This document shows, in pieces, positions 1 through 64,000 of a DNA stretch of 64,000 bases; the stretch's first letter is position 1; every line of letters begins with the position of its first letter. A program made the position numbers and the translations under genes. This DNA comes from Pseudomonas syringae (lineage in GTDB: Bacteria; Pseudomonadota; Gammaproteobacteria; Pseudomonadales; Pseudomonadaceae): assembly GCF_023278085.1 (NCBI RefSeq), contig NZ_CP066265.1, forward strand, positions 4,234,001-4,298,000, read 5' to 3'. The notes below the pieces were generated by a model. It was not told the origin of the DNA. It did not search any database and saw only the letters and a program-made list of their open reading frames with translations.

Positions 1-2
1 AG

Positions 3-152
3 GAATGCTTGAAAGGTACGCCTGCGGTTGAGATCCTTGAAAAAATACTAAACTTTAATGACTCTCTTCCTCAAGCATTCGTGACATGGCAAATTGGTAG
101 ACTGAGCACCCTCCCCGTCTGCGGGGAGGGCACCTGTGACATTACCAATTGA
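3..152 (+). CDS. 3' end of an unidentified ORF entering from the left edge
   Basis: Reading from base 3 there is an open frame of 49 codons ending in TGA at 150-152. It is AT-richer than the rest of the window. I do not recognise the peptide. A nested inverted repeat covers its last third, which argues either for a non-coding 3' end or for a terminator overlapping the gene. Only the upstream sequence, outside this window, could settle whether it is a gene. Confidence 0.3.
   Translation, partial: ECLKGTPAVEILEKILNFNDSLPQAFVTWQIGRLSTLPVCGEGTCDITN
92..150. terminator. Nested inverted repeat, terminator-like
   Basis: The outer arms AATTGGTA (92-99) and TACCAATT (143-150) are perfectly complementary and enclose a GC-rich hairpin, CCCTCCCCG (109-117) with CGGGGAGGG (122-130). 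No T-run follows, so intrinsic termination is uncertain. It separates the partial left-edge ORF from the glycosyltransferase. Confidence 0.35.
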
Positions 153-397
153 CAGTAATTCAATTAATATCAACATCTACTTGAACGTACTACGCTCCTT
201 TAGGAATACATGCGTAAACCTGTAGGCCGCCAACGAAATCAATCATGCATTTAATAAAAAACACTTTACAACTCATTTATTTAGCTTTTAGATATTGCGC
301 GCAGTTTTCGAACCGCCAACCGATCTCCCTGCCTCCTATCATCAATCAATCACACAACCGCCACATAACCGAAATCTATACGGCAGACACTGCTCTC
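153..397. other. AT-rich intergenic stretch before the glycosyltransferase
   Basis: This stretch is clearly AT-richer than its surroundings. The glycosyltransferase frame stays open back to 245, but that extension does not look like family sequence. I find no convincing -35/-10 pair or RNA structure beyond the hairpin at 92-150. Confidence 0.5.
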
Positions 398-1627
398 ATG
401 AGCCAGATTCTGCATGTCACCCTTATCACTGAAACGTTCACTCCCGAGATCAACGGCGTTGCCAATACCCTGGGGCGGCTTTGTGACGGATTGCGGTTGC
501 GCGGGCATCGGGTCGAGCTGGTCCGGCCGCGCCAGAATGATGAAACCCATTCGGGAGCCGTCGACGATCTGCTCCTGTGCCGGGGCTGGCCGATACCGGG
601 CTACCCGGGGTTGCAGTGGGGTCAGTCTTCAATGCACAAGCTGCTGCGCCGTTGGCAGCGGCGTCGGCCGGATGTGCTGTATATCGCAACCGAGGGCCCG
701 CTGGGGTTGTCGGCATTGCGTGCCGCCAGGCGGCTGGGCATTGCAGTGATCAGCGGCTTTCACACCAATTTCCCGCAATACACCCAGCAATACGGCATGG
801 GTTTCGTCACCCGCCTGCTCACCCACTACCTGCGCTGGTTCCATAACCGCTCGCGCCTCACGCTGGTGCCGAGTATCAGCCAGAAAGTAGAACTGGAACG
901 ACGCGGCTTCGAGCGGATCGAGTTGCTGTCCCGCGGGGTCGACAGCCAGCTGTTCAGCCCGTCCAGACGCTCCCAGGCGCTGCGCGAGAGCTGGGGCCTG
1001 CAAGCGGCTGATATCGGCGTTATCCACGTCGGCAGGCTGGCGCCGGAAAAGAACCTGGGGTTGCTCAAGACGAGCTTCGAGGCCCTGAAAGAGCGTTACC
1101 CTCAGCGCACGCTGAAGCTGATCGTGGTCGGCGACGGACCGCAACGCGCCGAGCTGGAGCGACAGATTCCGGATGCGATTTTTTGCGGGACGCAAAGGGG
1201 CGAGGACTTGGCTACGCATTACGCTTCAGGGGATATGTTTCTTTTCCCGAGCCTGACTGAAACCTTTGGCAACGTAGTGCTGGAGGCGCTGGCTTCAGGT
1301 CTCGGCGTGGTGGCCTACGACGAAGCGGCGGCCGGGCAGCATATCCGCCACGGCCACAACGGTGCGCTGGCCATGCCGGGTGATGAAGAGGCCTTCATCG
1401 ACGCTGCCCGCTGGCTGCTGGAAGACAGCGAGACGCTGCGCAGGGTGCGGCTAAACGCCAGACAGCATGCCAGCCGCCAGGGCTGGAATGCGATCATCGA
1501 TCAGTTCGAGCGACAGCTGCGGGAAGCCAGTCCCAGTGGCAACATCAATCCCGGCGGCCATATCAAAGAGATCAGGCCAGCCCGCGACAAGAAGATCAGA
1601 CCAGTGTCGTCAGTGCCTCTCGACTGA
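398..1627 (+). CDS. Glycosyltransferase family 4 (GT-B fold)
   Basis: Predicted retaining glycosyltransferase of about 409 residues, resembling MgtA/PimB-type enzymes and P. aeruginosa PA0842. The N-terminus carries the typical ETFTPEINGVA acceptor-domain motif, and the C-terminal half has the GT4 E-x7-E signature around residues 287-295 (TETFGNVVLEA). The ATG at 398 is chosen because family similarity starts there; the frame is open back to 245, but the extra 51 residues look non-coding. The donor and acceptor cannot be read from sequence; a nucleotide-sugar donor and a lipid or polysaccharide acceptor are typical. Its 3' end overlaps the convergent oxidoreductase gene by 32 bp. Confidence 0.85.
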   Translation: MSQILHVTLITETFTPEINGVANTLGRLCDGLRLRGHRVELVRPRQNDETHSGAVDDLLLCRGWPIPGYPGLQWGQSSMHKLLRRWQRRRPDVLYIATEGPLGLSALRAARRLGIAVISGFHTNFPQYTQQYGMGFVTRLLTHYLRWFHNRSRLTLVPSISQKVELERRGFERIELLSRGVDSQLFSPSRRSQALRESWGLQAADIGVIHVGRLAPEKNLGLLKTSFEALKERYPQRTLKLIVVGDGPQRAELERQIPDAIFCGTQRGEDLATHYASGDMFLFPSLTETFGNVVLEALASGLGVVAYDEAAAGQHIRHGHNGALAMPGDEEAFIDAARWLLEDSETLRRVRLNARQHASRQGWNAIIDQFERQLREASPSGNINPGGHIKEIRPARDKKIRPVSSVPLD

Positions 1628-2699
1628 AGGGCAGAATGTCCTGCTCGCGACCGTCGCGCACCTTCAACGCCCAATCCGGATCGACCAGCAAGGCACGCCC
1701 TACTGCGACCAGATCAAACTCTTCGTTGCCCAGGCGTTCCAGCAGATGCTCCAGGCTTGCGGGTTGCGCGACCTTGTCGGTGTTGACCATGAATTGCAGA
1801 AACTCACCGTCCAGCCCGACGCTGCCAACGGTAATGGTCGGCTTGCCGGTCAGCGTGCGTGTCCATCCCGCGAGGTTCAGGTCAGAGCCTTCGAATTCAG
1901 GCTCCCAGAAGCGCCGGGTAGAGCAGTGAAAGATATCCACACCGGCGTTAGACAGGGGTTGCAGGAATTCGCCCAACGCGTCGGGCGTCTGCACCAGACG
2001 CGCTGAGTAATCCTGCTGTTTCCATTGTGAGAAACGGAAGATGATCGGGTAGTCCGGGCCGACTGCGGCGCGCACTGCGCTGATCAGCTCGATGGCGAAC
2101 CGTGAACGATTGGCGAGGCTGCCGCCATATTCGTCATCACGCTGATTGCTGCCTTCCCAGAAAAACTGATCGATCAGATAACCGTGCGCGCCATGGATCT
2201 CGACGCCGTCCATGCCAATCGCCCGGGCATCGGCCGCCGCTTGAGCGAAAGCCTGCACGACGTCGCCGATGTCCTGCCTGCTCATCCCGTGCACCAGCAC
2301 CTGACCGTCCTTGGTCTTTTCCATCGGCCCATACGCCGGCACGCTACCGTCCGGCTCGGTACCAAGGCGACGCACAGCCCCCACATGCCAGAGCTGCGGA
2401 ACGATCTTTCCGCCCTCGGCATGCACCGCATCGACCACCTTCTTCCAGCCGGCCAGCGGTGCCTCGCCGAAAAACTGCGGCACATTCGGGTAGCCGTTGG
2501 AAGCCTTGTGGTTGACCGTCGTCCCTTCGGTCACGATCAGCCCGACACCCGCGGCAGCACGACGCCGGTAATACTCGACGACGTTGGCATTGGGCACATG
2601 CCCCGGCGAGAAAGACCGGGTCATGGGCGCCATGACCACCCGCGACGATAATTCCAGGCTGCCCAGACGAAAGGGTTTGAACAAGGCTTCTGCCGACAT
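1596..2699 (-). CDS. Old yellow enzyme family NADH:flavin oxidoreductase
   Basis: FMN-dependent ene-reductase of 367 residues in a TIM-barrel fold. Family enzymes reduce activated C=C bonds or nitro groups with NAD(P)H, as XenB and NemA do. The N-terminal FMN-binding start (KPFRLGSLELSSRVVMAPMTR) is present, as is the substrate-binding pair in HGAHGYL, H169 and H172. The C-terminal FMN phosphate-binding stretch (LVAVGRALLVDPDW) is intact. The natural substrate is unknown. The position next to a glycosyltransferase matches the P. aeruginosa PA0840-PA0842 order. The 3' ends of the two genes overlap convergently. Confidence 0.88.
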   Translation of the reverse strand: MSAEALFKPFRLGSLELSSRVVMAPMTRSFSPGHVPNANVVEYYRRRAAAGVGLIVTEGTTVNHKASNGYPNVPQFFGEAPLAGWKKVVDAVHAEGGKIVPQLWHVGAVRRLGTEPDGSVPAYGPMEKTKDGQVLVHGMSRQDIGDVVQAFAQAAADARAIGMDGVEIHGAHGYLIDQFFWEGSNQRDDEYGGSLANRSRFAIELISAVRAAVGPDYPIIFRFSQWKQQDYSARLVQTPDALGEFLQPLSNAGVDIFHCSTRRFWEPEFEGSDLNLAGWTRTLTGKPTITVGSVGLDGEFLQFMVNTDKVAQPASLEHLLERLGNEEFDLVAVGRALLVDPDWALKVRDGREQDILPFSREALTTLV

Positions 2700-2861
2700 G
2701 CGCGGAACTCCGGGGGTAAATAGTCAAGGGCACCAGATCAGGGGCGCAGAATATCGCTGGGCGCCAGCAGTGGCCCAGTACTATTGATTTAACTGATTTA
2801 ACTCAAGAAGCCGCGAATGCGGCAGTCGGCCGGGCGAGCGATTGCTGTCCCGGCAAGGCGA

Positions 2862-3350
2862 TCAGCTTTGCGCCAATGCCTTTTCAATCGCCAGGATGAC
2901 TGTCGGATCGTCGGGCGGGGTGCGCGGCGAGAAACGGGCGCTCACGCCACCATTCTTGCCCACCAGAAACTTTTCGAAATTCCAGGTGATATCGCCCGGA
3001 TACTCGGCCCCTTCGCCAGCCAGCAGGCGATACAACGAATGCCGGTTCGGACCGTTGACGTCGAGCTTTTCACCCAGGGGAAAGGTCACTCCGTAATTGA
3101 GTTCGCAAAATTCGGCGATCTCTTTTTCGGTGCCTGGCTCTTGCCCGGCAAACTGGTTGCAAGGCAGACCCAACACGACCAGCCCTTTGTCCTTGTACTG
3201 CTGATACAGGTTTTCCAGCGCTGCATATTGCGGCGTCAGCCCGCATTTGGAGGCAACGTTGACCACCAGAACGACTTTGGCTTTGTAAGCCGCCAGCGGC
3301 AGCTCCTGACCATCCAGCGCTTTCAGTGTGATGGTGTGAAAAGCACTCAT
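2862..3350 (-). CDS. Glutathione peroxidase (Cys type)
   Basis: Thiol peroxidase of 162 residues that reduces hydrogen peroxide and organic hydroperoxides, in bacteria often with thioredoxin as donor. The catalytic triad is visible: Cys36 in ASKCGLTPQY, Gln66 in PCNQF and Trp123 in TWNF. The frame is open 27 codons further upstream, but the ATG at 3350 starts the family sequence MSAFHTIT. It lacks a signal peptide, so it is cytoplasmic. It sits beside slyD as in P. aeruginosa PA0837-PA0838. Confidence 0.92.
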   Translation of the reverse strand: MSAFHTITLKALDGQELPLAAYKAKVVLVVNVASKCGLTPQYAALENLYQQYKDKGLVVLGLPCNQFAGQEPGTEKEIAEFCELNYGVTFPLGEKLDVNGPNRHSLYRLLAGEGAEYPGDITWNFEKFLVGKNGGVSARFSPRTPPDDPTVILAIEKALAQS

Positions 3351-3484
3351 GAAACCCCCAATTTGTAGCAAATTGCCCTGAGTCATAACCTGAAAAGGCA
3401 CCCTGACCGAACGCGTAACGAAAATCGTCATCGCGAAACGGTCAGGGCGCCTTTATATCAGTGACCTGAGCCTGTCAGCACTGA

Positions 3485-3970
3485 TCAGTGTTGATGACCG
3501 CCTTCACCGTGAATATGGCCGTGCGCCAATTCTTCTTCACTGGCATCACGGATGGCAACGACCTTTACATCGAAGTTCAGGCGCTGACCTGCGAGCGGGT
3601 GGTTGCCGTCAACGGTGACGTCATCGCCATCCAGATCGCGGATGGTCACGATCTGCATGCCGCCGTCAGGACCCGACGCGTGGAACTGCATGCCGACTTC
3701 GAGCTTGTCGACGCCTTCGAACATGCTGGCGCTCAGGGTGCTGACCAGCTCGGCGGAGTATTCGCCGTACGCATCTTCCGGCTCGACAGCGACTTTCAGC
3801 TCGTCGCCGACGTCCTTGCCTTCCAGTGCCTTTTCCAGGCCCGGGATGATGTTGCCTGCACCTTGCAGGTAAACCAGCGGCGCAGCACCGGCAGAACTGT
3901 CGATGACCTCACCAGCGTCGTTGGTCAGGGTATAGTCAATGGAGACAGCCTTATTGGCGGCGATCGGCAT
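3485..3970 (-). CDS. slyD: FKBP-type peptidyl-prolyl isomerase, SlyD-like
   Basis: Peptidyl-prolyl cis-trans isomerase and chaperone of 161 residues. The FKBP domain is interrupted by the insert-in-flap region (GQ-D-PEDAYGEY type) found in SlyD, and the protein ends in a short His-rich metal-binding tail (HGHIHGEGGHQH). SlyD helps nickel delivery and folding in other proteobacteria. The ATG at 3970 gives the family N-terminus MPIAANKAVSIDYTL; a longer open frame upstream is not supported. It is divergent from the DUF3565 gene. Confidence 0.93.
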   Translation of the reverse strand: MPIAANKAVSIDYTLTNDAGEVIDSSAGAAPLVYLQGAGNIIPGLEKALEGKDVGDELKVAVEPEDAYGEYSAELVSTLSASMFEGVDKLEVGMQFHASGPDGGMQIVTIRDLDGDDVTVDGNHPLAGQRLNFDVKVVAIRDASEEELAHGHIHGEGGHQH

Positions 3971-4061
3971 GGGGACAAGACCTTTGCTTAAGATTGAAGA
4001 ACGAACAAGTCTAACCAAGCCATCGCCCGAAAGCGAACGCAACTCTGACGGACGGCCCGGA

Positions 4062-4289
4062 TTGAAAGGTTCAACTGTTATCGATTTAAGACAGGACGAG
4101 CAAGGACACTGGTTTGCGCGACTGTCCTGCGGCCACACTCAGCACCTGCGTCATCAGCCGCCATGGCAATCGCGTGCCTGGGTCCTGGACCCTGTAAAGC
4201 GTCAACAGATGACAGGTCAGCCGTTTTGTTGCGGCTGGTGTGCGAATGGCGCAGATAACGATAATCTTGCCGATGAGAAGTCGCGCTAG
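4062..4289 (+). CDS. DUF3565 family small zinc-ribbon-like protein
   Basis: Small protein of about 75 residues with the DUF3565 pattern: an acidic start (DLRQDEQGHW), the conserved CGHTQHLRHQPPWQSRAWV core and a C-terminal CCGWC cluster. The Cys and His residues suggest metal binding; function is unknown. The start is uncertain: a TTG at 4062 lies just before the conserved domain, while an ATG at 3969 would overlap the slyD start. In P. aeruginosa ackA lies between slyD and pta; here this small gene fills the gap. Confidence 0.65.
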   Translation: MKGSTVIDLRQDEQGHWFARLSCGHTQHLRHQPPWQSRAWVLDPVKRQQMTGQPFCCGWCANGADNDNLADEKSR

Positions 4290-4366
4290 ACGATTTCCGG
4301 ACTTTTTTGGTCAACCGCTGTTCCCTATGCGCTGCGACCCTTGCACTGCTCAATCGAGAAGCCCGT

Positions 4367-6457
4367 ATGCAGACGTTTTTTATTGCCCCCACGGATTTTG
4401 GTGTGGGGTTGACCTCCATCAGCCTGGGCCTGGTGCGCACCCTGGAGCGCGCGGGCTTGAAAGTGGGCTTTTTCAAGCCGATCGCCCAGCCGCATCCCGG
4501 TGACCTCGGCCCTGAGCGTTCGACCGAACTGATGGCCCGCACCCACGGCCTCAAACCGCCCAGGCCGCTGGGCCTGGCGCACGTCGAGCGCATGCTGGGC
4601 GACGGTCAGCTGGATGAGCTGCTCGAAGAAATCATCAACCTCTATCAGCAGGCTGCTGTCGGCAAGGATGTGCTGGTGGTCGAGGGCATGGTGCCGACCC
4701 GCAGCGCAAGTTATGCCGCGCGGGTCAACCTGCATCTGGCCAAGAGCCTGGATGCGGAAGTCATCCTGGTCTCGGCGCCGGAAAACGAAGTGCTGACTGA
4801 ACTCTCGGGAAGGGTCGAGTTGCAGGCTCAGCTGTTTGGCGGGCCGAAAGACCCGAAGGTGCTGGGCGTGATCCTCAACAAGGTGCGCACCGACGAAAGC
4901 ATGGAGGTGTTTGCTGCGCGCCTGAAAGAGCATTCGCCGTTGCTGCGCAATGGCGATTTCCGGTTGCTGGGCTGCATTCCCTATCGCGCCGAACTCAACG
5001 CGCCACGCACCCGCGATGTGGCCGAACTGCTGGGCGCACAGGTGCTGAATGCAGGCGACTACGATCAGCGCCGCATGTCCAGAATCATCATCTGTGCGCG
5101 CACCGTGCTCAATACCGTCCCGCTGCTCAAGCCCGGTGTGCTGGTCGTCACGCCAGGCGACCGCGACGACATCATCCTCGCGGTGAGCCTGGCCGCGATC
5201 AACGGCGTACCCTTGGCTGGCCTGTTGCTGACCAGCGACAGCGTGCCTGACCCGCGCATCATGGAGCTGTGCCGAGGCGCGTTGCAGGCTGGCCTGCCCG
5301 TGCTGTCGGTCAGCACCGGTTCCTATGACACGGCAAACCGCCTCAACCAATTGAACAAGGAAATCCCCATCGATGACCGCGAGCGTGCGGAAATCATCAC
5401 CGATTTCGTTGCCAGCCATCTGGATGCCAACTGGCTGCACCAACGCTGCGGCACCCCGCGCGAGCTGCGCCTGTCGCCTGCGGTGTTCCGTTACCAGTTG
5501 ATCCAGCGCGCCCAGGCGGCCAATAAACGCATCGTTCTGCCAGAGGGCAACGAACCGTTGACCATTCAAGCGGCGGCAATCTGCCAGGCGCGTGGCATCG
5601 CTCGTTGCGTATTGCTGGCGCGGCCCGAAGAAGTACAGGCTGTTGCTCAGGCACATGGCATCGAGCTGCCGCCGGGGCTGGAGATTCTCGACCCTGAAGT
5701 GATTCGCGAGCGTTACGTCACGCCGATGGTCGAACTGCGCAAGAACAAGAGCCTGAATGCGCCGATGGCCGAGCAGCAGCTCGAAGATCCGGTGGTGATC
5801 GGCACCATGATGCTGGCACTGGACGAGGTGGACGGGCTGGTGTCGGGCGTCGTTCATTCCACCGCCAATACCATTCGCCCAGCCCTGCAACTGATCAAGA
5901 CCGCGCCGGGCTGCACGCTGGTGTCGTCGGTGTTCTTCATGCTGTTTCCGGAGCAGGTGCTGATGTACGGTGACTGCATCATGAACCCGCACCCGAGCGC
6001 CAGCGAGCTGTCCGAAATTGCCCTGCAAAGTGCCGATTCGGCGACCGCGTTCGGTATCTCGCCCCGGGTGGCAATGATCAGCTATTCCAGCGGCAATTCG
6101 GCCAGTGGTGAAGAAGTCGAGAAAGTCCGCGAAGCCACGCAACTGGCTCAGGAAGCGCGGCGCGATCTACTGATCGACGGACCGCTGCAGTATGATGCCG
6201 CCGCCAACGAGCAGGTTGCCCGGCAACTGGCCCCGGACAGCCCGGTGGCGGGACGCGCGAACGTGTTTGTGTTCCCGGACCTGAACACCGGCAACACCAC
6301 CTACAAGGCGGTGCAACGCAGTGCCGACTGTGTGAGTCTGGGCCCTATGCTGCAAGGCCTGCGCAAGCCGGTGAATGATCTGCCGCGTGGTGCTCAGGTC
6401 GATGACATCGTCTACACGATTGCGCTGACCGCCATTCAGGCAGACACGTTGCCATGA
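4367..6457 (+). CDS. pta: Phosphate acetyltransferase
   Basis: Large Pta of 696 residues that interconverts acetyl-CoA and acetyl phosphate. Domain order is an N-terminal P-loop-like dethiobiotin-synthetase-type region (MQTFFIAPTDFGVGLTS), a central DRTGG domain and the C-terminal catalytic phosphotransacetylase domain from about residue 370 (RIVLPEGNEPLTIQAA, GVVHSTANTIRPALQ). The ATG at 4367 fits the family; the longer open frame does not. No acetate kinase gene lies nearby, unlike the P. aeruginosa locus. It could still work in acetate activation or in setting acetyl phosphate levels. Confidence 0.95.
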   Translation: MQTFFIAPTDFGVGLTSISLGLVRTLERAGLKVGFFKPIAQPHPGDLGPERSTELMARTHGLKPPRPLGLAHVERMLGDGQLDELLEEIINLYQQAAVGKDVLVVEGMVPTRSASYAARVNLHLAKSLDAEVILVSAPENEVLTELSGRVELQAQLFGGPKDPKVLGVILNKVRTDESMEVFAARLKEHSPLLRNGDFRLLGCIPYRAELNAPRTRDVAELLGAQVLNAGDYDQRRMSRIIICARTVLNTVPLLKPGVLVVTPGDRDDIILAVSLAAINGVPLAGLLLTSDSVPDPRIMELCRGALQAGLPVLSVSTGSYDTANRLNQLNKEIPIDDRERAEIITDFVASHLDANWLHQRCGTPRELRLSPAVFRYQLIQRAQAANKRIVLPEGNEPLTIQAAAICQARGIARCVLLARPEEVQAVAQAHGIELPPGLEILDPEVIRERYVTPMVELRKNKSLNAPMAEQQLEDPVVIGTMMLALDEVDGLVSGVVHSTANTIRPALQLIKTAPGCTLVSSVFFMLFPEQVLMYGDCIMNPHPSASELSEIALQSADSATAFGISPRVAMISYSSGNSASGEEVEKVREATQLAQEARRDLLIDGPLQYDAAANEQVARQLAPDSPVAGRANVFVFPDLNTGNTTYKAVQRSADCVSLGPMLQGLRKPVNDLPRGAQVDDIVYTIALTAIQADTLP

Positions 6458-6537
6458 TCCCTGTGTCTTCCTGACCCAAACTTACCGTGCCGCAGGTCAG
6501 CCTGCGGCATCCGATCACTTCCGGAGCCATCTCTTTC

Positions 6538-7461
6538 ATGGATTTCCTGCCTGCCCCACTGCGCGGCGTCATCGCTTCACTGCTGTTGGCGCTGAACACC
6601 ATCGTCTGTTGCACGGTGCTGTTCGCGGTCACGATCCTCAAGATCTGCCTGCCCTTCTCCGCTGCGCAGCGCTTCACCGACTGGCTGATGAGCCACATCC
6701 ATGAAACCTGGATCGGTAACAACAATGCCTGGATAAGGCTGCTCTGCAATACCCGCTGGCACCTGAGCGGTCTTGAAGGGCTGGACTACAAGCACTCGTA
6801 TCTGGTGACGAGCAATCATCAGAGCTGGGTCGACATCATGGTGTTGCAGTACGTGCTCAACCGGCGCATTCGTCCGCTGAAGTTCTTCCTCAAACAGGAA
6901 CTGATCTGGGTCCCGGTGATTGGTCTGGCATGGTGGGCGCTGGGCTTCCCGTTCATGAAGCGCTACTCCAAGGCCTATCTGGCCAAACACCCGGAGAAGA
7001 AAGGCAAAGACCTGGAAACCACCCGCCGTACCTGCGCGAAGTTTCGCCACAACCCGGTGGGGATTTTCAACTTTGCCGAGGGCACGCGATTTACAGCCGG
7101 CAAACACGCCCAGCAGCAGTCGCCCTTCCGCCACTTGCTCAAACCCAAGGCTGGCGGCATCGCCTTCGTCCTCGACGCGATGGGTGAACAGCTGGAATCG
7201 ATCATCAACGTGACCATTCACTATCCAGACGGACAACCGGGATACTGGGACTTGCTGTGCGGCAACGTGAAAGACGTGGTCGCCCACTTTGAAGAGATCA
7301 GGATCCCGCCGCAATTCATCGGCAAAAACTACGACCAGGACGGCGAGTACCGCCTGCAATTCCAGCAGTGGATCAACGGGCTATGGGAAGAGAAAGACCG
7401 GCTGCTGGACACGATGCATGAGCAGTATCCGGGACGGCGAGACGAGCGTGAGGCACGGTAA
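6538..7461 (+). CDS. YihG-type lysophospholipid acyltransferase
   Basis: PlsC-family acyltransferase of 307 residues, like E. coli YihG and P. aeruginosa PA0834. An N-terminal hydrophobic segment (residues 11-38) should anchor it in the inner membrane. The catalytic HX4D motif is NHQSWVD (His94, Asp99), and the second block is FAEGTR (Glu181). Family members transfer acyl chains to lysophospholipids or related acceptors. The ATG at 6538 follows a GGAG-like site. It is 80 bp after pta on the same strand, so the two may be co-transcribed. Confidence 0.85.
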   Translation: MDFLPAPLRGVIASLLLALNTIVCCTVLFAVTILKICLPFSAAQRFTDWLMSHIHETWIGNNNAWIRLLCNTRWHLSGLEGLDYKHSYLVTSNHQSWVDIMVLQYVLNRRIRPLKFFLKQELIWVPVIGLAWWALGFPFMKRYSKAYLAKHPEKKGKDLETTRRTCAKFRHNPVGIFNFAEGTRFTAGKHAQQQSPFRHLLKPKAGGIAFVLDAMGEQLESIINVTIHYPDGQPGYWDLLCGNVKDVVAHFEEIRIPPQFIGKNYDQDGEYRLQFQQWINGLWEEKDRLLDTMHEQYPGRRDEREAR

Positions 7462-7465
7462 TACT

Positions 7466-7515
7466 ATCGTGCGACGCTCCGCGTCGGCATGCCGTTCCGG
7501 ACGCTCTGCGTCCGA
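7466..7515. repeat. P. syringae-type intergenic palindromic repeat
   Basis: Contains two small self-complementary blocks, GACGCTCCGCGTC and GGACGCTCTGCGTCC, joined by a GGCATGCCGTTCC-like spacer. Near-identical copies occur at about 28.5, 34.0, 40.6-40.9, 44.6, 48.2 and 57.1 kb in this window, always between genes. Confidence 0.75.
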
Positions 7516-7540
7516 CATCAGCCGAGCGGAGCGGCGCTGT

Positions 7541-8230
7541 TTAGTACTGCTGACCCGGAATCGGCTTGAGGTTGACCTCTACGCGGCGATTCTGGGCGCG
7601 GCCGTTGACGTCGGCGTTGCTGGCGATGGGCTGATCAGGGCCTGCGCCACGGACTGACAGGTGCGATTGATCGACACCCTGAGACGTCAGGTAGGTCGCA
7701 ACACTCTGCGCGCGTTGCTGCGACAGGTCCATGTTGTGCTGGCGGCTGCCGGTGCTGTCGGTGTAGCCGACGATTTCAATGTTGTTCTGGTTGAACTGCT
7801 TGAGCGAGTTCGCCAGGTTGTTCAGCGGCGAGTAGAAGCTGCTGGCAATCGCCGAAGAATCGGTGGCGAAGGTGATGTTGCCTGGCATGATCAGTTTGAT
7901 CTGGTCGCCCTGACGCTGCACCTCGACGCCCGTATTGGCCATGCTCGCACGCAACGCAGCTTCCTGCTTGTCCGCGTAGTAGCCGTAACCCGCCGATGCC
8001 GCACCGGCAACGGCAGCACCGATCAAGGCGCCTTTGCCACGGTGATTGTGATCGATGGCTGCGCCCGCTACAGCACCCGCCAGTGCGCCGAGCCCGCCGT
8101 ATTTGGCCGTTTTGCTCATGCCACCGGAGCTTTGCGCCTGGCCTTGATTGTCATAAGGGTTGGGTGTCGCGCAGCCCGACAGCACGGCTACGGCAGCGGC
8201 GACAATGATCAAACGAGGCGAGGTAAACAT
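7541..8230 (-). CDS. OmpA-family outer membrane lipoprotein (YiaD-like)
   Basis: Lipoprotein of 229 residues. The signal peptide ends in lipobox LSGC (Cys20). A glycine-rich segment (residues 46-85, GGLGALAGAVAGAA type) resembles YMGG/Gly-zipper regions. The C-terminal OmpA domain carries the peptidoglycan-binding pattern (GYTDSTGSRQHNMDLSQQRAQSV cut into TDSTG and NMDLSQQRA). It likely tethers the outer membrane to peptidoglycan. It corresponds to PA0833 in gene order. Confidence 0.9.
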   Translation of the reverse strand: MFTSPRLIIVAAAVAVLSGCATPNPYDNQGQAQSSGGMSKTAKYGGLGALAGAVAGAAIDHNHRGKGALIGAAVAGAASAGYGYYADKQEAALRASMANTGVEVQRQGDQIKLIMPGNITFATDSSAIASSFYSPLNNLANSLKQFNQNNIEIVGYTDSTGSRQHNMDLSQQRAQSVATYLTSQGVDQSHLSVRGAGPDQPIASNADVNGRAQNRRVEVNLKPIPGQQY

Positions 8231-8325
8231 TCAGGAGCTCCTGGTTTTGACAAACGCTAGTAACCGGATTAGAGCATGCCTCCCGTCAAAAATTCCTTAA
8301 CCCCGGCTGAACCGCCCGTATTGTG

Positions 8326-8346
8326 GCGCTCTTGATTGGAGAGCGC
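8326..8346. terminator. Hairpin after the ABC transporter operon
   Basis: GCGCTCT (8326-8332) pairs perfectly with AGAGCGC (8340-8346), 16 bp beyond the permease stop on the minus strand. No T-run follows on that strand, so this is a weak terminator candidate only. Confidence 0.3.
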
Positions 8347-8361
8347 TGCCGACCACCCTGA

Positions 8362-9287
8362 TCACCGACGCTCCTCGCGAATATAAGGCTCACCCAGCGC
8401 CCCAGGCTGGCTCGTGGACTGACGCTTGCCGCTGGCCACCCAGACCATCACCAGCAGCGTGACAGCATAGGGCGTCATCAACACGAAGTACTGAGGCAGA
8501 CGCACACCGGTCGCCGCCAGTTGCGGGATCAGCGCTTCGATACCGCCGAACAGCAAGGCACCGGCCAATGCACGCCAGGGCGACCAGCGCGCGAAGATCA
8601 CCAGCGACACCGCGATCCAGCCGCGTCCGCCGGTCATGTCCGCGATCCACATCTTGGTGCTCAGCACGGCAATGAAGCCCCCGCCAGCCCCATCAGCGCC
8701 GAGCCCGCAACAATCGCTGCCAGGCGGTAGCCCAACACGGAAATACCCGCCGCATCCGCAGCCTGCGGGTTCTCGCCCACCGCGCGCAGGCGCAACCCGC
8801 TGCGCGTGCGCTCCAACAGCCAGACCACCGCGATGAAGATCACCACCGTCAGGTACACCAATGGATTCTGCACAAACACCTTGCCGACCACCGGCAGTTC
8901 CGACAACGGCCACAACTCGACCGCCTGCAAGCCAATGACCGGGCGGTTGGTCCAGCCAAGCAAGGTGCCGAGCAGACCGGTCAGCCCCTGACAGAAGAAC
9001 ACCAGCGCCAGACCGGCAATGACCTGATTGATCCGCAACACCAGCACCATCAGCGCAAACAGCAACGACACCACACCCGCCGCCGCCATCGACGCCAGCA
9101 AGGAAAGCCCCGGCGAGCCCACGCTCAATTGCATGCCGATGCCCGCCAGCGCTCCGACCAGCATCAGCCCTTCCACGCCCAACGCCAGCACGCCGCTGCG
9201 TTCTATCAGGATCAGGCCCAGCGCCGCCAGCGCAAACGGCACGGCAAAATCCGGCGCACTGCCCAGCCAGTGGGAAATCAGCTCCAT
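8362..9287 (-). pseudogene. BMP-type ABC transporter permease 2, one-base frameshift
   Basis: Second inner-membrane permease of a nucleoside-type (BMP/YufQ-like) importer. The first part (9287 down to about 8680) reads MELISHWLGSAPDFAVPF and continues through several hydrophobic segments, then stops early at 8661. Family sequence resumes in another frame (STKMWIADMTGGRGWIA) and runs to 8362. The break coincides with a run of five G on the coding strand at about 8678-8682; six G would restore one frame of about 309 residues. This is either a real loss-of-function indel or a sequencing error. Its ATG overlaps the upstream permease stop by one base. Confidence 0.8.
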
Positions 9288-10396
9288 CAATGTTCTCCTG
9301 CCTGAATGCGTCGCAGGCGATGGCGGATGAAAAAGTCGGATGACGCCACACAGATCACCAGAATCGCCTGGATCAATTGCACCATCGAAAACGGAATCTG
9401 ATAGAAGACCTGCAAGTTACGACCGGCCACGAACAACATGGCAATCAACAGCGCAACGATAGTCGCGGCGACCGGATTGTTACGGGCCAGAAACGCAATG
9501 AGAATCCCGGAGAAACCGTAGCCCTGATAAAACGACTGAGTCAGCCGCCCTTCCTGCCCCGACGTCACGACGAACCCCGCCAGCCCGGCCAGCGCGCCTG
9601 ACAGCAACACGGTGCCGATGATCATCTTGCGCACCGGCACGCCCACGGCTTCAGCCACCCGAGGGTTGGCATCGACGAAACGAAGGTACAGGCCCGCGCG
9701 GGAAATCCCGACGAACCACAAGGTCAGTGCCGTGACCAGCAGCGCCAGCAGAATCGCCGCGTTGTACCCGGCAAACAGGTCGGGCAGGCGCTCAAAGGCC
9801 TGAAACGCAGGCGAATAGGGAAAGTTGTCGCGCGGGTCTTTCCAGCTGCCATAGACCAGGTGCAGCAGGAAGTTGGCGGCGATGTAGTTGAGCATCAGGG
9901 TCGAGATGATTTCATTGACCTGCCACCTGAGCTTCAACAGGACCGGCCCCAGGCTCCACAGCAATCCACAGGCAATAGCCGCGGCCGTCATCAGCGGCAG
10001 GCGCAGAAACTCCGGTCCCACCTGAAACAGCGAAATGGCCGTGGCGCCAATCGCGCCCCAGATCATCTGGCCCTCCAGCCCCAGATTCCAGAAGCGCGCG
10101 CGAAACGCCATGCAGCCGGCCAGACCGACCATGATCATCGGCGAGGCCTGAAACAGCACCGCCTTGAAGTTTTGCGCATCGAACACCGTCTGCACGACGA
10201 ATTCGTTGAGCAGTTCGTCAGCGGGCACACCTGCTGCAATCAGGATCGCGGTGCAGATAGCCAGCCCGACCAGCAGCGCCAGCGCAATGATCATCGCCTG
10301 CAACGGCCAGCCGGTCTGCTGGCGCAGCTCCAGCGTGTAGCGCCGCGTCAGCAACGGCTGGCGTGCAGCAACGGAATGTTGCAGTAATTCAGTCAT
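9287..10396 (-). CDS. BMP-type ABC transporter permease 1
   Basis: Integral membrane permease of 369 residues with about nine hydrophobic segments, BPD_transp_2 family (YufP-like). The conserved stretch FRARFWNLGLEGQM and the loop NPRVAEAVGVPVRKM before the last helices are characteristic. With the partner permease, ATPase and substrate-binding protein it forms an importer, most likely for nucleosides or pyrimidine bases, given the neighbouring rut genes. Its start overlaps the ATPase 3' end by 8 bases. Confidence 0.9.
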   Translation of the reverse strand: MTELLQHSVAARQPLLTRRYTLELRQQTGWPLQAMIIALALLVGLAICTAILIAAGVPADELLNEFVVQTVFDAQNFKAVLFQASPMIMVGLAGCMAFRARFWNLGLEGQMIWGAIGATAISLFQVGPEFLRLPLMTAAAIACGLLWSLGPVLLKLRWQVNEIISTLMLNYIAANFLLHLVYGSWKDPRDNFPYSPAFQAFERLPDLFAGYNAAILLALLVTALTLWFVGISRAGLYLRFVDANPRVAEAVGVPVRKMIIGTVLLSGALAGLAGFVVTSGQEGRLTQSFYQGYGFSGILIAFLARNNPVAATIVALLIAMLFVAGRNLQVFYQIPFSMVQLIQAILVICVASSDFFIRHRLRRIQAGEH

Positions 10397-11903
10397 GGCT
10401 CACCATCGCTTTGCCGATCGCCTGACGGTCGGCGGGATGATCGAACTCGGCGACGATGCGCCCACCGTTCATCACGCCGATCCGGTCAGCCAGGGCCAAC
10501 ACTTCATCCAGGTCTTCGCTGATCACCAGCACGGCAGCGCCCGCGTCCCGTGCGGCCCGAAGTCGGCCATGCACCGCTTGGGTGGCGCGCACGTCGAGGC
10601 CGCGGCTCGGGCTGTGCACCAGCACCAGTTGCGGGTCACGGCTGAACTCCCGGGCAATCACCAGCTTCTGTGCATTGCCGCCCGACAACAGTGCCGCTTT
10701 CTGATCGAGAGAACGAACGCCCTGCACATCGAACGCTTCCACTGCACGCTGCGCGTCTTGCTTCAAACGCTGATAACCGAGCCGCCAGAACGAGCCGTAC
10801 TGGCCGCTGTGGATATTGCCGATGGCAAAGTTTTCCGCCACCGACAGCGATCCGGCCAGTGCTGCGCCGTAGCGATCTGCCGGGATCGACGCAATGCGCA
10901 GCTGGCGACGCTGACCGGCCGAAGCGGTGCGCAGATCGCCGAACGGCGTCAGATGAATCTCGCCCTCGGTCGGTTGCGGCAAGCCCATCAGCGCATTGGC
11001 CAGTTCCGCCTGACCATTGCCACCGACCCCGGCGATGCCGTAAATCTGCCCGGCATGCAAGGTCATGTTCACACCGTTGAGCATGCCGCTGCCGGCGACA
11101 CTGCGCAGATCACGCACCTGCAAACGCACGTCACCCGGCGTTGCGGGCTGATGCTCAGCAACAGATACCGACTCGCCAACGGTCAACTGCACCAGTTGTT
11201 CGACGCTGACGCTGGCCGGGTCGAGGGTCTGCACGGTGCGCCCGCCACGCATGACCGTCACCCGGTCGGCATAGCGTTTGACGTCAGCCATCTTGTGCGT
11301 CACCAGAATCACCGCTGCGCCCTGCCGGGCAAAGGCTTGCACGGTGAGCAGCAAGCGCTCGGCCTCCTGATCGGTGAGCACGGCAGTCGGTTCATCGAGA
11401 ATCAGAATCCGCGCACCGGCCAGCAGCACCTTGAGAATCTCGACACGTTGCTGTTCAGCGACCGACAGGCTGTCGACGATGCGCGTCGGTTCAAGCACAA
11501 AACCCAGCTCGGCGGCCTTGCTGACGATCTCTTGTTCAAGCGCCCGCAGACGCTTGCGGTAACTGCCTTCACCGGGCTGCTCGGGCAGCGCCAACAGAAT
11601 GTTCTGCGCCACCGTGAAAGGCTTCACCAGCTTGAAATGCTGGTGAACCATGCCGATCCGGTAACGGCTGGCGTCCTTCGGGCCGCTGAGCTGCACGGGG
11701 TTGTCATCGACCAGCAAGGTCCCGGTTTCCGGTGCATAGAGCCCGGCAGCGATGTTCATCAGCGAAGACTTGCCCGCGCCGTTTTCGCCCAGCAGCGCAT
11801 GCACTTCACCCCAGTGCGCGGTGAAGTCGGCCTCGATCAGCGCCTTGAAGCCATCGAACGATTTGCTGATGCCCGTGAGTTGCAGCGCGTTGACCTGACT
11901 CAT
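10389..11903 (-). CDS. BMP-type ABC transporter ATP-binding protein (two NBDs)
   Basis: ATPase of 504 residues with two nucleotide-binding domains in tandem, as in RbsA/YufO-type proteins. The first has Walker A GENGAGKSS and Walker B RILILDEPTAVLT. The second has a degenerate Walker A (GVGGNGQAELANAL) and signature region LSGGNAQKLVIARE. It powers the importer encoded around it. The ATG at 11903 overlaps the TGA of the upstream binding-protein gene as ATGA, so translation is coupled; the longer frame upstream is not the start. Confidence 0.93.
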   Translation of the reverse strand: MSQVNALQLTGISKSFDGFKALIEADFTAHWGEVHALLGENGAGKSSLMNIAAGLYAPETGTLLVDDNPVQLSGPKDASRYRIGMVHQHFKLVKPFTVAQNILLALPEQPGEGSYRKRLRALEQEIVSKAAELGFVLEPTRIVDSLSVAEQQRVEILKVLLAGARILILDEPTAVLTDQEAERLLLTVQAFARQGAAVILVTHKMADVKRYADRVTVMRGGRTVQTLDPASVSVEQLVQLTVGESVSVAEHQPATPGDVRLQVRDLRSVAGSGMLNGVNMTLHAGQIYGIAGVGGNGQAELANALMGLPQPTEGEIHLTPFGDLRTASAGQRRQLRIASIPADRYGAALAGSLSVAENFAIGNIHSGQYGSFWRLGYQRLKQDAQRAVEAFDVQGVRSLDQKAALLSGGNAQKLVIAREFSRDPQLVLVHSPSRGLDVRATQAVHGRLRAARDAGAAVLVISEDLDEVLALADRIGVMNGGRIVAEFDHPADRQAIGKAMVSHD

Positions 11904-12991
11904 TGCTGAGTCTTCACGCCTTCGACGAACCAGTCCATTTTCCACAGGTCGGGATCGGACAATTGCTGACCCGCCGCGACGCGTTCCTTGCCATCGCGAT
12001 CCGCCAGCGGGCCGCTGTAAATGATCTTCTTGCCGGCCAGCAATTCGGCACGCTCAGCCTCGATTTTCTGGCGATCTTCGGCAGAGATGATCGGGTCGCT
12101 GGTCAGCTTGATATCGGTGCCACCCTGCTGCATCGACAGCAACGCGCCGTTGGCCGAAGGCGTCCAGTTACCGGCCATGACTTTCTTGAGCTCCGGCCCC
12201 AGGAAACGGTCCCAGACCCACAAGGAAGAACAGACGGTCGCTTTTGGTGCGAATTCGCTCAGGTCGCGGTGGTGACCGGTGCCATGAATGCCGCGCTCCT
12301 GGGCGACGATCTGCGGTGTCGGGCTGTCGACGTGCTGACCGACCACGTCCACGCCGTTGTCGATCAGCGCCATGGTCGCGGCGCGTTCCTTGACCGGGTC
12401 ATTCCACGCGCCGGTATAGATCACGTTGACCGTGGCCTTGGGGTTGATCTGCCTGGCTCCGAGCTCGTAGGCATTGATGGTCCAGTTGACCTGACCGAAG
12501 GGGTTGGCGGCGACGAAGCCCAGTTTGCCGGTCTTCGATGCCGCGCCTGCCGCCATGCCGCACAGGTACTGGCTTTCATAGGTGCGGCCGTAAAACGATT
12601 CGAGATTGGCGGCGTTGGTGGTGCCCGAACCGTTGAGGAACGCGACATCCGGGTATTTCTTCGCCAGCGTGAGGAAGGTATCGGAATAGCCGAAGGCGGT
12701 GCCGACGATGATATTCGCGCCGCGTGCGATGAGTCGGTCGACCACTGGCGTGATGGCCGCAGCGTTCTCGGGAACGCTCTCCACGAACTGGATTTTTGTG
12801 TCCAGATCCTTTTCCAGCTTCAGTCGTGCCTCATCGAACGCCTGAGTCCAGCCGCCGTCATTGCGCGGGCTGATGTACACCATGGCGATTTTCGCCGGGC
12901 CCTTGAGTGTCAGACCTTCAGCCTGAGCGAGGCTGACGGTCCCGAACGCGACGGCCGCACACAATGTCCCGGGCAACAGTTTCTTGTACAT
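11900..12991 (-). CDS. BMP family ABC transporter substrate-binding protein
   Basis: Periplasmic binding protein of 363 residues, Bmp/PnrA-like family, first gene of the transporter operon. A classical signal peptide (MYKKLLPGTLCAAVAFGTVSLAQA) precedes the mature domain that starts KGPAKIAMVYISPRNDGGW. There is no lipobox, unlike many Gram-positive homologues. Family members bind nucleosides. Upstream lie a sigma54-like promoter, a RutR-like operator and an NtrC-like site in the same order as at rutA, so pyrimidine or nucleoside uptake under nitrogen control is likely. Confidence 0.88.
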   Translation of the reverse strand: MYKKLLPGTLCAAVAFGTVSLAQAEGLTLKGPAKIAMVYISPRNDGGWTQAFDEARLKLEKDLDTKIQFVESVPENAAAITPVVDRLIARGANIIVGTAFGYSDTFLTLAKKYPDVAFLNGSGTTNAANLESFYGRTYESQYLCGMAAGAASKTGKLGFVAANPFGQVNWTINAYELGARQINPKATVNVIYTGAWNDPVKERAATMALIDNGVDVVGQHVDSPTPQIVAQERGIHGTGHHRDLSEFAPKATVCSSLWVWDRFLGPELKKVMAGNWTPSANGALLSMQQGGTDIKLTSDPIISAEDRQKIEAERAELLAGKKIIYSGPLADRDGKERVAAGQQLSDPDLWKMDWFVEGVKTQQ

Positions 12992-13063
12992 AGACGTTTT
13001 CCTGAGGGTAATGGCCGATGAGAACAGCACGTGGCCGATCATGAGGCCGGCCCTTGGGAGCTT

Positions 13064-13080
13064 TAGCAGCATCCATGCCA
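13064..13080 (-). promoter_or_regulatory. Sigma54-like promoter of the BMP transporter operon
   Basis: On the minus strand TGGCATGGATGCTGCTA matches the sigma54 pattern with GG-N10-GC spacing. It lies about 75 bp upstream of the binding-protein ATG at 12991 and about 75 bp downstream of an NtrC-like dyad. Confidence 0.6.
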
Positions 13081-13133
13081 TTACCGGAAAAACGCTATGC
13101 AACAACGACCTGGCTCAACCCCTCGAATGAAAA

Positions 13134-13149
13134 CAGATCAAATGGTCTG
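13134..13149. promoter_or_regulatory. RutR-like operator, transporter operon
   Basis: CAGATCAAATGGTCTG is an imperfect palindrome resembling the RutR consensus TTGACCA-NN-TGGTCAA; a better copy occurs in front of rutA. It sits between the NtrC-like site and the sigma54-like promoter. Confidence 0.55.
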
Positions 13150-13153
13150 AACC

Positions 13154-13172
13154 AGAGCACTTGGTTTGTGCA
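13154..13172 (-). promoter_or_regulatory. NtrC-like enhancer site, transporter operon
   Basis: The minus-strand sequence TGCACAAACCAAGTGCTCT contains GCAC-N7-GTGC, the NtrC dyad spacing. The same 19 bases occur in the opposite orientation at 14059-14077 in front of rutA, without any mismatch. Confidence 0.6.
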
Positions 13173-13228
13173 TCTCTCTGCTGCACTGCGCCTCCTGAGT
13201 GCGCCGTTCAGCGAGAGACAAAAAGCAT

Positions 13229-13957
13229 TCAGGCATTACGCGGCAGGATGCCGTCCAGCATCATGCTGCGCAGGCTGGCCAGCACTTCTTCGAAAAACGC
13301 CGGGTCATCCAGTGTCTTGCCGGTGACGGCCTCGACCTGGGTACGAAAGTCCGCATAATGCTGAGTGGTCGCCCACAGCGAGAAAATCAGGTGGTGCGGG
13401 TTGATCGGCGCCAGCTGGCCGCTGTCTATCCAGTGCTGGATGACGGCCACCTTGGCCTCTACGGTATCGCGCAACGGATGTTGCAGTTCGCCCTGAATCA
13501 ACGGCGCGCCCTGCATCACTTCCATGCAGAACAGGCGCGACTCGGCCGGATGATCACGGGACATTTCCAGCTTGGCCCTGATATACGCACCGATGGCCTG
13601 CACCGGCTCCTTGTCGGCAGTGAAATGCACCAGCGGGCTGAGCCAGACTTCAAGCAACTGACGCAGCACATTCAGATACAGATCGTCCTTGCTGCTGAAG
13701 TAATACAGCAGATTGGTCTTGGAAACGTCCGCCAGGCTCGCCACCTGATCCAGACTGCTGCCATGCACGCCGTAGCGGGAAAATATCTCCAGCGCCGCAT
13801 CGAGAATCAGCGTGCGCTTGCCTTCCATCAGACGCATGCGCCGCTTCAGCGAAGTGGCGCTGGGCTCGCGCGTGGTCTTGGCCACGGTTTCCGGCTTGAC
13901 CTTGCGTACACGCTTGCTCGCAGGCTCAGCCACGGGAGGTTTCTTGTTCACGCACAT
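13229..13957 (-). CDS. rutR: TetR-family pyrimidine-responsive repressor RutR
   Basis: TetR regulator of 242 residues closely resembling E. coli RutR, which binds uracil or thymine and controls rut genes. A basic N-terminal tail precedes the HTH (DQVASLADVSKTNLLYYF). The ligand domain contains the RutR-type stretches SRLFCMEVMQGAPL and WATTQHYADFRTQVEAVTGKTL. The ATG at 13957 is preferred; a GTG at 13951 is possible, and the longer open frame is not supported. It lies between two operons that carry RutR-like operators, divergent from rutA. Confidence 0.92.
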   Translation of the reverse strand: MCVNKKPPVAEPASKRVRKVKPETVAKTTREPSATSLKRRMRLMEGKRTLILDAALEIFSRYGVHGSSLDQVASLADVSKTNLLYYFSSKDDLYLNVLRQLLEVWLSPLVHFTADKEPVQAIGAYIRAKLEMSRDHPAESRLFCMEVMQGAPLIQGELQHPLRDTVEAKVAVIQHWIDSGQLAPINPHHLIFSLWATTQHYADFRTQVEAVTGKTLDDPAFFEEVLASLRSMMLDGILPRNA

Positions 13958-14058
13958 CCATCCAGTGATGCCGAAATGAGCGGGCATCTTAACGGGCGCA
14001 GCTGTTTTGTCGATACGGATCACATGCCCTGTCAGCGCTGCCCTATCTGCGTGCGCCC

Positions 14059-14077
14059 TGCACAAACCAAGTGCTCT
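14059..14077 (+). promoter_or_regulatory. NtrC-like enhancer site upstream of rutA
   Basis: TGCACAAACCAAGTGCTCT contains the GCAC-N7-GTGC dyad and is the exact reverse complement of 13154-13172. It lies about 75 bp upstream of the sigma54-like element, a usual enhancer distance. Confidence 0.6.
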
Positions 14078-14081
14078 TATT

Positions 14082-14097
14082 CGGACCAGATGGTCTG
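14082..14097. promoter_or_regulatory. RutR-like operator upstream of rutA
   Basis: CGGACCAGATGGTCTG has a perfect GACCA-GA-TGGTC core, matching the centre of the known RutR site. It is in the rutR-rutA intergenic region, so it could serve both genes. Confidence 0.65.
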
Positions 14098-14148
14098 AAC
14101 TAAACCGTATAAATTCTCAAGCCATTGAATAAAAACAATAAAAAATTA

Positions 14149-14166
14149 TGGCCCGCTTAATGCAAC
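14149..14166 (+). promoter_or_regulatory. Sigma54-like promoter of rutA
   Basis: TGGCCCGCTTAATGCAAC fits the -24/-12 pattern with exact GG-N10-GC spacing (GG at 14150-14151, GC at 14162-14163). It lies 75 bp upstream of the rutA ATG. Confidence 0.6.
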
Positions 14167-14240
14167 GTCCTCGATGCAGGTAGGGATTCACAGGGTGCCA
14201 GCGACATTGGCTGGCATCGACTAACGCAAAGAGGCCTTAT

Positions 14241-15322
<1,082 letters not shown>

Positions 15323-15323
<1 letters not shown>

Positions 15324-16063
15324 TGAGCGTGTCGGCAACGGTCGCAGGCGTCGACCTGCCGCTGGATCAACAACCTGCACGCGAGTTGCCTGCACGTCCG
15401 GAAGCCTTGCGCATGAAGCTCGGCGAAACGGCGCTGGTGGTGGTCGACATGCAGAACGCCTACGCATCACTGGGCGGCTATCTGGACCTGGCCGGGTTCG
15501 ATGTCAGCAGCACCGGACCGGTCATTGCCAACATCAAGAAGGCCTGCGCCGCTGCACGAGCAGCAGGCATTCCGGTGATCTTTTTCCAGAATGGCTGGGA
15601 CCAGGCGTATGTCGAAGCCGGTGGCCCTGGCTCGCCGAACTGGCACAAGTCCAACGCCCTGAAGACCATGCGCAAGCGCCCGGAACTCGAAGGCCAGTTG
15701 CTGGCCAAGGGCGGCTGGGACTATCAATTGGTCGACGAGCTGACGCCGCAGCCTGGCGACATTGTGGTGCCGAAAATCCGTTACAGCGGCTTCTTCAACT
15801 CCAGCTTCGACAGCGTGCTGCGCAGCCGTGGCATTCGCAACCTGGTGTTCACCGGCATCGCCACCAACGTCTGCGTCGAGTCGACGTTGCGGGACGGTTT
15901 TCACCTGGAATATTTCGGCGTGGTGCTGGCTGACGCTACCCATCAGGCAGGCCCCGAATTCGCTCAGCAAGCCGCGCTGTTCAACATTGAAACCTTCTTC
16001 GGCTGGGTCTCCAGCGTCGATGACTTCTGCACCACTTTCGCCCCTGTCGGGCACACTTCGTGA
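15323..16063 (+). CDS. rutB: Ureidoacrylate amidohydrolase RutB
   Basis: Isochorismatase-like cysteine hydrolase of 246 residues that cleaves ureidoacrylate to aminoacrylate plus carbamate. The catalytic Asp is in [10 protein letters not shown], and the nucleophile is Cys184 in [11 protein letters not shown]. The ATG at 15323 has a strong GGAGG site 7 bases upstream and overlaps the rutA stop by one base; a GTG three bases earlier is the alternative. Second gene of the operon. Confidence 0.94.
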
Positions 16064-16073
16064 GGACCTCAGC

Positions 16074-16457
16074 ATGACCAAGAAAGCGATCATTCCCGCT
16101 GGCACCAGCAAACCCATCGCCCCGTTCGTGCCGGGCTCCATGGCCGATGGCGTGCTCTATGTCTCGGGCACGCTGCCGTTCGACAAAGACAACAATGTGG
16201 TGCATGTCGGGGACGCCACCGCGCAAACCCGCCACGTGCTGGAGACCATCAAGAGCGTGGTCGAAGCCGCGGGCGGCACGATGGATGACGTCACGTTCAA
16301 CATGATCATGATTCGCGACTGGGCCGACTACGCCAAGGTCAACGAGGTCTACGCCGAGTATTTCGCGGGTGAAAAACCGGCGCGTTACTGCATTCAGTGC
16401 GGCCTGGTGAAACCCGAAGCCCTGATCGAAATCGCCAGCATCGCCCATATCGGCTGA
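16074..16457 (+). CDS. rutC: RidA-family aminoacrylate deaminase RutC
   Basis: YjgF/YER057c/UK114 (RidA) protein of 127 residues. RutC speeds hydrolysis of 3-aminoacrylate in the uracil pathway. The family motifs [12 protein letters not shown] and the C-terminal Arg and Glu in ARYCIQCGL and [10 protein letters not shown] are present. The ATG at 16074 lies 10 bases after the rutB stop with a GAGG site; the longer open frame overlapping rutB is not used. Confidence 0.93.
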
Positions 16458-16489
16458 AAACCGATCTGAAGCCCGACCGGAGAACGCGC

Positions 16490-17269
16490 ATGTTTCATGA
16501 AATCCATCGTTGCCAGCATGACGATGCGCCGATGTTGGTGCTCAGCTCCGGGTTGGGCGGGTCCAGCCGTTACTGGGCGGATGACCTGTCGACACTGACC
16601 CGCGATCACCATGTGCTGGTCTACGATCACGCCGGCACCGGACGCAGCCCTGCGGTGCTGGCGCCGGATTACTCGATCCGGCACATGGCCGTCGAGCTGC
16701 TGACCCTGCTCGACACGCTGAACATCCAGCGTTGTCATTTCATGGGCCATGCACTGGGCGGGCTGGTCAGCCTGGAGCTGGCACTGTTGCGTCCCGAATT
16801 GCTGCATAGCCAGATACTGATCAACGCCTGGAGCAGCCCGAATGCACACAGCGCGCGCTGTTTCTCCATCCGCAGGCAACTGCTGTTGAACAGCGGACCT
16901 GAAGCCTATGTGCAAGCTCAGGCGCTGTTCCTTTATCCGGCTGACTGGATTGCTGCCAACAGCGCCCGCCTGACCTACGACGAAGCCCATGCGCTGGCGC
17001 ACTTTCCCGACACCGACAACCTCCTGCGGCGTATCAATGCGCTGGAAACCTTCGATATCGAGGCGCAGCTGACGCGCATAAATACGCCGACGCTGCTGAT
17101 CGCCAACCGCGACGACATGCTGGTGCCGTGGCAGCAATCCTTGCATCTGGCCGAGGCATTGCCGAACGCCAGGCTGGCGTTGCTGGAATACGGTGGTCAC
17201 GCCTCCAGCATCAGCGACCCGGCACCGTTTCGACGCGCCGTGCTCGATTTTCTCAACACTCGCTCCTGA
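16490..17269 (+). CDS. rutD: Alpha/beta-hydrolase-fold protein RutD
   Basis: Alpha/beta-hydrolase of 259 residues that enhances release of ammonia and malonic semialdehyde from aminoacrylate. The nucleophile elbow reads GHALGG, with Ala88 where a serine hydrolase has Ser. I recall the same feature in E. coli RutD, so this is normal for the family. Other RutD-like stretches are [22 protein letters not shown] and [11 protein letters not shown]. Start ATG at 16490, 32 bases after rutC. Confidence 0.92.
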
Positions 17270-17282
17270 AAGGATGCTTGCC

Positions 17283-17843
17283 ATGCGCACCCAGACTCAA
17301 CTTCATGCCCAAAACCCGGACAGCCCCCTTTTGCCCGCTGACAGTCCAGCGGTCAGCCAGCAGGACTTTCGCAATGCGATGTCCAGCCTGGCCTCAGCAG
17401 TCAACGTCATCACCACCGATGGCTGCGGCGGGCGAGCAGGCTTTACCGCCACTGCCGTGTGCAGTGTGACGGATCAGCCACCCACGTTACTGGTGTGTAT
17501 CAACCGTTCGGCATCGGTGTATGACACGTTTATCGGCAATGGCACGCTGTGCGTCAACACGCTGGATAACAGCCAGCAGGCATTGTCCAGCCTGTTCGGC
17601 GGCAAGACCTCACAGCAGGAGCGTTTTGCCGCGGGTCAGTGGCACAGCGGCGTGACGGGCTCGCCCATGCTGGAAGGTGCCAAACTGGCCCTCGACTGTC
17701 AGGTGACGCAGTCGGTCAGCGTCGGCACGCATGACATTCTGTTCTGCGAAGTCGTGGATATCAGACACCACAATGAAACTGACGCACTGGTTTATTTTGG
17801 TCGCCGATACCACAGCCTGCCAGGTACGACGGCCACTGTTTGA
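17283..17843 (+). CDS. rutF: NADH:flavin reductase RutF
   Basis: Flavin reductase-like FMN-binding protein of about 186 residues supplying reduced FMN to RutA. The typical motif is [20 protein letters not shown] followed by [20 protein letters not shown]. The ATG at 17283 has an AAGGA site 9 bases upstream; an in-frame ATG at 17274 sits too close to that site. Last gene of the rut operon. Neither rutE (malonic semialdehyde reductase) nor rutG (permease) follows. Confidence 0.93.
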
Positions 17844-18029
17844 ACACAACGGGCGGTGCTCAGACGTCTTCTGTGTCAGAAAACCTTCAAACACGCGTTT
17901 TCCGGACGCTGTCACAAGGCAACCGGCGAGTTGTTGACGCTCAATAAATAGACATGATTTTTCCACAGACAGCCCCGTATACTGGCATTACGAGATCAGG
18001 ATGATCCTTGTGGTCAATGAGGTGAAATC

Positions 18030-18134
18030 ATGGCGATCGGTAAACCCGGCACGCTGCTTGCGCCAGCAAGTACGCTGCTGTCTGCTCATTACCCTGGCCC
18101 GCGACCCCTGATGTCAATGCACACGGGTGACTGA
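18030..18134 (+). CDS. Possible 34-codon leader ORF before the HD-GYP gene
   Basis: ATG at 18030 is preceded by GAGGTGA at a good distance and encodes 34 residues (MAIGKPGTLLAPASTLLSAH at its start). Its TGA lies two bases before the ATG of the HD-GYP gene, which itself has only a weak ribosome site. Translational coupling is therefore plausible. No family recognised; it could also be chance. Confidence 0.35.
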   Translation: MAIGKPGTLLAPASTLLSAHYPGPRPLMSMHTGD

Positions 18135-18136
18135 GC

Positions 18137-19318
18137 ATGTTAAAGAAAATTCCCGTCGACCAGCTTGCCCTTGGCATGCACATTCATAAATTCTGCCGCG
18201 CGTGGACCAACGATCCCTTCTGGATAGGCCTGGTCGAAGTGGTGCTTGAAGACGTCGAAGTGCTCAAGCGCATTCAGCAGTCAGACACACGGGAAGTCTG
18301 GATTGAGACCACCAAATACCGCGCAATCAAAACGCCTGTAATCACGGCACCCACCTCGAGTGACACCGCTCCGGTCAGTCTGGACAAGGAAGTGCTGCGC
18401 GCCCGGGCCATTTGCGGCAGAGCCAGAGACGCCGTCATGAACATGTTCACCGAAGCCCGCATGGGCAGGGCGATGGATATTGACGATGTACTGCTGCTGG
18501 TCGAGGAAATATCCGACTCCATTCTGCGCCATCCTCATGCGCTGATCAGCCTGTCGCGCCTGAAGACGTCGGACGAATACACCTACATGCATTCAGTGGC
18601 GGTCTGTGCGCTGATGGTCGCGCTCGCCCGGCGCATGGGCATGCCTGATGAACAGATACGCGAAGCAGGCGTGGCGGGACTGATGCACGATGTCGGCAAA
18701 ATGATGATCGACCCGGAAGTGCTCAACAAGCCCGGCCGGCTGACGAGCGAGGAATTCGCGGTCATGAAAGCCCACCCGGAACTGGGCCTGGAAATCCTCA
18801 AGGAAAACCAGCCGGTGGCGCAGACGGTCATGGACGTTTGCCTGCATCACCACGAAAAAGTCGACGGCTCAGGCTACCCGCATGGCCTGCAAGGCGATGA
18901 GATCAGCCTCTTTGCCCGGATGGGTGCGGTGTGCGATGTGTATGACGCCGTCACCTCCGACCGGCCTTACAAAAAAGGCTGGGGCGTCGCCCACTCGATT
19001 CGCGAAATGGCCTCGTGGAAAGGCCACTTCGACGACGTGGTGTTTCAGAGCTTCGTCAAAACCGTCGGCATCTACCCGATCGGCGCGCTGGTGCGGCTGG
19101 AAAGCGGACGTCTGGGCGTGGTGATCGAACAGAGTGAAAAATCCCTGTTGAAGCCGAAAGTGAAAGTATTCATGTCCGCCCACACGGGCAAGATCTTCGC
19201 AGCGCAGATTATCGACCTTGAAGATTCTGTAGAGCGCGACGCCATCGTGAAAATCGAATTACCAGCCGATTGGGGGCTGGGGGACATCGATACGCTGTGG
19301 GCAGGCAAGGCAGACTGA
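18137..19318 (+). CDS. HD-GYP domain c-di-GMP phosphodiesterase with DUF3391
   Basis: Protein of 393 residues: N-terminal DUF3391 domain (about residues 1-80, MLKKIPVDQLALGMHIHKF) and a central HD-GYP domain. The metal-binding HD pair is His184-Asp185 in MHDVGK, and the signature HHHEKVDGSGYP ends with GYP at 246-248. These residues are intact, so c-di-GMP hydrolysis is likely. There is no transmembrane segment, so it is cytoplasmic. P. aeruginosa homologues of this architecture affect biofilm and motility. Confidence 0.9.
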   Translation: MLKKIPVDQLALGMHIHKFCRAWTNDPFWIGLVEVVLEDVEVLKRIQQSDTREVWIETTKYRAIKTPVITAPTSSDTAPVSLDKEVLRARAICGRARDAVMNMFTEARMGRAMDIDDVLLLVEEISDSILRHPHALISLSRLKTSDEYTYMHSVAVCALMVALARRMGMPDEQIREAGVAGLMHDVGKMMIDPEVLNKPGRLTSEEFAVMKAHPELGLEILKENQPVAQTVMDVCLHHHEKVDGSGYPHGLQGDEISLFARMGAVCDVYDAVTSDRPYKKGWGVAHSIREMASWKGHFDDVVFQSFVKTVGIYPIGALVRLESGRLGVVIEQSEKSLLKPKVKVFMSAHTGKIFAAQIIDLEDSVERDAIVKIELPADWGLGDIDTLWAGKAD

Positions 19319-19331
19319 TCGCCCGGCACAC

Positions 19332-22064
19332 TCACCCCAGCAAGCCCAGTGTTTTCGCCCTCGCCACCGCCTGAGTACGCCGCTCGACGCCCAGCTTGCT
19401 GTTGATGTGGCTGGCGTGGGTCTTGACGGTATGCAGGGAAATGAACAGTTGCTCGCTGATTTCCTGATTCGAGCAGCCTTGGGCAATCAGTTGCAGCACG
19501 CCCAGTTCCCGCACGCTCAGGCAATCGCTGCCATGCGCAGGCTCTGGCAAGACGCGAGCAGCGCAGGCCGGGAGTTTTTCCAGCAAGGCATCGCGCACTG
19601 TGCCGGGTGGTGCCTGAAGCAGTTGCTCCTGCAGCCACTGGGCATGCTCGCCGAGCAGGATCCTGAACGGCAGCAGCGCGCCTCCCGCCGCAACCGGCAA
19701 ACTGCGCAGTAACAGGGCAGCGGCCTGTTCCTGCCGCCCCTGCCTGAGCAGCAACCCGATCTGCTGGGTCATGGCGATCAGGCGCAACAACTGCGAACCG
19801 ACATCCTCAGCCCGCCGCTCAAGTGTCTGCAAACGCCGTTCACTGGCATCGCCCTCGCCTTTCAATCGCTCAAGTGCGGCGCGCTGCAATTCAATGTGCT
19901 GCGGCAATTGCGGGTGACACTCCGGGGCCGCAGCGCCGAGGCCGCCGTTGTAGGTATGGGTCAGACGCAGCAACCAGGCCTCGGCCAGATCGATGCGCCC
20001 CTGCACCAGCCACAGCTCGCACTTCACCAGGGTGATCATGCCCAGGTAATAAATCGGTGGCACGTCCCAGATGTGCATCAGCCTTTCGGCTTCGGCGAGT
20101 TCGGCAAACGCCTCGGTAAAACGGCCGGCACAGCCTTCCATCGTGGCGATCACGCAATGCCCGATCAGCACACTGATGTCACGGCAGGCGCGTGCTTCGG
20201 CCAGACCGGCAAGCAGCAGTGCTCGCCCCTCATCGACCTGCATGCGCAAAGTCAGCAGGTAGCCTTCATATAACGTCAGACGTGCGCGAACGGCGTACAG
20301 CCGGACGCTGGACAAGCCTTTGAGTCGCTGCTGCCCCTGGCGTACTTCTTCAATCGCCCGCCTGATTTCGCCCCGCGCTTGCAGCGCTCTGGCCCGGTCA
20401 TAATGCGCCAGCGCTTCGAACAGCGGATTGGCTACCCGCTGCGCCAGCTCGAGTGCATCGCGGTTCAGTACCTTGGCACGCCAGAGATCCCCGTTGGCAA
20501 TCGCCAGGTTGGCCAGCGTCGACAGGCAGACCAGCCGCTGGCCGTAGCGTTTTTCCGGGAGTGTGAGCAGCGCCTCGCGGCAACAGTGCTCGGTCTTTTC
20601 GCTGTCGCCACGCCCGCGCGCAATGATGCCGCTCAGCGCCAGCCATTGGGCGAGCATGGATTTCTGTGCAGTGGCAGACGGCGCGGGCAGAAACCGACTC
20701 AACTGACTGGCCAGTTCCTCCGCAGCGTCCAGCTGACACGCCAGCCCCAGCGCCCATGCATAGAGAACGATCAAGCGCGGCGTGCTGGTCAGCAGGTCGT
20801 CCGGCAGGTCCATCTTCCAGCGCAGCAACATGCCGACATTCTGCTCGGCCAGCAATTGCTCTTCGGAGAGGTTTTGCACCAGATTGGCGGCGACATCCAG
20901 ATGCCCGGCGCGGAGGGCCTGCTCGACCGCCTCGTCCAGCAGGCCCTGAGCACTGAACCAGCGGCAGGCGTTGAGGTGCAGACGAGTCGGTTGCGTTCCC
21001 CCCGCCTGGCGCGCGCGCAACAGATCGGAGAACAGATGGTGATAGCGAAACCAGCGGCCCTGTTCGTCCAGCGGCACCAGAAACACCTGATGCGCTTTCA
21101 GGTAACGCAACATATTTTCGCTGTCGTGACTGTCACGGGCGGCGTCGCACAGTTCGAAGCAAAAACGCTCCAGGCACGCCGTGTCGTAAAGGAACGCCTG
21201 AACATCGGCAGGCAGACAGTCGATGACTTCTTCGAGCAGGTATTCACGAATCAGTACTTCACTGCCACGCAACGCCTGCGACAAGGCGTTGCCATCGCCC
21301 GCTTCAGCGGCCGCCAGCAGCCAGAATCGCAGCCCCGCCACCCAGCCTTCGCTGCGCACGATCAGACTGTGCAGCGTCTCGCTGTCAAGCGTGCGACCCG
21401 GCTGGTCCAGTACCGCGATGGACTCGGCATGCGTCAGGCGCAGATCCTGCTCGCCGATTTCAAGCAGCTGGCGCGACAGACGCAGGCGCGCCAGGTGCCA
21501 ATCCGGCCGCTGGCGGCTGGTCACCATGACCACCAGACCGACCGGCAGATGGTTGAGGAAAAACTGCAGACAGCGATCAAGCACCGGCCCCTGCGCCAGA
21601 TGGTAGTCATCGAGCACCAGCAACAGCGGCTTGCTAAGCATCAGGTGCATGGCCAACTCGTCGAGTAAACCTTCAAGCCATTCTTCGAACACAAACGGCT
21701 GATGCCGCTGACGCATTTTCAGCAGGCCCATCGCCTGGGCACCCAGTTGCGGAAAGAACTGCTGAAGGCTGGCGAGCAGCCGTTCAAGGAAGCGCCCCGG
21801 ATCACTGTCCCGGGCACTCAGCCCCAGCCATATGTTCTGCCATTGGTCGGGCAAGCCCTGACAAAACTCCACCGCCAGTGAGCTCTTGCCGAACCCGGCC
21901 GGCGCGCAGATCAACAGCAAACGACCGCTCAACCCGGCGTCGAGGCGCTGACACAGGCGGGCGCGTGCAACGTAGCCCTCTGGCAGCGGTGGACGAAAGA
22001 ATCGCCCTTCCAGCGCAGGAATTGCGCTGTCTGCAAACCCTTGCATGCGGGACAGATCGGTCAT
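19332..22064 (-). CDS. MalT-type LuxR-family transcriptional regulator
   Basis: Large regulator of 910 residues. The N-terminal ATPase has a P-loop at APAGFGKSS (Lys60) and Walker B-like LLLVLDDYH. A long helical TPR-like region follows, and the C-terminal LuxR HTH starts about residue 845 (LSVRELGVLQLIAQGCSNQE, then HTVKTHASHI). Such regulators bind an inducer in the helical part and form ATP-dependent oligomers. It is encoded next to DUF1329, DUF1302 and acyl-CoA ligase genes on the same strand and probably controls them. Confidence 0.92.
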   Translation of the reverse strand: MTDLSRMQGFADSAIPALEGRFFRPPLPEGYVARARLCQRLDAGLSGRLLLICAPAGFGKSSLAVEFCQGLPDQWQNIWLGLSARDSDPGRFLERLLASLQQFFPQLGAQAMGLLKMRQRHQPFVFEEWLEGLLDELAMHLMLSKPLLLVLDDYHLAQGPVLDRCLQFFLNHLPVGLVVMVTSRQRPDWHLARLRLSRQLLEIGEQDLRLTHAESIAVLDQPGRTLDSETLHSLIVRSEGWVAGLRFWLLAAAEAGDGNALSQALRGSEVLIREYLLEEVIDCLPADVQAFLYDTACLERFCFELCDAARDSHDSENMLRYLKAHQVFLVPLDEQGRWFRYHHLFSDLLRARQAGGTQPTRLHLNACRWFSAQGLLDEAVEQALRAGHLDVAANLVQNLSEEQLLAEQNVGMLLRWKMDLPDDLLTSTPRLIVLYAWALGLACQLDAAEELASQLSRFLPAPSATAQKSMLAQWLALSGIIARGRGDSEKTEHCCREALLTLPEKRYGQRLVCLSTLANLAIANGDLWRAKVLNRDALELAQRVANPLFEALAHYDRARALQARGEIRRAIEEVRQGQQRLKGLSSVRLYAVRARLTLYEGYLLTLRMQVDEGRALLLAGLAEARACRDISVLIGHCVIATMEGCAGRFTEAFAELAEAERLMHIWDVPPIYYLGMITLVKCELWLVQGRIDLAEAWLLRLTHTYNGGLGAAAPECHPQLPQHIELQRAALERLKGEGDASERRLQTLERRAEDVGSQLLRLIAMTQQIGLLLRQGRQEQAAALLLRSLPVAAGGALLPFRILLGEHAQWLQEQLLQAPPGTVRDALLEKLPACAARVLPEPAHGSDCLSVRELGVLQLIAQGCSNQEISEQLFISLHTVKTHASHINSKLGVERRTQAVARAKTLGLLG

Positions 22065-22200
22065 GGCCGGCTCGTGTGAGAATCGTTGGTTCGGCGTCGC
22101 GGTGTTCGGAGACTAGCGGGTAAAACGCCACCTTTGAAAGTCCATCACCGAAAAGACTGTAACAAAATTCCTACAGCTTATAAGCCGCCTGAACAGGCAC

Positions 22201-22223
22201 AAAAAAGCCCCATTCAAGGGGCT
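22201..22223 (-). terminator. Rho-independent terminator after the DUF1329 gene
   Basis: On the minus strand AGCCCC, a six-base loop and GGGGCT are followed by TTTTTTG. It lies about 70 bp beyond the DUF1329 stop and ends that transcript before the LuxR gene. Confidence 0.8.
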
Positions 22224-22294
22224 CTCATGCGAATCAACAGCTTATCGGCCTGCGCTATGTATCAACCGTCGCTACATGCGTTTACCCGGTGTGA

Positions 22295-23671
22295 TCAACG
22301 CACGCCTTCCTGACGCAACGCATTGGGCGAGAAGTCGCTGGTGCCCGCCGTGAAACCGAACTCGTAAGCCTTTTTCTCTTCGTTTTTCATGCCAAGGGCC
22401 ACGTAGCGGCCGGATTGCAGGTCATACAGGGTTTCGACGGCATACCACGGTACTTGCTTGTCGTAGTAGTTTTCCGAATGCGCTTCGGCGACCCGCCACA
22501 GCTGACCACGCCCGTCGTAATGGTCGATCACCGCCGCCTGCCAAGTGTCTTCGTCGATGAAGAAGTCGCGCTTGGCGTAGATATGCCGCTGACCTTCCTT
22601 GAGCGTTGCAGTCACGTGCCAGACCCGGCGCAGCTCGTAACGGGTCAGGTCCTGATTGATATGCCCGGCCTTGATGATGTCGGCGTATTTCAGCGTCGGA
22701 TCGTCCAGCTTGTGGCTGTTGGAGGCGATGTACATTTCCTGCTTGCCGATCAGCTTCCAGTCATAGCGATCCGGGGCGCCGTTGTACATATCGAGGTTGT
22801 CTGAGGTACGCAGACCGTCGGACGCCGTACCCGGCCCGTCGTAGGACACCTGCGGCGCACGCCGCACGCGGCGCTGACCGGCGTTATACAGCCATGCCGA
22901 GCGAGGTTCGGCCACCTGATCGAGGGTTTCATGCACCAGCAGCACGCCCCCGGCCAGCCGCGCCGGAGCCGTGACTTCCTGCTTGAAGTAGAACAACACG
23001 TTGCCCGGATTTTTCGGATCGAAATCCCTCATCTTGTCGCGGAACACGAACTGATCGGAGAAATACACCAGGCTGTAAGAGCCATTGGCTTGCGGCGTCG
23101 CCTGCGTGACCAGACGTTTCACGCTGCCACCCCGGTAACGGGTGATGTGGTTCCAGATGACTTCGACACCGCTGGCCGGAATCGGGAACGGGATGGCCGT
23201 GTCGAAATTCTCCAGACCGCTGCCGCCACCGACCAGTTTGGTGGTAGTCGCGTTTTTCCTGATCGCGGCGAACACTTCATCCGGCACCGTAGCGCCGCGA
23301 TGAGTCGGGTAGACCGGAATGCGGTAGCTGTCCGGGTAACGCTTGAACATCGCGTATTGACCCGGTGCCAGCTTGTCCTTGTACTGCTCGACGTTGGCCG
23401 CGGTAATGATGAACAGCGGTTTTTCACTGGCATACGGGTTGGCCAGGAACCCTTTGCTGTCGACCGCACCGGCATTTTTCGGCATCGGGGTCCAGGCAGA
23501 AATCGTATTGGCCGCATTACCGGCTTTTTCCGCCCCCATCGGGGTCAGGGAGGTGCCCAGCTTTGCCGCTTCGGACGCGGATACCGCCGCCATCACTCCG
23601 GTTGCCAGCAACGACATTCCCAGTACACCGGCTTGCAACAGACCTTTTGTTATTTTCATGTTCGTCGTCAT
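22295..23671 (-). CDS. DUF1329 periplasmic/outer-membrane lipid-handling protein
   Basis: Exported protein of about 458 residues, DUF1329 family, with a signal peptide ending near VMAAVSASEA. DUF1329 proteins have a LolB-like fold in related systems and nearly always occur with DUF1302 proteins; together they are thought to handle hydrophobic substrates across the envelope. The start could be the ATG at 23671 or the one four codons later (23659), which has better spacing from AGGA. It is downstream of the DUF1302 gene by 15 bp, so it is in an operon with it. Confidence 0.85.
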   Translation of the reverse strand: MTTNMKITKGLLQAGVLGMSLLATGVMAAVSASEAAKLGTSLTPMGAEKAGNAANTISAWTPMPKNAGAVDSKGFLANPYASEKPLFIITAANVEQYKDKLAPGQYAMFKRYPDSYRIPVYPTHRGATVPDEVFAAIRKNATTTKLVGGGSGLENFDTAIPFPIPASGVEVIWNHITRYRGGSVKRLVTQATPQANGSYSLVYFSDQFVFRDKMRDFDPKNPGNVLFYFKQEVTAPARLAGGVLLVHETLDQVAEPRSAWLYNAGQRRVRRAPQVSYDGPGTASDGLRTSDNLDMYNGAPDRYDWKLIGKQEMYIASNSHKLDDPTLKYADIIKAGHINQDLTRYELRRVWHVTATLKEGQRHIYAKRDFFIDEDTWQAAVIDHYDGRGQLWRVAEAHSENYYDKQVPWYAVETLYDLQSGRYVALGMKNEEKKAYEFGFTAGTSDFSPNALRQEGVR

Positions 23672-23686
23672 CCTGAAAACATGTGC

Positions 23687-25624
23687 TTAGAAGTTCATGC
23701 CGAAGCTGAGCGCTACAAAATCCCGGTCGTCCACCGTGGTGTACTTGCCGTCGAAGAAATTGGTGTAGGAAAGGTTCGCGGTGTAGGTGTTCTGGTACTC
23801 GGCATCAAGCCCCAGACTGACCGCCTTGCGCCCCTCTTCGAAGTTGCCGCCCGGGCCGGGTGAGTAGCCTTTGACGTCATGCGACCAGGCCACACTCGGC
23901 CTGAGGTTGATCCCGGCAAACACGCTGTTGTAGTCCCAGATGGCGCGACCGCGATAACCCCACGAGTTGGCCGTGGTAAAGCCGTCGTCTTCGCAATAGC
24001 GAGTCAGGTTGTTCTGCTCTGCGCCAGTCAGCGTGCCGGCGTTGAGGGTCGCGCACTGGCCACCAGGCAGCGGACCCGGACCATAGACCGGGTCGCGGCC
24101 ATAGCGGATTTTCGACGTGCTTTCGAGACCACCGACGTGGGTCCAGCCCACCTCGCCCACCAGGGTCAGACGCTCTGCGCCCATGACCTGATCGAAAAAC
24201 TGGGTGAACGTGGTTTGCAGCTGGGTGATTTCCTTGCGGCGATAACCCGGCTGGTCGGTGTTCGGCCGTCCGCTCAGCAGCGACACGTTGGGGTTGAGCG
24301 GCGAAATGCCCGAATACAGGATGTCAGTGGTGTTGACTTGAACCGGCGCGTTGGGACGGTAGCTGATCTCGCCGCTCCAGGCGGTGCCGGTGGGCAAGGT
24401 GGTCGAGAAGCTCAGACCGTACAGACGGATGTCTTCGGGGTATTCGACGTAGTAACTGGAGTTGCCCGCCACCACGACCGGAAGCAGCGTTGGCGCAAGT
24501 CGTGTAGCGGTGGCGACCGGAATCCCGTTGCGAACCAGCGATCCCACCAGCCCTTGCGGACTGAACGATGCAGCCGAACCACCGCGGCCGCTGAAAATCG
24601 GCGCGCGGCTGTGGTAGTTCATCATGTAGGCGCCGAACTCGGTGTCCAGCGGCTCGTAGTTGTAACGCATGGCGAAGCCGAACTGGCCGCTGTCACGCGC
24701 ATCGCGATCACCGCCACGACGTACCACCGCGCCCTCATCCGGGTTGCCGAACACCACGCCCTGCTGCGACAGCGAGTTGAAAACCGCCCCGCGCGCACCT
24801 GCCGGCAGACCGGCGGCGGCCAGCGAACTGTTCAGGCCGCTGCGGCTGCGCAATACCGCGAGGTTGCTGTTGCAGCCATCCGCGATCACGTCCGGCTGCG
24901 AAAAGAAGGTGCCGCAGTTATCGACAACGGTCTGGTCCCATTCGAGCTGGTAGAAACCCTCGGCAGACAGGTTGTCGGTCAGGTTCTGCGACACGTAGAA
25001 CATGTTGACCGGAATCAGGCCTTCCTTGATTTCCGAACCTGGACGCCGGAAGGCCGAGACATCGACCGGGTTGACGCTGTTGATACCGCCCTGGATGAAG
25101 GTACTTTCGCCCCAACTGATGACCTGCTTGCCGAAGCGCACTGCGCCCGGCTGATCAGCGATCGAGTAGTTGTGATAGACGAAGGCGTCGAGCAACTGGA
25201 ACCCGGACGACTTGGCGCCCTCTTTGCGACCCGAGTCGCTGATGTCCTTGAACTCGCGGTTTTCATCCTTGAGTTCGAAGTCGTACCAGTATTTGCCACG
25301 CAAAAACACACCGGTGTCGCCGTATTTCAGCTCCAGATCATGAATGCCCTTGAATATCTTCGAAAACGTCTCCCCACGCTTGAAGTTCAAGTGACCGTCA
25401 TCGGACGTCTGCGAAAGCCCCCGCCCGCCATTGTTGGCGCCGATCAGGTTCTTGTTGGGGCTGGCAGTCGACCAGCTGGCCCCCACTGACAGCGAGGAAT
25501 CGAAACTGCCTTCGATTTCGCCGACATTGAACGTCACGCCGAACGCCGGGCCGGCGAGTGACGAAGCAAGACTCACGGCCAGCGGCAGCTTGGCCCGCCG
25601 CCAGAACAGGGTTGTGGTAGTCAT
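23687..25624 (-). CDS. DUF1302 outer-membrane beta-barrel-like protein
   Basis: Exported protein of 645 residues with a signal peptide (AKLPLAVSLASSLAGPAFG) and alternating hydrophobic strands ending in a C-terminal Phe (LSFGMNF), as expected for an outer-membrane barrel. It belongs to the DUF1302 family that pairs with DUF1329. The start at 25624 gives MTTTTLFWRRAK; upstream codons in the open frame are not convincing. Likely function is uptake or export of a hydrophobic compound; the substrate is not readable from sequence. Confidence 0.85.
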   Translation of the reverse strand: MTTTTLFWRRAKLPLAVSLASSLAGPAFGVTFNVGEIEGSFDSSLSVGASWSTASPNKNLIGANNGGRGLSQTSDDGHLNFKRGETFSKIFKGIHDLELKYGDTGVFLRGKYWYDFELKDENREFKDISDSGRKEGAKSSGFQLLDAFVYHNYSIADQPGAVRFGKQVISWGESTFIQGGINSVNPVDVSAFRRPGSEIKEGLIPVNMFYVSQNLTDNLSAEGFYQLEWDQTVVDNCGTFFSQPDVIADGCNSNLAVLRSRSGLNSSLAAAGLPAGARGAVFNSLSQQGVVFGNPDEGAVVRRGGDRDARDSGQFGFAMRYNYEPLDTEFGAYMMNYHSRAPIFSGRGGSAASFSPQGLVGSLVRNGIPVATATRLAPTLLPVVVAGNSSYYVEYPEDIRLYGLSFSTTLPTGTAWSGEISYRPNAPVQVNTTDILYSGISPLNPNVSLLSGRPNTDQPGYRRKEITQLQTTFTQFFDQVMGAERLTLVGEVGWTHVGGLESTSKIRYGRDPVYGPGPLPGGQCATLNAGTLTGAEQNNLTRYCEDDGFTTANSWGYRGRAIWDYNSVFAGINLRPSVAWSHDVKGYSPGPGGNFEEGRKAVSLGLDAEYQNTYTANLSYTNFFDGKYTTVDDRDFVALSFGMNF

Positions 25625-25934
25625 CGATGCTACTCCGTGTGTTTTATTGTTATGGCAGTGGGAAAATCCGGAAAACGATTCAGTCATCGAATCCACTCAC
25701 ACGCCAGGTCCGCGGTCGCTCATTCCCTGTGGCGACTATAGCCAGCAGACTCCGCCACTTGATCCCTCTAAAGGGTGATTTGCAGAACCAACGCCTCTGG
25801 CCCGCTCGTTTTCGAGCCGCTGCGCAAAACGTCAGGCGAGGAGAATGGCTGAAATAGAAAATTTGGCAAGTCGCAGAGCAGGACCTGCGGCGCAGACGCT
25901 TGCCGTACCCGACACGTACGGCAAGCCGTAATGG
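25625..25934. other. Intergenic region with a GC-rich hairpin
   Basis: This 310-bp gap separates the acyl-CoA ligase stop from the DUF1302 start. At 25898-25908 GCTTGCCGTAC pairs perfectly with GTACGGCAAGC at 25916-25926, nine bases beyond the ligase stop. There is no T-run, so termination may be partial. The rest should hold the DUF1302 promoter, but I see no clear -35/-10 pair. Confidence 0.5.
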
Positions 25935-27617
25935 TCAGAGCGTGGAAAGCAACGCGCTGTTGCTGTTTTGCCACTCGACAATGTCCAGACGCATGCGCTT
26001 TTTATCGAGCTTGCCGACACTGGTCTTGGGAATTTCAGTAACAAGCGCGATCTGGCGGGGAATCGCCCACTTGTTGATGTGACCTTTATCGACAAAAGGC
26101 GTGAGGTGTTCTTTCAATTCCTTTGCATCGAACGGATGACCTTCGCGAATCACCAGCAGGGCAAACGGCCGCTCGCCCCATTGCGGATCGGCGATACCGA
26201 CCACCGCCACTTCGCGCACAGCCGGGTGGCGGCTGCACAGGTCTTCGAGCTCCAGTGACGAGATCCACTCGCCACCGGTCTTGATGACATCCTTGATGCG
26301 GTCACGAATGTCGATGAAACCCATGCCGTCGAGGGTGGCCACATCGCCCGTATGCAGCCAGCCACCCGCCCACAACTCGGCGCCTTTCTCGGGCTCGCGA
26401 ACATAGCTTTCGGTCAGCCAGGGCGCACGTAGCACCAGTTCGCCCTGGGTTTCGCCGTCGGCTGGCAGGAAGTTGCCCTGCTGATCGATGATCGCCGCCT
26501 CGACCAGCATGCCGGGAACACCGGCCTTGATCCGGTAGGTGATGCGCTCGTCTTCGCTGCCGGCTTTCAGCTCTTCGTTGATGTGCGCCACGGAAATCAG
26601 CGGCCCGGTTTCCGACATGCCGTAGGCGGCGGTGAGCTGGATGCCCTTGGCCTTGGCCGCCTGATAGAGGGTGCGAGTCAGGGCGCTGCCGCCAATGATG
26701 ATTTTCCAGCCGCCGAAATCCGCATTCTGCGCTCCTTTGGCGTTAAGCAGCATTTGCAGGATGGTCGGCACGCAATGCGAGAAGGTCACTTTCTCCCGGC
26801 GCCACAACTCCACCAGCAATTCCGGCTCGTAACGGCCCGGATAGACCTGTTTGAGCCCGAGCATGGTGGCGGCATACGGAATGCCCCAGGCGTGCACATG
26901 GAACATCGGCGTGATGGGCATGTAGACGTCTTCGGTGCCCAGCAGCCGGGTGCTGTCGATGGAACCCATGATGGTCGCCAAGCCCAGGGTGTGCAGTACC
27001 AGTTGACGGTGGGTGAAATAGACCCCTTTGGGGTTGCCGGTGGTGCCCGTGGTGTAGAACGTGGTCGCGACCGAGTTTTCGTCGAAATCCTCGAACGCGT
27101 ATTCGGGGCTGGCGGCCGCCAGCAGTTCTTCGTATTCGCCGATCAGGTTCGGCAGCCCGGCTGTCTTTTCCGCCTGATCGGTCAGCAACAGGGTTTTTTC
27201 GACCGTGGTCAGGTGCCCGGACATGGCCTGATACAGACCGACGAACTCGTTGTTCACCAGAACAAAACGGTCATCAGCATGATTGATGGTGTAGGCGATC
27301 TGTTCCGGAGACAGCCGGACGTTGACGGTATGGATCACCGCGCCCAGCATCGGAATCGCAAACATGCATTCCAGATAGCGGTGGCTGTCCCATTCCATGA
27401 CCGCCACCGTGTCCCCGGCTTTCACGCCTGCGGCGGTCAGCGCGTTGGCTAAGCGACAGATACGTTCGTTGAGTGTCGCGTAGGTGAAACGGACAGAATC
27501 CCGGTAGACGATTTCGCGCGTCCTTTCATAACGACGACCGGATAACAGCAGGCTTTTGATCAGCAGAGGGTATCGGTGAGCGCCATCGGCAGGCGGAAGA
27601 ACGCGAGTCTGTAACAT
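25935..27617 (-). CDS. Fatty acyl-CoA ligase (AMP-forming)
   Basis: ANL-superfamily ligase of 560 residues that activates a carboxylic acid, probably a medium- or long-chain fatty acid, to its CoA thioester. The AMP-binding loop is YTTGTTGNPKG (residues 188-198), further motifs are AAYGMSETGP and LHTGDVATLDGMGFIDIRDR, and the C-terminal catalytic Lys is in SVGKLDKKRM. Together with DUF1302/DUF1329 and the MalT-type regulator it suggests catabolism of an imported lipid-like substrate. Confidence 0.9.
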   Translation of the reverse strand: MLQTRVLPPADGAHRYPLLIKSLLLSGRRYERTREIVYRDSVRFTYATLNERICRLANALTAAGVKAGDTVAVMEWDSHRYLECMFAIPMLGAVIHTVNVRLSPEQIAYTINHADDRFVLVNNEFVGLYQAMSGHLTTVEKTLLLTDQAEKTAGLPNLIGEYEELLAAASPEYAFEDFDENSVATTFYTTGTTGNPKGVYFTHRQLVLHTLGLATIMGSIDSTRLLGTEDVYMPITPMFHVHAWGIPYAATMLGLKQVYPGRYEPELLVELWRREKVTFSHCVPTILQMLLNAKGAQNADFGGWKIIIGGSALTRTLYQAAKAKGIQLTAAYGMSETGPLISVAHINEELKAGSEDERITYRIKAGVPGMLVEAAIIDQQGNFLPADGETQGELVLRAPWLTESYVREPEKGAELWAGGWLHTGDVATLDGMGFIDIRDRIKDVIKTGGEWISSLELEDLCSRHPAVREVAVVGIADPQWGERPFALLVIREGHPFDAKELKEHLTPFVDKGHINKWAIPRQIALVTEIPKTSVGKLDKKRMRLDIVEWQNSNSALLSTL

Positions 27618-27773
27618 ATGAGCCCCTTTTCAAAGTCCACAGGCGAGGCTCGAAATATGGACGCTAGAGCCTTCTTCTGCCAGTAAAATCCCGTGAAATC
27701 GGCGTCAGGAATGCGCTGTCGACCCGCGCTCGCGGAATAACCGGCCGGGTAAAAGCGCTCTCACCGGCGAGTT

Positions 27774-28406
27774 TCAGCGCACTTCGGTGAAGGCGAGCTT
27801 GACCCCCAGCGCGACCAGAACGCCGCCCATGGCCCGGTCGAACCAATGGCCCATGCGCGCAAAACCGGCGCGTACCCGAGCCTGACTGAACAGTCGCGCC
27901 ACCAGGCAGAACCAGGCCGCCGTGGCCACCGCCAGGTACACGCCGTATCCGGCCTGCACCAGCAGCGGGGTATGCGGGTTGATCACCACCGTGAACAGTG
28001 ACAGGAAAAACAGCGTCGCCTTGGGGTTCAGGCCGTTGGTGACGAAACCACTGATGTAAGCACCCCGAGCCGTGCGTTCGCCGGGCATCCTGCTGATCGC
28101 CGCCTCGTCGCCCGCCGCAGCCGGCTTGGCGCGCAAGGCTTTGATACCGATGTACAGCAGGTACGCGGCAGCCGCCCATTTCAGCGCGTTGAACAACACG
28201 ATGGACTGGGAAACGATGATCCCGATCCCCAGCAGCGAATAGCCCACATGCAGGAAGATGGCCGAGCCCACGCCCAGCGCCGACCAGGTGCCCGCCTTGC
28301 GGCCATGGGTCACGCTTTCCCGCACAACGACCGCGAAGTCTGGACCGGGACTGGCGACGGCCAGCAGGTGAATCAGCGCAACGGTGAGAAATTCTGCCAA
28401 GTACAT
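27774..28406 (-). CDS. LysE/RhtB-family amino-acid exporter
   Basis: Inner-membrane protein of 210 residues with about six hydrophobic segments. The family signature after the first helix is ASPGPDFAVVVRESVTHGRK, and GFVTNGLNPKATLFFLSLF marks the fourth segment. RhtB-type proteins export homoserine, threonine or related amino acids; the substrate here is unknown. A single gene, convergent with nothing and divergent from rsmC across a repeat. Confidence 0.9.
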   Translation of the reverse strand: MYLAEFLTVALIHLLAVASPGPDFAVVVRESVTHGRKAGTWSALGVGSAIFLHVGYSLLGIGIIVSQSIVLFNALKWAAAAYLLYIGIKALRAKPAAAGDEAAISRMPGERTARGAYISGFVTNGLNPKATLFFLSLFTVVINPHTPLLVQAGYGVYLAVATAAWFCLVARLFSQARVRAGFARMGHWFDRAMGGVLVALGVKLAFTEVR

Positions 28407-28484
28407 GGGGGGACCTCCTGGAGGGTTGACGGACTTGGCAGGTTACGCCGTCTGATGCCTTCGCAAAAGGTACCGGCATTTTTG

Positions 28485-28594
28485 GCGACGCAGAGCGTCG
28501 TGAACGGCATTCCCGAGCTGAGCGTGAGGAACGACAATCTCAACGACGGTGCGGCGCTCCGCGTCGGCATGCAGTTCTGGACGCTCTGCGTCCG
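28485..28594. repeat. P. syringae-type intergenic repeat
   Basis: Contains an inverted-orientation part (GACGCAGAGCGTC), a middle GAGCTGAGCGTGAGGAACGA block, and the GGCGCTCCGCGTCGGCATGC / GGACGCTCTGCGTCC pair also seen at 7466. It lies between the lysE-like gene and rsmC. Confidence 0.75.
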
Positions 28595-28640
28595 CCCAAC
28601 CATATCCTGTTAGACTCCGCGCTTTTTCAGGAGCCATTCC

Positions 28641-29639
28641 ATGGACCCGCGCAGTGAAGTGTTACTCCGTCAGGCCGAGTTGTTTCAAGGCTCGCTGTTG
28701 TTGGTCGGGCTGCCTGCCGATGACCTGCTCGGAAAACTGCCGAACGCGCGTGGCTGGTGCTGGCATGCGGGTGATCAGGCGGCGCTGGATACGCGCTTCG
28801 AAGGACGCGTGGCGTTCGGCGTCGAGGCCCCACAGGCGGCCTTCGAAGCCGCCGTGCTGTTCCTGCCCAAGGCCCGCGACCTGACCGATTACCTGCTCAA
28901 CGCGCTGGCCTCGCGGCTGGCCGGGCGCGAGCTGTTTCTGGTCGGTGAAAAACGGGGCGGCATTGAAGCGGCGGCAAAGCAGCTGAGCCCGTTCGGACGC
29001 GCGCGCAAGCTCGACAGCGCCCGGCATTGCCAGCTGTGGCAGGTTACTGTCGAAGACGCACCGCAAGCCGTCACTCTGGAAAGCCTCGCCAGACCGTACC
29101 AGATCGAGTTGCAGGACGGCTCGCTCACGGTCGTCAGCCTGCCGGGCGTCTTCAGCCACGGTCGTCTTGATCGAGGCTCGGCACTGTTGCTGGAAAACAT
29201 CGACAAGCTGCCCAGCGGCAACCTGCTCGACTTCGGTTGCGGTGCCGGCGTACTGGGCGCGGCGGTCAAGCGTCGCTACCCGCACAACGACGTCGTCCTG
29301 CTGGATGTGGATGCTTTCGCCACTGCCAGTGCACGCCTGACCCTTGCCGCCAATGGCCTGGAAGCCCAGGTTCTGACCGGAGACGGCATCGACGCGGCGC
29401 CCATGGGGCTGAGCACGATCCTGAGCAACCCACCGTTCCATGTCGGGGTACACACCGATTACATGGCGACGGAAAACCTGCTGAAAAAAGCACGCCAACA
29501 TCTGAAATCAGGCGGCGAACTGCGCGTGGTGGCGAATAACTTCCTGCGTTACCAGCCACTCATCGAAGAGCATGTGGGGTACTGCCACGTCAAGGCGCAG
29601 GGCAACGGTTTCAAAGTCTACAGTGCCAAACGCGCTTGA
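28641..29639 (+). CDS. rsmC: 16S rRNA (guanine-1207-N2)-methyltransferase RsmC
   Basis: Class I SAM-dependent methyltransferase of 332 residues. An N-terminal degenerate methyltransferase-like domain (about residues 1-160) precedes the catalytic domain with SAM motif [15 protein letters not shown] and the substrate motif SNPPFH (about residue 263). The duplicated domain layout and length fit RsmC, which methylates G1207 of 16S rRNA in the small subunit. RlmG is the nearest alternative, but it is longer. Confidence 0.9.
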
Positions 29640-29679
29640 AAATAAGCGCTTGCCGAAACGATTTTGCGGAGGCAGAATC

Positions 29680-29885
29680 CGCTCCGTCCTAGGGGAGTAG
29701 TCTCCCACGAGCGCCATGCTCGTCCGGCACGTATCAACATACTTGGTCCTCAGACCATGGTACGTGCGACCCGGAATCCGCTCAGACGGATCGGTGGTTT
29801 GACAAGACCTATGACACGCACACCTTACCCGGGGCGGGAAGGCTGTACGTGTCATAGCCGTGTCGACCCGCCCCCGGGAATCCTG
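29680..29885 (+). ncRNA. yybP-ykoY manganese riboswitch with expression platform
   Basis: The leader of the GDT1-type gene contains the conserved aptamer loop pieces GGGGAGTAG (29692-29700) and ATCAACATACT (29733-29743), set in paired arms as in the yybP-ykoY family (Mn2+ sensing). Downstream two perfect or near-perfect stems interleave: CTATGACACG (29809-29818) with CGTGTCATAG (29848-29857), and CCCGGGGCGGG (29828-29838) with CCCGCCCCCGGG (29867-29878). They cannot both form. The second covers GGGA just upstream of the ATG, so control of translation by Mn is inferred. Confidence 0.85.
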
Positions 29886-30470
29886 ATGCTGGAATCATTC
29901 TTAATCCCTACCGCCGTCGTTGCGCTCGCCGAAATCGGTGACAAGACGCAGTTGCTCGCGCTCATTCTCGCCGCCCGTTTTCGCAAGCCCTGGCCGATCA
30001 TCGCGGGCATTGTCGCCGCGACCCTGGCTAACCACGCTGCTGCAGGCGCGGTAGGCGCATGGTTCAGCAGCTTCCTTTCCGACGCAGTGCTGCACTGGAT
30101 TCTCGCCGCCAGCTTTACCGCCACGGCGCTGTGGACGCTGGTGCCCGACAAGATGGACGACGACGAGGCCAGTACCGCACGCAAATTCGGCCCGTTCATG
30201 ACCACGCTGATCACCTTCTTCATCGCTGAAATCGGCGACAAGACGCAGATCGCCACCGTGATGCTGGCGGCACAGTATTCCCACCTGTGGCTGGTCATTC
30301 TCGGCACCACGCTCGGCATGTTACTGGCCAACGTGCCGGTGGTGCTGGCGGGTAATTTTGCGGCGGACAAGCTGCCGCTGACGCTGATCCGCCGTTTGGC
30401 AGCCTGCGCGTTTTTCGTGCTGGCACTGGTGGCGGTCTACAAGGCGATGCAGGTCAGCGGCTGGGTCTGA
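29886..30470 (+). CDS. GDT1/UPF0016-family manganese exporter
   Basis: Inner-membrane protein of 194 residues with about six transmembrane segments and two copies of the hallmark EIGDKTQ motif (residues 16-22 and about 115-121). Family members (MneA, TMEM165) move Mn2+ or Ca2+ outward. The ATG at 29886 follows GGGA at 29876-29879; the frame is open upstream through the riboswitch, but that part is RNA leader, not protein. The riboswitch supports a role in manganese detoxification. Confidence 0.92.
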   Translation: MLESFLIPTAVVALAEIGDKTQLLALILAARFRKPWPIIAGIVAATLANHAAAGAVGAWFSSFLSDAVLHWILAASFTATALWTLVPDKMDDDEASTARKFGPFMTTLITFFIAEIGDKTQIATVMLAAQYSHLWLVILGTTLGMLLANVPVVLAGNFAADKLPLTLIRRLAACAFFVLALVAVYKAMQVSGWV

Positions 30471-30478
30471 TCAAGCCC

Positions 30479-30514
30479 GCCGGAACGCCGTGAAAACCAC
30501 CACAGCGTTCCGGC
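30479..30514. terminator. Hairpin between convergent genes
   Basis: GCCGGAACGC (30479-30488) pairs perfectly with GCGTTCCGGC (30505-30514), 8 bp after the exporter stop and 12 bp after the M48 protease stop on the other strand. It could serve both directions, though no T-run is present. Confidence 0.45.
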
Positions 30515-30526
30515 AATGACTGCAGA

Positions 30527-31345
30527 TCAGGATTTGGCGGCTTTCTGATACAGCGGCATGACCTTCGGTATCGCCGCCTGCAACGAGGCGATGCGATTTG
30601 CTGACGCCGGGTGAGTGCTCATGAACTCCGGCTGCGAGCCACCGGCGTTCTGACTCATTTTCTGCCACAGGCTGATCGCTGCGTTAGGGTTGTAACCGGC
30701 GCGCGCGGCGAGTTCCAGACCTAACAGGTCCGCTTCATTTTCGTTGCTGCGGCTGTTGGGCAGCGTCAGGCTGTAGTTCACTACGGTATCGGCCAGCGCC
30801 AGACTGTCCTGCCCTACTCCCAACAAGGCACCAGCACCCTGCTTGGCCATCGCCACGCCATACGCCTTGGACATCGCTTCACGACCGTGCTCGCGCAGGG
30901 CATGAGCGATCTCGTGGCCCATGACCGCGGCGAGTTCATCGTCGGTCAGTTTGAGGGTGTCGATCAGGCCGGTGTAAACGAAAATTTTGCCACCCGGGCC
31001 ACAGTTCGCGTTGAGTTCGTCGCTCTTGATCAGATTGACTTCCCACTGCCATTGGGCCGAGTCAGGCCGCAGTTTCGGGGCCTGAGCAATCAAGCGATCG
31101 GCGATGGCGTGGACACGCTTGGCATTCGCACTGGTGGTATCGAGCACACCTTTGCTGGTCGCCTCACCTACCGTCTGCTGGTAGGACTGGGCGTACATTT
31201 TGTTGACTTCATCCGTCGAGAGCATGCTGAACATGTACTGCTTGCGCTCGACGCCCACCGAATCGCCACTCGTGGTGTTGACGGCCTGACACCCGCCGAG
31301 CAGTAACGCAGCGCTCAAGGCACAGAGGGCAAATGACTGACGCAT
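30527..31345 (-). CDS. M48-family zinc metalloprotease lipoprotein (LoiP-like)
   Basis: Lipoprotein of 272 residues with lipobox LGGC (Cys19). The gluzincin motif HEIAH (His144, Glu145, His148) and the third ligand Glu204 in NENEAD are intact, so it should be an active periplasmic protease. E. coli LoiP/YcaL-type enzymes take part in outer-membrane quality control. Single gene; convergent with the GDT1-type exporter. Confidence 0.92.
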   Translation of the reverse strand: MRQSFALCALSAALLLGGCQAVNTTSGDSVGVERKQYMFSMLSTDEVNKMYAQSYQQTVGEATSKGVLDTTSANAKRVHAIADRLIAQAPKLRPDSAQWQWEVNLIKSDELNANCGPGGKIFVYTGLIDTLKLTDDELAAVMGHEIAHALREHGREAMSKAYGVAMAKQGAGALLGVGQDSLALADTVVNYSLTLPNSRSNENEADLLGLELAARAGYNPNAAISLWQKMSQNAGGSQPEFMSTHPASANRIASLQAAIPKVMPLYQKAAKS

Positions 31346-31534
31346 GGTGAATCTCCTTGTGGGTAAAAACGGTCTTTCTCGGGGGCAGACCTCTGCGCCA
31401 GATACCGGCCAATTGGCATCTTGGGCGTTGCACAGAGGTGGATGGTTCCCGAAGGTATGTTCAGTTTGTATCAGAAGTGCTTCAGGCCGGATATCGGATT
31501 TGCTCAGGTCGGTATTTTTATCCGCTCTGCCGAC

Positions 31535-32164
31535 TTAACTCAACGGTGTCAGGCACTCGGGTGCATTGAGTTTCGGATCGTTGACCAGATTGGCCAGAGG
31601 CCGCTCTCTCAGAGCGGTTTGCGGTGCAGCCAGCAAGGCCTGCAGCGTAGACAGCGGTGTGTCGGCAGCCAGCCAGTCTTTCTGCCCTTTGGCATCCAGA
31701 ATCAGCGGGCGGCGCTGGGTCGCGGCAGCCTGGGTGACCACCGCTACGCTCAGGTAGGTATGGCCTTGAACCGGATAAGCTTCCCAGATGGCGGCAAAAA
31801 ACAGCGCCGCACCCTCCCCCGGCGTCAACCAGAACGGGCGCTTGCGCACCGTGCCGCGCCATTCATAGAAGCCGTTGGCAGGCAGCAGGCAGCGCCGCTG
31901 GGCGAACGCATCGCGGAACATCGGCTGTTCAGCCACGGTTTCGGCGCGCGCATGAGCCGGTGTCTTCGACAGATCGGTGAGCCAGGCAGGCGTCAGCCCC
32001 CAGCGGGCGCGGACCAGTTCGATGCCTTGATCGTTTTCGGCTGCGCGCATGATCAACACCCAGTCGGCTGGCGAGATATTCCATTGCGCCTGTTGATCAG
32101 CCGGAAAACCGGGCAAGGCTGCAAAGGCAGGGGTCCAGCGAAACAGGGCGTAGCGTCCACACAT
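31535..32164 (-). CDS. SRAP (YedK/HMCES-like) protein with altered active site
   Basis: SOS-response-associated peptidase family protein of 209 residues. YedK/HMCES proteins crosslink to abasic sites in single-stranded DNA through Cys2. Here Cys2 (MCGRYA) and the Glu in GFYEW (Glu101) are present. The Asn expected before ARxET is His71 (PAHARAET), and the block that carries the catalytic His in YedK (IHDRRP) is shortened to TQRRP. Activity may therefore differ. Codons and length are otherwise normal for the family. Confidence 0.88.
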   Translation of the reverse strand: MCGRYALFRWTPAFAALPGFPADQQAQWNISPADWVLIMRAAENDQGIELVRARWGLTPAWLTDLSKTPAHARAETVAEQPMFRDAFAQRRCLLPANGFYEWRGTVRKRPFWLTPGEGAALFFAAIWEAYPVQGHTYLSVAVVTQAAATQRRPLILDAKGQKDWLAADTPLSTLQALLAAPQTALRERPLANLVNDPKLNAPECLTPLS

Positions 32165-32198
32165 GGGGGTTAATCAGACTCTTTCGAAAGGTGCTTGA

Positions 32199-32459
32199 TC
32201 AGCACACAAGTACATCGGGAAAATCATCCGGCTCATCGCCAGACAAGGGCGAGGCGCTATTGTACGCAGTGATCAGCTCTCGTGCCCGCACGACCTGCGC
32301 ATCTTCAACCTTGAGCGCCAGCAACCCCAGCCCGGGCAGCTCGCCCATTGCGCCGAGCAGGTCACGACCGGCCAGATGCGCCTTGATGCCCTCGCTGGCG
32401 AGCATCGCTTGCAGCAATTCGGCCTCCATCAGATTCTCCGGCTCGTAGACCTTCTGCAT
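32199..32459 (-). CDS. DUF2007 family small protein
   Basis: Small protein of 86 residues with the DUF2007 ferredoxin-like pattern: VYEPENLMEAELLQAMLASE, then HLAGRDLLGAMGELPGLG and a variable acidic tail. DUF2007 has been called a putative signal-transducing protein, without proven function. The ATG at 32459 overlaps the upstream gene's stop as TGATG, so the two form an operon. Confidence 0.82.
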   Translation of the reverse strand: MQKVYEPENLMEAELLQAMLASEGIKAHLAGRDLLGAMGELPGLGLLALKVEDAQVVRARELITAYNSASPLSGDEPDDFPDVLVC

Positions 32460-32641
32460 CACTCATTCTCGCTGCGAACGTCCAGGTTCCATGCTTCGCC
32501 GTCGGTCTGCAGGTCGAAAACAATCGGGCGGCAACAGACCGGACAGTCTTCAATGTACTGTTGATCGCCACCGGACAGGTCCAGTACCGCCTCGACAGGT
32601 TCGCCGCAATAAGGGCAGTCGTAACTCTCTAATTCCTGCAT
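32459..32641 (-). CDS. CPXCG-motif cysteine-rich zinc-ribbon protein
   Basis: Protein of 60 residues with CPYCG near the N-terminus and CPVC about 20 residues later, the spacing of a zinc ribbon. NCBI-style naming is CPXCG motif-containing cysteine-rich protein; function unknown. The ATG at 32641 gives MQELESYDCPYCG; the longer frame upstream overlaps the promoter of the divergent acyltransferase. Translationally coupled to the DUF2007 gene. Confidence 0.82.
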   Translation of the reverse strand: MQELESYDCPYCGEPVEAVLDLSGGDQQYIEDCPVCCRPIVFDLQTDGEAWNLDVRSENE

Positions 32642-32744
32642 CACGGTCTCCGGGATCAGTTGTGCGTATAATTGCCGCATTCTTCAGAAGGCTGTTTTAA
32701 CAAATCTGTCTTCTTTTTACCCTATCCGTTTCCGACAAGAGAGC

Positions 32745-33911
32745 ATGATGGGCGAATTCGATGCCATCCGACCTTACAACGATGCAGAAGTCCCCGCCGT
32801 CTTGGCACGCCTGCTGAGCGACAAAGCCTTTCTGGCCATTCTGACCAAATTCCGTTTTCCTCGCCTGGCGAGCGCATTCGGCTGGATCCTTCAGCCTACT
32901 CTGGCGCGCAAACTGCGCCGTGAATTCGCTGGGATCGACTCGGTCGCGACCTTGCAGGACAAGGTCGAATATTACGTCGACCACACCATCGAACGTGCCA
33001 CGGACGGTGTGACCTATACCGGCGTCGAACAGTTGAAGTCCGGTAGTGCCTACCTGTTTCTGGCCAACCATCGCGATATCGTGATGGACCCGGCGTTTGT
33101 CAACTACGCCGTGTACCACGCGGGCCTGCCTACGCCGCGCATCGCGATTGGCGACAACCTCCTGCAGAAGCCATTTGTCAGCGACCTGATGCGTCTTAAC
33201 AAAAGCTTTATCGTGCATCGCTCGATCATCGGGCGTCGCGAGAAGATGGCGGCTTATCAACTGCTGTCGGCGTACATCAATCACTCGATTACCAAGGACT
33301 GCCAGTCAATCTGGATCGCGCAGGCCGAGGGCCGTGCCAAGGACGGCGATGACCGCACCGAATCGGCGATCCTCAAGATGTTCCACATGAGCCGCAAGGA
33401 AGAACCGTTTGGCGAGGTGATTCGTTCGCTGAACCTGATCCCGGTGTCGATCAGCTATGAATACGACCCGTGTGACAGTGCCAAAGCCCGCGAGCTGTAT
33501 ATCCGCGCGACCACCGGCTCGTACACCAAGACGCCTGGCGAAGATGACGTCAGCATCGCGCTGGGCATCACCGGTTACAAAGGGCGCGTACACGTGAACT
33601 TTGCACCGCCGATTACCGAGTATTTCGAAGACACCAAGCAACTGGCTATCGAAATGGACCGGCAGATTCTCGGCGGCTATCGCCTGTTCCCGGTGCATTA
33701 CCTGGCGTACGCGCAATGGGCCGATGCAGACCCGGCACTTGAGGTGCCAAAGGCCGAGGCGCTGTTCCCGGCCGATGAACTGGAGCGCGCCAGAGACGAA
33801 TGGGAAAGCCGTCTGGCAGGCGTGCCTGCCGAGCATCGGCCGTTCCTGGTGCAGCAATACGCGACGCCGGTTCGTAACCAGTATCGTGTCAAAGCGGGGC
33901 TGGCGCTTTGA
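32745..33911 (+). CDS. PlsC-like 1-acylglycerol-3-phosphate acyltransferase family protein
   Basis: Acyltransferase of 388 residues, longer than typical PlsC. The catalytic HX4D motif is NHRDIVMD, followed by AEGRAKDGD in place of the usual EGTRS and by IPVSISYEYDPCD. It lacks a clear N-terminal transmembrane helix. Probably acylates a lysophospholipid or related lipid. Two adjacent ATG codons (32745 and 32748) are possible starts. Confidence 0.85.
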   Translation: MMGEFDAIRPYNDAEVPAVLARLLSDKAFLAILTKFRFPRLASAFGWILQPTLARKLRREFAGIDSVATLQDKVEYYVDHTIERATDGVTYTGVEQLKSGSAYLFLANHRDIVMDPAFVNYAVYHAGLPTPRIAIGDNLLQKPFVSDLMRLNKSFIVHRSIIGRREKMAAYQLLSAYINHSITKDCQSIWIAQAEGRAKDGDDRTESAILKMFHMSRKEEPFGEVIRSLNLIPVSISYEYDPCDSAKARELYIRATTGSYTKTPGEDDVSIALGITGYKGRVHVNFAPPITEYFEDTKQLAIEMDRQILGGYRLFPVHYLAYAQWADADPALEVPKAEALFPADELERARDEWESRLAGVPAEHRPFLVQQYATPVRNQYRVKAGLAL

Positions 33912-33937
33912 TCAGGGCTTGAATGCGCAGCGTGGAT

Positions 33938-34055
33938 GTGTGACGCAGAGCGTCACGCACTGCATTCTCACGCCGAGCGTGCGGAACGAGAATCTTGTAA
34001 CGCTTGTGCCAATGCTCTGCGTCGGCCTGCCGTCCTCGATGCTCTGCGCCTGACG
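33938..34055. repeat. P. syringae-type intergenic repeat, diverged copy
   Basis: Has GTGACGCAGAGCGTCAC, a GAGCGTGCGGAACGAGAAT block and ATGCTCTGCGTCGGCCTGCCG. It is the same family as at 28485, with more substitutions, after the acyltransferase stop. Confidence 0.65.
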
Positions 34056-34173
34056 CTGTGGCACGCCGAAACATCCTGCACAAAAATACCCCGCCGCTGT
34101 CACCCAAGCGTAACGCAGCGCCTGCATTGTGTGGCTCCTCAAGAAACGGACTTCACTCTTTTTGGAGCTTGTC

Positions 34174-34380
34174 ATGCTGCATGCAAAAAATCAGGATCGC
34201 CTTTATCTCATGGCCCAGAGCGATGAGCAGCAGGAGTTGATCGATGGCCTGGCCTTCAATGTTCAGGACCGCCACTGGCTGGTCTACTGCGCACTGGGCG
34301 GGCATGTTCATCACGACCTGCCAGACCTGGATCAGGACACCGGCTTCAGCTTTCTGGAGTTCTATCAGCAGGCAGCCTGA
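34174..34380 (+). CDS. Small conserved-looking hypothetical protein (68 aa)
   Basis: 68 residues beginning MLHAKNQDRLYLMAQSDEQQ and rich in acidic and aromatic residues, with a His cluster (GGHVHHDLPDLDQDTGF). A GGAG site lies 7 bases before the ATG at 34174, and a strong terminator follows 39 bp after the stop, which supports a real gene. I do not recognise a domain. Cytoplasmic, no signal or membrane segment. Confidence 0.65.
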   Translation: MLHAKNQDRLYLMAQSDEQQELIDGLAFNVQDRHWLVYCALGGHVHHDLPDLDQDTGFSFLEFYQQAA

Positions 34381-34419
34381 GCCTGGCCGCTATTGCCCGG
34401 CCGCCAACTGCCAGAAAAT

Positions 34420-34456
34420 AAAAAGCCCGGCCTCTTCAACAGGGGCCGGGCTTTTT
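34420..34456. terminator. Bidirectional intrinsic terminator
   Basis: A perfect 13-bp inverted repeat AAAAAGCCCGGCC (34420-34432) and GGCCGGGCTTTTT (34444-34456) gives a GC stem with T-runs on both strands. It ends the small gene on the left and the YajG-like gene on the right. Confidence 0.92.
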
Positions 34457-34470
34457 AATGACTGCAGGAT

Positions 34471-35052
34471 TTACTGCGACAGGGTCGAACCGATGGTTGC
34501 GTCCTGGAAAACGCGGGTCAGCGCGTCGCTCAACACGTCGCTGACCAGCTTGGTGTTGGTTTCCTGGTTCGGCGCCATGCCGAAACGCTGATCCAGCGAT
34601 GCTGCGTAACGACCGCTGTAGGTACGGCCGTTGTTGCGCACGTCAGCACGGAATGTCGAGCTGATGGTGGCTTCGGTCACGTACAGGCCTTCTTTCGGCG
34701 ACTGGTACTTCAGGTCCGCCAGCGTGACCGTCAACTGCGGAGCATTGCCGCTCTGGGTCGGGGTGAAGCCCAGCAGGCGCACCGCTGCTTCAGCCTGAGC
34801 CTGCAGTTTCGGAACAATGTCAGCACCGTTGACGCTAATGGCGCTGGTTTCCGGGTACATACCGCCACGCGTACCCAGCGTCGGACCAGGACGGCCGTCA
34901 ACCACACGTACAACCACCGGCTGACCACGACCAACCGGAGCAAGCTGTGCGTTGATCTTGGGGGTAGGGCTCAATTGTTGCGGACTGTGGGCGCAGCCCA
35001 CCAGGGTCAAACTGCTTACAGCAAGCAAACCGAACAAAATGCGACGCAGCAT
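34471..35052 (-). CDS. YajG-family lipoprotein
   Basis: Lipoprotein of about 193 residues with lipobox LVGC (Cys20) and a conserved VVRVVDGRPGPTLGTRGG segment of the YajG family. E. coli yajG lies with ampG; function is unknown, probably an outer-membrane lipoprotein. The ATG at 35052 is preferred because GGAG is eight bases upstream; an in-frame ATG at 35058 is too close to it. Confidence 0.85.
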   Translation of the reverse strand: MLRRILFGLLAVSSLTLVGCAHSPQQLSPTPKINAQLAPVGRGQPVVVRVVDGRPGPTLGTRGGMYPETSAISVNGADIVPKLQAQAEAAVRLLGFTPTQSGNAPQLTVTLADLKYQSPKEGLYVTEATISSTFRADVRNNGRTYSGRYAASLDQRFGMAPNQETNTKLVSDVLSDALTRVFQDATIGSTLSQ

Positions 35053-35263
35053 GCTCATTTCTCCATGGGCCAGACACTGAATGTGCAGCAGTATAGCGGC
35101 GGGCGTCACCCGCCCACCAGTAGCCAGTGGCCGCTGAGCGGTAAACCCGGAAGGCCGATAGCCGCCAACCGCTGAGGCGGCGCAATGTAATCAGGACGTA
35201 ACATCCGCGCGGCAGACTCGCCCTCATCGCACAGACGCTCATCCACGTCACAGGAGCTGCGCC

Positions 35264-35497
35264 ATGAATCTGTTCCGTTCCCTGTTCTCGGCACGCCGCC
35301 AATTCCGCCATTACGCGCGCGTTGATCAGGCAGGCATCTGCCGGGCATTCAAGCACTGCGCGCAGCGCCCTTCCGGCGTCGAATGGGTCGAAGTGACCGA
35401 GCAACGACTGGGCTGGTTGAACCAGCCACTGCCCGCCAGCGCCAGAGTGACGCAGCCTCGCGTGCGTTCGAGTCGCGGCCAGTTGCTCACCGCCTGA
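35264..35497 (+). CDS. Small basic hypothetical protein (77 aa)
   Basis: 77 residues, strongly basic in the first third (NLFRSLFSARRQFRHYAR) with a moderately conserved-looking WVEVTEQRLGWL core. AGGAG precedes the ATG at good spacing. No family recognised. Plausibly a real pseudomonad small protein, but without comparison this rests on ribosome site and codon use only. Confidence 0.55.
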   Translation: MNLFRSLFSARRQFRHYARVDQAGICRAFKHCAQRPSGVEWVEVTEQRLGWLNQPLPASARVTQPRVRSSRGQLLTA

Positions 35498-36217
35498 CCC
35501 GATGGCGAATAAAAGTCATTTAAACCGATCAATTCCTGTCATTTCATCGCTATAATCTCCCCCCGATTATAAGGACGTCTCCTGATCGGGCCTCGCAGCA
35601 TCGCTAATCCTCGTATTAGCTCCTTCGTACTGCCCACAGAGAGCCGCCCACACAGGTCATTTGCGCACGGGTGTGCTCGATGAACGGTGCAGAATGCTCG
35701 AATCGTATCGAACCTTTCTCGCCTGACAGCGCCTCACTCTTTATGCACCTGACCTGCCAGCGCTGTCATCGCAGCCATTTTGAGGTTTGGTTCACGTTCC
35801 CAAAAGGACGTGAAAAACGGGTTTCACTACTTCACAAGAGTGTGGCGAGCAAATGAATAGGTACGCGTTTGTAAATGCACCATCAGTGTCTGAACCGGCC
35901 CTTTTGCACAGGACTGACCGCAGCTGCGCCTCCATCACCGGAGCCTGACGCCATCGCCGGGAGCCTTTGCGATAGCAGGCTCCCTGACGATGGTAGAATG
36001 GCCCTGCGGGCTTGAAAATGAGTTCATGCTGGCCTGATGAACCATGATTGAGCCTGACCGGGACCTGCGCTTTGGAAGCGAAGAATTGCGAAGAATCGGA
36101 CAGGCGATCCTGGCCGGGAAATGAGGGCACCACCTTGATCCACGCCCCGCACACCCGGCAATCAGCCTCAGGATCGTATGCCGTCAATTTGGTGCTGCAG
36201 ATTTTGGAGACGCGTTA
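35498..36217. other. 720-bp region before mqo, no secure gene
   Basis: Contains a candidate structured leader at 35551-35620. Two short frames are seen: 61 codons at 35671-35856 with a CQRC pair and no ribosome site, and a minus-strand frame 35792-36187 whose first 45 codons (CRVCGAW near the start) have fair codon use. Neither is convincing. Part of the region must carry the mqo promoter. Confidence 0.5.
35551..35620 (+). ncRNA. Candidate structured transcript start
   Basis: A TATAAT box at 35551 is followed by two small hairpins: CCCGAT (35562-35567) with ATCGGG (35585-35590), and GCTAAT (35603-35608) with ATTAGC (35615-35620). The -35 region is poor. It could be a long mqo leader or a separate small RNA; no known family is recognised. 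Confidence 0.3.
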
Positions 36218-37726
36218 ATGGCGCATAACGAAGCAGTCGACGTAGTACTGGTCGGAGCGGGCATCATGAGTGCCACGCTGGCGGTATTGCTCAAAGAGCT
36301 CGACCCCGGCCTGAAGCTGGAAGTCGTTGAGCTGATGGATTCCGGCGCTGCGGAGAGTTCCAACCCGTGGAACAACGCCGGCACCGGTCATGCCGGTCTG
36401 TGCGAGCTGAACTACACGCCGCCCGCCGCCGATGGCTCCATCGACATCAAGAAAGCCGTACACATCAATACCCAGTTCGAGGTCTCGAAGCAGTTCTGGG
36501 CCTACCTGGCACGCAAGGGCACCTTCGGTTCGGCGAAGTCGTTCATCAATCAGGTCCCGCACCTGAGCTTCGTGCAGGGCGAAAAAGGCATCTCGTTCCT
36601 CAAGACCCGTTTTGAGGCGATGAGCAAGCATCACGCGTTCTCTTCGATGGAATACACCGAAGACAAGGCCAGGCTGGCCGAGTGGATGCCGCTGATGATG
36701 CCCGGACGTCCGGCCGACGAAAAAATCGCGGCAACGCGCATGATGAACGGCACTGACGTCAATTTCGGTGCGCTGACCAATCAGTTGCTCACTCACCTCT
36801 CCCGCTCTGCGGACGCGCAGATCAAGTACCGCAGCCGTGTCACTGATCTGACCCGCAAGGGTGCTGGCTGGACCGTGACCGTCAAGGACGTGAACGGCGG
36901 CGGCACGCGGCAGATCGACGCAAAATTCGTGTTCCTTGGCGCAGGTGGCGCAGCACTGCCGCTGTTGCAGCTCTCGGGCATCGAAGAAAGCAAAGGGTTT
37001 GGCGGCTTCCCGGTCAGCGGCCAGTGGCTGCGTTGTGACAACCCGGAAGTGGTCAGGCACCATCAGGCCAAGGTCTACAGCCAGGCAGCGGTCGGTTCGC
37101 CACCGATGTCGGTGCCGCACCTGGACACCCGTGTGGTCGACGGCAAGAAATCCCTGTTGTTCGGGCCTTATGCCGGCTTTACCACCAAGTTCCTGAAACA
37201 CGGATCGTTCCTCGACCTGCCGCTCTCTGTGCGTATCGCCAACATCAAGCCGATGCTGGCTGTGGCGCGCGACAACATGGACCTGACCAAGTACCTGGTC
37301 AGCGAAGTGATGCAGTCGATGGAGCAACGTCTGGAATCGCTGCGGCGCTTTTATCCGCAGGCGAAAGCCGAAGACTGGCGTCTGGAAGTGGCAGGGCAAC
37401 GGGTACAGATCATCAAGAAAGACCCGAAAAAAGGCGGCGTTCTGCAATTCGGCACCGAACTGGTTTCTGCGCAGGATGGTTCGCTGGCCGCGTTGCTCGG
37501 CGCCTCGCCAGGTGCGTCGGTGACGGTTTCGATCATGCTGGAGTTGCTTGAGCGCTGCTTCCCGGAAAAAACCCGTACTGAATGGGCCGCGAAGCTCAAC
37601 GAGATTTTCCCGGCTCGCGAGAAGATTCTGGAAACCGATGCGCAGCTCTACGAACGCATCAGCAGCCAGAACGACGAGGCCCTGGAACTGGTCGAGAAGA
37701 GCAATCAGGAACAGACGTTTGCCTGA
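36218..37726 (+). CDS. mqo: Malate:quinone oxidoreductase
   Basis: FAD-dependent peripheral membrane enzyme of 502 residues oxidising malate to oxaloacetate with electrons passed to quinone (TCA cycle). N-terminal FAD motif [17 protein letters not shown] and the Mqo-specific [20 protein letters not shown] are present. GGAG lies 8 bases before the ATG. A terminator follows 50 bp after the stop. Gene order with PA4642-like, hpt and upp downstream matches P. aeruginosa mqoB (PA4640). Confidence 0.96.
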
Positions 37727-37775
37727 TGATTTCTGCTGCGTGAACAGGTTGTAAAAACCATACGCTGTAAAAACC

Positions 37776-37812
37776 AAAAGCCCCGTGAGCTCTTTCGAGC
37801 CACGGGGCTTTT
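37776..37812. terminator. Bidirectional intrinsic terminator
   Basis: AAAAGCCCCGTG (37776-37787) and CACGGGGCTTTT (37801-37812) form a perfect 12-bp stem flanked by A and T runs. It serves mqo and the convergent methyltransferase gene. Confidence 0.92.
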
Positions 37813-37824
37813 TATTAGCGCCTG

Positions 37825-38721
37825 TCAGAGGCTTTTCGACAGCACCGCGATATGTTCCGGGCCAATCCCGCAGCAACCGCCAATGTGCGTGGCACCGCGC
37901 TTGACCCAGTCCGCCGCCCACTGCTGATAACCCTGCGGGTCGAGGTCTTCACGCAACTCGTCCAGACCGTCGTTGGCCTTGGCATCCTTGGGCTGCGGCG
38001 GGAAGGCGTTGGCGTAGGCGCCAATGGCGATATCGACACCCAATGACTCAAATACCTCACGCGCCGCGTCGATCGCACCGCCAATCACTTCCGGCTGACT
38101 GCAGTTGAACAGCAGGGTCGCGACACCCATCTCTGCCGCAGCCCTTGCCGCGTCGGCAACCGGCTCGCCGGAACGCAGGCGCGGAACTGCATCGGTGTCT
38201 TCGTCCTGCAAGGTAAACGACAACCAGAACGGTTTGCCATCAGCGGGCAGACCGGCGCGGATGGTCTGCGCTTCGAGGATGCAGCTCTGTGTTTCGGCCA
38301 GCCACAGGTCGACGTAAGGCGACAAGCCGGCAACCAGCGGTTTCAGCACATCAGCGGCCAGTTCAGGCTTATACAGGTCCGGGCGATAGGAGCCGAACAG
38401 CGGCGGGATCGAACCGGCGACGCGCGCACGACCGCCCGACGCATCGGCCGACTCACGCGCCAGTCGCCCGGCCAGTGCCGCCAGCGCCTGACCTTCGCGT
38501 GCGAAGCGCTCTTCGCCAATGTGAAACGGTACAACCGCGTAACTGTTGCTGGTAATGACCTGCGCGCCACTTTCGATATAAGCGGCGTGTACCGCACTGA
38601 CCGCCTCAGGCGCTTCGCTTAATGCCAGCGCCGACCATTCAGGCTGACGAAACGGCGCACCGCGACGCTGTAGTTCGCGGCCCATGCCGCCATCGAGAAT
38701 TACAGTTGTGCCCTGGGTCAT
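37825..38721 (-). CDS. Homocysteine S-methyltransferase family protein (MmuM-like)
   Basis: Zinc-dependent methyltransferase of 298 residues that transfers a methyl group, typically from S-methylmethionine, to homocysteine. The three zinc cysteines are visible: one in FNCSQPE and two in HIGGCCGIGPEHI. The ATG at 38721 starts MTQGTTVILDGGMGRELQRRG; an upstream in-frame ATG at 38757 gives a poor extension. Divergent from an amino-acid-type transporter pair, which may import its methyl donor. Confidence 0.88.
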   Translation of the reverse strand: MTQGTTVILDGGMGRELQRRGAPFRQPEWSALALSEAPEAVSAVHAAYIESGAQVITSNSYAVVPFHIGEERFAREGQALAALAGRLARESADASGGRARVAGSIPPLFGSYRPDLYKPELAADVLKPLVAGLSPYVDLWLAETQSCILEAQTIRAGLPADGKPFWLSFTLQDEDTDAVPRLRSGEPVADAARAAAEMGVATLLFNCSQPEVIGGAIDAAREVFESLGVDIAIGAYANAFPPQPKDAKANDGLDELREDLDPQGYQQWAADWVKRGATHIGGCCGIGPEHIAVLSKSL

Positions 38722-38831
38722 ATGTGATCTGCTTATATGTATATGAAAAAAACTCATTATGAGTCAGTCTTGTATACCGTATTTAATACGTCCCTTTAAT
38801 CAAACTACAAACACTTTTTCAGGGGATATCT

Positions 38832-39653
38832 GTGAATTATCGCGCTCTGCTAGGCATTGGCCTGGTCACTCTGGCTGCCTCCACTCAAGCTCTGGCCGGC
38901 GCCACGCTGGATCGCGTGCAGAAAAACAAAGAGTTGGTCAACGTCCTGATGGAAAGTTACCCGCCCTTCTCTTTCCTGAATGACAAGAACGAACTGGACG
39001 GCTTCGACGTGGACGTCGCCAAGGCCGTGGCGCAGAAGCTAGGCGTCAAATTGCGCCTCGAAACGCCCTCCTGGGACGTGATCGCCGCAGGCCACTGGAG
39101 CGGCCGTTATGACATCTGCGTCTGCTCGATGACCCCAAGCAAGGCCCGCGCTGAAGTCTTCAACTTCCCGGTCGAGTACTACGCTTCGCCTGCGGTGATT
39201 GTGGTCAACGCAACAGACGACCGTATCCACTCGGCCAAGGACTTGAGCGGCAAGAAAGTCGGCCTGACCAGCGCCTCCAGTTACGAAAGTTACCTGAACA
39301 AGAACCTGGTCATCGACGGCGCGGAAGACAAGCCTTTGCAGTACCCGTTCGAAGACGTGCAGATCGCCCCGTATGACAACGATAACGTGGCCTTTCAGGA
39401 CCTCGGTCTCGGCGCTGGCAAGCGGCTGGACGCTATCCTCACCAATCTGGTGACGGCAAAGCCGCGTCTGGATCAGGACAAGCGCTTCAAACTGGCCGGT
39501 GAGACGCTGTACGAAGAACCCAACTCGGTGGCCATCGAGAAAGACGATCCGGAATGGGACGCCAAGGTCCGCGAAGTCTTCGCTGAACTAAAGAAAGACG
39601 GCACCTTGAGCAAGTTGTCGCAAAAGTGGATCGGTGCTGATATCAGCAAATGA
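38832..39653 (+). CDS. Amino-acid-type ABC transporter substrate-binding protein
   Basis: Periplasmic binding protein of 273 residues, SBP_bac_3 family. A signal peptide (VTLAASTQALAG) is followed by PPFSFLNDKNELDGFDVDVAKAVA, the family ligand-binding start. Starts with GTG at 38832 after CAGGGGA. Its stop overlaps the permease ATG as ATGA. Divergence from the MmuM-like gene suggests S-methylmethionine or another sulfur amino acid as ligand; this is inference. Confidence 0.88.
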   Translation: MNYRALLGIGLVTLAASTQALAGATLDRVQKNKELVNVLMESYPPFSFLNDKNELDGFDVDVAKAVAQKLGVKLRLETPSWDVIAAGHWSGRYDICVCSMTPSKARAEVFNFPVEYYASPAVIVVNATDDRIHSAKDLSGKKVGLTSASSYESYLNKNLVIDGAEDKPLQYPFEDVQIAPYDNDNVAFQDLGLGAGKRLDAILTNLVTAKPRLDQDKRFKLAGETLYEEPNSVAIEKDDPEWDAKVREVFAELKKDGTLSKLSQKWIGADISK

Positions 39654-40483
39654 CTTCTTTCCAGCCCCAACGCCCACCCGAGCAGGCCGATCAAGGCTTG
39701 CTCAAGCGAGTCTTCGGTTTCCGCACGCGGCTTTACCTGACCTGGCTGGTCATGTTTGTGCTGTTTGCCGGGTTTTTCCTGAGTTTCGATCTGAAGCTGT
39801 CGATCATTATCGACAAACTGCCCAACCTGATCGGCCTGCATCTGGCGCCCAACGGCTTTCTGCAGGGCGCGGCACTGACGTTGTTTGTGTCGGTGTGTTC
39901 GATTGCGGTTTCGGTGGTGCTGGGCTTTGTCACCGCGCTGGCGAGGCTCTCCAGCAGTGCTGTCGCATTCGGCATCGCCAGCTTTTACGCCTCGTTCTTT
40001 CGCGGTACGCCGTTACTGATCCAGATTCTGCTGATCTATCTGGGCTTGCCGCAGGTGGGTATTGTGCCGGGTGCGATCATGGCGGGGGTTATTGCCTTGT
40101 CGCTCAACTACGGGGCCTATCTGAGCGAAATCTTCCGTGCCGGGATCATCGGCGTCGCGGCCGGGCAGCGTGAAGCAGCCCTGGCCCTGGCGCTGCGTCC
40201 GGCCCAGATCTTCTGGCGCGTCACCCTGCCCCAGGCCATGCGCACCATCATCCCGCCGACCACCAACCAGTTCATCTCCATGCTCAAGGACTCGTCACTG
40301 ATCTCGGTGATGGGCGTCTGGGAAGTGATGTTTCTGGCCCAGTCCTATGGCCGGTCCAGCTACCGCTACATCGAAATGCTGACCACCGCAGCGGTGCTGT
40401 ACTGGATCATGTCGATCGGGCTGGAGCTGTTGCAGTCGCGGCTGGAAAAGCATTACGGCAAGGCGTATCAGGCGCGGAAGTAG
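39650..40483 (+). CDS. Amino-acid-type ABC transporter permease
   Basis: HisM/GlnP-type permease of 277 residues. About five hydrophobic segments and the EAA loop (AAGQREAALALALRPAQIFWRVTLPQA) that contacts the ATPase are present. No ATPase gene follows; the operon ends at a repeat array. The missing ATPase must be encoded elsewhere or shared. Confidence 0.88.
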   Translation: MTSFQPQRPPEQADQGLLKRVFGFRTRLYLTWLVMFVLFAGFFLSFDLKLSIIIDKLPNLIGLHLAPNGFLQGAALTLFVSVCSIAVSVVLGFVTALARLSSSAVAFGIASFYASFFRGTPLLIQILLIYLGLPQVGIVPGAIMAGVIALSLNYGAYLSEIFRAGIIGVAAGQREAALALALRPAQIFWRVTLPQAMRTIIPPTTNQFISMLKDSSLISVMGVWEVMFLAQSYGRSSYRYIEMLTTAAVLYWIMSIGLELLQSRLEKHYGKAYQARK

Positions 40484-40519
40484 CTGCAGCGGTTCGTATT
40501 AAGCTCCGTGTGGGAATAC

Positions 40520-40951
40520 GGCTCGATGTGCTGTGCAGCGTGGCTGTGTGACGCAGAGCGTCACGAAATGCATGCCAACGCGGAGCATTGGCACGATAGG
40601 CGTTCTCTTGTACGCCTCTCGTTCCTCACGCTCCGCGTGGGAATGCAGTTCCGGACGCTCTGCGTCCAGCTCTGGCACGATAGGTGTTCTCCTGCACGCC
40701 TCTCGTTCCTCACGCTCCGCGTGGGAATGCAGTTCCGGACGCTCTGCGTCCAGCTCTGGCACGATAGGTGTTCCCTTGCACGCCTCTCGTTCCTCACGCT
40801 CCGCGTGGGAATGCAGTTCCGGACGCTCTGCGTCCAGCTCTGGAACGATAGGTGTTCCCTTACACACCTCTCGTTCCTCACGCTCCGCGTGGGAATGCAG
40901 TTCCGGACGCTCTGCGTCCAGCCCTGATGACGCGGAGCATTGGCACGATAG
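40520..40951. repeat. Tandem array of 84-bp repeat units
   Basis: Four consecutive units of 84 bp begin at 40589, 40673, 40757 and 40841 and end at 40924, flanked by degenerate half copies. Each unit contains CACGCTCCGCGTGGGAATGC and GGACGCTCTGCGTCC, the same family as the single copies elsewhere in the window. Because 84 is a multiple of three, long false reading frames run through the array on both strands. Confidence 0.92.
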
Positions 40952-41239
40952 TCAGCCGCGGGCTTTCTCGATCAGTTCGATGTACTCGTCGGCATTACGC
41001 TGATCCTTGATCAGGGCGATGAAGTCGTTGCCGTGCTCGTCCTTGCCATCGAAGTCATGGCCCGCTTCCTTGAAGAACACCAGAAAGCGCTCGAAATCGT
41101 TGATGCGCAGGCCACGGTAGGCCTTGATCAGTTTGTGCAGCGACGGCGAGGTAGCATCATACGGTTCGAAGTTGAGGAACAACTTGATCTGCTCATCGCC
41201 GATCTCATCCCCAATCAACTGCTTTTTGTCTTTACGCAT
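40952..41239 (-). CDS. PA4642-like small protein
   Basis: Protein of 95 residues, charged and probably helical, beginning MRKDKKQLIGDEIGDEQIKL. It matches what I recall of the PA4642 family, which is found next to mqo/hpt in pseudomonads. Function unknown; the C-terminal FKEAGHDFDGKDEHGNDFIA repeats an ankyrin-free PA4642 pattern. Cytoplasmic. Adjacent to the repeat array. Confidence 0.8.
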   Translation of the reverse strand: MRKDKKQLIGDEIGDEQIKLFLNFEPYDATSPSLHKLIKAYRGLRINDFERFLVFFKEAGHDFDGKDEHGNDFIALIKDQRNADEYIELIEKARG

Positions 41240-41305
41240 TACAGGCTCCGGCTTGTCGCAGACACTTTAACGGGCGGGCAGTTTACCCCCCGGCGAGCGC
41301 AGGGC

Positions 41306-41806
41306 TCAACGCGCATGTGCAGTCGTATGCAGATCGGCCCAGATGTGGCCGTTGGCGTAGCTCAGGTACTGGCAATACACCTTCTCGTTGCGCAGCAGGT
41401 CAATCAGTATCCGGTACTGAGACAGCGGGTAATACAGCGTCAGCGTGCGGGATGCTTCATCGTAAGTCGGCTTCTTCAGGCTTTTGTTTTCGCCGCCATC
41501 AAAATGCACCAGCACCTGCGAGATCGACGCGCCTTTGTTCAGCGACTTGCCTTTGAGGCGCAGCGATAAAGGTGAGGTCACCGGGATGGGCTGCTGACTG
41601 GATTGCCTCTGATTACCGGCAACAATCGTGTACTCGGTCACCTGCATCAACTGTTGCTGCTCCGGCGCACCTTCGCGCAGGCTCAGGTCGTCAGGCGGCA
41701 GGTATTGCTCGTGCATGGGGCTGGCCGACACCGGCGCGGCCGGTGCCGCGAATGCCTGACCAGACAACAGCACCAACGCCAGAGCGCCGGAAATCGGTAA
41801 CTTCAT
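41306..41806 (-). CDS. Exported hypothetical protein with CsiV-like pattern
   Basis: Secreted or periplasmic protein of 166 residues, signal peptide LALVLLSGQAFAAPAAP. The mature part (SQVLVHFDGGENKSLKKPTY cut as DGGENKSL, then TLTLYYPLSQYRIL) suggests beta structure. I do not recognise a named domain with certainty. Located between the PA4642-like gene and hpt, matching PA4643/PA4644 positions. The ATG at 41806 gives a proper signal peptide. Confidence 0.7.
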   Translation of the reverse strand: MKLPISGALALVLLSGQAFAAPAAPVSASPMHEQYLPPDDLSLREGAPEQQQLMQVTEYTIVAGNQRQSSQQPIPVTSPLSLRLKGKSLNKGASISQVLVHFDGGENKSLKKPTYDEASRTLTLYYPLSQYRILIDLLRNEKVYCQYLSYANGHIWADLHTTAHAR

Positions 41807-41874
41807 TGAGGGTTTCCAGATAATTGCGAATCGACGGCCGCGCTCTTTCAAGAAGAGGCGGCCGTCAGAATGCC

Positions 41875-42432
41875 TTACATCCCTTTGACCGCATAGATGC
41901 CAGCAGCATTGCGCCAGTAGCCTTTGTAGTCCATGCCGAAACCGAAGATGTAACGGTCGATACACGGCAAGCCCACATAGTCGGCTTTCAGGTCCGGGCG
42001 TGCCTTGCGGTCGTGATCCTTGTCAATCAGCACGGCGGTGTGTACAGCGCGGGCACCGGCGTGTTTGCAGAAATCGATGATAGCGCCCAGGGTGTGACCC
42101 TCATCGAGGATGTCGTCGATGATCAGCACGTCACGATCAATGAACGAGACTTCAGGCTTGGCTTTCCAGAACAGATCGCCGCCCGTGGTTTCATTGCGAT
42201 AACGCGTCGCGTGCAGGTAAGACGCTTCCAGCGGGAAGTTCAGATGAGTCAGCAGTTTGCCCGAAAAAATCAGGCCGCCGTTCATCACGCAGAACACAAC
42301 CGGGTTGCGATCTGCCAGTTCGGCATTGATCTGCGCACCGACGCGAGCGATGGCAGCATCAACTTGCGCCTCGGTATACAGGCAGTCAGCTTCGCGCATG
42401 ATTTGACGGATATGCTCGAGATCAGCGGACAT
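41875..42432 (-). CDS. hpt: Hypoxanthine-guanine phosphoribosyltransferase
   Basis: Type I phosphoribosyltransferase of 185 residues salvaging hypoxanthine and guanine with PRPP. The PRPP loop is VLIIDDILDEGHTLG. The ATG at 42432 starts MSADLEHIRQIM; the longer frame overlaps the divergent upp promoter. Divergent from upp-uraA, giving a salvage cluster for purines and uracil. Confidence 0.95.
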   Translation of the reverse strand: MSADLEHIRQIMREADCLYTEAQVDAAIARVGAQINAELADRNPVVFCVMNGGLIFSGKLLTHLNFPLEASYLHATRYRNETTGGDLFWKAKPEVSFIDRDVLIIDDILDEGHTLGAIIDFCKHAGARAVHTAVLIDKDHDRKARPDLKADYVGLPCIDRYIFGFGMDYKGYWRNAAGIYAVKGM

Positions 42433-42640
42433 GACGCTCTCCAGGTAAGGCAGTTCAAGAAAAGCGGGCAAAGGTACGCATCCGTTCAAGCCAGAGCAAG
42501 CGATTCTGGACTAACGTTGCGAGTGTCTTCTAAAAGCCGCGAACGTCGAAGCTTCCAGCTGATACTGCACGCGCTTTAAGACAGTAACAGCTGAATAGAT
42601 TAACCTAGGCCGATTTTTTGCCCCGCTGGAGCTTTTCCCC

Positions 42641-43279
42641 ATGCCCATTCGTGAAATCCGTCATCCGCTGATCCGCCACAAGCTCGGCCTGATGCGCCGC
42701 GCCGACATCAGCACCAAGAATTTCCGTGAGCTGGCTCAGGAAGTCGGCGCGCTGCTGACGTATGAAGCAACGGCTGACCTTACGCTGGAAAACTACGATA
42801 TCCAGGGTTGGGCCGGTACGGTGTCGGTCGAGAAAATCGCCGGCAAGAAAATTACCGTAGTGCCCATCCTGCGCGCCGGTATCGGCATGCTCGACGGCGT
42901 GCTCAGCCTGATTCCGGGCGCCAAGGTCAGTGCCGTGGGCGTGGCCCGCAACGAAGAAACCCTGCAAGCACACACGTACCTGGAAAAGCTGGTTCCGGAA
43001 ATCGACGAGCGTCTGGCCATGATCATCGATCCGATGCTGGCTACCGGCAGCTCCATGGTCGCGACTATCGACCTGCTCAAGAAAGCCGGCTGCAAGGAAA
43101 TCCGCGCCATGGTACTGGTCGCCGCGCCCGAAGGCATTGCGGCGGTGGAAAAGGCCCACCCGGATGTGATGATCTACACCGCCTCCATCGACGAACGCCT
43201 CAACGAACACGGCTACATCATTCCGGGCCTGGGCGATGCCGGTGACAAGATTTTCGGCACCAAACAGAAGGACGCGTAA
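42641..43279 (+). CDS. upp: Uracil phosphoribosyltransferase
   Basis: Enzyme of 212 residues converting uracil and PRPP to UMP. Typical motifs are [23 protein letters not shown] and the PRPP loop [11 protein letters not shown]. The C-terminal uracil-binding [13 protein letters not shown] is intact. Four bases separate its stop from the uraA ATG. Links to the rut island, which degrades uracil: the two use the same substrate for opposite ends. Confidence 0.97.
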
Positions 43280-43283
43280 CCCG

Positions 43284-44561
43284 ATGACGCAGCAGGAGTT
43301 CAACGATCCACTGTGGCGCACGATCCTTTCCGGTGCGCAAATGCTGTTCGTGGCGTTCGGCGCGCTGGTGCTGATGCCGCTGATTACCGGGCTCGATCCT
43401 AATGTCGCGCTGTTTACCGCAGGGCTTGGCACGCTGTTGTTCCAGATCATCACCGGCCGTCAGGTGCCGGTGTTTCTGGCCTCGAGCTTTGCTTTCATCA
43501 CCCCGATCATTCTCGCCAAAGGTCAGTTCGGCCTGGCCGCGACCATGGGCGGCGTGATGGCAGCAGGCTTCGTCTATACCTTTCTCGGTCTGGCGGTGAA
43601 GATCAAAGGCACCGGGTTCATTGACCGCTTGCTGCCACCGGTGGTCATCGGGCCGGTGATCATCTCGATCGGTCTGGCCATGGCGCCGATTGCGGCCAAC
43701 ATGGCGATGGGCAAGACCGGCGATGGCGTGCAGCTGATCCCGTATCAAACCGCCATGCTGATTTCGATGCCTGCGTTGCTGACCACCTTGATCGTGGCCG
43801 TGTTCGGCAAAGGTATTTTCCGTCTGGTGCCGATCATCTCCGGTGTGCTGGTGGGGTTTGCCCTGTCGTTCTACTTCGGCGTGGTCGATACCCAGAAGAT
43901 CGCCGACGCGTCCTGGCTGGCCCTGCCGCACTTCACGGCACCGGAATTCAACTGGCAGGCGATTCTGTTCATTGTCCCGGTGGCGCTGGCGCCGGCCATC
44001 GAGCACATCGGCGGCGTGATTGCAGTCGGCAGCGTGACCGGACGCGATTACCTGAAAAAACCGGGCCTGCATCGCACGCTGTTCGGTGATGGCGTGGCAA
44101 CGACCATGGCTGGCCTGTTCGGCGGACCGCCCAACACCACCTACGCCGAAGTCACTGGCGCAGTGATGCTGACCAAGAACTACAACCCGCAAATCATGAT
44201 CTGGGCGTCGTTCTTTGCGATCATCCTGGCGTTCATCGGCAAGTTCGGCGCACTGCTGCAAAGCATCCCGGTGCCGGTGATGGGCGGGATTCTGTGCCTG
44301 CTGTTCGGTTCAATTGCGGCGGTCGGCATGAACACGTTGATCCGCCACAAGATCGACCTGGCCGAAGCACGCAACCTGGTGATCGTTTCGGTAACGCTGG
44401 TGTTCGGCATCGGCGGCGTGCTGATCGGCACCGGCAACGGTCCGAACGATTTTGGCCTGAAAGGCATCGCCCTCTGCGCCATTACCGCTATCGTCCTGAA
44501 CCTGATTTTGCCGGGTAATGACAGCTGGAAGAACAAGCAACTGGATGATCAGTTGCCGTAA
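43284..44561 (+). CDS. uraA: Uracil:proton symporter UraA (NCS2/NAT family)
   Basis: Inner-membrane permease of 425 residues with about 12-14 hydrophobic segments. NCS2 hallmarks are GPVIISIGLAMAPI, the AIEHIGGVIAVGSVTGRDYL segment with the substrate-binding Glu, and GGPPNTTYAEVTG. Transports uracil for upp. The ATG at 43284 lies 4 bases after upp. It may also feed the rut pathway, which lacks its own RutG here. Confidence 0.95.
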   Translation: MTQQEFNDPLWRTILSGAQMLFVAFGALVLMPLITGLDPNVALFTAGLGTLLFQIITGRQVPVFLASSFAFITPIILAKGQFGLAATMGGVMAAGFVYTFLGLAVKIKGTGFIDRLLPPVVIGPVIISIGLAMAPIAANMAMGKTGDGVQLIPYQTAMLISMPALLTTLIVAVFGKGIFRLVPIISGVLVGFALSFYFGVVDTQKIADASWLALPHFTAPEFNWQAILFIVPVALAPAIEHIGGVIAVGSVTGRDYLKKPGLHRTLFGDGVATTMAGLFGGPPNTTYAEVTGAVMLTKNYNPQIMIWASFFAIILAFIGKFGALLQSIPVPVMGGILCLLFGSIAAVGMNTLIRHKIDLAEARNLVIVSVTLVFGIGGVLIGTGNGPNDFGLKGIALCAITAIVLNLILPGNDSWKNKQLDDQLP

Positions 44562-44584
44562 GACCTGGCTGGAGTGGGCTTGAC

Positions 44585-44781
44585 TATGGTGCCAATGCTC
44601 CACGTTGACGTGCGGTTCTGGACGTTCTGCGTCCGATCCTGAGGGTGCGGTGCGACGCAGATTTGTGACGCGGAGCGTCACCCAAGGCATTCCCACGCTG
44701 GAGCGTGAGGAACGATAAGCGTCTGGACTATCGTGCCCATGCTCCGCGTGGGCATGCCGTTCTGGACGCTCTGCGTCCGCT
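44585..44781. repeat. Two P. syringae-type repeats back to back
   Basis: A diverged copy (GGTTCTGGACGTTCTGCGTCC) is followed by GTGACGCGGAGCGTCAC, a GGAGCGTGAGGAACGATAAG block, and a clean copy with ATGCTCCGCGTGGGCATGCC and GGACGCTCTGCGTCC. It separates uraA from convergent hemH. Confidence 0.75.
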
Positions 44782-44797
44782 TTTGATGTTCAGCGCA

Positions 44798-45820
44798 TCA
44801 CAACATCAACGGCGCACGCTCGCACAGTCTGCTAAGTTCTTTTGCCCAGTTCGGGTCGTCGTTCAGGCAAGGGATCAGGATCAGCTCCTCTCCCCCCGCT
44901 TCCTTGAACTGCTCGGCACCACGGTCGCCGATCTCTTCCAGCGTCTCGATGCAGTCAGCCACGAACGCCGGGCACATCACCAGCAGCTTCTTCACGCCTT
45001 TCGCCGCCAGTTCGTCCAGGCGCGCCTCGGTGTAGGGTTCGATCCACTTGGCGCGCCCCAGTCGCGACTGGAACGACACCGACCATTTGCCATCAGGAAT
45101 GCCCATGCGCTTGGCAAACGCCGCAGCCGATTGTATGCATTGGGCGCGATAGCAGGTGGCGAGCACTTCGGCTGGCGCAGTCATGCAGCAATCGTCCTTG
45201 AGGCAGTGCTTGCCGGTCGGGTCGAGCTTGTGCAGATGCCGCTCGGGCAGGCCGTGAAAACTCAGCAGCAGGTGATCGTAGGACTGTTCCAGATGCGGGC
45301 GCACGCTTTCTACCAGTGCACTGAGGTACTCAGGCTGATCGTAGAACGGCTGGAGTACCGAGAACTGCATCTTCAACGATTTGGCGCGCACGACGCGCTT
45401 GGCCTCTTCGATGACGGTGGTCACCGTACTGTCGGCAAACTGCGGATACAGCGGCGCAAGCGTGACCTTCTTGAAGCCCTGCTCTGCCAGACGCGTCAGC
45501 ACGGTTTCAACCGACGGCTCGCCATAACGCATCGCCAGTTCCACCGGCCCATGCGACCACTCTTTTTTCACCGCGGCCTGAAGACGCTTGCTCAGCACCA
45601 CCAGCGGCGAGCCTTCATCCCACCAGATGGAGGCATAGGCATGCGCCGACTGTTCGGGCCGCTTGATCAGAATCAGCGACACCAGCAGCCGGCGCACCGG
45701 CCATGGCAGATCGATTACATACGGATCCATCAGGAACTGGTTCAGGTAACTGCGCACGTCTGCCACTTGAGTAGAAGCAGGCGAACCCAGATTGACCAGC
45801 AACAAAGCGTGATCGGTCAT
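44798..45820 (-). CDS. hemH: Ferrochelatase
   Basis: Inserts Fe2+ into protoporphyrin IX, last step of haem synthesis; 340 residues, membrane-associated. The catalytic His is in [12 protein letters not shown], with the partner Glu in PCLND-region context ([18 protein letters not shown]). Encoded next to the TIGR01777 gene with 23 bases between, likely one transcript. Confidence 0.95.
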
Positions 45821-45843
45821 GCAACATCCTATTTCAATGGCTT

Positions 45844-46746
45844 TCAGTGGCGACCCAGCAAATCCTGCAGGGCAGTATCGAGTTCGGTGTACTTGAATGT
45901 GAAACCGGCTTGCTGCAAACGTGCAGGCCGGGCGCGCTGGCCGCCCAGCAGCAAGACCGACAATTCGCCCAGCAGCGCTCTCAGTGCCAGTGCAGGCATG
46001 GGCATGAACGCAGGCCGATGCAGAATGCCTGCCAGCGTCTTGGCAAACTGACGATTGCGAACCGGCGACGGTGCACAGATATTATAAGGACCCTTTGCTT
46101 CATTCAGATTCAACAGAAAATCAATCGCGGCAATTTGATCCTGAATGTGAACCCATGGCATCCATTGCCGACCGTTGCCAATCGGGCCACCCATACCGAA
46201 CTTGAAAGGCGGCAACAGGCGCTGCAAAAAGCCGCCGCGATCCGACAACACCAGACCGGTGCGCAACAGCACGACACGCACGCCCAGCGCTTCGGCACGC
46301 TGCGCGGTTTCTTCCCAGGCATTGCACAGCTGGCTGGCGAAGTCTTCTTTGGCAGGTGGCGACGTTTCGTCGATTTCGCGCTCGCTGCTGTCGCCATACC
46401 AACCGACCGCAGAGCCGGAAATCATCAGCGCAGGCTTTTGCAAACGGCTACCCAGCCACGTCAGCAGTTGTTCCGTCAGACCGATACGGCTTTCCCACAA
46501 CAACAGTCGGCGTTTGCGCGTCCACGGACGATCCGCAATCGGTGCGCCAGCCAGGTTGATGATGGCATCCACCGCCTGCTCGCCCAGCTCGTCGAGACGG
46601 GCAATGCCGCGCACTGCGGGGCCGCATAATTGGGCCACGTCGGCAGGCTGGCGGCTCCACACGGTCAGTTCATGGCCTTGGGCAGACCACAGACGACAGA
46701 GCGCTCTTCCGATCAAACCAGTACCACCGGTCAGCAATATGTGCAT
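45844..46746 (-). CDS. TIGR01777-type NAD-dependent epimerase-like protein
   Basis: SDR-fold protein of 300 residues with N-terminal [11 protein letters not shown] and [14 protein letters not shown] plus [15 protein letters not shown]. The C-terminal DUF1731-like part ends [21 protein letters not shown]. coli homologue YfcH; substrate unknown. ATG at 46746. In P. aeruginosa the equivalent lies next to hemH and the light-response genes. Confidence 0.9.
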
Positions 46747-46952
46747 GGCAGGTAACCTCGCGTGGCGTGCATGACAATTGAGTTGTCTTATTTTCAACAG
46801 CTTCGCTCGTCAGAAAAAACGAAACTGTTTACTGAACCATAGGCCACACCTGAACAGGTCGCAGTATTGAACGCCCTGACCGGGTGGCTGATGGGTTCGA
46901 CCTTGCAGGTAGCAATGTGACTCACTGTGCAGACCCGAAAACCTCTGCAACT

Positions 46953-48222
<1,270 letters not shown>

Positions 48223-48240
48223 CTGGGCTTACGTCTTGAC

Positions 48241-48275
48241 GATGATTCTCACGCAGAGCGTGCGGAACGAGAGTC
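48241..48275. repeat. Fragment of P. syringae-type repeat
   Basis: GATTCTCACGCAGAGCGTG and GCGGAACGAGAGT match one arm of the dispersed repeat family. It lies between the Trp-rich gene and the LitR-box promoter. Confidence 0.45.
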
Positions 48276-48317
48276 CGAGCCCGTGGGGAGCGGCCTTCAA
48301 AATCCTCTACAAAGAAT

Positions 48318-48379
48318 TTGACTTGTACAGCTACACACCTATGATGAAGACAAGTTGTACAGAGCGCCTTATCTGTACA
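48318..48379 (+). promoter_or_regulatory. Promoter with exact TGTACA-N12-TGTACA dyad
   Basis: TTGACT (48318-48323), 16 bases, TATGAT (48340-48345) forms a good sigma70-type core. TGTACA occurs at 48324-48329, 48356-48361 and 48374-48379; the last two are exactly 12 bases apart, the spacing known for LitR-type operators. It drives the operon that encodes the LitR-like regulator itself. Confidence 0.65.
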
Positions 48380-48400
48380 AGTCTTCTGTAGAGGTGGTTG

Positions 48401-49363
48401 ATGCTCATGCCCGCAATCGAAAAACCGAAACTCGGTATCAGTGCCTGCCTGATGGGCGCCGAAGTCCGTTTCAATGGTGGACACAAAGAGTCTCATTTGT
48501 GCACCCAGGCGTTGAGCAAGTATTTCGATTTCGTCCAGGCATGCCCTGAAGTCGCGATCGGCATGGGCATCCCGCGTGAGCCGATCAGACTGGTCGGTGA
48601 TGCAGACAACCCCAAGGCGCTCGGCACGGTCAATCGCGACCTGGATGTGACCGCAGCACTGGCTGAATACGGTGTACAGATGGCCGATGAGCTGGGCGAT
48701 ATCTGCGGTTACATCTTTATGCAGAAGTCCCCGTCGTGTGGTCTGGAGCGGGTCAAGGTCTACCGTGAAAACGGTGCGCCGGTCGATGGCGGCGGGCGCG
48801 GCATCTATGCACAGGCTTTTTGCGAGCGCCATCCGAACCTGCCCGTCGAGGAAGACGGGCGTCTGAATGACGCCGTGCTGCGCGAGAACTTCGTGACCCG
48901 CGTGTTTGCCTACGCCGCCTGGCAGCAGTTGTTGAAAGACGGCATCACGCGTCGCGCCCTGACCGAATTCCACTCGCGCTACAAATATCAGCTGATGGCC
49001 AACGATCCGGTGCAGTACAAGGCACTGGGCAAAATGCTTGGCAGCATGGGCCGCAGTGATCCTAACGAAATCGCCCCGCTGTATTTCAGCGAGCTGATGG
49101 CGGCATTGAAAAAGTGCGCCACCCGCAGCACTCACACCAATGTCCTGCAACACCTGTGCGGCTACCTCAAGCAGACCATCAGCAGTGAAGACAAGCAGGA
49201 AATCCAGCAAGTGATCAGCCAGTACCATCAAGGCATCGTGCCGCTGATCGTACCGCTGACCCTGCTCAAGCATCATTTTCGCCAACATCCGGACCCGTAT
49301 GTGGCGCTTCAGGTGTACATGCAACCCCATCCGGAAAATCTCAGCCTGCGAAATGCGATTTGA
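48401..49363 (+). CDS. DUF523-DUF1722 fusion protein (YbgA-like)
   Basis: About 320 residues. The N-terminal DUF523 part has KLGISACLMGAEVRFNGGHK and MQKSPSCGLERVKVY, with paired Cys. The C-terminal DUF1722 (YbgA) part has HSRYKYQLMANDP and NVLQHLCGYLK. Homologues are next to phr in many proteobacteria. Function unknown, possibly a thiol or Fe-S chemistry role. Start ATG 48401 after GAGG; ATG at 48407 also possible. First gene of the light-type operon. Confidence 0.88.
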   Translation: MLMPAIEKPKLGISACLMGAEVRFNGGHKESHLCTQALSKYFDFVQACPEVAIGMGIPREPIRLVGDADNPKALGTVNRDLDVTAALAEYGVQMADELGDICGYIFMQKSPSCGLERVKVYRENGAPVDGGGRGIYAQAFCERHPNLPVEEDGRLNDAVLRENFVTRVFAYAAWQQLLKDGITRRALTEFHSRYKYQLMANDPVQYKALGKMLGSMGRSDPNEIAPLYFSELMAALKKCATRSTHTNVLQHLCGYLKQTISSEDKQEIQQVISQYHQGIVPLIVPLTLLKHHFRQHPDPYVALQVYMQPHPENLSLRNAI

Positions 49364-49368
49364 TACTC

Positions 49369-50283
49369 ATGAATGAAGTAGAAACAGCTACCGATCCAGA
49401 GGTGCCGGGCGAATGGCTGCCCATCCGGGAAGTTGCACGGCAGACCGGCGTCAATGCTGTGACCCTGCGCGCCTGGGAGCGCCGTTATGGTTTGATCGTT
49501 CCGCACCGCACGGCCAAGGGGCATCGGCTGTATTCGGAAGAACATGTCCAGCGGGTCATGAAAATCCTGACGTGGCTCAACCGTGGCGTGTCGGTCAGCC
49601 AGGTCAAAAACCTGATCGACGACAACCGTGCGGACGCCCTGCCCCCGACCAATGACTGGGACGCCCTGCGTCAGACGCTGTTGGCAGCGATTGGCGAACT
49701 GGCCGAACGTCGCGTGGATGACGTATTCAATCAGGCCATGGCGCTGTATCCGCCGCGCACCCTGTGTGAACAACTGCTGCTGCCACTGCTGGCCGAGCTG
49801 GAACAGCGCTGGCAAGGCAAGTTCGGTGCTCAACTGGAGCGCACGTTTTTCTATTCATGGCTGCGCAGCAAGTTCGGCGCGCGCATCTATCACAACAACC
49901 GTCAGCTCAATGGGAGCCCGTTGCTGCTGGTCAATCAGTCCGATCTGCCGCTTGAACCGCACCTGTGGCTCGCGGCGTGGCTGGTCAGCAGCGCCGACTG
50001 CCCGGTCGAGGTGTTCGACTGGCCGCTGCCGGTCGGTGAACTGGCGCTGGCCGCCGAATACCTGAAGCCTCGCGGCATCCTGCTGTACTCCAGCAAGGCA
50101 CTGAATATCGCCCAACTCCCCCGTTTGCTGGCCAATATCACCTGCCCTGTGGTGCTCGGTGGACCAACGGTACAGATCCATAAAGCCGATCTGCTCGTAC
50201 AGGCAAGCGAGATAGCTGGCTTGACCCTTGCCAACGACGCGCTCAGCGCTCAGATCGAGCTGGGCAAGCTCGGACTTATCTAA
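49369..50283 (+). CDS. LitR-like MerR-family light-response regulator (class II type)
   Basis: MerR regulator of 304 residues: HTH domain (WLPIREVARQTGVNAVTLRAW, residues 17-37 region) followed by a helical and a Rossmann-like domain corresponding to the B12-binding part of CarH/LitR. The cobalamin motifs W-x9-EH and DxHxxG are not seen: the first reads WQGKFGAQLER. It therefore should not bind adenosylcobalamin, like class II LitR of P. putida. Encoded between the DUF523/DUF1722 gene and phr; TGTACA dyads lie upstream of its operon. Confidence 0.85.
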   Translation: MNEVETATDPEVPGEWLPIREVARQTGVNAVTLRAWERRYGLIVPHRTAKGHRLYSEEHVQRVMKILTWLNRGVSVSQVKNLIDDNRADALPPTNDWDALRQTLLAAIGELAERRVDDVFNQAMALYPPRTLCEQLLLPLLAELEQRWQGKFGAQLERTFFYSWLRSKFGARIYHNNRQLNGSPLLLVNQSDLPLEPHLWLAAWLVSSADCPVEVFDWPLPVGELALAAEYLKPRGILLYSSKALNIAQLPRLLANITCPVVLGGPTVQIHKADLLVQASEIAGLTLANDALSAQIELGKLGLI

Positions 50284-50292
50284 GGACTTCTC

Positions 50293-51741
50293 ATGCAACT
50301 GATCTGGCTGCGTAGCGACCTGCGCGTTCACGACAACACCGCCCTGACCGCCGCCCTGCAGCGTGGTCCGACGCTGGCGGTGTACCTGCTCAGCCCTGCG
50401 CAGTGGCGAAGTCATGACGATGCCGACTGTAAAGTCGATTTCTGGCTGCGCAACCTGGTCGAGCTGGAAAAAGCCCTTGGCAAACTGAACGTGCCGCTGC
50501 TGATTCGCGAGGCTGACACCTGGGACGAGGCACCTGAGGTGCTGTCGACCCTGTGCAGGGAGTTCAAGGTCGAGGGCCTGCACCTCAATCAGGAATACGG
50601 CATCAACGAAACCAACCGTGACCTGGCCGTGCACAAGGCGCTTGAAGACGACGGTGTGCATTTCAACAGTTACCTGGATCAACTGCTGTTCAAGCCGGGC
50701 AGCATCCTGACCAAGTCCGGCAACTACTTTCAGGTATTCACCCAGTTCAAGAAGGCCTGCTACACCCGGCTGCACGCCGCCATGCCGCCTCTCGTGCGTA
50801 CCCCCGCTGCACAGCAGGCGCTGTCGATAAAAAGCGACCGGGTTCCGCACCAGGTGAAGGGTTTTGCCACGCCGCCGGATGCGTTACGCGCCCTGTGGCC
50901 GGCTGGCGAGGGTGAGGCCAGTCGCCGCATGGACGCTTTCGCAGACGAGCAGATCAGCTACTACAAGGACGAGCGGGACTTCCCGGCCAAGCCCGGCACC
51001 AGCCAGCTTTCGGCCTATCTCGCCGCCGGGGTCATTTCGCCCCGCCAGTGCCTGCACGCTGCCTTGAGCAGCAATCATGGGGAATTCGAGACCGGCGACG
51101 TGGGCACCGTGACCTGGATCAACGAACTGTTGTGGCGAGAATTCTACAAGCACACGCTGGTAGGCTACCCTCGTGTTTCACGTCATCGCGCTTTCAGACC
51201 CGAAACCGAAGCACTGCAATGGCGCAACGCCCCTGAAGAGCTGTTGGCATGGCAGGAAGCGCGCACCGGCCTGCCGATCATTGACGCCGCCATGCGTCAA
51301 TTGCTGGAAACCGGATGGATGCACAATCGGCTAAGGATGGTCGTTGCCATGTTTCTCACGAAAAACCTGTTGATCGACTGGCGGGAAGGCGAGCGCTTTT
51401 TCATGCGCCACCTGATCGACGGCGACCTGGCGTCGAATAACGGCGGCTGGCAGTGGAGCTCGTCCACCGGCACCGACTCGGCCCCGTATTTCCGTATCTT
51501 CAACCCCTTGTCACAATCGGAAAGATTCGACCCCGAGGGCGTGTTCATCAAGCGCTGGCTGCCGGAGCTGGCAGGCCTGAACAAAAAGCAGATTCATGAC
51601 CCCGCCTCTGTCGGCGGGCTATTTGGCGTAGCCGATTACCCGACACCCATCGTCGACTTGAGCAAAAGCCGCGCCCGCGCGCTGGCAGCATTCAAGGCGC
51701 TGCCAACCCGCGTGCCCGCCGCAGGGGCTGACCATGGCTGA
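50293..51741 (+). CDS. phrB: Deoxyribodipyrimidine photolyase
   Basis: Class I CPD photolyase of 482 residues repairing UV cyclobutane dimers with blue light. An N-terminal antenna-binding domain (LIWLRSDLRVHDNTAL) is followed by the FAD domain: TWINELLWREFYKH, TGLPIIDAAMRQL, NGGWQWSSSTGTDSAPYFRI. The last is the canonical FAD/electron-transfer region. Nine bases after the LitR-like gene; its 3' end overlaps the next gene by eight. Confidence 0.96.
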   Translation: MQLIWLRSDLRVHDNTALTAALQRGPTLAVYLLSPAQWRSHDDADCKVDFWLRNLVELEKALGKLNVPLLIREADTWDEAPEVLSTLCREFKVEGLHLNQEYGINETNRDLAVHKALEDDGVHFNSYLDQLLFKPGSILTKSGNYFQVFTQFKKACYTRLHAAMPPLVRTPAAQQALSIKSDRVPHQVKGFATPPDALRALWPAGEGEASRRMDAFADEQISYYKDERDFPAKPGTSQLSAYLAAGVISPRQCLHAALSSNHGEFETGDVGTVTWINELLWREFYKHTLVGYPRVSRHRAFRPETEALQWRNAPEELLAWQEARTGLPIIDAAMRQLLETGWMHNRLRMVVAMFLTKNLLIDWREGERFFMRHLIDGDLASNNGGWQWSSSTGTDSAPYFRIFNPLSQSERFDPEGVFIKRWLPELAGLNKKQIHDPASVGGLFGVADYPTPIVDLSKSRARALAAFKALPTRVPAAGADHG

Positions 51742-52156
51742 CTTCCTGCACAGCTTCGCTCAGCGCTTTGCCGCACTGAACAAGGACAACCTTGATCAGG
51801 TTGCCCAGCTGTACAGCGAAGACGTGTCGTTCAGCGACCCGCTGCACGACATTCATGGCCTGCCTGCCATGCAGCGTTATTTCGCCGAGCTGTACGCCAA
51901 CGTTCGGGATCTGCATTTCGATTTTCACGCCTTCGACGAGGTCCGGCCCGGCGAAGGCTATCTGGTCTGGACCATGAGCTACTCGCACCCACGCCTGGCC
52001 GCTGGCCAGACCATCCGGGTCGAAGGCTGTTCGCACCTCAAATGGCATGAAAAGGTTTACCGGCACCGCGACTATTTCGATGCCGGTGCGCTGCTCTACG
52101 AACATCTGCCCATCATGGGCCGAGTCATCAATTGGCTGAAGAAGAGGTTGGGATGA
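51734..52156 (+). CDS. SnoaL/NTF2-like protein
   Basis: Protein of 140 residues with an NTF2-like fold pattern (RFAALNKDNLDQVAQLYSED, SDPLHDIHGLPAMQRYFAEL, YRHRDYFDAGALLYEHLP). Such proteins may bind small hydrophobic molecules or act as isomerases; role here unknown. Starts inside the end of phr and its stop overlaps the SDR gene, so it is translationally coupled on both sides. Confidence 0.85.
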   Translation: MADFLHSFAQRFAALNKDNLDQVAQLYSEDVSFSDPLHDIHGLPAMQRYFAELYANVRDLHFDFHAFDEVRPGEGYLVWTMSYSHPRLAAGQTIRVEGCSHLKWHEKVYRHRDYFDAGALLYEHLPIMGRVINWLKKRLG

Positions 52157-52941
52157 GCACTCCTGGCGCACGACGTATCTGGTTGACCGGCGCCAGCAGT
52201 GGCATCGGTCTCGCTTTGGCAAAGGAATTACTCGACGCCGGGCATCGGCTGGCATTGACGGCCAGAACCCTGGAACCGCTACAGAATCTGGCGACCCTCT
52301 ACCCGGAGCAGGTGCTGCTGGTCACCGGTGATATCACTGATGGCTTGCAAGTGAAATCCATGGGCGACCGCATCGCTCAGGAATGGGGCGCTCTGGACAC
52401 TGCGATCCTCAATGCCGGGACTTGCGAATATATTGACGCCCGCAACTTCGAAGCGGCCATGGTCGAGCGCGTAGTGCGCACCAATCTGCTGGCCAGCAGT
52501 TACTGCATTCAGGAAGCGCTACCGTTGTTGCGCAAGGGCGAGCAGCCGCACCTGGTCGGTGTCGCCAGCGCAGTGACGTTCCTGGCACTGCCTCGCGCAG
52601 AAGCCTACGGCGCGTCGAAAGCCGGGCTGCGCTATCTGTTTGAAGCCCTGCGCATTGATCTGGCCAGCGAAAACATCGATGTAACCATCGTCAGCCCTGG
52701 GTTTGTAGATACCCCGCTGACGCAAAAAAACGATTTTCCAATGCCGATGCGCTGGCCCGTCGAAAAGGCCGCACAGTACATTGCCGAGAACCTCAACCGC
52801 GCACGGCGACCGCTTGAAATCGCCTTCCCGACGGCCTTCATCCTCAGTATGAAACTGTTGGCCCTGTTCCCGGCGCGCGTCAGATTCGCCATCGGCAAGC
52901 GCATGGCCCGCAACGAAACGGGCCATAAGGACAACCAATGA
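52153..52941 (+). CDS. Short-chain dehydrogenase/reductase
   Basis: Classical SDR of 262 residues. Cofactor motif TGASSGIGLALAKEL, NAG motif AILNAGTCEY, catalytic Ser in GVASAVTFLAL context and Tyr-x3-Lys in AEAYGASKAG. NADP or NAD oxidoreductase; substrate unknown. In related light or singlet-oxygen gene sets an SDR accompanies FAD oxidase, DUF1365 and CFA-like genes. Start overlaps the SnoaL-like stop as ATGA. Confidence 0.9.
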   Translation: MSTPGARRIWLTGASSGIGLALAKELLDAGHRLALTARTLEPLQNLATLYPEQVLLVTGDITDGLQVKSMGDRIAQEWGALDTAILNAGTCEYIDARNFEAAMVERVVRTNLLASSYCIQEALPLLRKGEQPHLVGVASAVTFLALPRAEAYGASKAGLRYLFEALRIDLASENIDVTIVSPGFVDTPLTQKNDFPMPMRWPVEKAAQYIAENLNRARRPLEIAFPTAFILSMKLLALFPARVRFAIGKRMARNETGHKDNQ

Positions 52942-54185
52942 AAGTCGCAGTTATTGGCAGCGGGATCGCCGGGTTGACCAGTGCCTATCTGCTCAATCGC
53001 AAGCATGAGGTCACGGTATTCGAGTCCTCGGACTGGATTGGCGGGCATACCCACACCGTCGATGTGCAGGTCGAGGGTCGCGCCTATGCCATCGACACCG
53101 GTTTCATTGTGTTCAATGACTGGACCTACCCGAATTTCATTCGCCTGCTGGGCCAGCTGGGCGTGGGCTTCAAACCCGCTGAAATGAGCTTTTCGGTGCA
53201 CGATCCGCGCACTGGCGTCGAATATAACGGCAACAACCTCAACAGCCTGTTTGCCCAACGCAGCAACCTGCTGTCGCCAAGGTTCTGGGGCATGCTGCGC
53301 GATATCCTGCGCTTCAACCGCCAGTCCGTCGAGGACCTGGAAAACCAGCGTATTGCGGCGGACACCACGCTCGGCGAGTACTTGAAAAAAGGCGCTTACG
53401 GGCAACGCTTCGTCGACCACTACATCGTGCCGATGGGCGCGGCGATCTGGTCAATGTCGCTGGCGGAAATGCTCGGCTTTCCGCTGCAATTCTTCGTGCG
53501 CTTCTTCAAGAACCACGGCCTGCTGTCGGTCACCAACCGGCCGCAATGGTGCGTGATAGAAGGCGGCTCCAGAAGTTATGTCGAGCCCCTGACTGCGTCG
53601 TTCCGGGAGCGAATTCGCCTGTCATGCCCGGTCACCCGCGTGGAACGCGACAGCAAAGGTGTCACGGTACATAGCGCCGAGGGCAGTGAGCGTTTCGACC
53701 AGGTGGTGTTTGCCTGCCATAGCGATCAGGCCCTGGCATTGCTGGCCGAACCGTCGAGCGCCGAACAATCGGTGCTTGGCGCGCTGCGCTACGCCGAAAA
53801 CGATGTGGTGTTGCATACTGATACCCGTCTGCTGCCCGACCGCCGTCTGGCCTGGGCCAGCTGGAACTATCGTCTTGGCGGCGATGCTAAACAGTTGGCA
53901 GCCGTCACGTACGACATGAACATCCTGCAAGGCATCGACAGCGACACCACGTTCTGCGTGAGTCTGAATCAGACTGCGGCTATCGACCCGGCGACCATTC
54001 TTGGTCGCTACCGCTATTCGCATCCGCAATACAGCCTTGAGGCGATAGCCGCGCAAGCGCGCTGGCAGGAAATCAATGGCGTCGACCACACCTGGTATTG
54101 CGGTGCTTACTGGGCTAACGGCTTCCACGAAGACGGCGTCGTCAGTGGCTTGCGCGTGGCTCAGGCGTTCGGTGAAACCCTGTGA
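52938..54185 (+). CDS. FAD-dependent amine-oxidase-like protein
   Basis: Flavoprotein of 415 residues with N-terminal KVAVIGSGIAGLTSAYLL and HEVTVFESSDWIGGHTHTV, plus C-terminal ending NGFHEDGVVSGLRVAQAFG. The family is annotated as amine oxidase or NAD(P)/FAD protein and is constant in CFA/DUF1365 clusters. A role in fatty-acid desaturation or oxidation has been proposed in related systems; direct activity is unknown. ATGA overlaps on both sides. Confidence 0.9.
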   Translation: MKVAVIGSGIAGLTSAYLLNRKHEVTVFESSDWIGGHTHTVDVQVEGRAYAIDTGFIVFNDWTYPNFIRLLGQLGVGFKPAEMSFSVHDPRTGVEYNGNNLNSLFAQRSNLLSPRFWGMLRDILRFNRQSVEDLENQRIAADTTLGEYLKKGAYGQRFVDHYIVPMGAAIWSMSLAEMLGFPLQFFVRFFKNHGLLSVTNRPQWCVIEGGSRSYVEPLTASFRERIRLSCPVTRVERDSKGVTVHSAEGSERFDQVVFACHSDQALALLAEPSSAEQSVLGALRYAENDVVLHTDTRLLPDRRLAWASWNYRLGGDAKQLAAVTYDMNILQGIDSDTTFCVSLNQTAAIDPATILGRYRYSHPQYSLEAIAAQARWQEINGVDHTWYCGAYWANGFHEDGVVSGLRVAQAFGETL

Positions 54186-54982
54186 ACAGCGCCCTCTACA
54201 GTGGTTGGATCAGCCACCGTCGATTTTCGCCACGCTCGCATGCGTTCACCTATCGCATTGGTCTGCTCTATCTGGATCTGGATGAGCAAGAGCACGTATT
54301 CGGGCTCTCGCCGCTGGCGGGAAACGGACGTTTCGCCGCGTTTTCATTCCGCGAGCGCGACTATCTGCCGAAACTGACCGGGCGTGGCGTGCCGCTGATA
54401 GAAGCGGCACGCGAGCTGGCAGGCAAAGCGCTGGGGCATATGCCGCTGGGCCGTGTCTGCCTGCTGACGCAAGCGCGCAGTTGGGGGTTGTCGTTCAACC
54501 CGGTCAGTTTTTTCTACTGCCATGAGGTAGACGGTACGCTGGCCGCCATCCTCTGCGAAGTCACCAATACGCCGTGGGGCGAGCGCTACAGTTATGTACT
54601 GCCAGCGACGGGTGAAGGCCATCAGCATTTTGCCGTGGCCAAAGCTTTTCATGTCTCACCGTTTCTGCCCCGCGACCTTGAGTACCGCATGAGCTTCAGC
54701 CAGCCTGCGGAGCGTATCGGGGTGCATATGGCGGACTGGCAGGGCGATCTGAAGATGTTCGACGCCACGCTCAACCTGACTCGGCAAGACCTCAATCGCC
54801 AGACGTTGCACCGTCACCTGATGGCGTTCCCGTGGATGACTGCGAAAACCTGTCTGGCCATCTATTGGCAAGCCATGCGCTTGCTGGTCAAACGCATTCC
54901 TATTTTTTCCCATCAGGCCGCCGACGGCGAATACCGTGCCGCCGCCGCGCAACCCAAGGACTCGCACCATGAAAAGCAGTAG
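54182..54982 (+). CDS. DUF1365 family protein
   Basis: Protein of 266 residues, DUF1365, marked by HRRFSPRSHAFTYRIGLLYLDLDE-type start (cut: SHAFTYRIGLLYLDL) and SWGLSFNPVSFFYCHEVDG. Almost always encoded between an FAD oxidase and a CFA synthase-like gene; function not known. Starts with GTG at 54182, overlapping the oxidase stop. The 3' end overlaps the CFA-like gene by 14 bases. Confidence 0.88.
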   Translation: MNSALYSGWISHRRFSPRSHAFTYRIGLLYLDLDEQEHVFGLSPLAGNGRFAAFSFRERDYLPKLTGRGVPLIEAARELAGKALGHMPLGRVCLLTQARSWGLSFNPVSFFYCHEVDGTLAAILCEVTNTPWGERYSYVLPATGEGHQHFAVAKAFHVSPFLPRDLEYRMSFSQPAERIGVHMADWQGDLKMFDATLNLTRQDLNRQTLHRHLMAFPWMTAKTCLAIYWQAMRLLVKRIPIFSHQAADGEYRAAAAQPKDSHHEKQ

Positions 54983-56237
54983 CAGCAGTTTTTCTGCCAA
55001 TCTGGGGACCAATGGTCTGACTGCAGATATCCTGCGCCGAGGCGTTTTACGGCAGGTGGCAGGCCTGCGCAACGGTCAGTTGGTGGTCGTTGAAGGAGGC
55101 CGACGCCATATGTTCGGCAAGAGCGATGCGCTGATCCAGGCCGAAGTCCACATCCTGGATTCGGCGGCCTGGGGCATGATCGCCAGCAGTGGCTCGATCG
55201 GTGCTGGCGAGGCGTTCATCCATGGTTACTGGACCACGCCTGACCTGACAGCGGTGGTGCGGGTATTTGTCAGCAATCTGGATGTTCTCGACGCAATGGA
55301 AGGCGGTGTGGCGCGGCTGACCCGGCCTTTGATTCACGGTCTGCACTGGCTTAACCGCAACACCCGCAAAGGCTCGCAGAAAAACATCGCGGCTCACTAT
55401 GACCTGGGCAACACACTGTTTGAACAGTTTCTCGATCCGACCATGATGTATTCGGCGGCACAGTTCCTGAATGAAAACGACACACTTGAACAGGCGCAAC
55501 TGAACAAGCTGGAGCGTATCTGCCAGAAGCTGGCCCTGAAACCCGAAGATCACCTGCTGGAAATCGGCACCGGCTGGGGCAGTATGGCCATTTACGCTGC
55601 GCAGCATTATGGCTGCCAGGTGACCACCACCACGCTGTCCAAAGAGCAGTTCGCTTACACGCAGCAGAAGCTGGTCGAACTGGGCCTGCAGGATCGCGTG
55701 ACGTTGCTGCTGACCGACTACCGGGACCTGACCGGTGAGTACGACAAGCTGGTGTCCATCGAAATGATCGAGGCGGTCGGCCACCGTTTCCTGCCAACCT
55801 ACTTCAAGCAATGCGCCAGCTTGCTGAAGAGCAACGGCATGATGCTGCTGCAGGCAATCACCATTCGCGAACAACGCTATACCCAGGCCAAGCGCAATGT
55901 GGACTTCATCCAGCGCTATATTTTCCCCGGCGGCGCGCTGCCCTCGGTGGCAAAGATGCTCGAAATCGTCGGCAATGACACCGATATGAACCTGCTGCAC
56001 ATGGAAGACTTCGGCCTGCATTACGCCCGCACATTGCGCCTGTGGTACGACAATTTCAGAAACGCCCACGGCAAACTGACCGAACTGGGTTACGACGAGT
56101 ACTTTTTGCGGCTTTGGGAGTTTTACCTGTGCTACTGCGAAGGGGGCTTCCTGGAGCGGACCATCGGCACCGCGCAACTGCTGCTGGCCAAGCCGGACGC
56201 GTTACGCGAACCACTGCTTGGGCGCTTCAATGCTTAA
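54969..56237 (+). CDS. CFA synthase-like SAM methyltransferase, altered bicarbonate site
   Basis: Protein of 422 residues in the cyclopropane-fatty-acid synthase family, acting on phospholipid acyl chains with SAM (LEIGTGWGSM, residues 198-207). In E. coli Cfa bicarbonate is held by C139, E239, H266 and Y317. Here the aligned Cys is Ala163 (YSAAQF) and the aligned His is Gln295 (LLQAIT), while Glu268 and Tyr360 are kept. The enzyme may methylate rather than cyclopropanate, as enzymes making methylated or furan fatty acids do. That is inference. Confidence 0.85.
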   Translation: MKSSSSSFSANLGTNGLTADILRRGVLRQVAGLRNGQLVVVEGGRRHMFGKSDALIQAEVHILDSAAWGMIASSGSIGAGEAFIHGYWTTPDLTAVVRVFVSNLDVLDAMEGGVARLTRPLIHGLHWLNRNTRKGSQKNIAAHYDLGNTLFEQFLDPTMMYSAAQFLNENDTLEQAQLNKLERICQKLALKPEDHLLEIGTGWGSMAIYAAQHYGCQVTTTTLSKEQFAYTQQKLVELGLQDRVTLLLTDYRDLTGEYDKLVSIEMIEAVGHRFLPTYFKQCASLLKSNGMMLLQAITIREQRYTQAKRNVDFIQRYIFPGGALPSVAKMLEIVGNDTDMNLLHMEDFGLHYARTLRLWYDNFRNAHGKLTELGYDEYFLRLWEFYLCYCEGGFLERTIGTAQLLLAKPDALREPLLGRFNA

Positions 56238-56730
56238 AACCATCGCCAACGCGCTACTTTTTCAGATCGGCTGGTTTGCCTGTGTGCTGGGCGGCAACAG
56301 CTATTGGTTGCTGATTGCACTGGGCGTGCTGGTCATCCACTTTGTGTGGATCAGTTCGTGGGCCGCAGAAGGTCGACTGGTGATTACCGTTACGCTGATC
56401 GGCGCATTGATCGACAGCCTGCTGATGACTCTGGGCGTGTTCGACTTCGGCGTCAGTGGCTACCTGTTGCCCTTGTGGCTGGCTTTGTTGTGGGCGGTCA
56501 TGGCCACTACGCTTAATCATTGCCTGGCCTGGACTGCCAGACCGCTGTGGCGTGCAGCCGTTCTTGGCGCTATCGGCGGCCCGATGTCGTACTATGCCGG
56601 CTCGCAACTGGCGCAGGTTCACCTTCCACTTGGAATGTGGCCGAGCATGCTGCTGCTGGGGCTGGTCTGGGCAGGTGTTTTCCCCCTGTTGCAATGGCTG
56701 GCCGGCCGCACAACGCGCCCTTCAGCCTGA
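56230..56730 (+). CDS. DUF2878 membrane protein
   Basis: Integral membrane protein of 166 residues with about five hydrophobic segments; DUF2878 family pattern NALLFQIGWFACVLGGNSYW near the N-terminus. Function unknown. Consistently next to CFA-like and DUF1365 genes. Starts at ATG 56230 inside the end of the CFA-like gene (8-base overlap), so coupled translation is likely. Confidence 0.85.
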   Translation: MLKTIANALLFQIGWFACVLGGNSYWLLIALGVLVIHFVWISSWAAEGRLVITVTLIGALIDSLLMTLGVFDFGVSGYLLPLWLALLWAVMATTLNHCLAWTARPLWRAAVLGAIGGPMSYYAGSQLAQVHLPLGMWPSMLLLGLVWAGVFPLLQWLAGRTTRPSA

Positions 56731-56747
56731 CACTCGGGAGACCCGCT

Positions 56748-57062
56748 CTGGACGCCACACTTATTCCGCTCGCCGATATTCACAGCGAAACGGAAGTCAC
56801 CTGCTCAACCTGTGCGGCCTGCTGCTGCCAACTGGAAGTGATGCTGATCACCGACACGGGCGTGCCTGAGCGCTATATCGATAACGACGAATGGGGTGGC
56901 GAGGTGATGTTGCGGCTGGATGACGGCTGGTGCGCAGCGCTGGATCGCAACACCATGATGTGCACGATCTACGAAAAGCGTCCCTTGATCTGTCGTGAGT
57001 TCGAAGCAGGAGCGGAAGATTGCCTGAACGAACGCAAAGGGATTGCGACGGCTTATCTTTGA
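56748..57062 (+). CDS. YkgJ-type cysteine-cluster protein, probable CTG start
   Basis: Protein of about 104 residues with CSTCAACCC near the N-terminus and C-terminal MCTIYEKRPLICREFEAG, the YkgJ/UPF0153 zinc/iron-binding pattern. No ATG, GTG or TTG in frame fits the domain; the likely start is CTG at 56748 with GGGAG 8 bases upstream. The open frame goes further upstream but overlaps DUF2878 in another frame. Last gene of the light-type operon. Confidence 0.75.
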   Translation: MDATLIPLADIHSETEVTCSTCAACCCQLEVMLITDTGVPERYIDNDEWGGEVMLRLDDGWCAALDRNTMMCTIYEKRPLICREFEAGAEDCLNERKGIATAYL

Positions 57063-57066
57063 TTCA

Positions 57067-57130
57067 TCACTATCGTCCCCACGCTTTGCGTGGGAATGCA
57101 GTTCGTGACGCTCCGCATCACGCATCGTTC
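57067..57130. repeat. P. syringae-type repeat, diverged
   Basis: CCCACGCTTTGCGTGGGAATGC and GTGACGCTCCGCATCACGC match the repeat family with changes. It follows the end of the light-type operon directly. Confidence 0.6.
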
Positions 57131-57188
57131 CTGCGAACGCAGTTGTACCTGTCTTCGACTCAGGTCACCTTTGCGCCTTTACGGCGCC

Positions 57189-57346
57189 CTACTTTGAAGG
57201 ACCAAAGTAGGCAAAGTCCCCGCTCCTGTTTCCGGCCCGACTTCGTCGGGTTCCTTCGCCCTGACACTGATCCGGGGGCCGCCGCAACGGGCCATCCATG
57301 GCCCGGTGCGGCTAGCCTGGCGTCCTGCCAGGCTACCCCCGGATCA
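57189..57346. repeat. Multi-hairpin element with perfect three-way junction
   Basis: Three structural parts follow one another: CTACTTTG/CAAAGTAG (57189-57210), CCCGAC/GTCGGG (57236-57250), then a closed junction. In it TGATCCGGGGG (57268-57278) pairs with CCCCCGGATCA (57336-57346). Inside are a 14-bp arm (57281-57295 with 57298-57312, one mismatch) and TAGCCTGGC/GCCAGGCTA (57313-57335). I see no gene in 57131-57471. It may be a mobile or RNA structural repeat; I recall similar intergenic sequence in pseudomonads. Confidence 0.8.
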
Positions 57347-57471
57347 GCGCCAGGACTCAGCCGTCACTTACGTCGCAATCTGTGTCGTCAGTGCCATTGC
57401 GTTAGAAAAAGCACCCGCTGGCAGTAGCTATAGACCAGGTATGACGTTGTGCCGCACCAGAGTCGATCAAA

Positions 57472-57990
57472 TCAGAACGGCATCTTGTAATGCAGGGCGT
57501 AGCTTTCGATACCGTCGTTCGGCTGCTTGATGCCGGCGTTGGAGTAATGAGTGGCACGGATGCCGACTTCATGTCCGCCAGCGAAGCGCAGGCCGAAACC
57601 GATGCGGTCTTCGAAGTTGAATGCCGAGCCGAACTTGCGATCTTCAACCTGAGTGTTGGAGAACACCGAAACACCGATACCCGCTTCGACGTAAGGCTTC
57701 ACGCTGCTGTTGCCGAATTCGTACACCAGAACCGGGGAGAACGACAGGCTGTGGTTATCCTTGTAGTCCTTGCCATCCCAGTAGGTGTAGGCGCCGTCCC
57801 AATAACCGGTCAGACGGCCAATGTCGCTTTGCAGCCAGGTCTTATCCCAGTCGAACTGCACACCCAAGCGATAAGTCATGGTGGACTCGCCGGTCTGCCC
57901 AACCGAAAATTCAACGCCGTCGGCCTGCGCCAGTGAAGCCTGGCCTGCCATGAGGGCCGAGAGCACGGCCAGGCAAAAGAGTCTCTTCAT
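57472..57990 (-). CDS. pagL: Lipid A 3-O-deacylase PagL
   Basis: Outer-membrane beta-barrel of 172 residues with signal peptide (AVLSALMAGQASLAQA). Removes the 3-O-acyl chain of lipid A. The catalytic His-Ser pair is in ATHYSNAGIKQPNDGIE, and the C-terminus ends in Phe (HYKMPF). It is next to murI as in P. aeruginosa PA4661-PA4662. PagL modifies LPS in response to envelope stress in P. aeruginosa. Confidence 0.9.
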   Translation of the reverse strand: MKRLFCLAVLSALMAGQASLAQADGVEFSVGQTGESTMTYRLGVQFDWDKTWLQSDIGRLTGYWDGAYTYWDGKDYKDNHSLSFSPVLVYEFGNSSVKPYVEAGIGVSVFSNTQVEDRKFGSAFNFEDRIGFGLRFAGGHEVGIRATHYSNAGIKQPNDGIESYALHYKMPF

Positions 57991-58108
57991 GAGAAACGTC
58001 CTAAATTGTATGAGTTTGTAAGAAAGTGTTGGAATTCGTTAACCGCAATAATAGAAGCCAGCGGCACAAGGTAAGTTCAGCCTCGAAACGCCTTTTTTCA
58101 CGTTTTTT

Positions 58109-58909
58109 TTACAAACGGAAGCTTCTCACATTGCCGGCACTTTGCGACAGAAAACGTAGGATTTTTCTGAAATTGTCCGGTATGTCACTAGACCAGTACA
58201 CAGTATCCCGCGCAGGACCGCGTGCAAGCAGACTGGAGCGGGACAAAAGACGCTGTAACTGGCGCGCCACCGCAGCACCGGTATCGATCAGGGTGACCGA
58301 TTCCGGAAGCATCTCTCGCAGCAGCGGCTTGAGAAACGGATAGTGAGTACAGCCCAGAATCACAGTGTCACAGCGCGCTGCCAGCAAAGGCTCGACATAG
58401 CGCGCCAACAGCTCACGAATCTGCGGGCTGGCCAGATCGCCGGTTTCGATCAGCTCGACCAGCCCCGGACAAGGCTGCGTCACTACCTGCACGTCACTGG
58501 CAAAACGATCCAGCAGTGCAGCGAATCTGGCGCTTTGCAGTGTCCCGGTGGTCGCCAGCACGCCGACCACGCCACTGCGCGTGGCCTCGGCCGCGGGTTT
58601 TACCGCAGGCTCCATGCCTACAATCGGCCAGTCCGGATAGCGCTGACGAATATGCGCCACACCCGCAGCCGTGGCGGTATTGCAGGCAACGACCAGCGCT
58701 TTGGCCCCTTGCTCGCGGAAAAATCCGGCAATCGTCAGGCAGCGCTCGATGATGAATTCAGGGCTTTTTTCGCCATAAGGAATATGCCCACAGTCCGCCA
58801 GGTACAACAGCGACTCGCTGGGCAATAACTGGCGAATTTCATTCAGCACCGAAAGCCCGCCCACCCCGGAGTCAAAGATCCCGACCGGCGCATCACTGCT
58901 GTGGCTCAT
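58109..58909 (-). CDS. murI: Glutamate racemase
   Basis: Converts L- to D-glutamate for peptidoglycan. 266 residues; the two catalytic Cys are in ACNTATA and GCTHYPFL, and the phosphate-binding-like start is [13 protein letters not shown]. The start is uncertain: ATG at 58909 ([15 protein letters not shown]) is used here; ATG at 58924 would overlap moeB by eight bases. Neither has a strong ribosome site, so coupling to moeB is likely. Confidence 0.93.
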
Positions 58910-58916
58910 ATGGATG

Positions 58917-59696
58917 TCAGGCATGCCCGCCCTGCCCGTTTGCCGGACCGCATACGCTGCACGCCGGATCGCGTTTGACTTTCAGCTCACGGAAACGGGA
59001 GCTGAGGGCATCGATCAATAACAGGCGCCCGACCAGCGGCTCACCGAACCCGGCCAGGAGCTTCAAGGCTTCCAGCGCTTGCAGGCTGCCGACCAGCCCC
59101 ACCAGCGGCCCGATCACACCGGCTTCGCTGCAGGTCAGTTCGGCTTCGCTGCCATGGCCATACAGGCAGTGGTAGCAAGGGCTGTCGTCACGACGTGGAT
59201 CGAACACCGACAGCTGGCCCTCAAGACGGATCGCTGCGCCGCTGACCAAGGGTTTGCGCGCCAAAACGCAGGCCGCATTGACCGCCTCGCGCGTGGCGAA
59301 GTTGTCGGAACAATCGAGCACCAGATCCACGGCATTTACCGCTGCGTTCAGAGAGTCGGCGTCCAGCGCCGTACGGTGGGCGATCAGGGTGATTTCGGGA
59401 TTGATGGCGCTGAGTCGGGCCATGGCCGAGTCGACTTTGGAAAGTCCGATGCCAGGCGTATCGTGGATGATCTGGCGCTGTAGATTGGTCAGATCGACAT
59501 GGTCGAAGTCCGCCAGGTGCAGCTCGCCCACCCCGGCAGCAGCCAGATACAGCGCCACTGGCGATCCAAGCCCACCCACGCCCACGACCAGCGCACGGCT
59601 CCGCTTGAGGCGCAGCTGACCGTCGATGTCGACATGTTGCAACAGAATCTGCCGGCTGTAGCGCAGCAGTTCCTGATCACTCAGCACGGCTTGCAT
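58917..59696 (-). CDS. moeB: Molybdopterin-synthase adenylyltransferase MoeB (HesA/ThiF family)
   Basis: E1-like enzyme of 259 residues that adenylates the C-terminus of MoaD. ATP motif [18 protein letters not shown], catalytic and zinc Cys in CYHCLYGHG and CSVCGP. Overlaps prmC by 16 bases. In this locus it may also activate another ubiquitin-like sulfur carrier. Confidence 0.92.
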
Positions 59697-60514
59697 CCGA
59701 ACGTAATGCGCTCGTGCTCGCCCAGATCGCGTCGGGTCTGGATACGCTCGAAGCCCTGGCGAATCAGCAGCTCGCGCACGGCAGCGCCCTGATCATAACC
59801 ATGCTCCAGCAGCAACCAGCCTTCGGCATTCAGATGAGCAGGCGCCTGCTCGATGATCGTCCGCAGGTCGTCCAGCCCGTCGGAACCGGCGACCAGCGCG
59901 CTGCTCGGTTCGAAACGCACGTCACCGGCCGCCAGATGCGGATCGGTGTCGGCGATATAGGGCGGGTTGCTAATGATCAGATCGAACTGTCGACCTTGCA
60001 GGCCACTGAACCAGTGGCTTTCGAAGACTTCGGCGTTGTTCAGTTGCAGGCGCTGTCGATTACGCTCGGCCAGCGCCACGGCTTCGGCGACGCGGTCAAC
60101 CGCAGTCACCTTCCACTGCTGGCGATCGTGGGCTAGCGCCAGACCGATTGCACCGGTGCCGGTGCCCAGATCCAGCACCTGGGCAGATGCAAAAGCGGGC
60201 ACCAGTTCCAGCGCCGCTTCTACCAGCATTTCAGTCTCCGGACGCGGTATCAACGTGTGCGGTGCGACTTCCAGGTCCAGCTTCCAGAAGCCTTGCTGAC
60301 CAAGAATGTAAGCCACTGGTTCGCCCTTGCGTCGACGCTCCAGATAGCCTGCAAATGCCACTGCAGCTTCAGTGCTGACGATACGCTCGGGCCAGGTGTG
60401 CAGAAAGCTCCGCGGTTTGCCCAGCGCTGCCGCGAGCAGCAGCTCGACATCAAGCCGTGCAGTCGGTGAATCGGGAAGCTCTGCGCTTCTTAACACACTT
60501 GCGATGATGGTCAT
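59681..60514 (-). CDS. prmC: Peptide chain release factor N5-glutamine methyltransferase
   Basis: Methylates the GGQ glutamine of RF1 and RF2. 277 residues, N-terminal helical domain and Rossmann domain with VLDLGTGTGAIGLALA and NPPY at 183-186. Directly abuts prfA, whose product is its substrate: the stop codon of prfA touches the ATG of prmC. Confidence 0.96.
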   Translation of the reverse strand: MTIIASVLRSAELPDSPTARLDVELLLAAALGKPRSFLHTWPERIVSTEAAVAFAGYLERRRKGEPVAYILGQQGFWKLDLEVAPHTLIPRPETEMLVEAALELVPAFASAQVLDLGTGTGAIGLALAHDRQQWKVTAVDRVAEAVALAERNRQRLQLNNAEVFESHWFSGLQGRQFDLIISNPPYIADTDPHLAAGDVRFEPSSALVAGSDGLDDLRTIIEQAPAHLNAEGWLLLEHGYDQGAAVRELLIRQGFERIQTRRDLGEHERITFGCKPC

Positions 60515-61597
60515 TTAATCACCCAGTGCCGCAAGTTGATCAGCCTGATATTCAGCGAGTAGCGGCTCTATCACTGCATCGACTCCACCCGCCAGAACTT
60601 CATCCAGCGAATACAACGTCAGATTGACGCGGTGATCCGTCACTCGCCCCTGAGGGAAATTGTACGTGCGGATACGCTCCGAACGATCGCCAGACCCGAC
60701 GAGCAATTTGCGCTCGCTGGCGATGGCATTGGCAGCCGCGCTGGTCTGTTGATCATTCAGTTTGGCAGATAACCAGGACATTGCCCGGGCTCTGTTCTTG
60801 TGCTGCGAACGCTCTTCCTGACACTCGACCACGATACCCGATGGCAAGTGGGTGATACGGATCGCCGAGTCAGTCTTGTTGACGTGCTGACCACCGGCCC
60901 CCGACGAACGATAGGTGTCGACGCGCAGGTCGGCCGGATTGATTTCGATCGCTTGCTGCTCATCAGGCTCCGGCAGGACGGCAACGGTACAGGCCGACGT
61001 ATGGATGCGGCCCTGGGATTCGGTCTCGGGCACACGCTGCACCCGGTGCGCGCCGGACTCGAACTTCAGTTTGCCGTAAACACTGTCCCCCTCGACCCGA
61101 GCGATGACTTCTTTGTAACCGCCGTGCTCGCCCTCGTTTTCAGAGAGTATTTCGACCCGCCAGCCACGTCGCTCGGCGTAACGCGAGTACATGCGAAACA
61201 GGTCGCCGGAGAAGATCGCCGCCTCGTCACCGCCGGTGCCCGCACGGATTTCCAGAAACACGTTGCGACCGTCGTTCGGGTCCTTGGGCAGCAGCATGCG
61301 TTGCAGCTGAGCTTCCAGCTCGACCAGTTGCTGTTTTGTCTCGCGAACTTCCTCGACGGCCATTTCGCGCATGTCCGGGTCGCTGTCTTTGAGCAGAGCC
61401 TGTGCGCCGTCAAGATCGCCCTGCACTTTGAGCAGCTGTGTGTAGAGCGCAACAACCGGCTCCACCTCGGCGTACTCACGGGAATAGGCGCGAAAACGTG
61501 TCTGATCGCTGATGACTTCCGCGTCGCCTAGCAGCGCGGTCAGTTCCTCGAAACGGTCGCTGAGTACATCCAGCTTATTGAGCAGTGAAGCTTTCAT
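60515..61597 (-). CDS. prfA: Peptide chain release factor 1
   Basis: Reads UAA and UAG. 360 residues; GGQ at 235-237 ([11 protein letters not shown]) contacts the peptidyl-transferase centre, and the codon-recognition tripeptide PxT is P190-E191-T192 ([10 protein letters not shown]). The ATG overlaps the hemA stop as ATGA. Confidence 0.97.
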
Positions 61598-62871
61598 TGC
61601 GGGGGTTTATCCGTCGAGCCCTCACCGAGGGCAAAAAGTTCCTGGGCCATGGCCAGCGCGTCGACGCGACCTTCGGCAGACAGCTTCTTGAGCTGCACAC
61701 TGGGCGCGTGCAGCAATTTGTTGGTCAGCCCGCGCGCCAGCTGGATCAGCACCTCTTCGGCATTGCTGCCGTTGGCCAACATGCGTTGCGCCTTGCTCAA
61801 TTCTTCATCGCGCAACCGCTCGCTCTGCTGACGGTAAGCGCGCAATACATCGACCGCCGCCAGCTCGCGCAGGCGCGACATGAAGTCTTCGGCACCGACA
61901 CTGACCAATTGTTCGGCAGCCAGTGCCGCACCCTGACGGCTCTTGAGATTTTCTGCCACCACTTCATGCAGATCATCGACGCTGTACAGGTAAACGTCGT
62001 CCAGCTCGCCGACTTCCGGTTCGATATCGCGCGGTACGGCGATGTCGACCATGAAAATCGGTTTGTGCTTGCGCAGCTTCAGCGCACTTTCTACCGCGCC
62101 CTTGCCCAGAATCGGCAACTGACTGGCGGTAGAGCTGATCACAATGTCACTGTTGACCAGTTCAGCAGGAATGTCCGAGAGCAGCACCGCATGGGCGCCA
62201 AATTCGGCGGCCAGCATGCTGGCGCGCTCCAGGGTTCGGTTGGCCACCACGATTCGCTTGACGCCAAGGTCATGCAGATGCCGGGCGACCAGAGTAATGG
62301 TCTCGCCCGCACCGATCAACAAGGCCTGACTGCGTTGCAGGTCACTGAAAATCTGTTTCGCCAGGCTGACGGCGGCAAACGCCACTGAAACCGGGTTTTC
62401 ACCGATTGCGGTATCGGTGCGCACCTGTTTGGCGGCGCTGAACGTGGCCTGAAACAGGCGACCGAGCAACGGCCCGACCGTTCCGGCTTCGCGGGCAACG
62501 GCATACGCAGACTTCATCTGACCAAGAATCTGCGGCTCGCCCAGCACCAGCGAGTCCAGCCCCGACGCCACGCGCATCATGTGGCGCACAGCCGCATCAT
62601 CCTCATGCACATAGGCACTGGCGCGCAGTTCTTCCAGGCTGAGGTGATGGTAATTGGCAAGCCAGGCCAGAATGCTGTCGGCCGCAAGGTGGTCATGTTC
62701 GATGTACAGTTCGCTGCGATTGCACGTCGAGAGAATCGCAGCCTCACGACTGTCGGTCAGGCGACAGAGCTGTTGCAGCGCCTCGACCAGCTGTTCCGGG
62801 GTAAATGCCACACGCTCGCGAACGTCGACCGAGGCGGTCTTATGATTGATACCGAGTGCAAGGAAGGCCAT
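61594..62871 (-). CDS. hemA: Glutamyl-tRNA reductase
   Basis: First committed step to haem by the C5 route: reduces glutamyl-tRNA to glutamate-1-semialdehyde with NADPH. 425 residues; catalytic Cys50 in STCNRSELY, and the C-terminal dimerisation domain. First gene of the hemA-prfA-prmC-moeB-murI series. Divergent from the TPR lipoprotein gene; the region between should hold both promoters. Confidence 0.97.
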
Positions 62872-63097
62872 TCAGGGTCGCAAGTGGTGACATGAAGCCG
62901 GTAATTGTCCTACTTCGATAGGTTCAGAACAACCACCGCATATTATTGTCCCACTACAATCGCACGTTGTCGGCAGCGCTTTGAGGCCGGCAACGCAGCA
63001 AACATCAGCATTGCATCAGTTTTTCCGACGGCTGTGGGTTTTGCCGACAGCCTTGTGTCATGATGCTCACACCGCAGGTAAGCCGCCCTTCTTATAT

Positions 63098-64000
63098 ATG
63101 AATAGATCCTCCGCGTTGTTCCTAGCTCTTGCCTTTCTAGGTGGCTGCCAGTCCATGGCCCCCGCCACGTCGCAACCCGTGACAGCCCAGAAAGATGCAC
63201 CTCCCGCGCCTGAAGCCAAGCCTCAGGTCTACGGCTCGTTCACTCAGGAAACCCTGGTCAGCCTGTTGAGCGCGGAGCTGGCGGGCCAGCGCAACCGTTT
63301 CGACATCGCTCTGGATAACTACGTGACCCAGGCGATCAAGACTCAGGACCCTGGAGTGTCGGAGCGTGCCTACCGTATCGCCGAGTACATGGGCGCGGAC
63401 CAGTCCGCACTGCAAACCGCGCTGATCTGGGCAAAGAACGATCCGAAGAATCTCGAGGCACAACGTGCCGCTGCAATCCAGCTGGCGCGTGCCGGGCGTT
63501 ATGACGACTCTCTGGTGTACATGGAGAGAGTCCTGCAAGGTCAGGGCGATACCCATTTTGACTTCCTGGCCCTGTCCGCAGCAGAGACCGACCCGGACAC
63601 CCGCAATGGTCTGCTGAAAAGTTTCGACCGGTTGCTGGGCAAATACCCCAACAACGGCCAGCTGATTTTCGGCAAGGCGCTGCTGCTCCAGCAGAACGGC
63701 GATGCCGAGCAGTCGCTTAAACTGCTTGAAGACAACCCGCCGAAAGAAGGTGAAGTCGCGCCTATTCTGCTGCACGCGCGCTTGCTGCAAAGCATGAATC
63801 GCGGCAAGGAAGCGGTGCCCCTGCTGGAAAAAAGCATCAAGAAATACCCGGACGACAAGCGTCTGCGCCTGACGTATGCACGCATGCTGGTCGAACAGAA
63901 CCGCATGCAGGACGCCAAAGTGCAGTTCGCTGCGCTGTTGCAGCAGTACCCCGATGACGACGAGTTGCGCTTCTCGCTGGCGCTGGTCTGCCTCGAGGCC
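63098..64000 (+). CDS. TPR-repeat lipoprotein, partial (runs off right edge)
   Basis: ATG at 63098 begins MNRSSALFLALAFLGGCQS with lipobox LGGC (Cys17), followed by at least 284 residues of helical TPR-like sequence, open to the window end (301 codons). Position between hemA and lolB corresponds to PA4667. Likely an outer-membrane lipoprotein scaffold involved in envelope assembly; precise role unknown. Confidence 0.9.
   Translation, partial: MNRSSALFLALAFLGGCQSMAPATSQPVTAQKDAPPAPEAKPQVYGSFTQETLVSLLSAELAGQRNRFDIALDNYVTQAIKTQDPGVSERAYRIAEYMGADQSALQTALIWAKNDPKNLEAQRAAAIQLARAGRYDDSLVYMERVLQGQGDTHFDFLALSAAETDPDTRNGLLKSFDRLLGKYPNNGQLIFGKALLLQQNGDAEQSLKLLEDNPPKEGEVAPILLHARLLQSMNRGKEAVPLLEKSIKKYPDDKRLRLTYARMLVEQNRMQDAKVQFAALLQQYPDDDELRFSLALVCLEA

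What the first reader, a model, noticed from the sequence alone, without database searches (positions are those of the whole stretch)
51734..57062. Light-type operon for unusual fatty-acid chemistry with an atypical CFA-like enzyme
SnoaL-like, SDR, FAD oxidase, DUF1365, CFA-like, DUF2878 and YkgJ-type genes overlap or nearly abut after phr. In the CFA-like enzyme two expected bicarbonate ligands are Ala163 and Gln295. Together with an oxidase and a reductase this may make methylated, furan or otherwise modified acyl chains that quench singlet oxygen, rather than cyclopropanes.
Basis: partly seen in the sequence, partly recalled or inferred. Interest (0 to 1): 0.75.

Follow-up and report, generated by a model that had tools for sequence, protein, structure and literature searches.

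The report
Light-switched furan fatty acid operon
A Pseudomonas genome carries a gene set, probably switched on by light, whose three core enzymes match a known pathway that turns ordinary membrane fats into furan fats thought to soak up light-made reactive oxygen; it is a new member of a known kind, and its odd "cyclopropane" enzyme bears a clear two-residue mark shared by its furan-pathway relatives.

Summary
In detail: the seven genes at 51734-57062 overlap by 4-14 bases (last start unsure), and the CFA-like protein has Ala163 and Gln295 where E. coli Cfa has Cys139 and His266. They belong to a ten-gene operon from about 48401 (YbgA-like, class II LitR, photolyase first), behind a promoter with the same -35, -10 and spacing as the mapped light promoter of Pseudomonas mendocina. 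FAD oxidase, DUF1365 and CFA-like proteins are UfaD, UfaO and UfaM, the published furan fatty acid pathway. So the furan reading is well supported but largely known; a light-induced operon with ufaM is published for P. mendocina. New here: in a tree made without those two sites, the Gln-bearing proteins form one clade, the UfaM branch (90 distinct, all Ala/Ser/Gly at the Cys site; 41 other CMAS proteins: all His, 40 Cys), which may explain a methyl-alkene product in place of a cyclopropane. An SDR-SnoaL gene pair travels with ufaDOM (18 of 40 loci, 0 of 40 controls). Neither an ordinary Cfa nor a short-LOV partner for LitR was found in this genome. No chemistry was tested.

The parts
48318..48345 (+). 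promoter TTGACT-N16-TATGAT
   Evidence: only match in window, 0 of 100 shuffles; same -35/-10 and spacing as mapped light promoter P6650
48356..48379 (+). palindromic LitR-type box TGTACA-N12-TGTACA (a further TGTACA lies at 48324-48329)
   Evidence: only perfect match of TRTACA-N12-TGTACA in the 5.6 Mb genome; motif from PMC9758184
48401..49363 (+). YbgA-like (2-thiour_desulf + DUF1722), first gene of operon; start TTG 48398 or ATG 48401/48407
49369..50283 (+). class II LitR-like regulator (MerR HTH + B12-binding_2 only)
50293..51741 (+). phr, deoxyribodipyrimidine photolyase
   Evidence: NF007955 over its cut-off; PF03441, PF00875
51734..52156 (+). SnoaL-like protein
   Evidence: PF12680 9.1e-16; Asp35, Asp113, Asp116 invariant in 32 sequences
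52153..52941 (+). short-chain dehydrogenase/reductase
   Evidence: PF00106 4.8e-39; Ser139, Tyr152, Lys156 invariant in 31 sequences
52938..54185 (+). UfaD-type FAD protein
   Evidence: PF01593; UfaD-like gene beside DUF1365 in 40 of 40 loci
54182..54982 (+). UfaO-type DUF1365 protein (GTG start)
   Evidence: PF07103 2.7e-75; AlphaFold model mean pLDDT 89.2
54969..56237 (+). UfaM-type CFA-like methyltransferase, 422 aa
   Evidence: PF02353 3.2e-88; falls in the UfaM clade
55455..55457 (+). codon of Ala163 (E. coli Cys139 site)
55851..55853 (+). codon of Gln295 (E. coli His266 site)
56230..56730 (+). DUF2878, hydrophobic (probably membrane) protein
   Evidence: PF11086 3.6e-45; GRAVY 1.06
56694..57062 (+). 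YkgJ/CxxCxxCC protein, start unsure
   Evidence: PF03692 1e-10; tblastn found it in none of the loci held except L072, which is the same gene

Best explanation
The operon 48401-57062 is a LitR-controlled, light-induced stress operon whose core, ufaD-ufaO-ufaM, makes mono-methyl furan fatty acids on existing membrane phospholipids. UfaM adds a methyl group from SAM to cis-vaccenoyl (and probably 16:1) chains. Because the pocket that holds the catalytic bicarbonate in Cfa is changed (Cys to Ala, His to Gln), the proton is lost from the chain, not from the new methyl, giving an 11-methyl-12-trans alkene in place of a cyclopropane. UfaD desaturates it to the conjugated methyl-diene, and UfaO inserts an O2-derived oxygen to close the furan. 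The furan then acts as a sacrificial trap for singlet oxygen while photolyase repairs DNA. Shown by sequence: gene families, order, promoter, residue changes. Shown elsewhere for relatives: enzyme steps and light induction. Inferred: product and function in this genome, and the residue-to-product link.
For: CMAS, Amino_oxidase and DUF1365 genes side by side; UfaM, UfaD and UfaO of these types do exactly these three steps in R. sphaeroides and R. palustris. DUF1365 occurs in 187 of 397 Pseudomonadota genomes; in 40 loci picked from those, a UfaD-like gene is present beside it in 40 and a UfaM-like gene in 33; five of the seven without one come from a family (f63) whose layout resembles R. sphaeroides, with the CFA-like gene elsewhere near phr. 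A tree of 135 CMAS proteins with both diagnostic columns left out puts the 94 Gln proteins, window included, in one clade, support 0.89; of 90 distinct ones 76 have Ser, 13 Ala, 1 Gly at the Cys139 site, against 40 Cys and 1 Ser in the 41 His proteins. Halomonas UfaM expressed in E. coli gave 11-methyloctadec-12-enoate. Promoter and boxes match those of the P. mendocina operon, where phrB and ufaM rise 25-33 fold in light.
Against: I saw no report of a furan fatty acid in a Pseudomonas: of 28 held papers with 'furan fatty acid' and 'Pseudomonas' I read parts of two (PMC12089945, PMC10940516) and saw the rest as listings only. The window UfaM was compared with relatives, not with the characterised R. 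sphaeroides or R. palustris sequences, which I did not obtain. MmaA1, for which a methyl-trans-alkene product is recalled (its role is called unsettled in PMC3245277, passages), keeps Cys and His and has Asp for the Glu, so the Ala/Gln pair is not the only route to such a product. No short LOV, the known anti-repressor of a class II LitR, was found in this genome. The exact promoter was found in 1 of 9 other loci tested.
Confidence: 0.84

Rival explanations
1. The CFA-like enzyme is this genome's cyclopropane synthase: it is the only full-length CMAS protein found there, and the two changed sites are tolerated.
For: The own genome has one full CMAS hit; the second is a partial 39-bit hit. The Glu, Ile and Tyr sites are kept. 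In the Halomonas work cyclic fatty acids were seen in the ufaM strain too, though E. coli has its own cfa.
Against: It sits in the UfaM clade beside ufaD and ufaO; 30 of 30 Pseudomonas Cfa-type proteins (the 30 best-scoring loci from 59 genomes) keep Cys and His.
Confidence: 0.05
2. The operon makes a modified chain other than the 9M5-type furan (methyl-alkene or methyl-diene end product, other ring position), with DUF1365 doing a related but different oxidation.
For: Window UfaO is only 26-41% identical to the 33 rows from named loci outside Pseudomonas; the UfaO cofactor was unknown in 2020.
Against: Positions such as Tyr138, Lys154, Ser159-Pro160-Phe161 and Tyr168 are invariant in 94 DUF1365 proteins; the UfaD neighbour is present in 40 of 40 loci sampled.
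Confidence: 0.08
3. On regulation only (compatible with the best explanation): light control here runs not through a short LOV but through the genome's LOV histidine kinase, another receptor, or LitR itself.
For: In the own genome the LOV-domain search gave nine matches, all in frames of 461 aa or more, one of them a LOV-kinase-like protein; 31 of 39 other Pseudomonas genomes have a LOV-like frame of 149-184 aa. Only one LitR-type protein; two further hits are weak.
Against: The 149-184 aa frames were not read one by one; no expression data.
Confidence: 0.5

Closest known systems
Pseudomonas mendocina NBRC 14162 pmlR1 operon (PME6650-PME6610; PMC9758184)
   Same: Nine light-induced genes: pmlR1, phrB, SDR (PME6630), FAD oxidoreductase (PME6625), ufaM and four hypothetical genes; promoter TTGACT-N16-TATGAT with TRTACA boxes. 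That the hypothetical genes match YbgA, SnoaL, DUF1365 and DUF2878 is inferred from order, not checked.
   Different: Window has a tenth, YkgJ-type gene; in its genome one LitR and no short LOV were found, whereas P. mendocina has a second LitR beside a short LOV.
Rhodobacter sphaeroides RSP1091-1087 plus RSP2143-2144 (UfaD, UfaO, UfaM; PMC7380195, PMC7074977)
   Same: UfaD-UfaO side by side, an SDR in the same operon; a photolyase gene (RSP2143) next in number to ufaM (RSP2144).
   Different: Under sigma-E/ChrR, not LitR; ufaM elsewhere; a symporter and a hypothetical gene in the operon.
Rhodopseudomonas palustris RPA2569-2571 (PMC7380195)
   Same: UfaM, UfaO, UfaD genes consecutive and sufficient for 9M5-FuFA.
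   Different: R. palustris also has FufM for a dimethyl furan; in the window's genome no second full CMAS protein was found, but FufM itself was not searched for.
Halomonas sp. YLGW01 ufaM (PMC12089945)
   Same: Gammaproteobacterial ufaM consecutive with ufaD and ufaO; UfaM made 11-methyloctadec-12-enoate in E. coli.
   Different: Light control not described in the parts I read (1 and 2 of 4).
Cyclopropane fatty acid synthase Cfa (E. coli 6BQC; P. aeruginosa PA5546)
   Same: Protein family and SAM chemistry; Glu, Ile and Tyr sites kept.
   Different: Cys and His sites hold Ala and Gln.

Membership tests
UfaM (fatty acyl methylase) | CMAS domain and place in the clade of CFA-like proteins found beside UfaD/UfaO, tree made without the two diagnostic columns | tested here: met
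UfaM (fatty acyl methylase) | genetic link to UfaD and UfaO | tested here: met
   window order D-O-M; UfaM-like gene in 33 of 40 DUF1365 loci
UfaM (fatty acyl methylase) | makes 11Me-12t-18:1 from cis-vaccenoyl lipid | not testable with these tools
   needs FAME GC-MS
UfaD | FAD-binding amine-oxidase-like protein beside UfaO | tested here: met
UfaD | desaturates 11Me-12t-18:1 | not testable with these tools
   needs enzyme assay
UfaO | DUF1365 domain beside UfaD | tested here: met
UfaO | O2-dependent furan formation | not testable with these tools
   needs enzyme assay
UfaO | a fold shared with a solved structure | tested here: inconclusive
Cfa (cyclopropane synthase) | bicarbonate site Glu239, His266, Tyr317, with Cys139 and Ile268 (these two recalled) | tested here: not met
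   His to Gln295 and Cys to Ala163; the other three kept
class II LitR light operon | MerR HTH plus B12-binding_2 without the B12-binding domain | tested here: met
   MerR models and PF02607 only
class II LitR light operon | promoter with TRTACA boxes | tested here: met
class II LitR light operon | short LOV anti-repressor in the genome (shown for PmlR2 of P. mendocina) | tested here: not met
   none found by motif or LOV-domain search
class II LitR light operon | light-induced transcription | not testable with these tools
   shown for P. mendocina

The most novel reading that the evidence does not exclude
Probability: 0.07. Interest if true: 0.8.

Novelty: new member of a known kind. Interest (0 to 1): 0.4.

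Why it matters
It explains an apparently atypical cyclopropane synthase as the first enzyme of the furan fatty acid pathway and gives a two-residue test that sorts UfaM from Cfa, which source names mix up (many close relatives are called 'cyclopropane-fatty-acyl-phospholipid synthase'). It turns the question why one enzyme makes a ring and its sister a methyl-alkene into a two-residue swap experiment. It predicts light-induced furan lipids in syringae-type pseudomonads, and points to a genome where the known partner of LitR was not found.

Tried and rejected

Rows dropped: L114, L144 and L156 were left out of the UfaO alignment because their stretches contain a stop. The 40 loci were picked by hand from the 187 genomes with a hit: one per family, except three from the window's own family and five from f63. 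The residue counts cover CMAS proteins that pass phmmer E 1e-30 against window UfaM or E. coli Cfa; weaker CMAS hits such as L098 were not counted. Six of the 54 named loci gave no UfaM-like protein at that cut-off.
Full report
What is there. The stretch 51734-57062 codes, in order and on the + strand, for a SnoaL-like protein, an SDR, an FAD amine-oxidase-like protein, a DUF1365 protein, a CFA-like methyltransferase, a DUF2878 protein and a CxxCxxCC (YkgJ-type) protein. Neighbours overlap by 4 to 14 bases; the start of the last gene is unsure. Upstream, with gaps of 5 and 9 bases, lie a YbgA-like gene, a MerR regulator with a B12-binding_2 domain and no B12-binding domain (class II LitR type), and a photolyase. 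So the unit is ten genes, about 48401-57062. The genome (G000, 5.6 Mb) is taken to be a Pseudomonas: the closest UfaM proteins, 92%, come from P. syringae pv. primulae and P. viridiflava.

Light promoter. TTGACT-N16-TATGAT occurs once in the window, at 48318-48345, and in none of 100 shuffles. The light promoter P6650 of Pseudomonas mendocina has exactly TTGACT-N16-TATGAT, with a start site mapped 48 bp before its ATG (of PMC9758184 I read the abstract, Introduction, Discussion and part 1 of 3 of Results). The window's promoter region carries three TGTACA boxes, two of them forming TGTACA-N12-TGTACA at 48356-48379, the only perfect match of TRTACA-N12-TGTACA in the whole genome (with one mismatch allowed, 14 forward and 13 reverse matches against 5 and 5 for the reversed control). 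In P. mendocina a nine-gene unit with phrB, an SDR, an FAD oxidoreductase and a gene already called ufaM is predicted to be one light-induced operon, with 25 to 33-fold induction of phrB and ufaM. Of nine other loci tested, one has the promoter and seven have at least one TRTACA.

What the enzymes are. In R. sphaeroides, UfaM (CFA-like) makes 11Me-12t-18:1 from cis-vaccenoyl chains, UfaD (FAD protein) makes the 10t,12t-diene, and UfaO, a DUF1365 protein, forms the furan with oxygen from O2; the three suffice (Results and Discussion of PMC7380195 read). The window has this D-O-M set side by side. DUF1365 is found in 187 of 397 Pseudomonadota genomes. In 40 loci picked from those 187, a UfaD-like gene is present in 40, beside DUF1365, and a UfaM-like gene in 33, an SDR in 27, SnoaL in 19, DUF2878 in 16, phr in 14, LitR in 9. 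Five of the seven without UfaM come from one family (f63). The one of these read gene by gene (L068) shows UfaD, UfaO (250 aa), a transporter, a 191-aa protein and an SDR (245 aa); R. sphaeroides has UfaD, RSP1090 (250 aa), a symporter, RSP1088 (186 aa) and RSP1087, an SDR of 245 aa. In eight f63 genomes the Gln-type CFA-like gene lies on the same strand after a phr-like frame, directly in seven; in the eighth (L084) that frame ends some 600 bases before it. RSP2143 is phrA and RSP2144 the CFA-like gene. This links the residue mark below to the characterised type, although the R. sphaeroides protein itself was not in hand. A Halomonas UfaM expressed in E. coli gave 11-methyloctadec-12-enoate (parts 1 and 2 of 4 of PMC12089945 read).

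The residue mark. Aligned with E. coli Cfa, the window protein has Ala163 for Cys139 and Gln295 for His266 and keeps Glu239, Ile268 and Tyr317. Glu, His and Tyr are the side chains that hold the bicarbonate in Cfa (passages of PMC11387697); that Cys139 and Ile268 also line the site is recalled. All 33 UfaM-like proteins beside DUF1365 in the first set carry Ala/Ser/Gly and Gln, as do 48 of 48 in the 54 named loci (a second CMAS protein in L152 is of another branch, with Cys and His). Thirty of 30 Pseudomonas Cfa-type proteins carry Cys and His (the 30 best-scoring loci from 59 genomes). A tree of 135 proteins, made without the two columns, puts all 94 Gln proteins in one clade, support 0.89. 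After removing duplicates, 90 Gln proteins have Ser 76, Ala 13, Gly 1 at the Cys site, and 41 His proteins have Cys 40, Ser 1. I found no statement of this mark in what I read: the main text of PMC7380195 does not contain the word bicarbonate, and the listings (20 of 31 shown; 10 of 60 shown) name no such paper by title.

How it may work. In Cfa a protonated-cyclopropane state is thought to be deprotonated by bicarbonate. In UfaM the product, an 11-methyl-12-trans-alkene, means that the proton is lost from C13. Loss of Cys and His from the bicarbonate pocket fits this; it is inference. Mycobacterial relatives support only a looser form of the idea: CmaA1, MmaA2, PcaA and UmaA keep Cys and His; MmaA4, named hydroxymycolate synthase, has Gln for His but keeps Cys; MmaA1, recalled to make a methyl-trans-alkene, keeps both and has Asp for Glu. 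A paper calls the role of MmaA1 unsettled (PMC3245277, passages).

The accessory genes. An SDR and a SnoaL gene adjacent on the same strand occur in 18 of 40 DUF1365 loci and in 0 of 40 control stretches, two each from 20 of the same genomes; an SDR of any place occurs in 27 of 40 against 7 of 40. The pair stands in several orientations relative to ufaDOM. The SDR triad and three Asp of SnoaL are invariant in the sets aligned (31 and 32). In R. sphaeroides the operon's other three genes, the SDR RSP1087 among them, are not needed for furan synthesis. So the pair may act downstream of the furan; the renewal cycle given as novel case is speculation. The YkgJ gene was found in none of the loci held except the same gene in L072.

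Two oddities of this genome. No ordinary Cfa was found: one full CMAS protein, the window's, and one partial 39-bit hit. And no short LOV was found: motif searches gave one LOV-kinase-like protein and one chance hit; a LOV-domain search of the own genome gave nine matches, all in frames of 461 aa or more, whereas 31 of 39 other Pseudomonas genomes have a LOV-like frame of 149-184 aa (these frames were not read singly). In P. mendocina a short LOV is the anti-repressor of the class II LitR PmlR2. How this LitR senses light is therefore open; the LOV kinase is the first candidate.

UfaO fold. The AlphaFold model of window UfaO, from 56 sequences, has mean pLDDT 89.2: mostly strands, with helices near the C-terminus. 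Matches are weak and barrel-like. No cofactor can be claimed.

Verdict. New, as far as I could see, are the two-residue mark, the SDR-SnoaL link and the two absences in this genome. The product itself remains untested.

Noticed in passing
46953-47003, gene 47024-48010: A second LitR-like site (TATACC-N12-TGTACA, one mismatch, plus another TGTACA at 46998) just upstream of another Amino_oxidase-type FAD protein and a DUF2389 gene: a possible second light promoter.
   Followed up: partly
G000:C1:2692046-2692357 (L190): LOV-kinase-like protein (557-aa frame, read by eye as LOV, kinase and receiver parts), the only LOV protein found in the genome and a candidate light input for LitR.
   Followed up: partly
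L041:12535-13575, L152:1301-2365: A different CMAS branch (His kept, Phe at the Ile268 site) lies next to DUF2878 genes, so DUF2878 is linked to more than one kind of lipid methyltransferase.
   Followed up: no
57472-57990 (-): PagL-type lipid A deacylase gene directly downstream on the other strand.
   Followed up: no
12874-12990 and 22729-22788: Pairs of TGTACA about 110 and 60 bases apart elsewhere in the window; possible further LitR sites.
   Followed up: no
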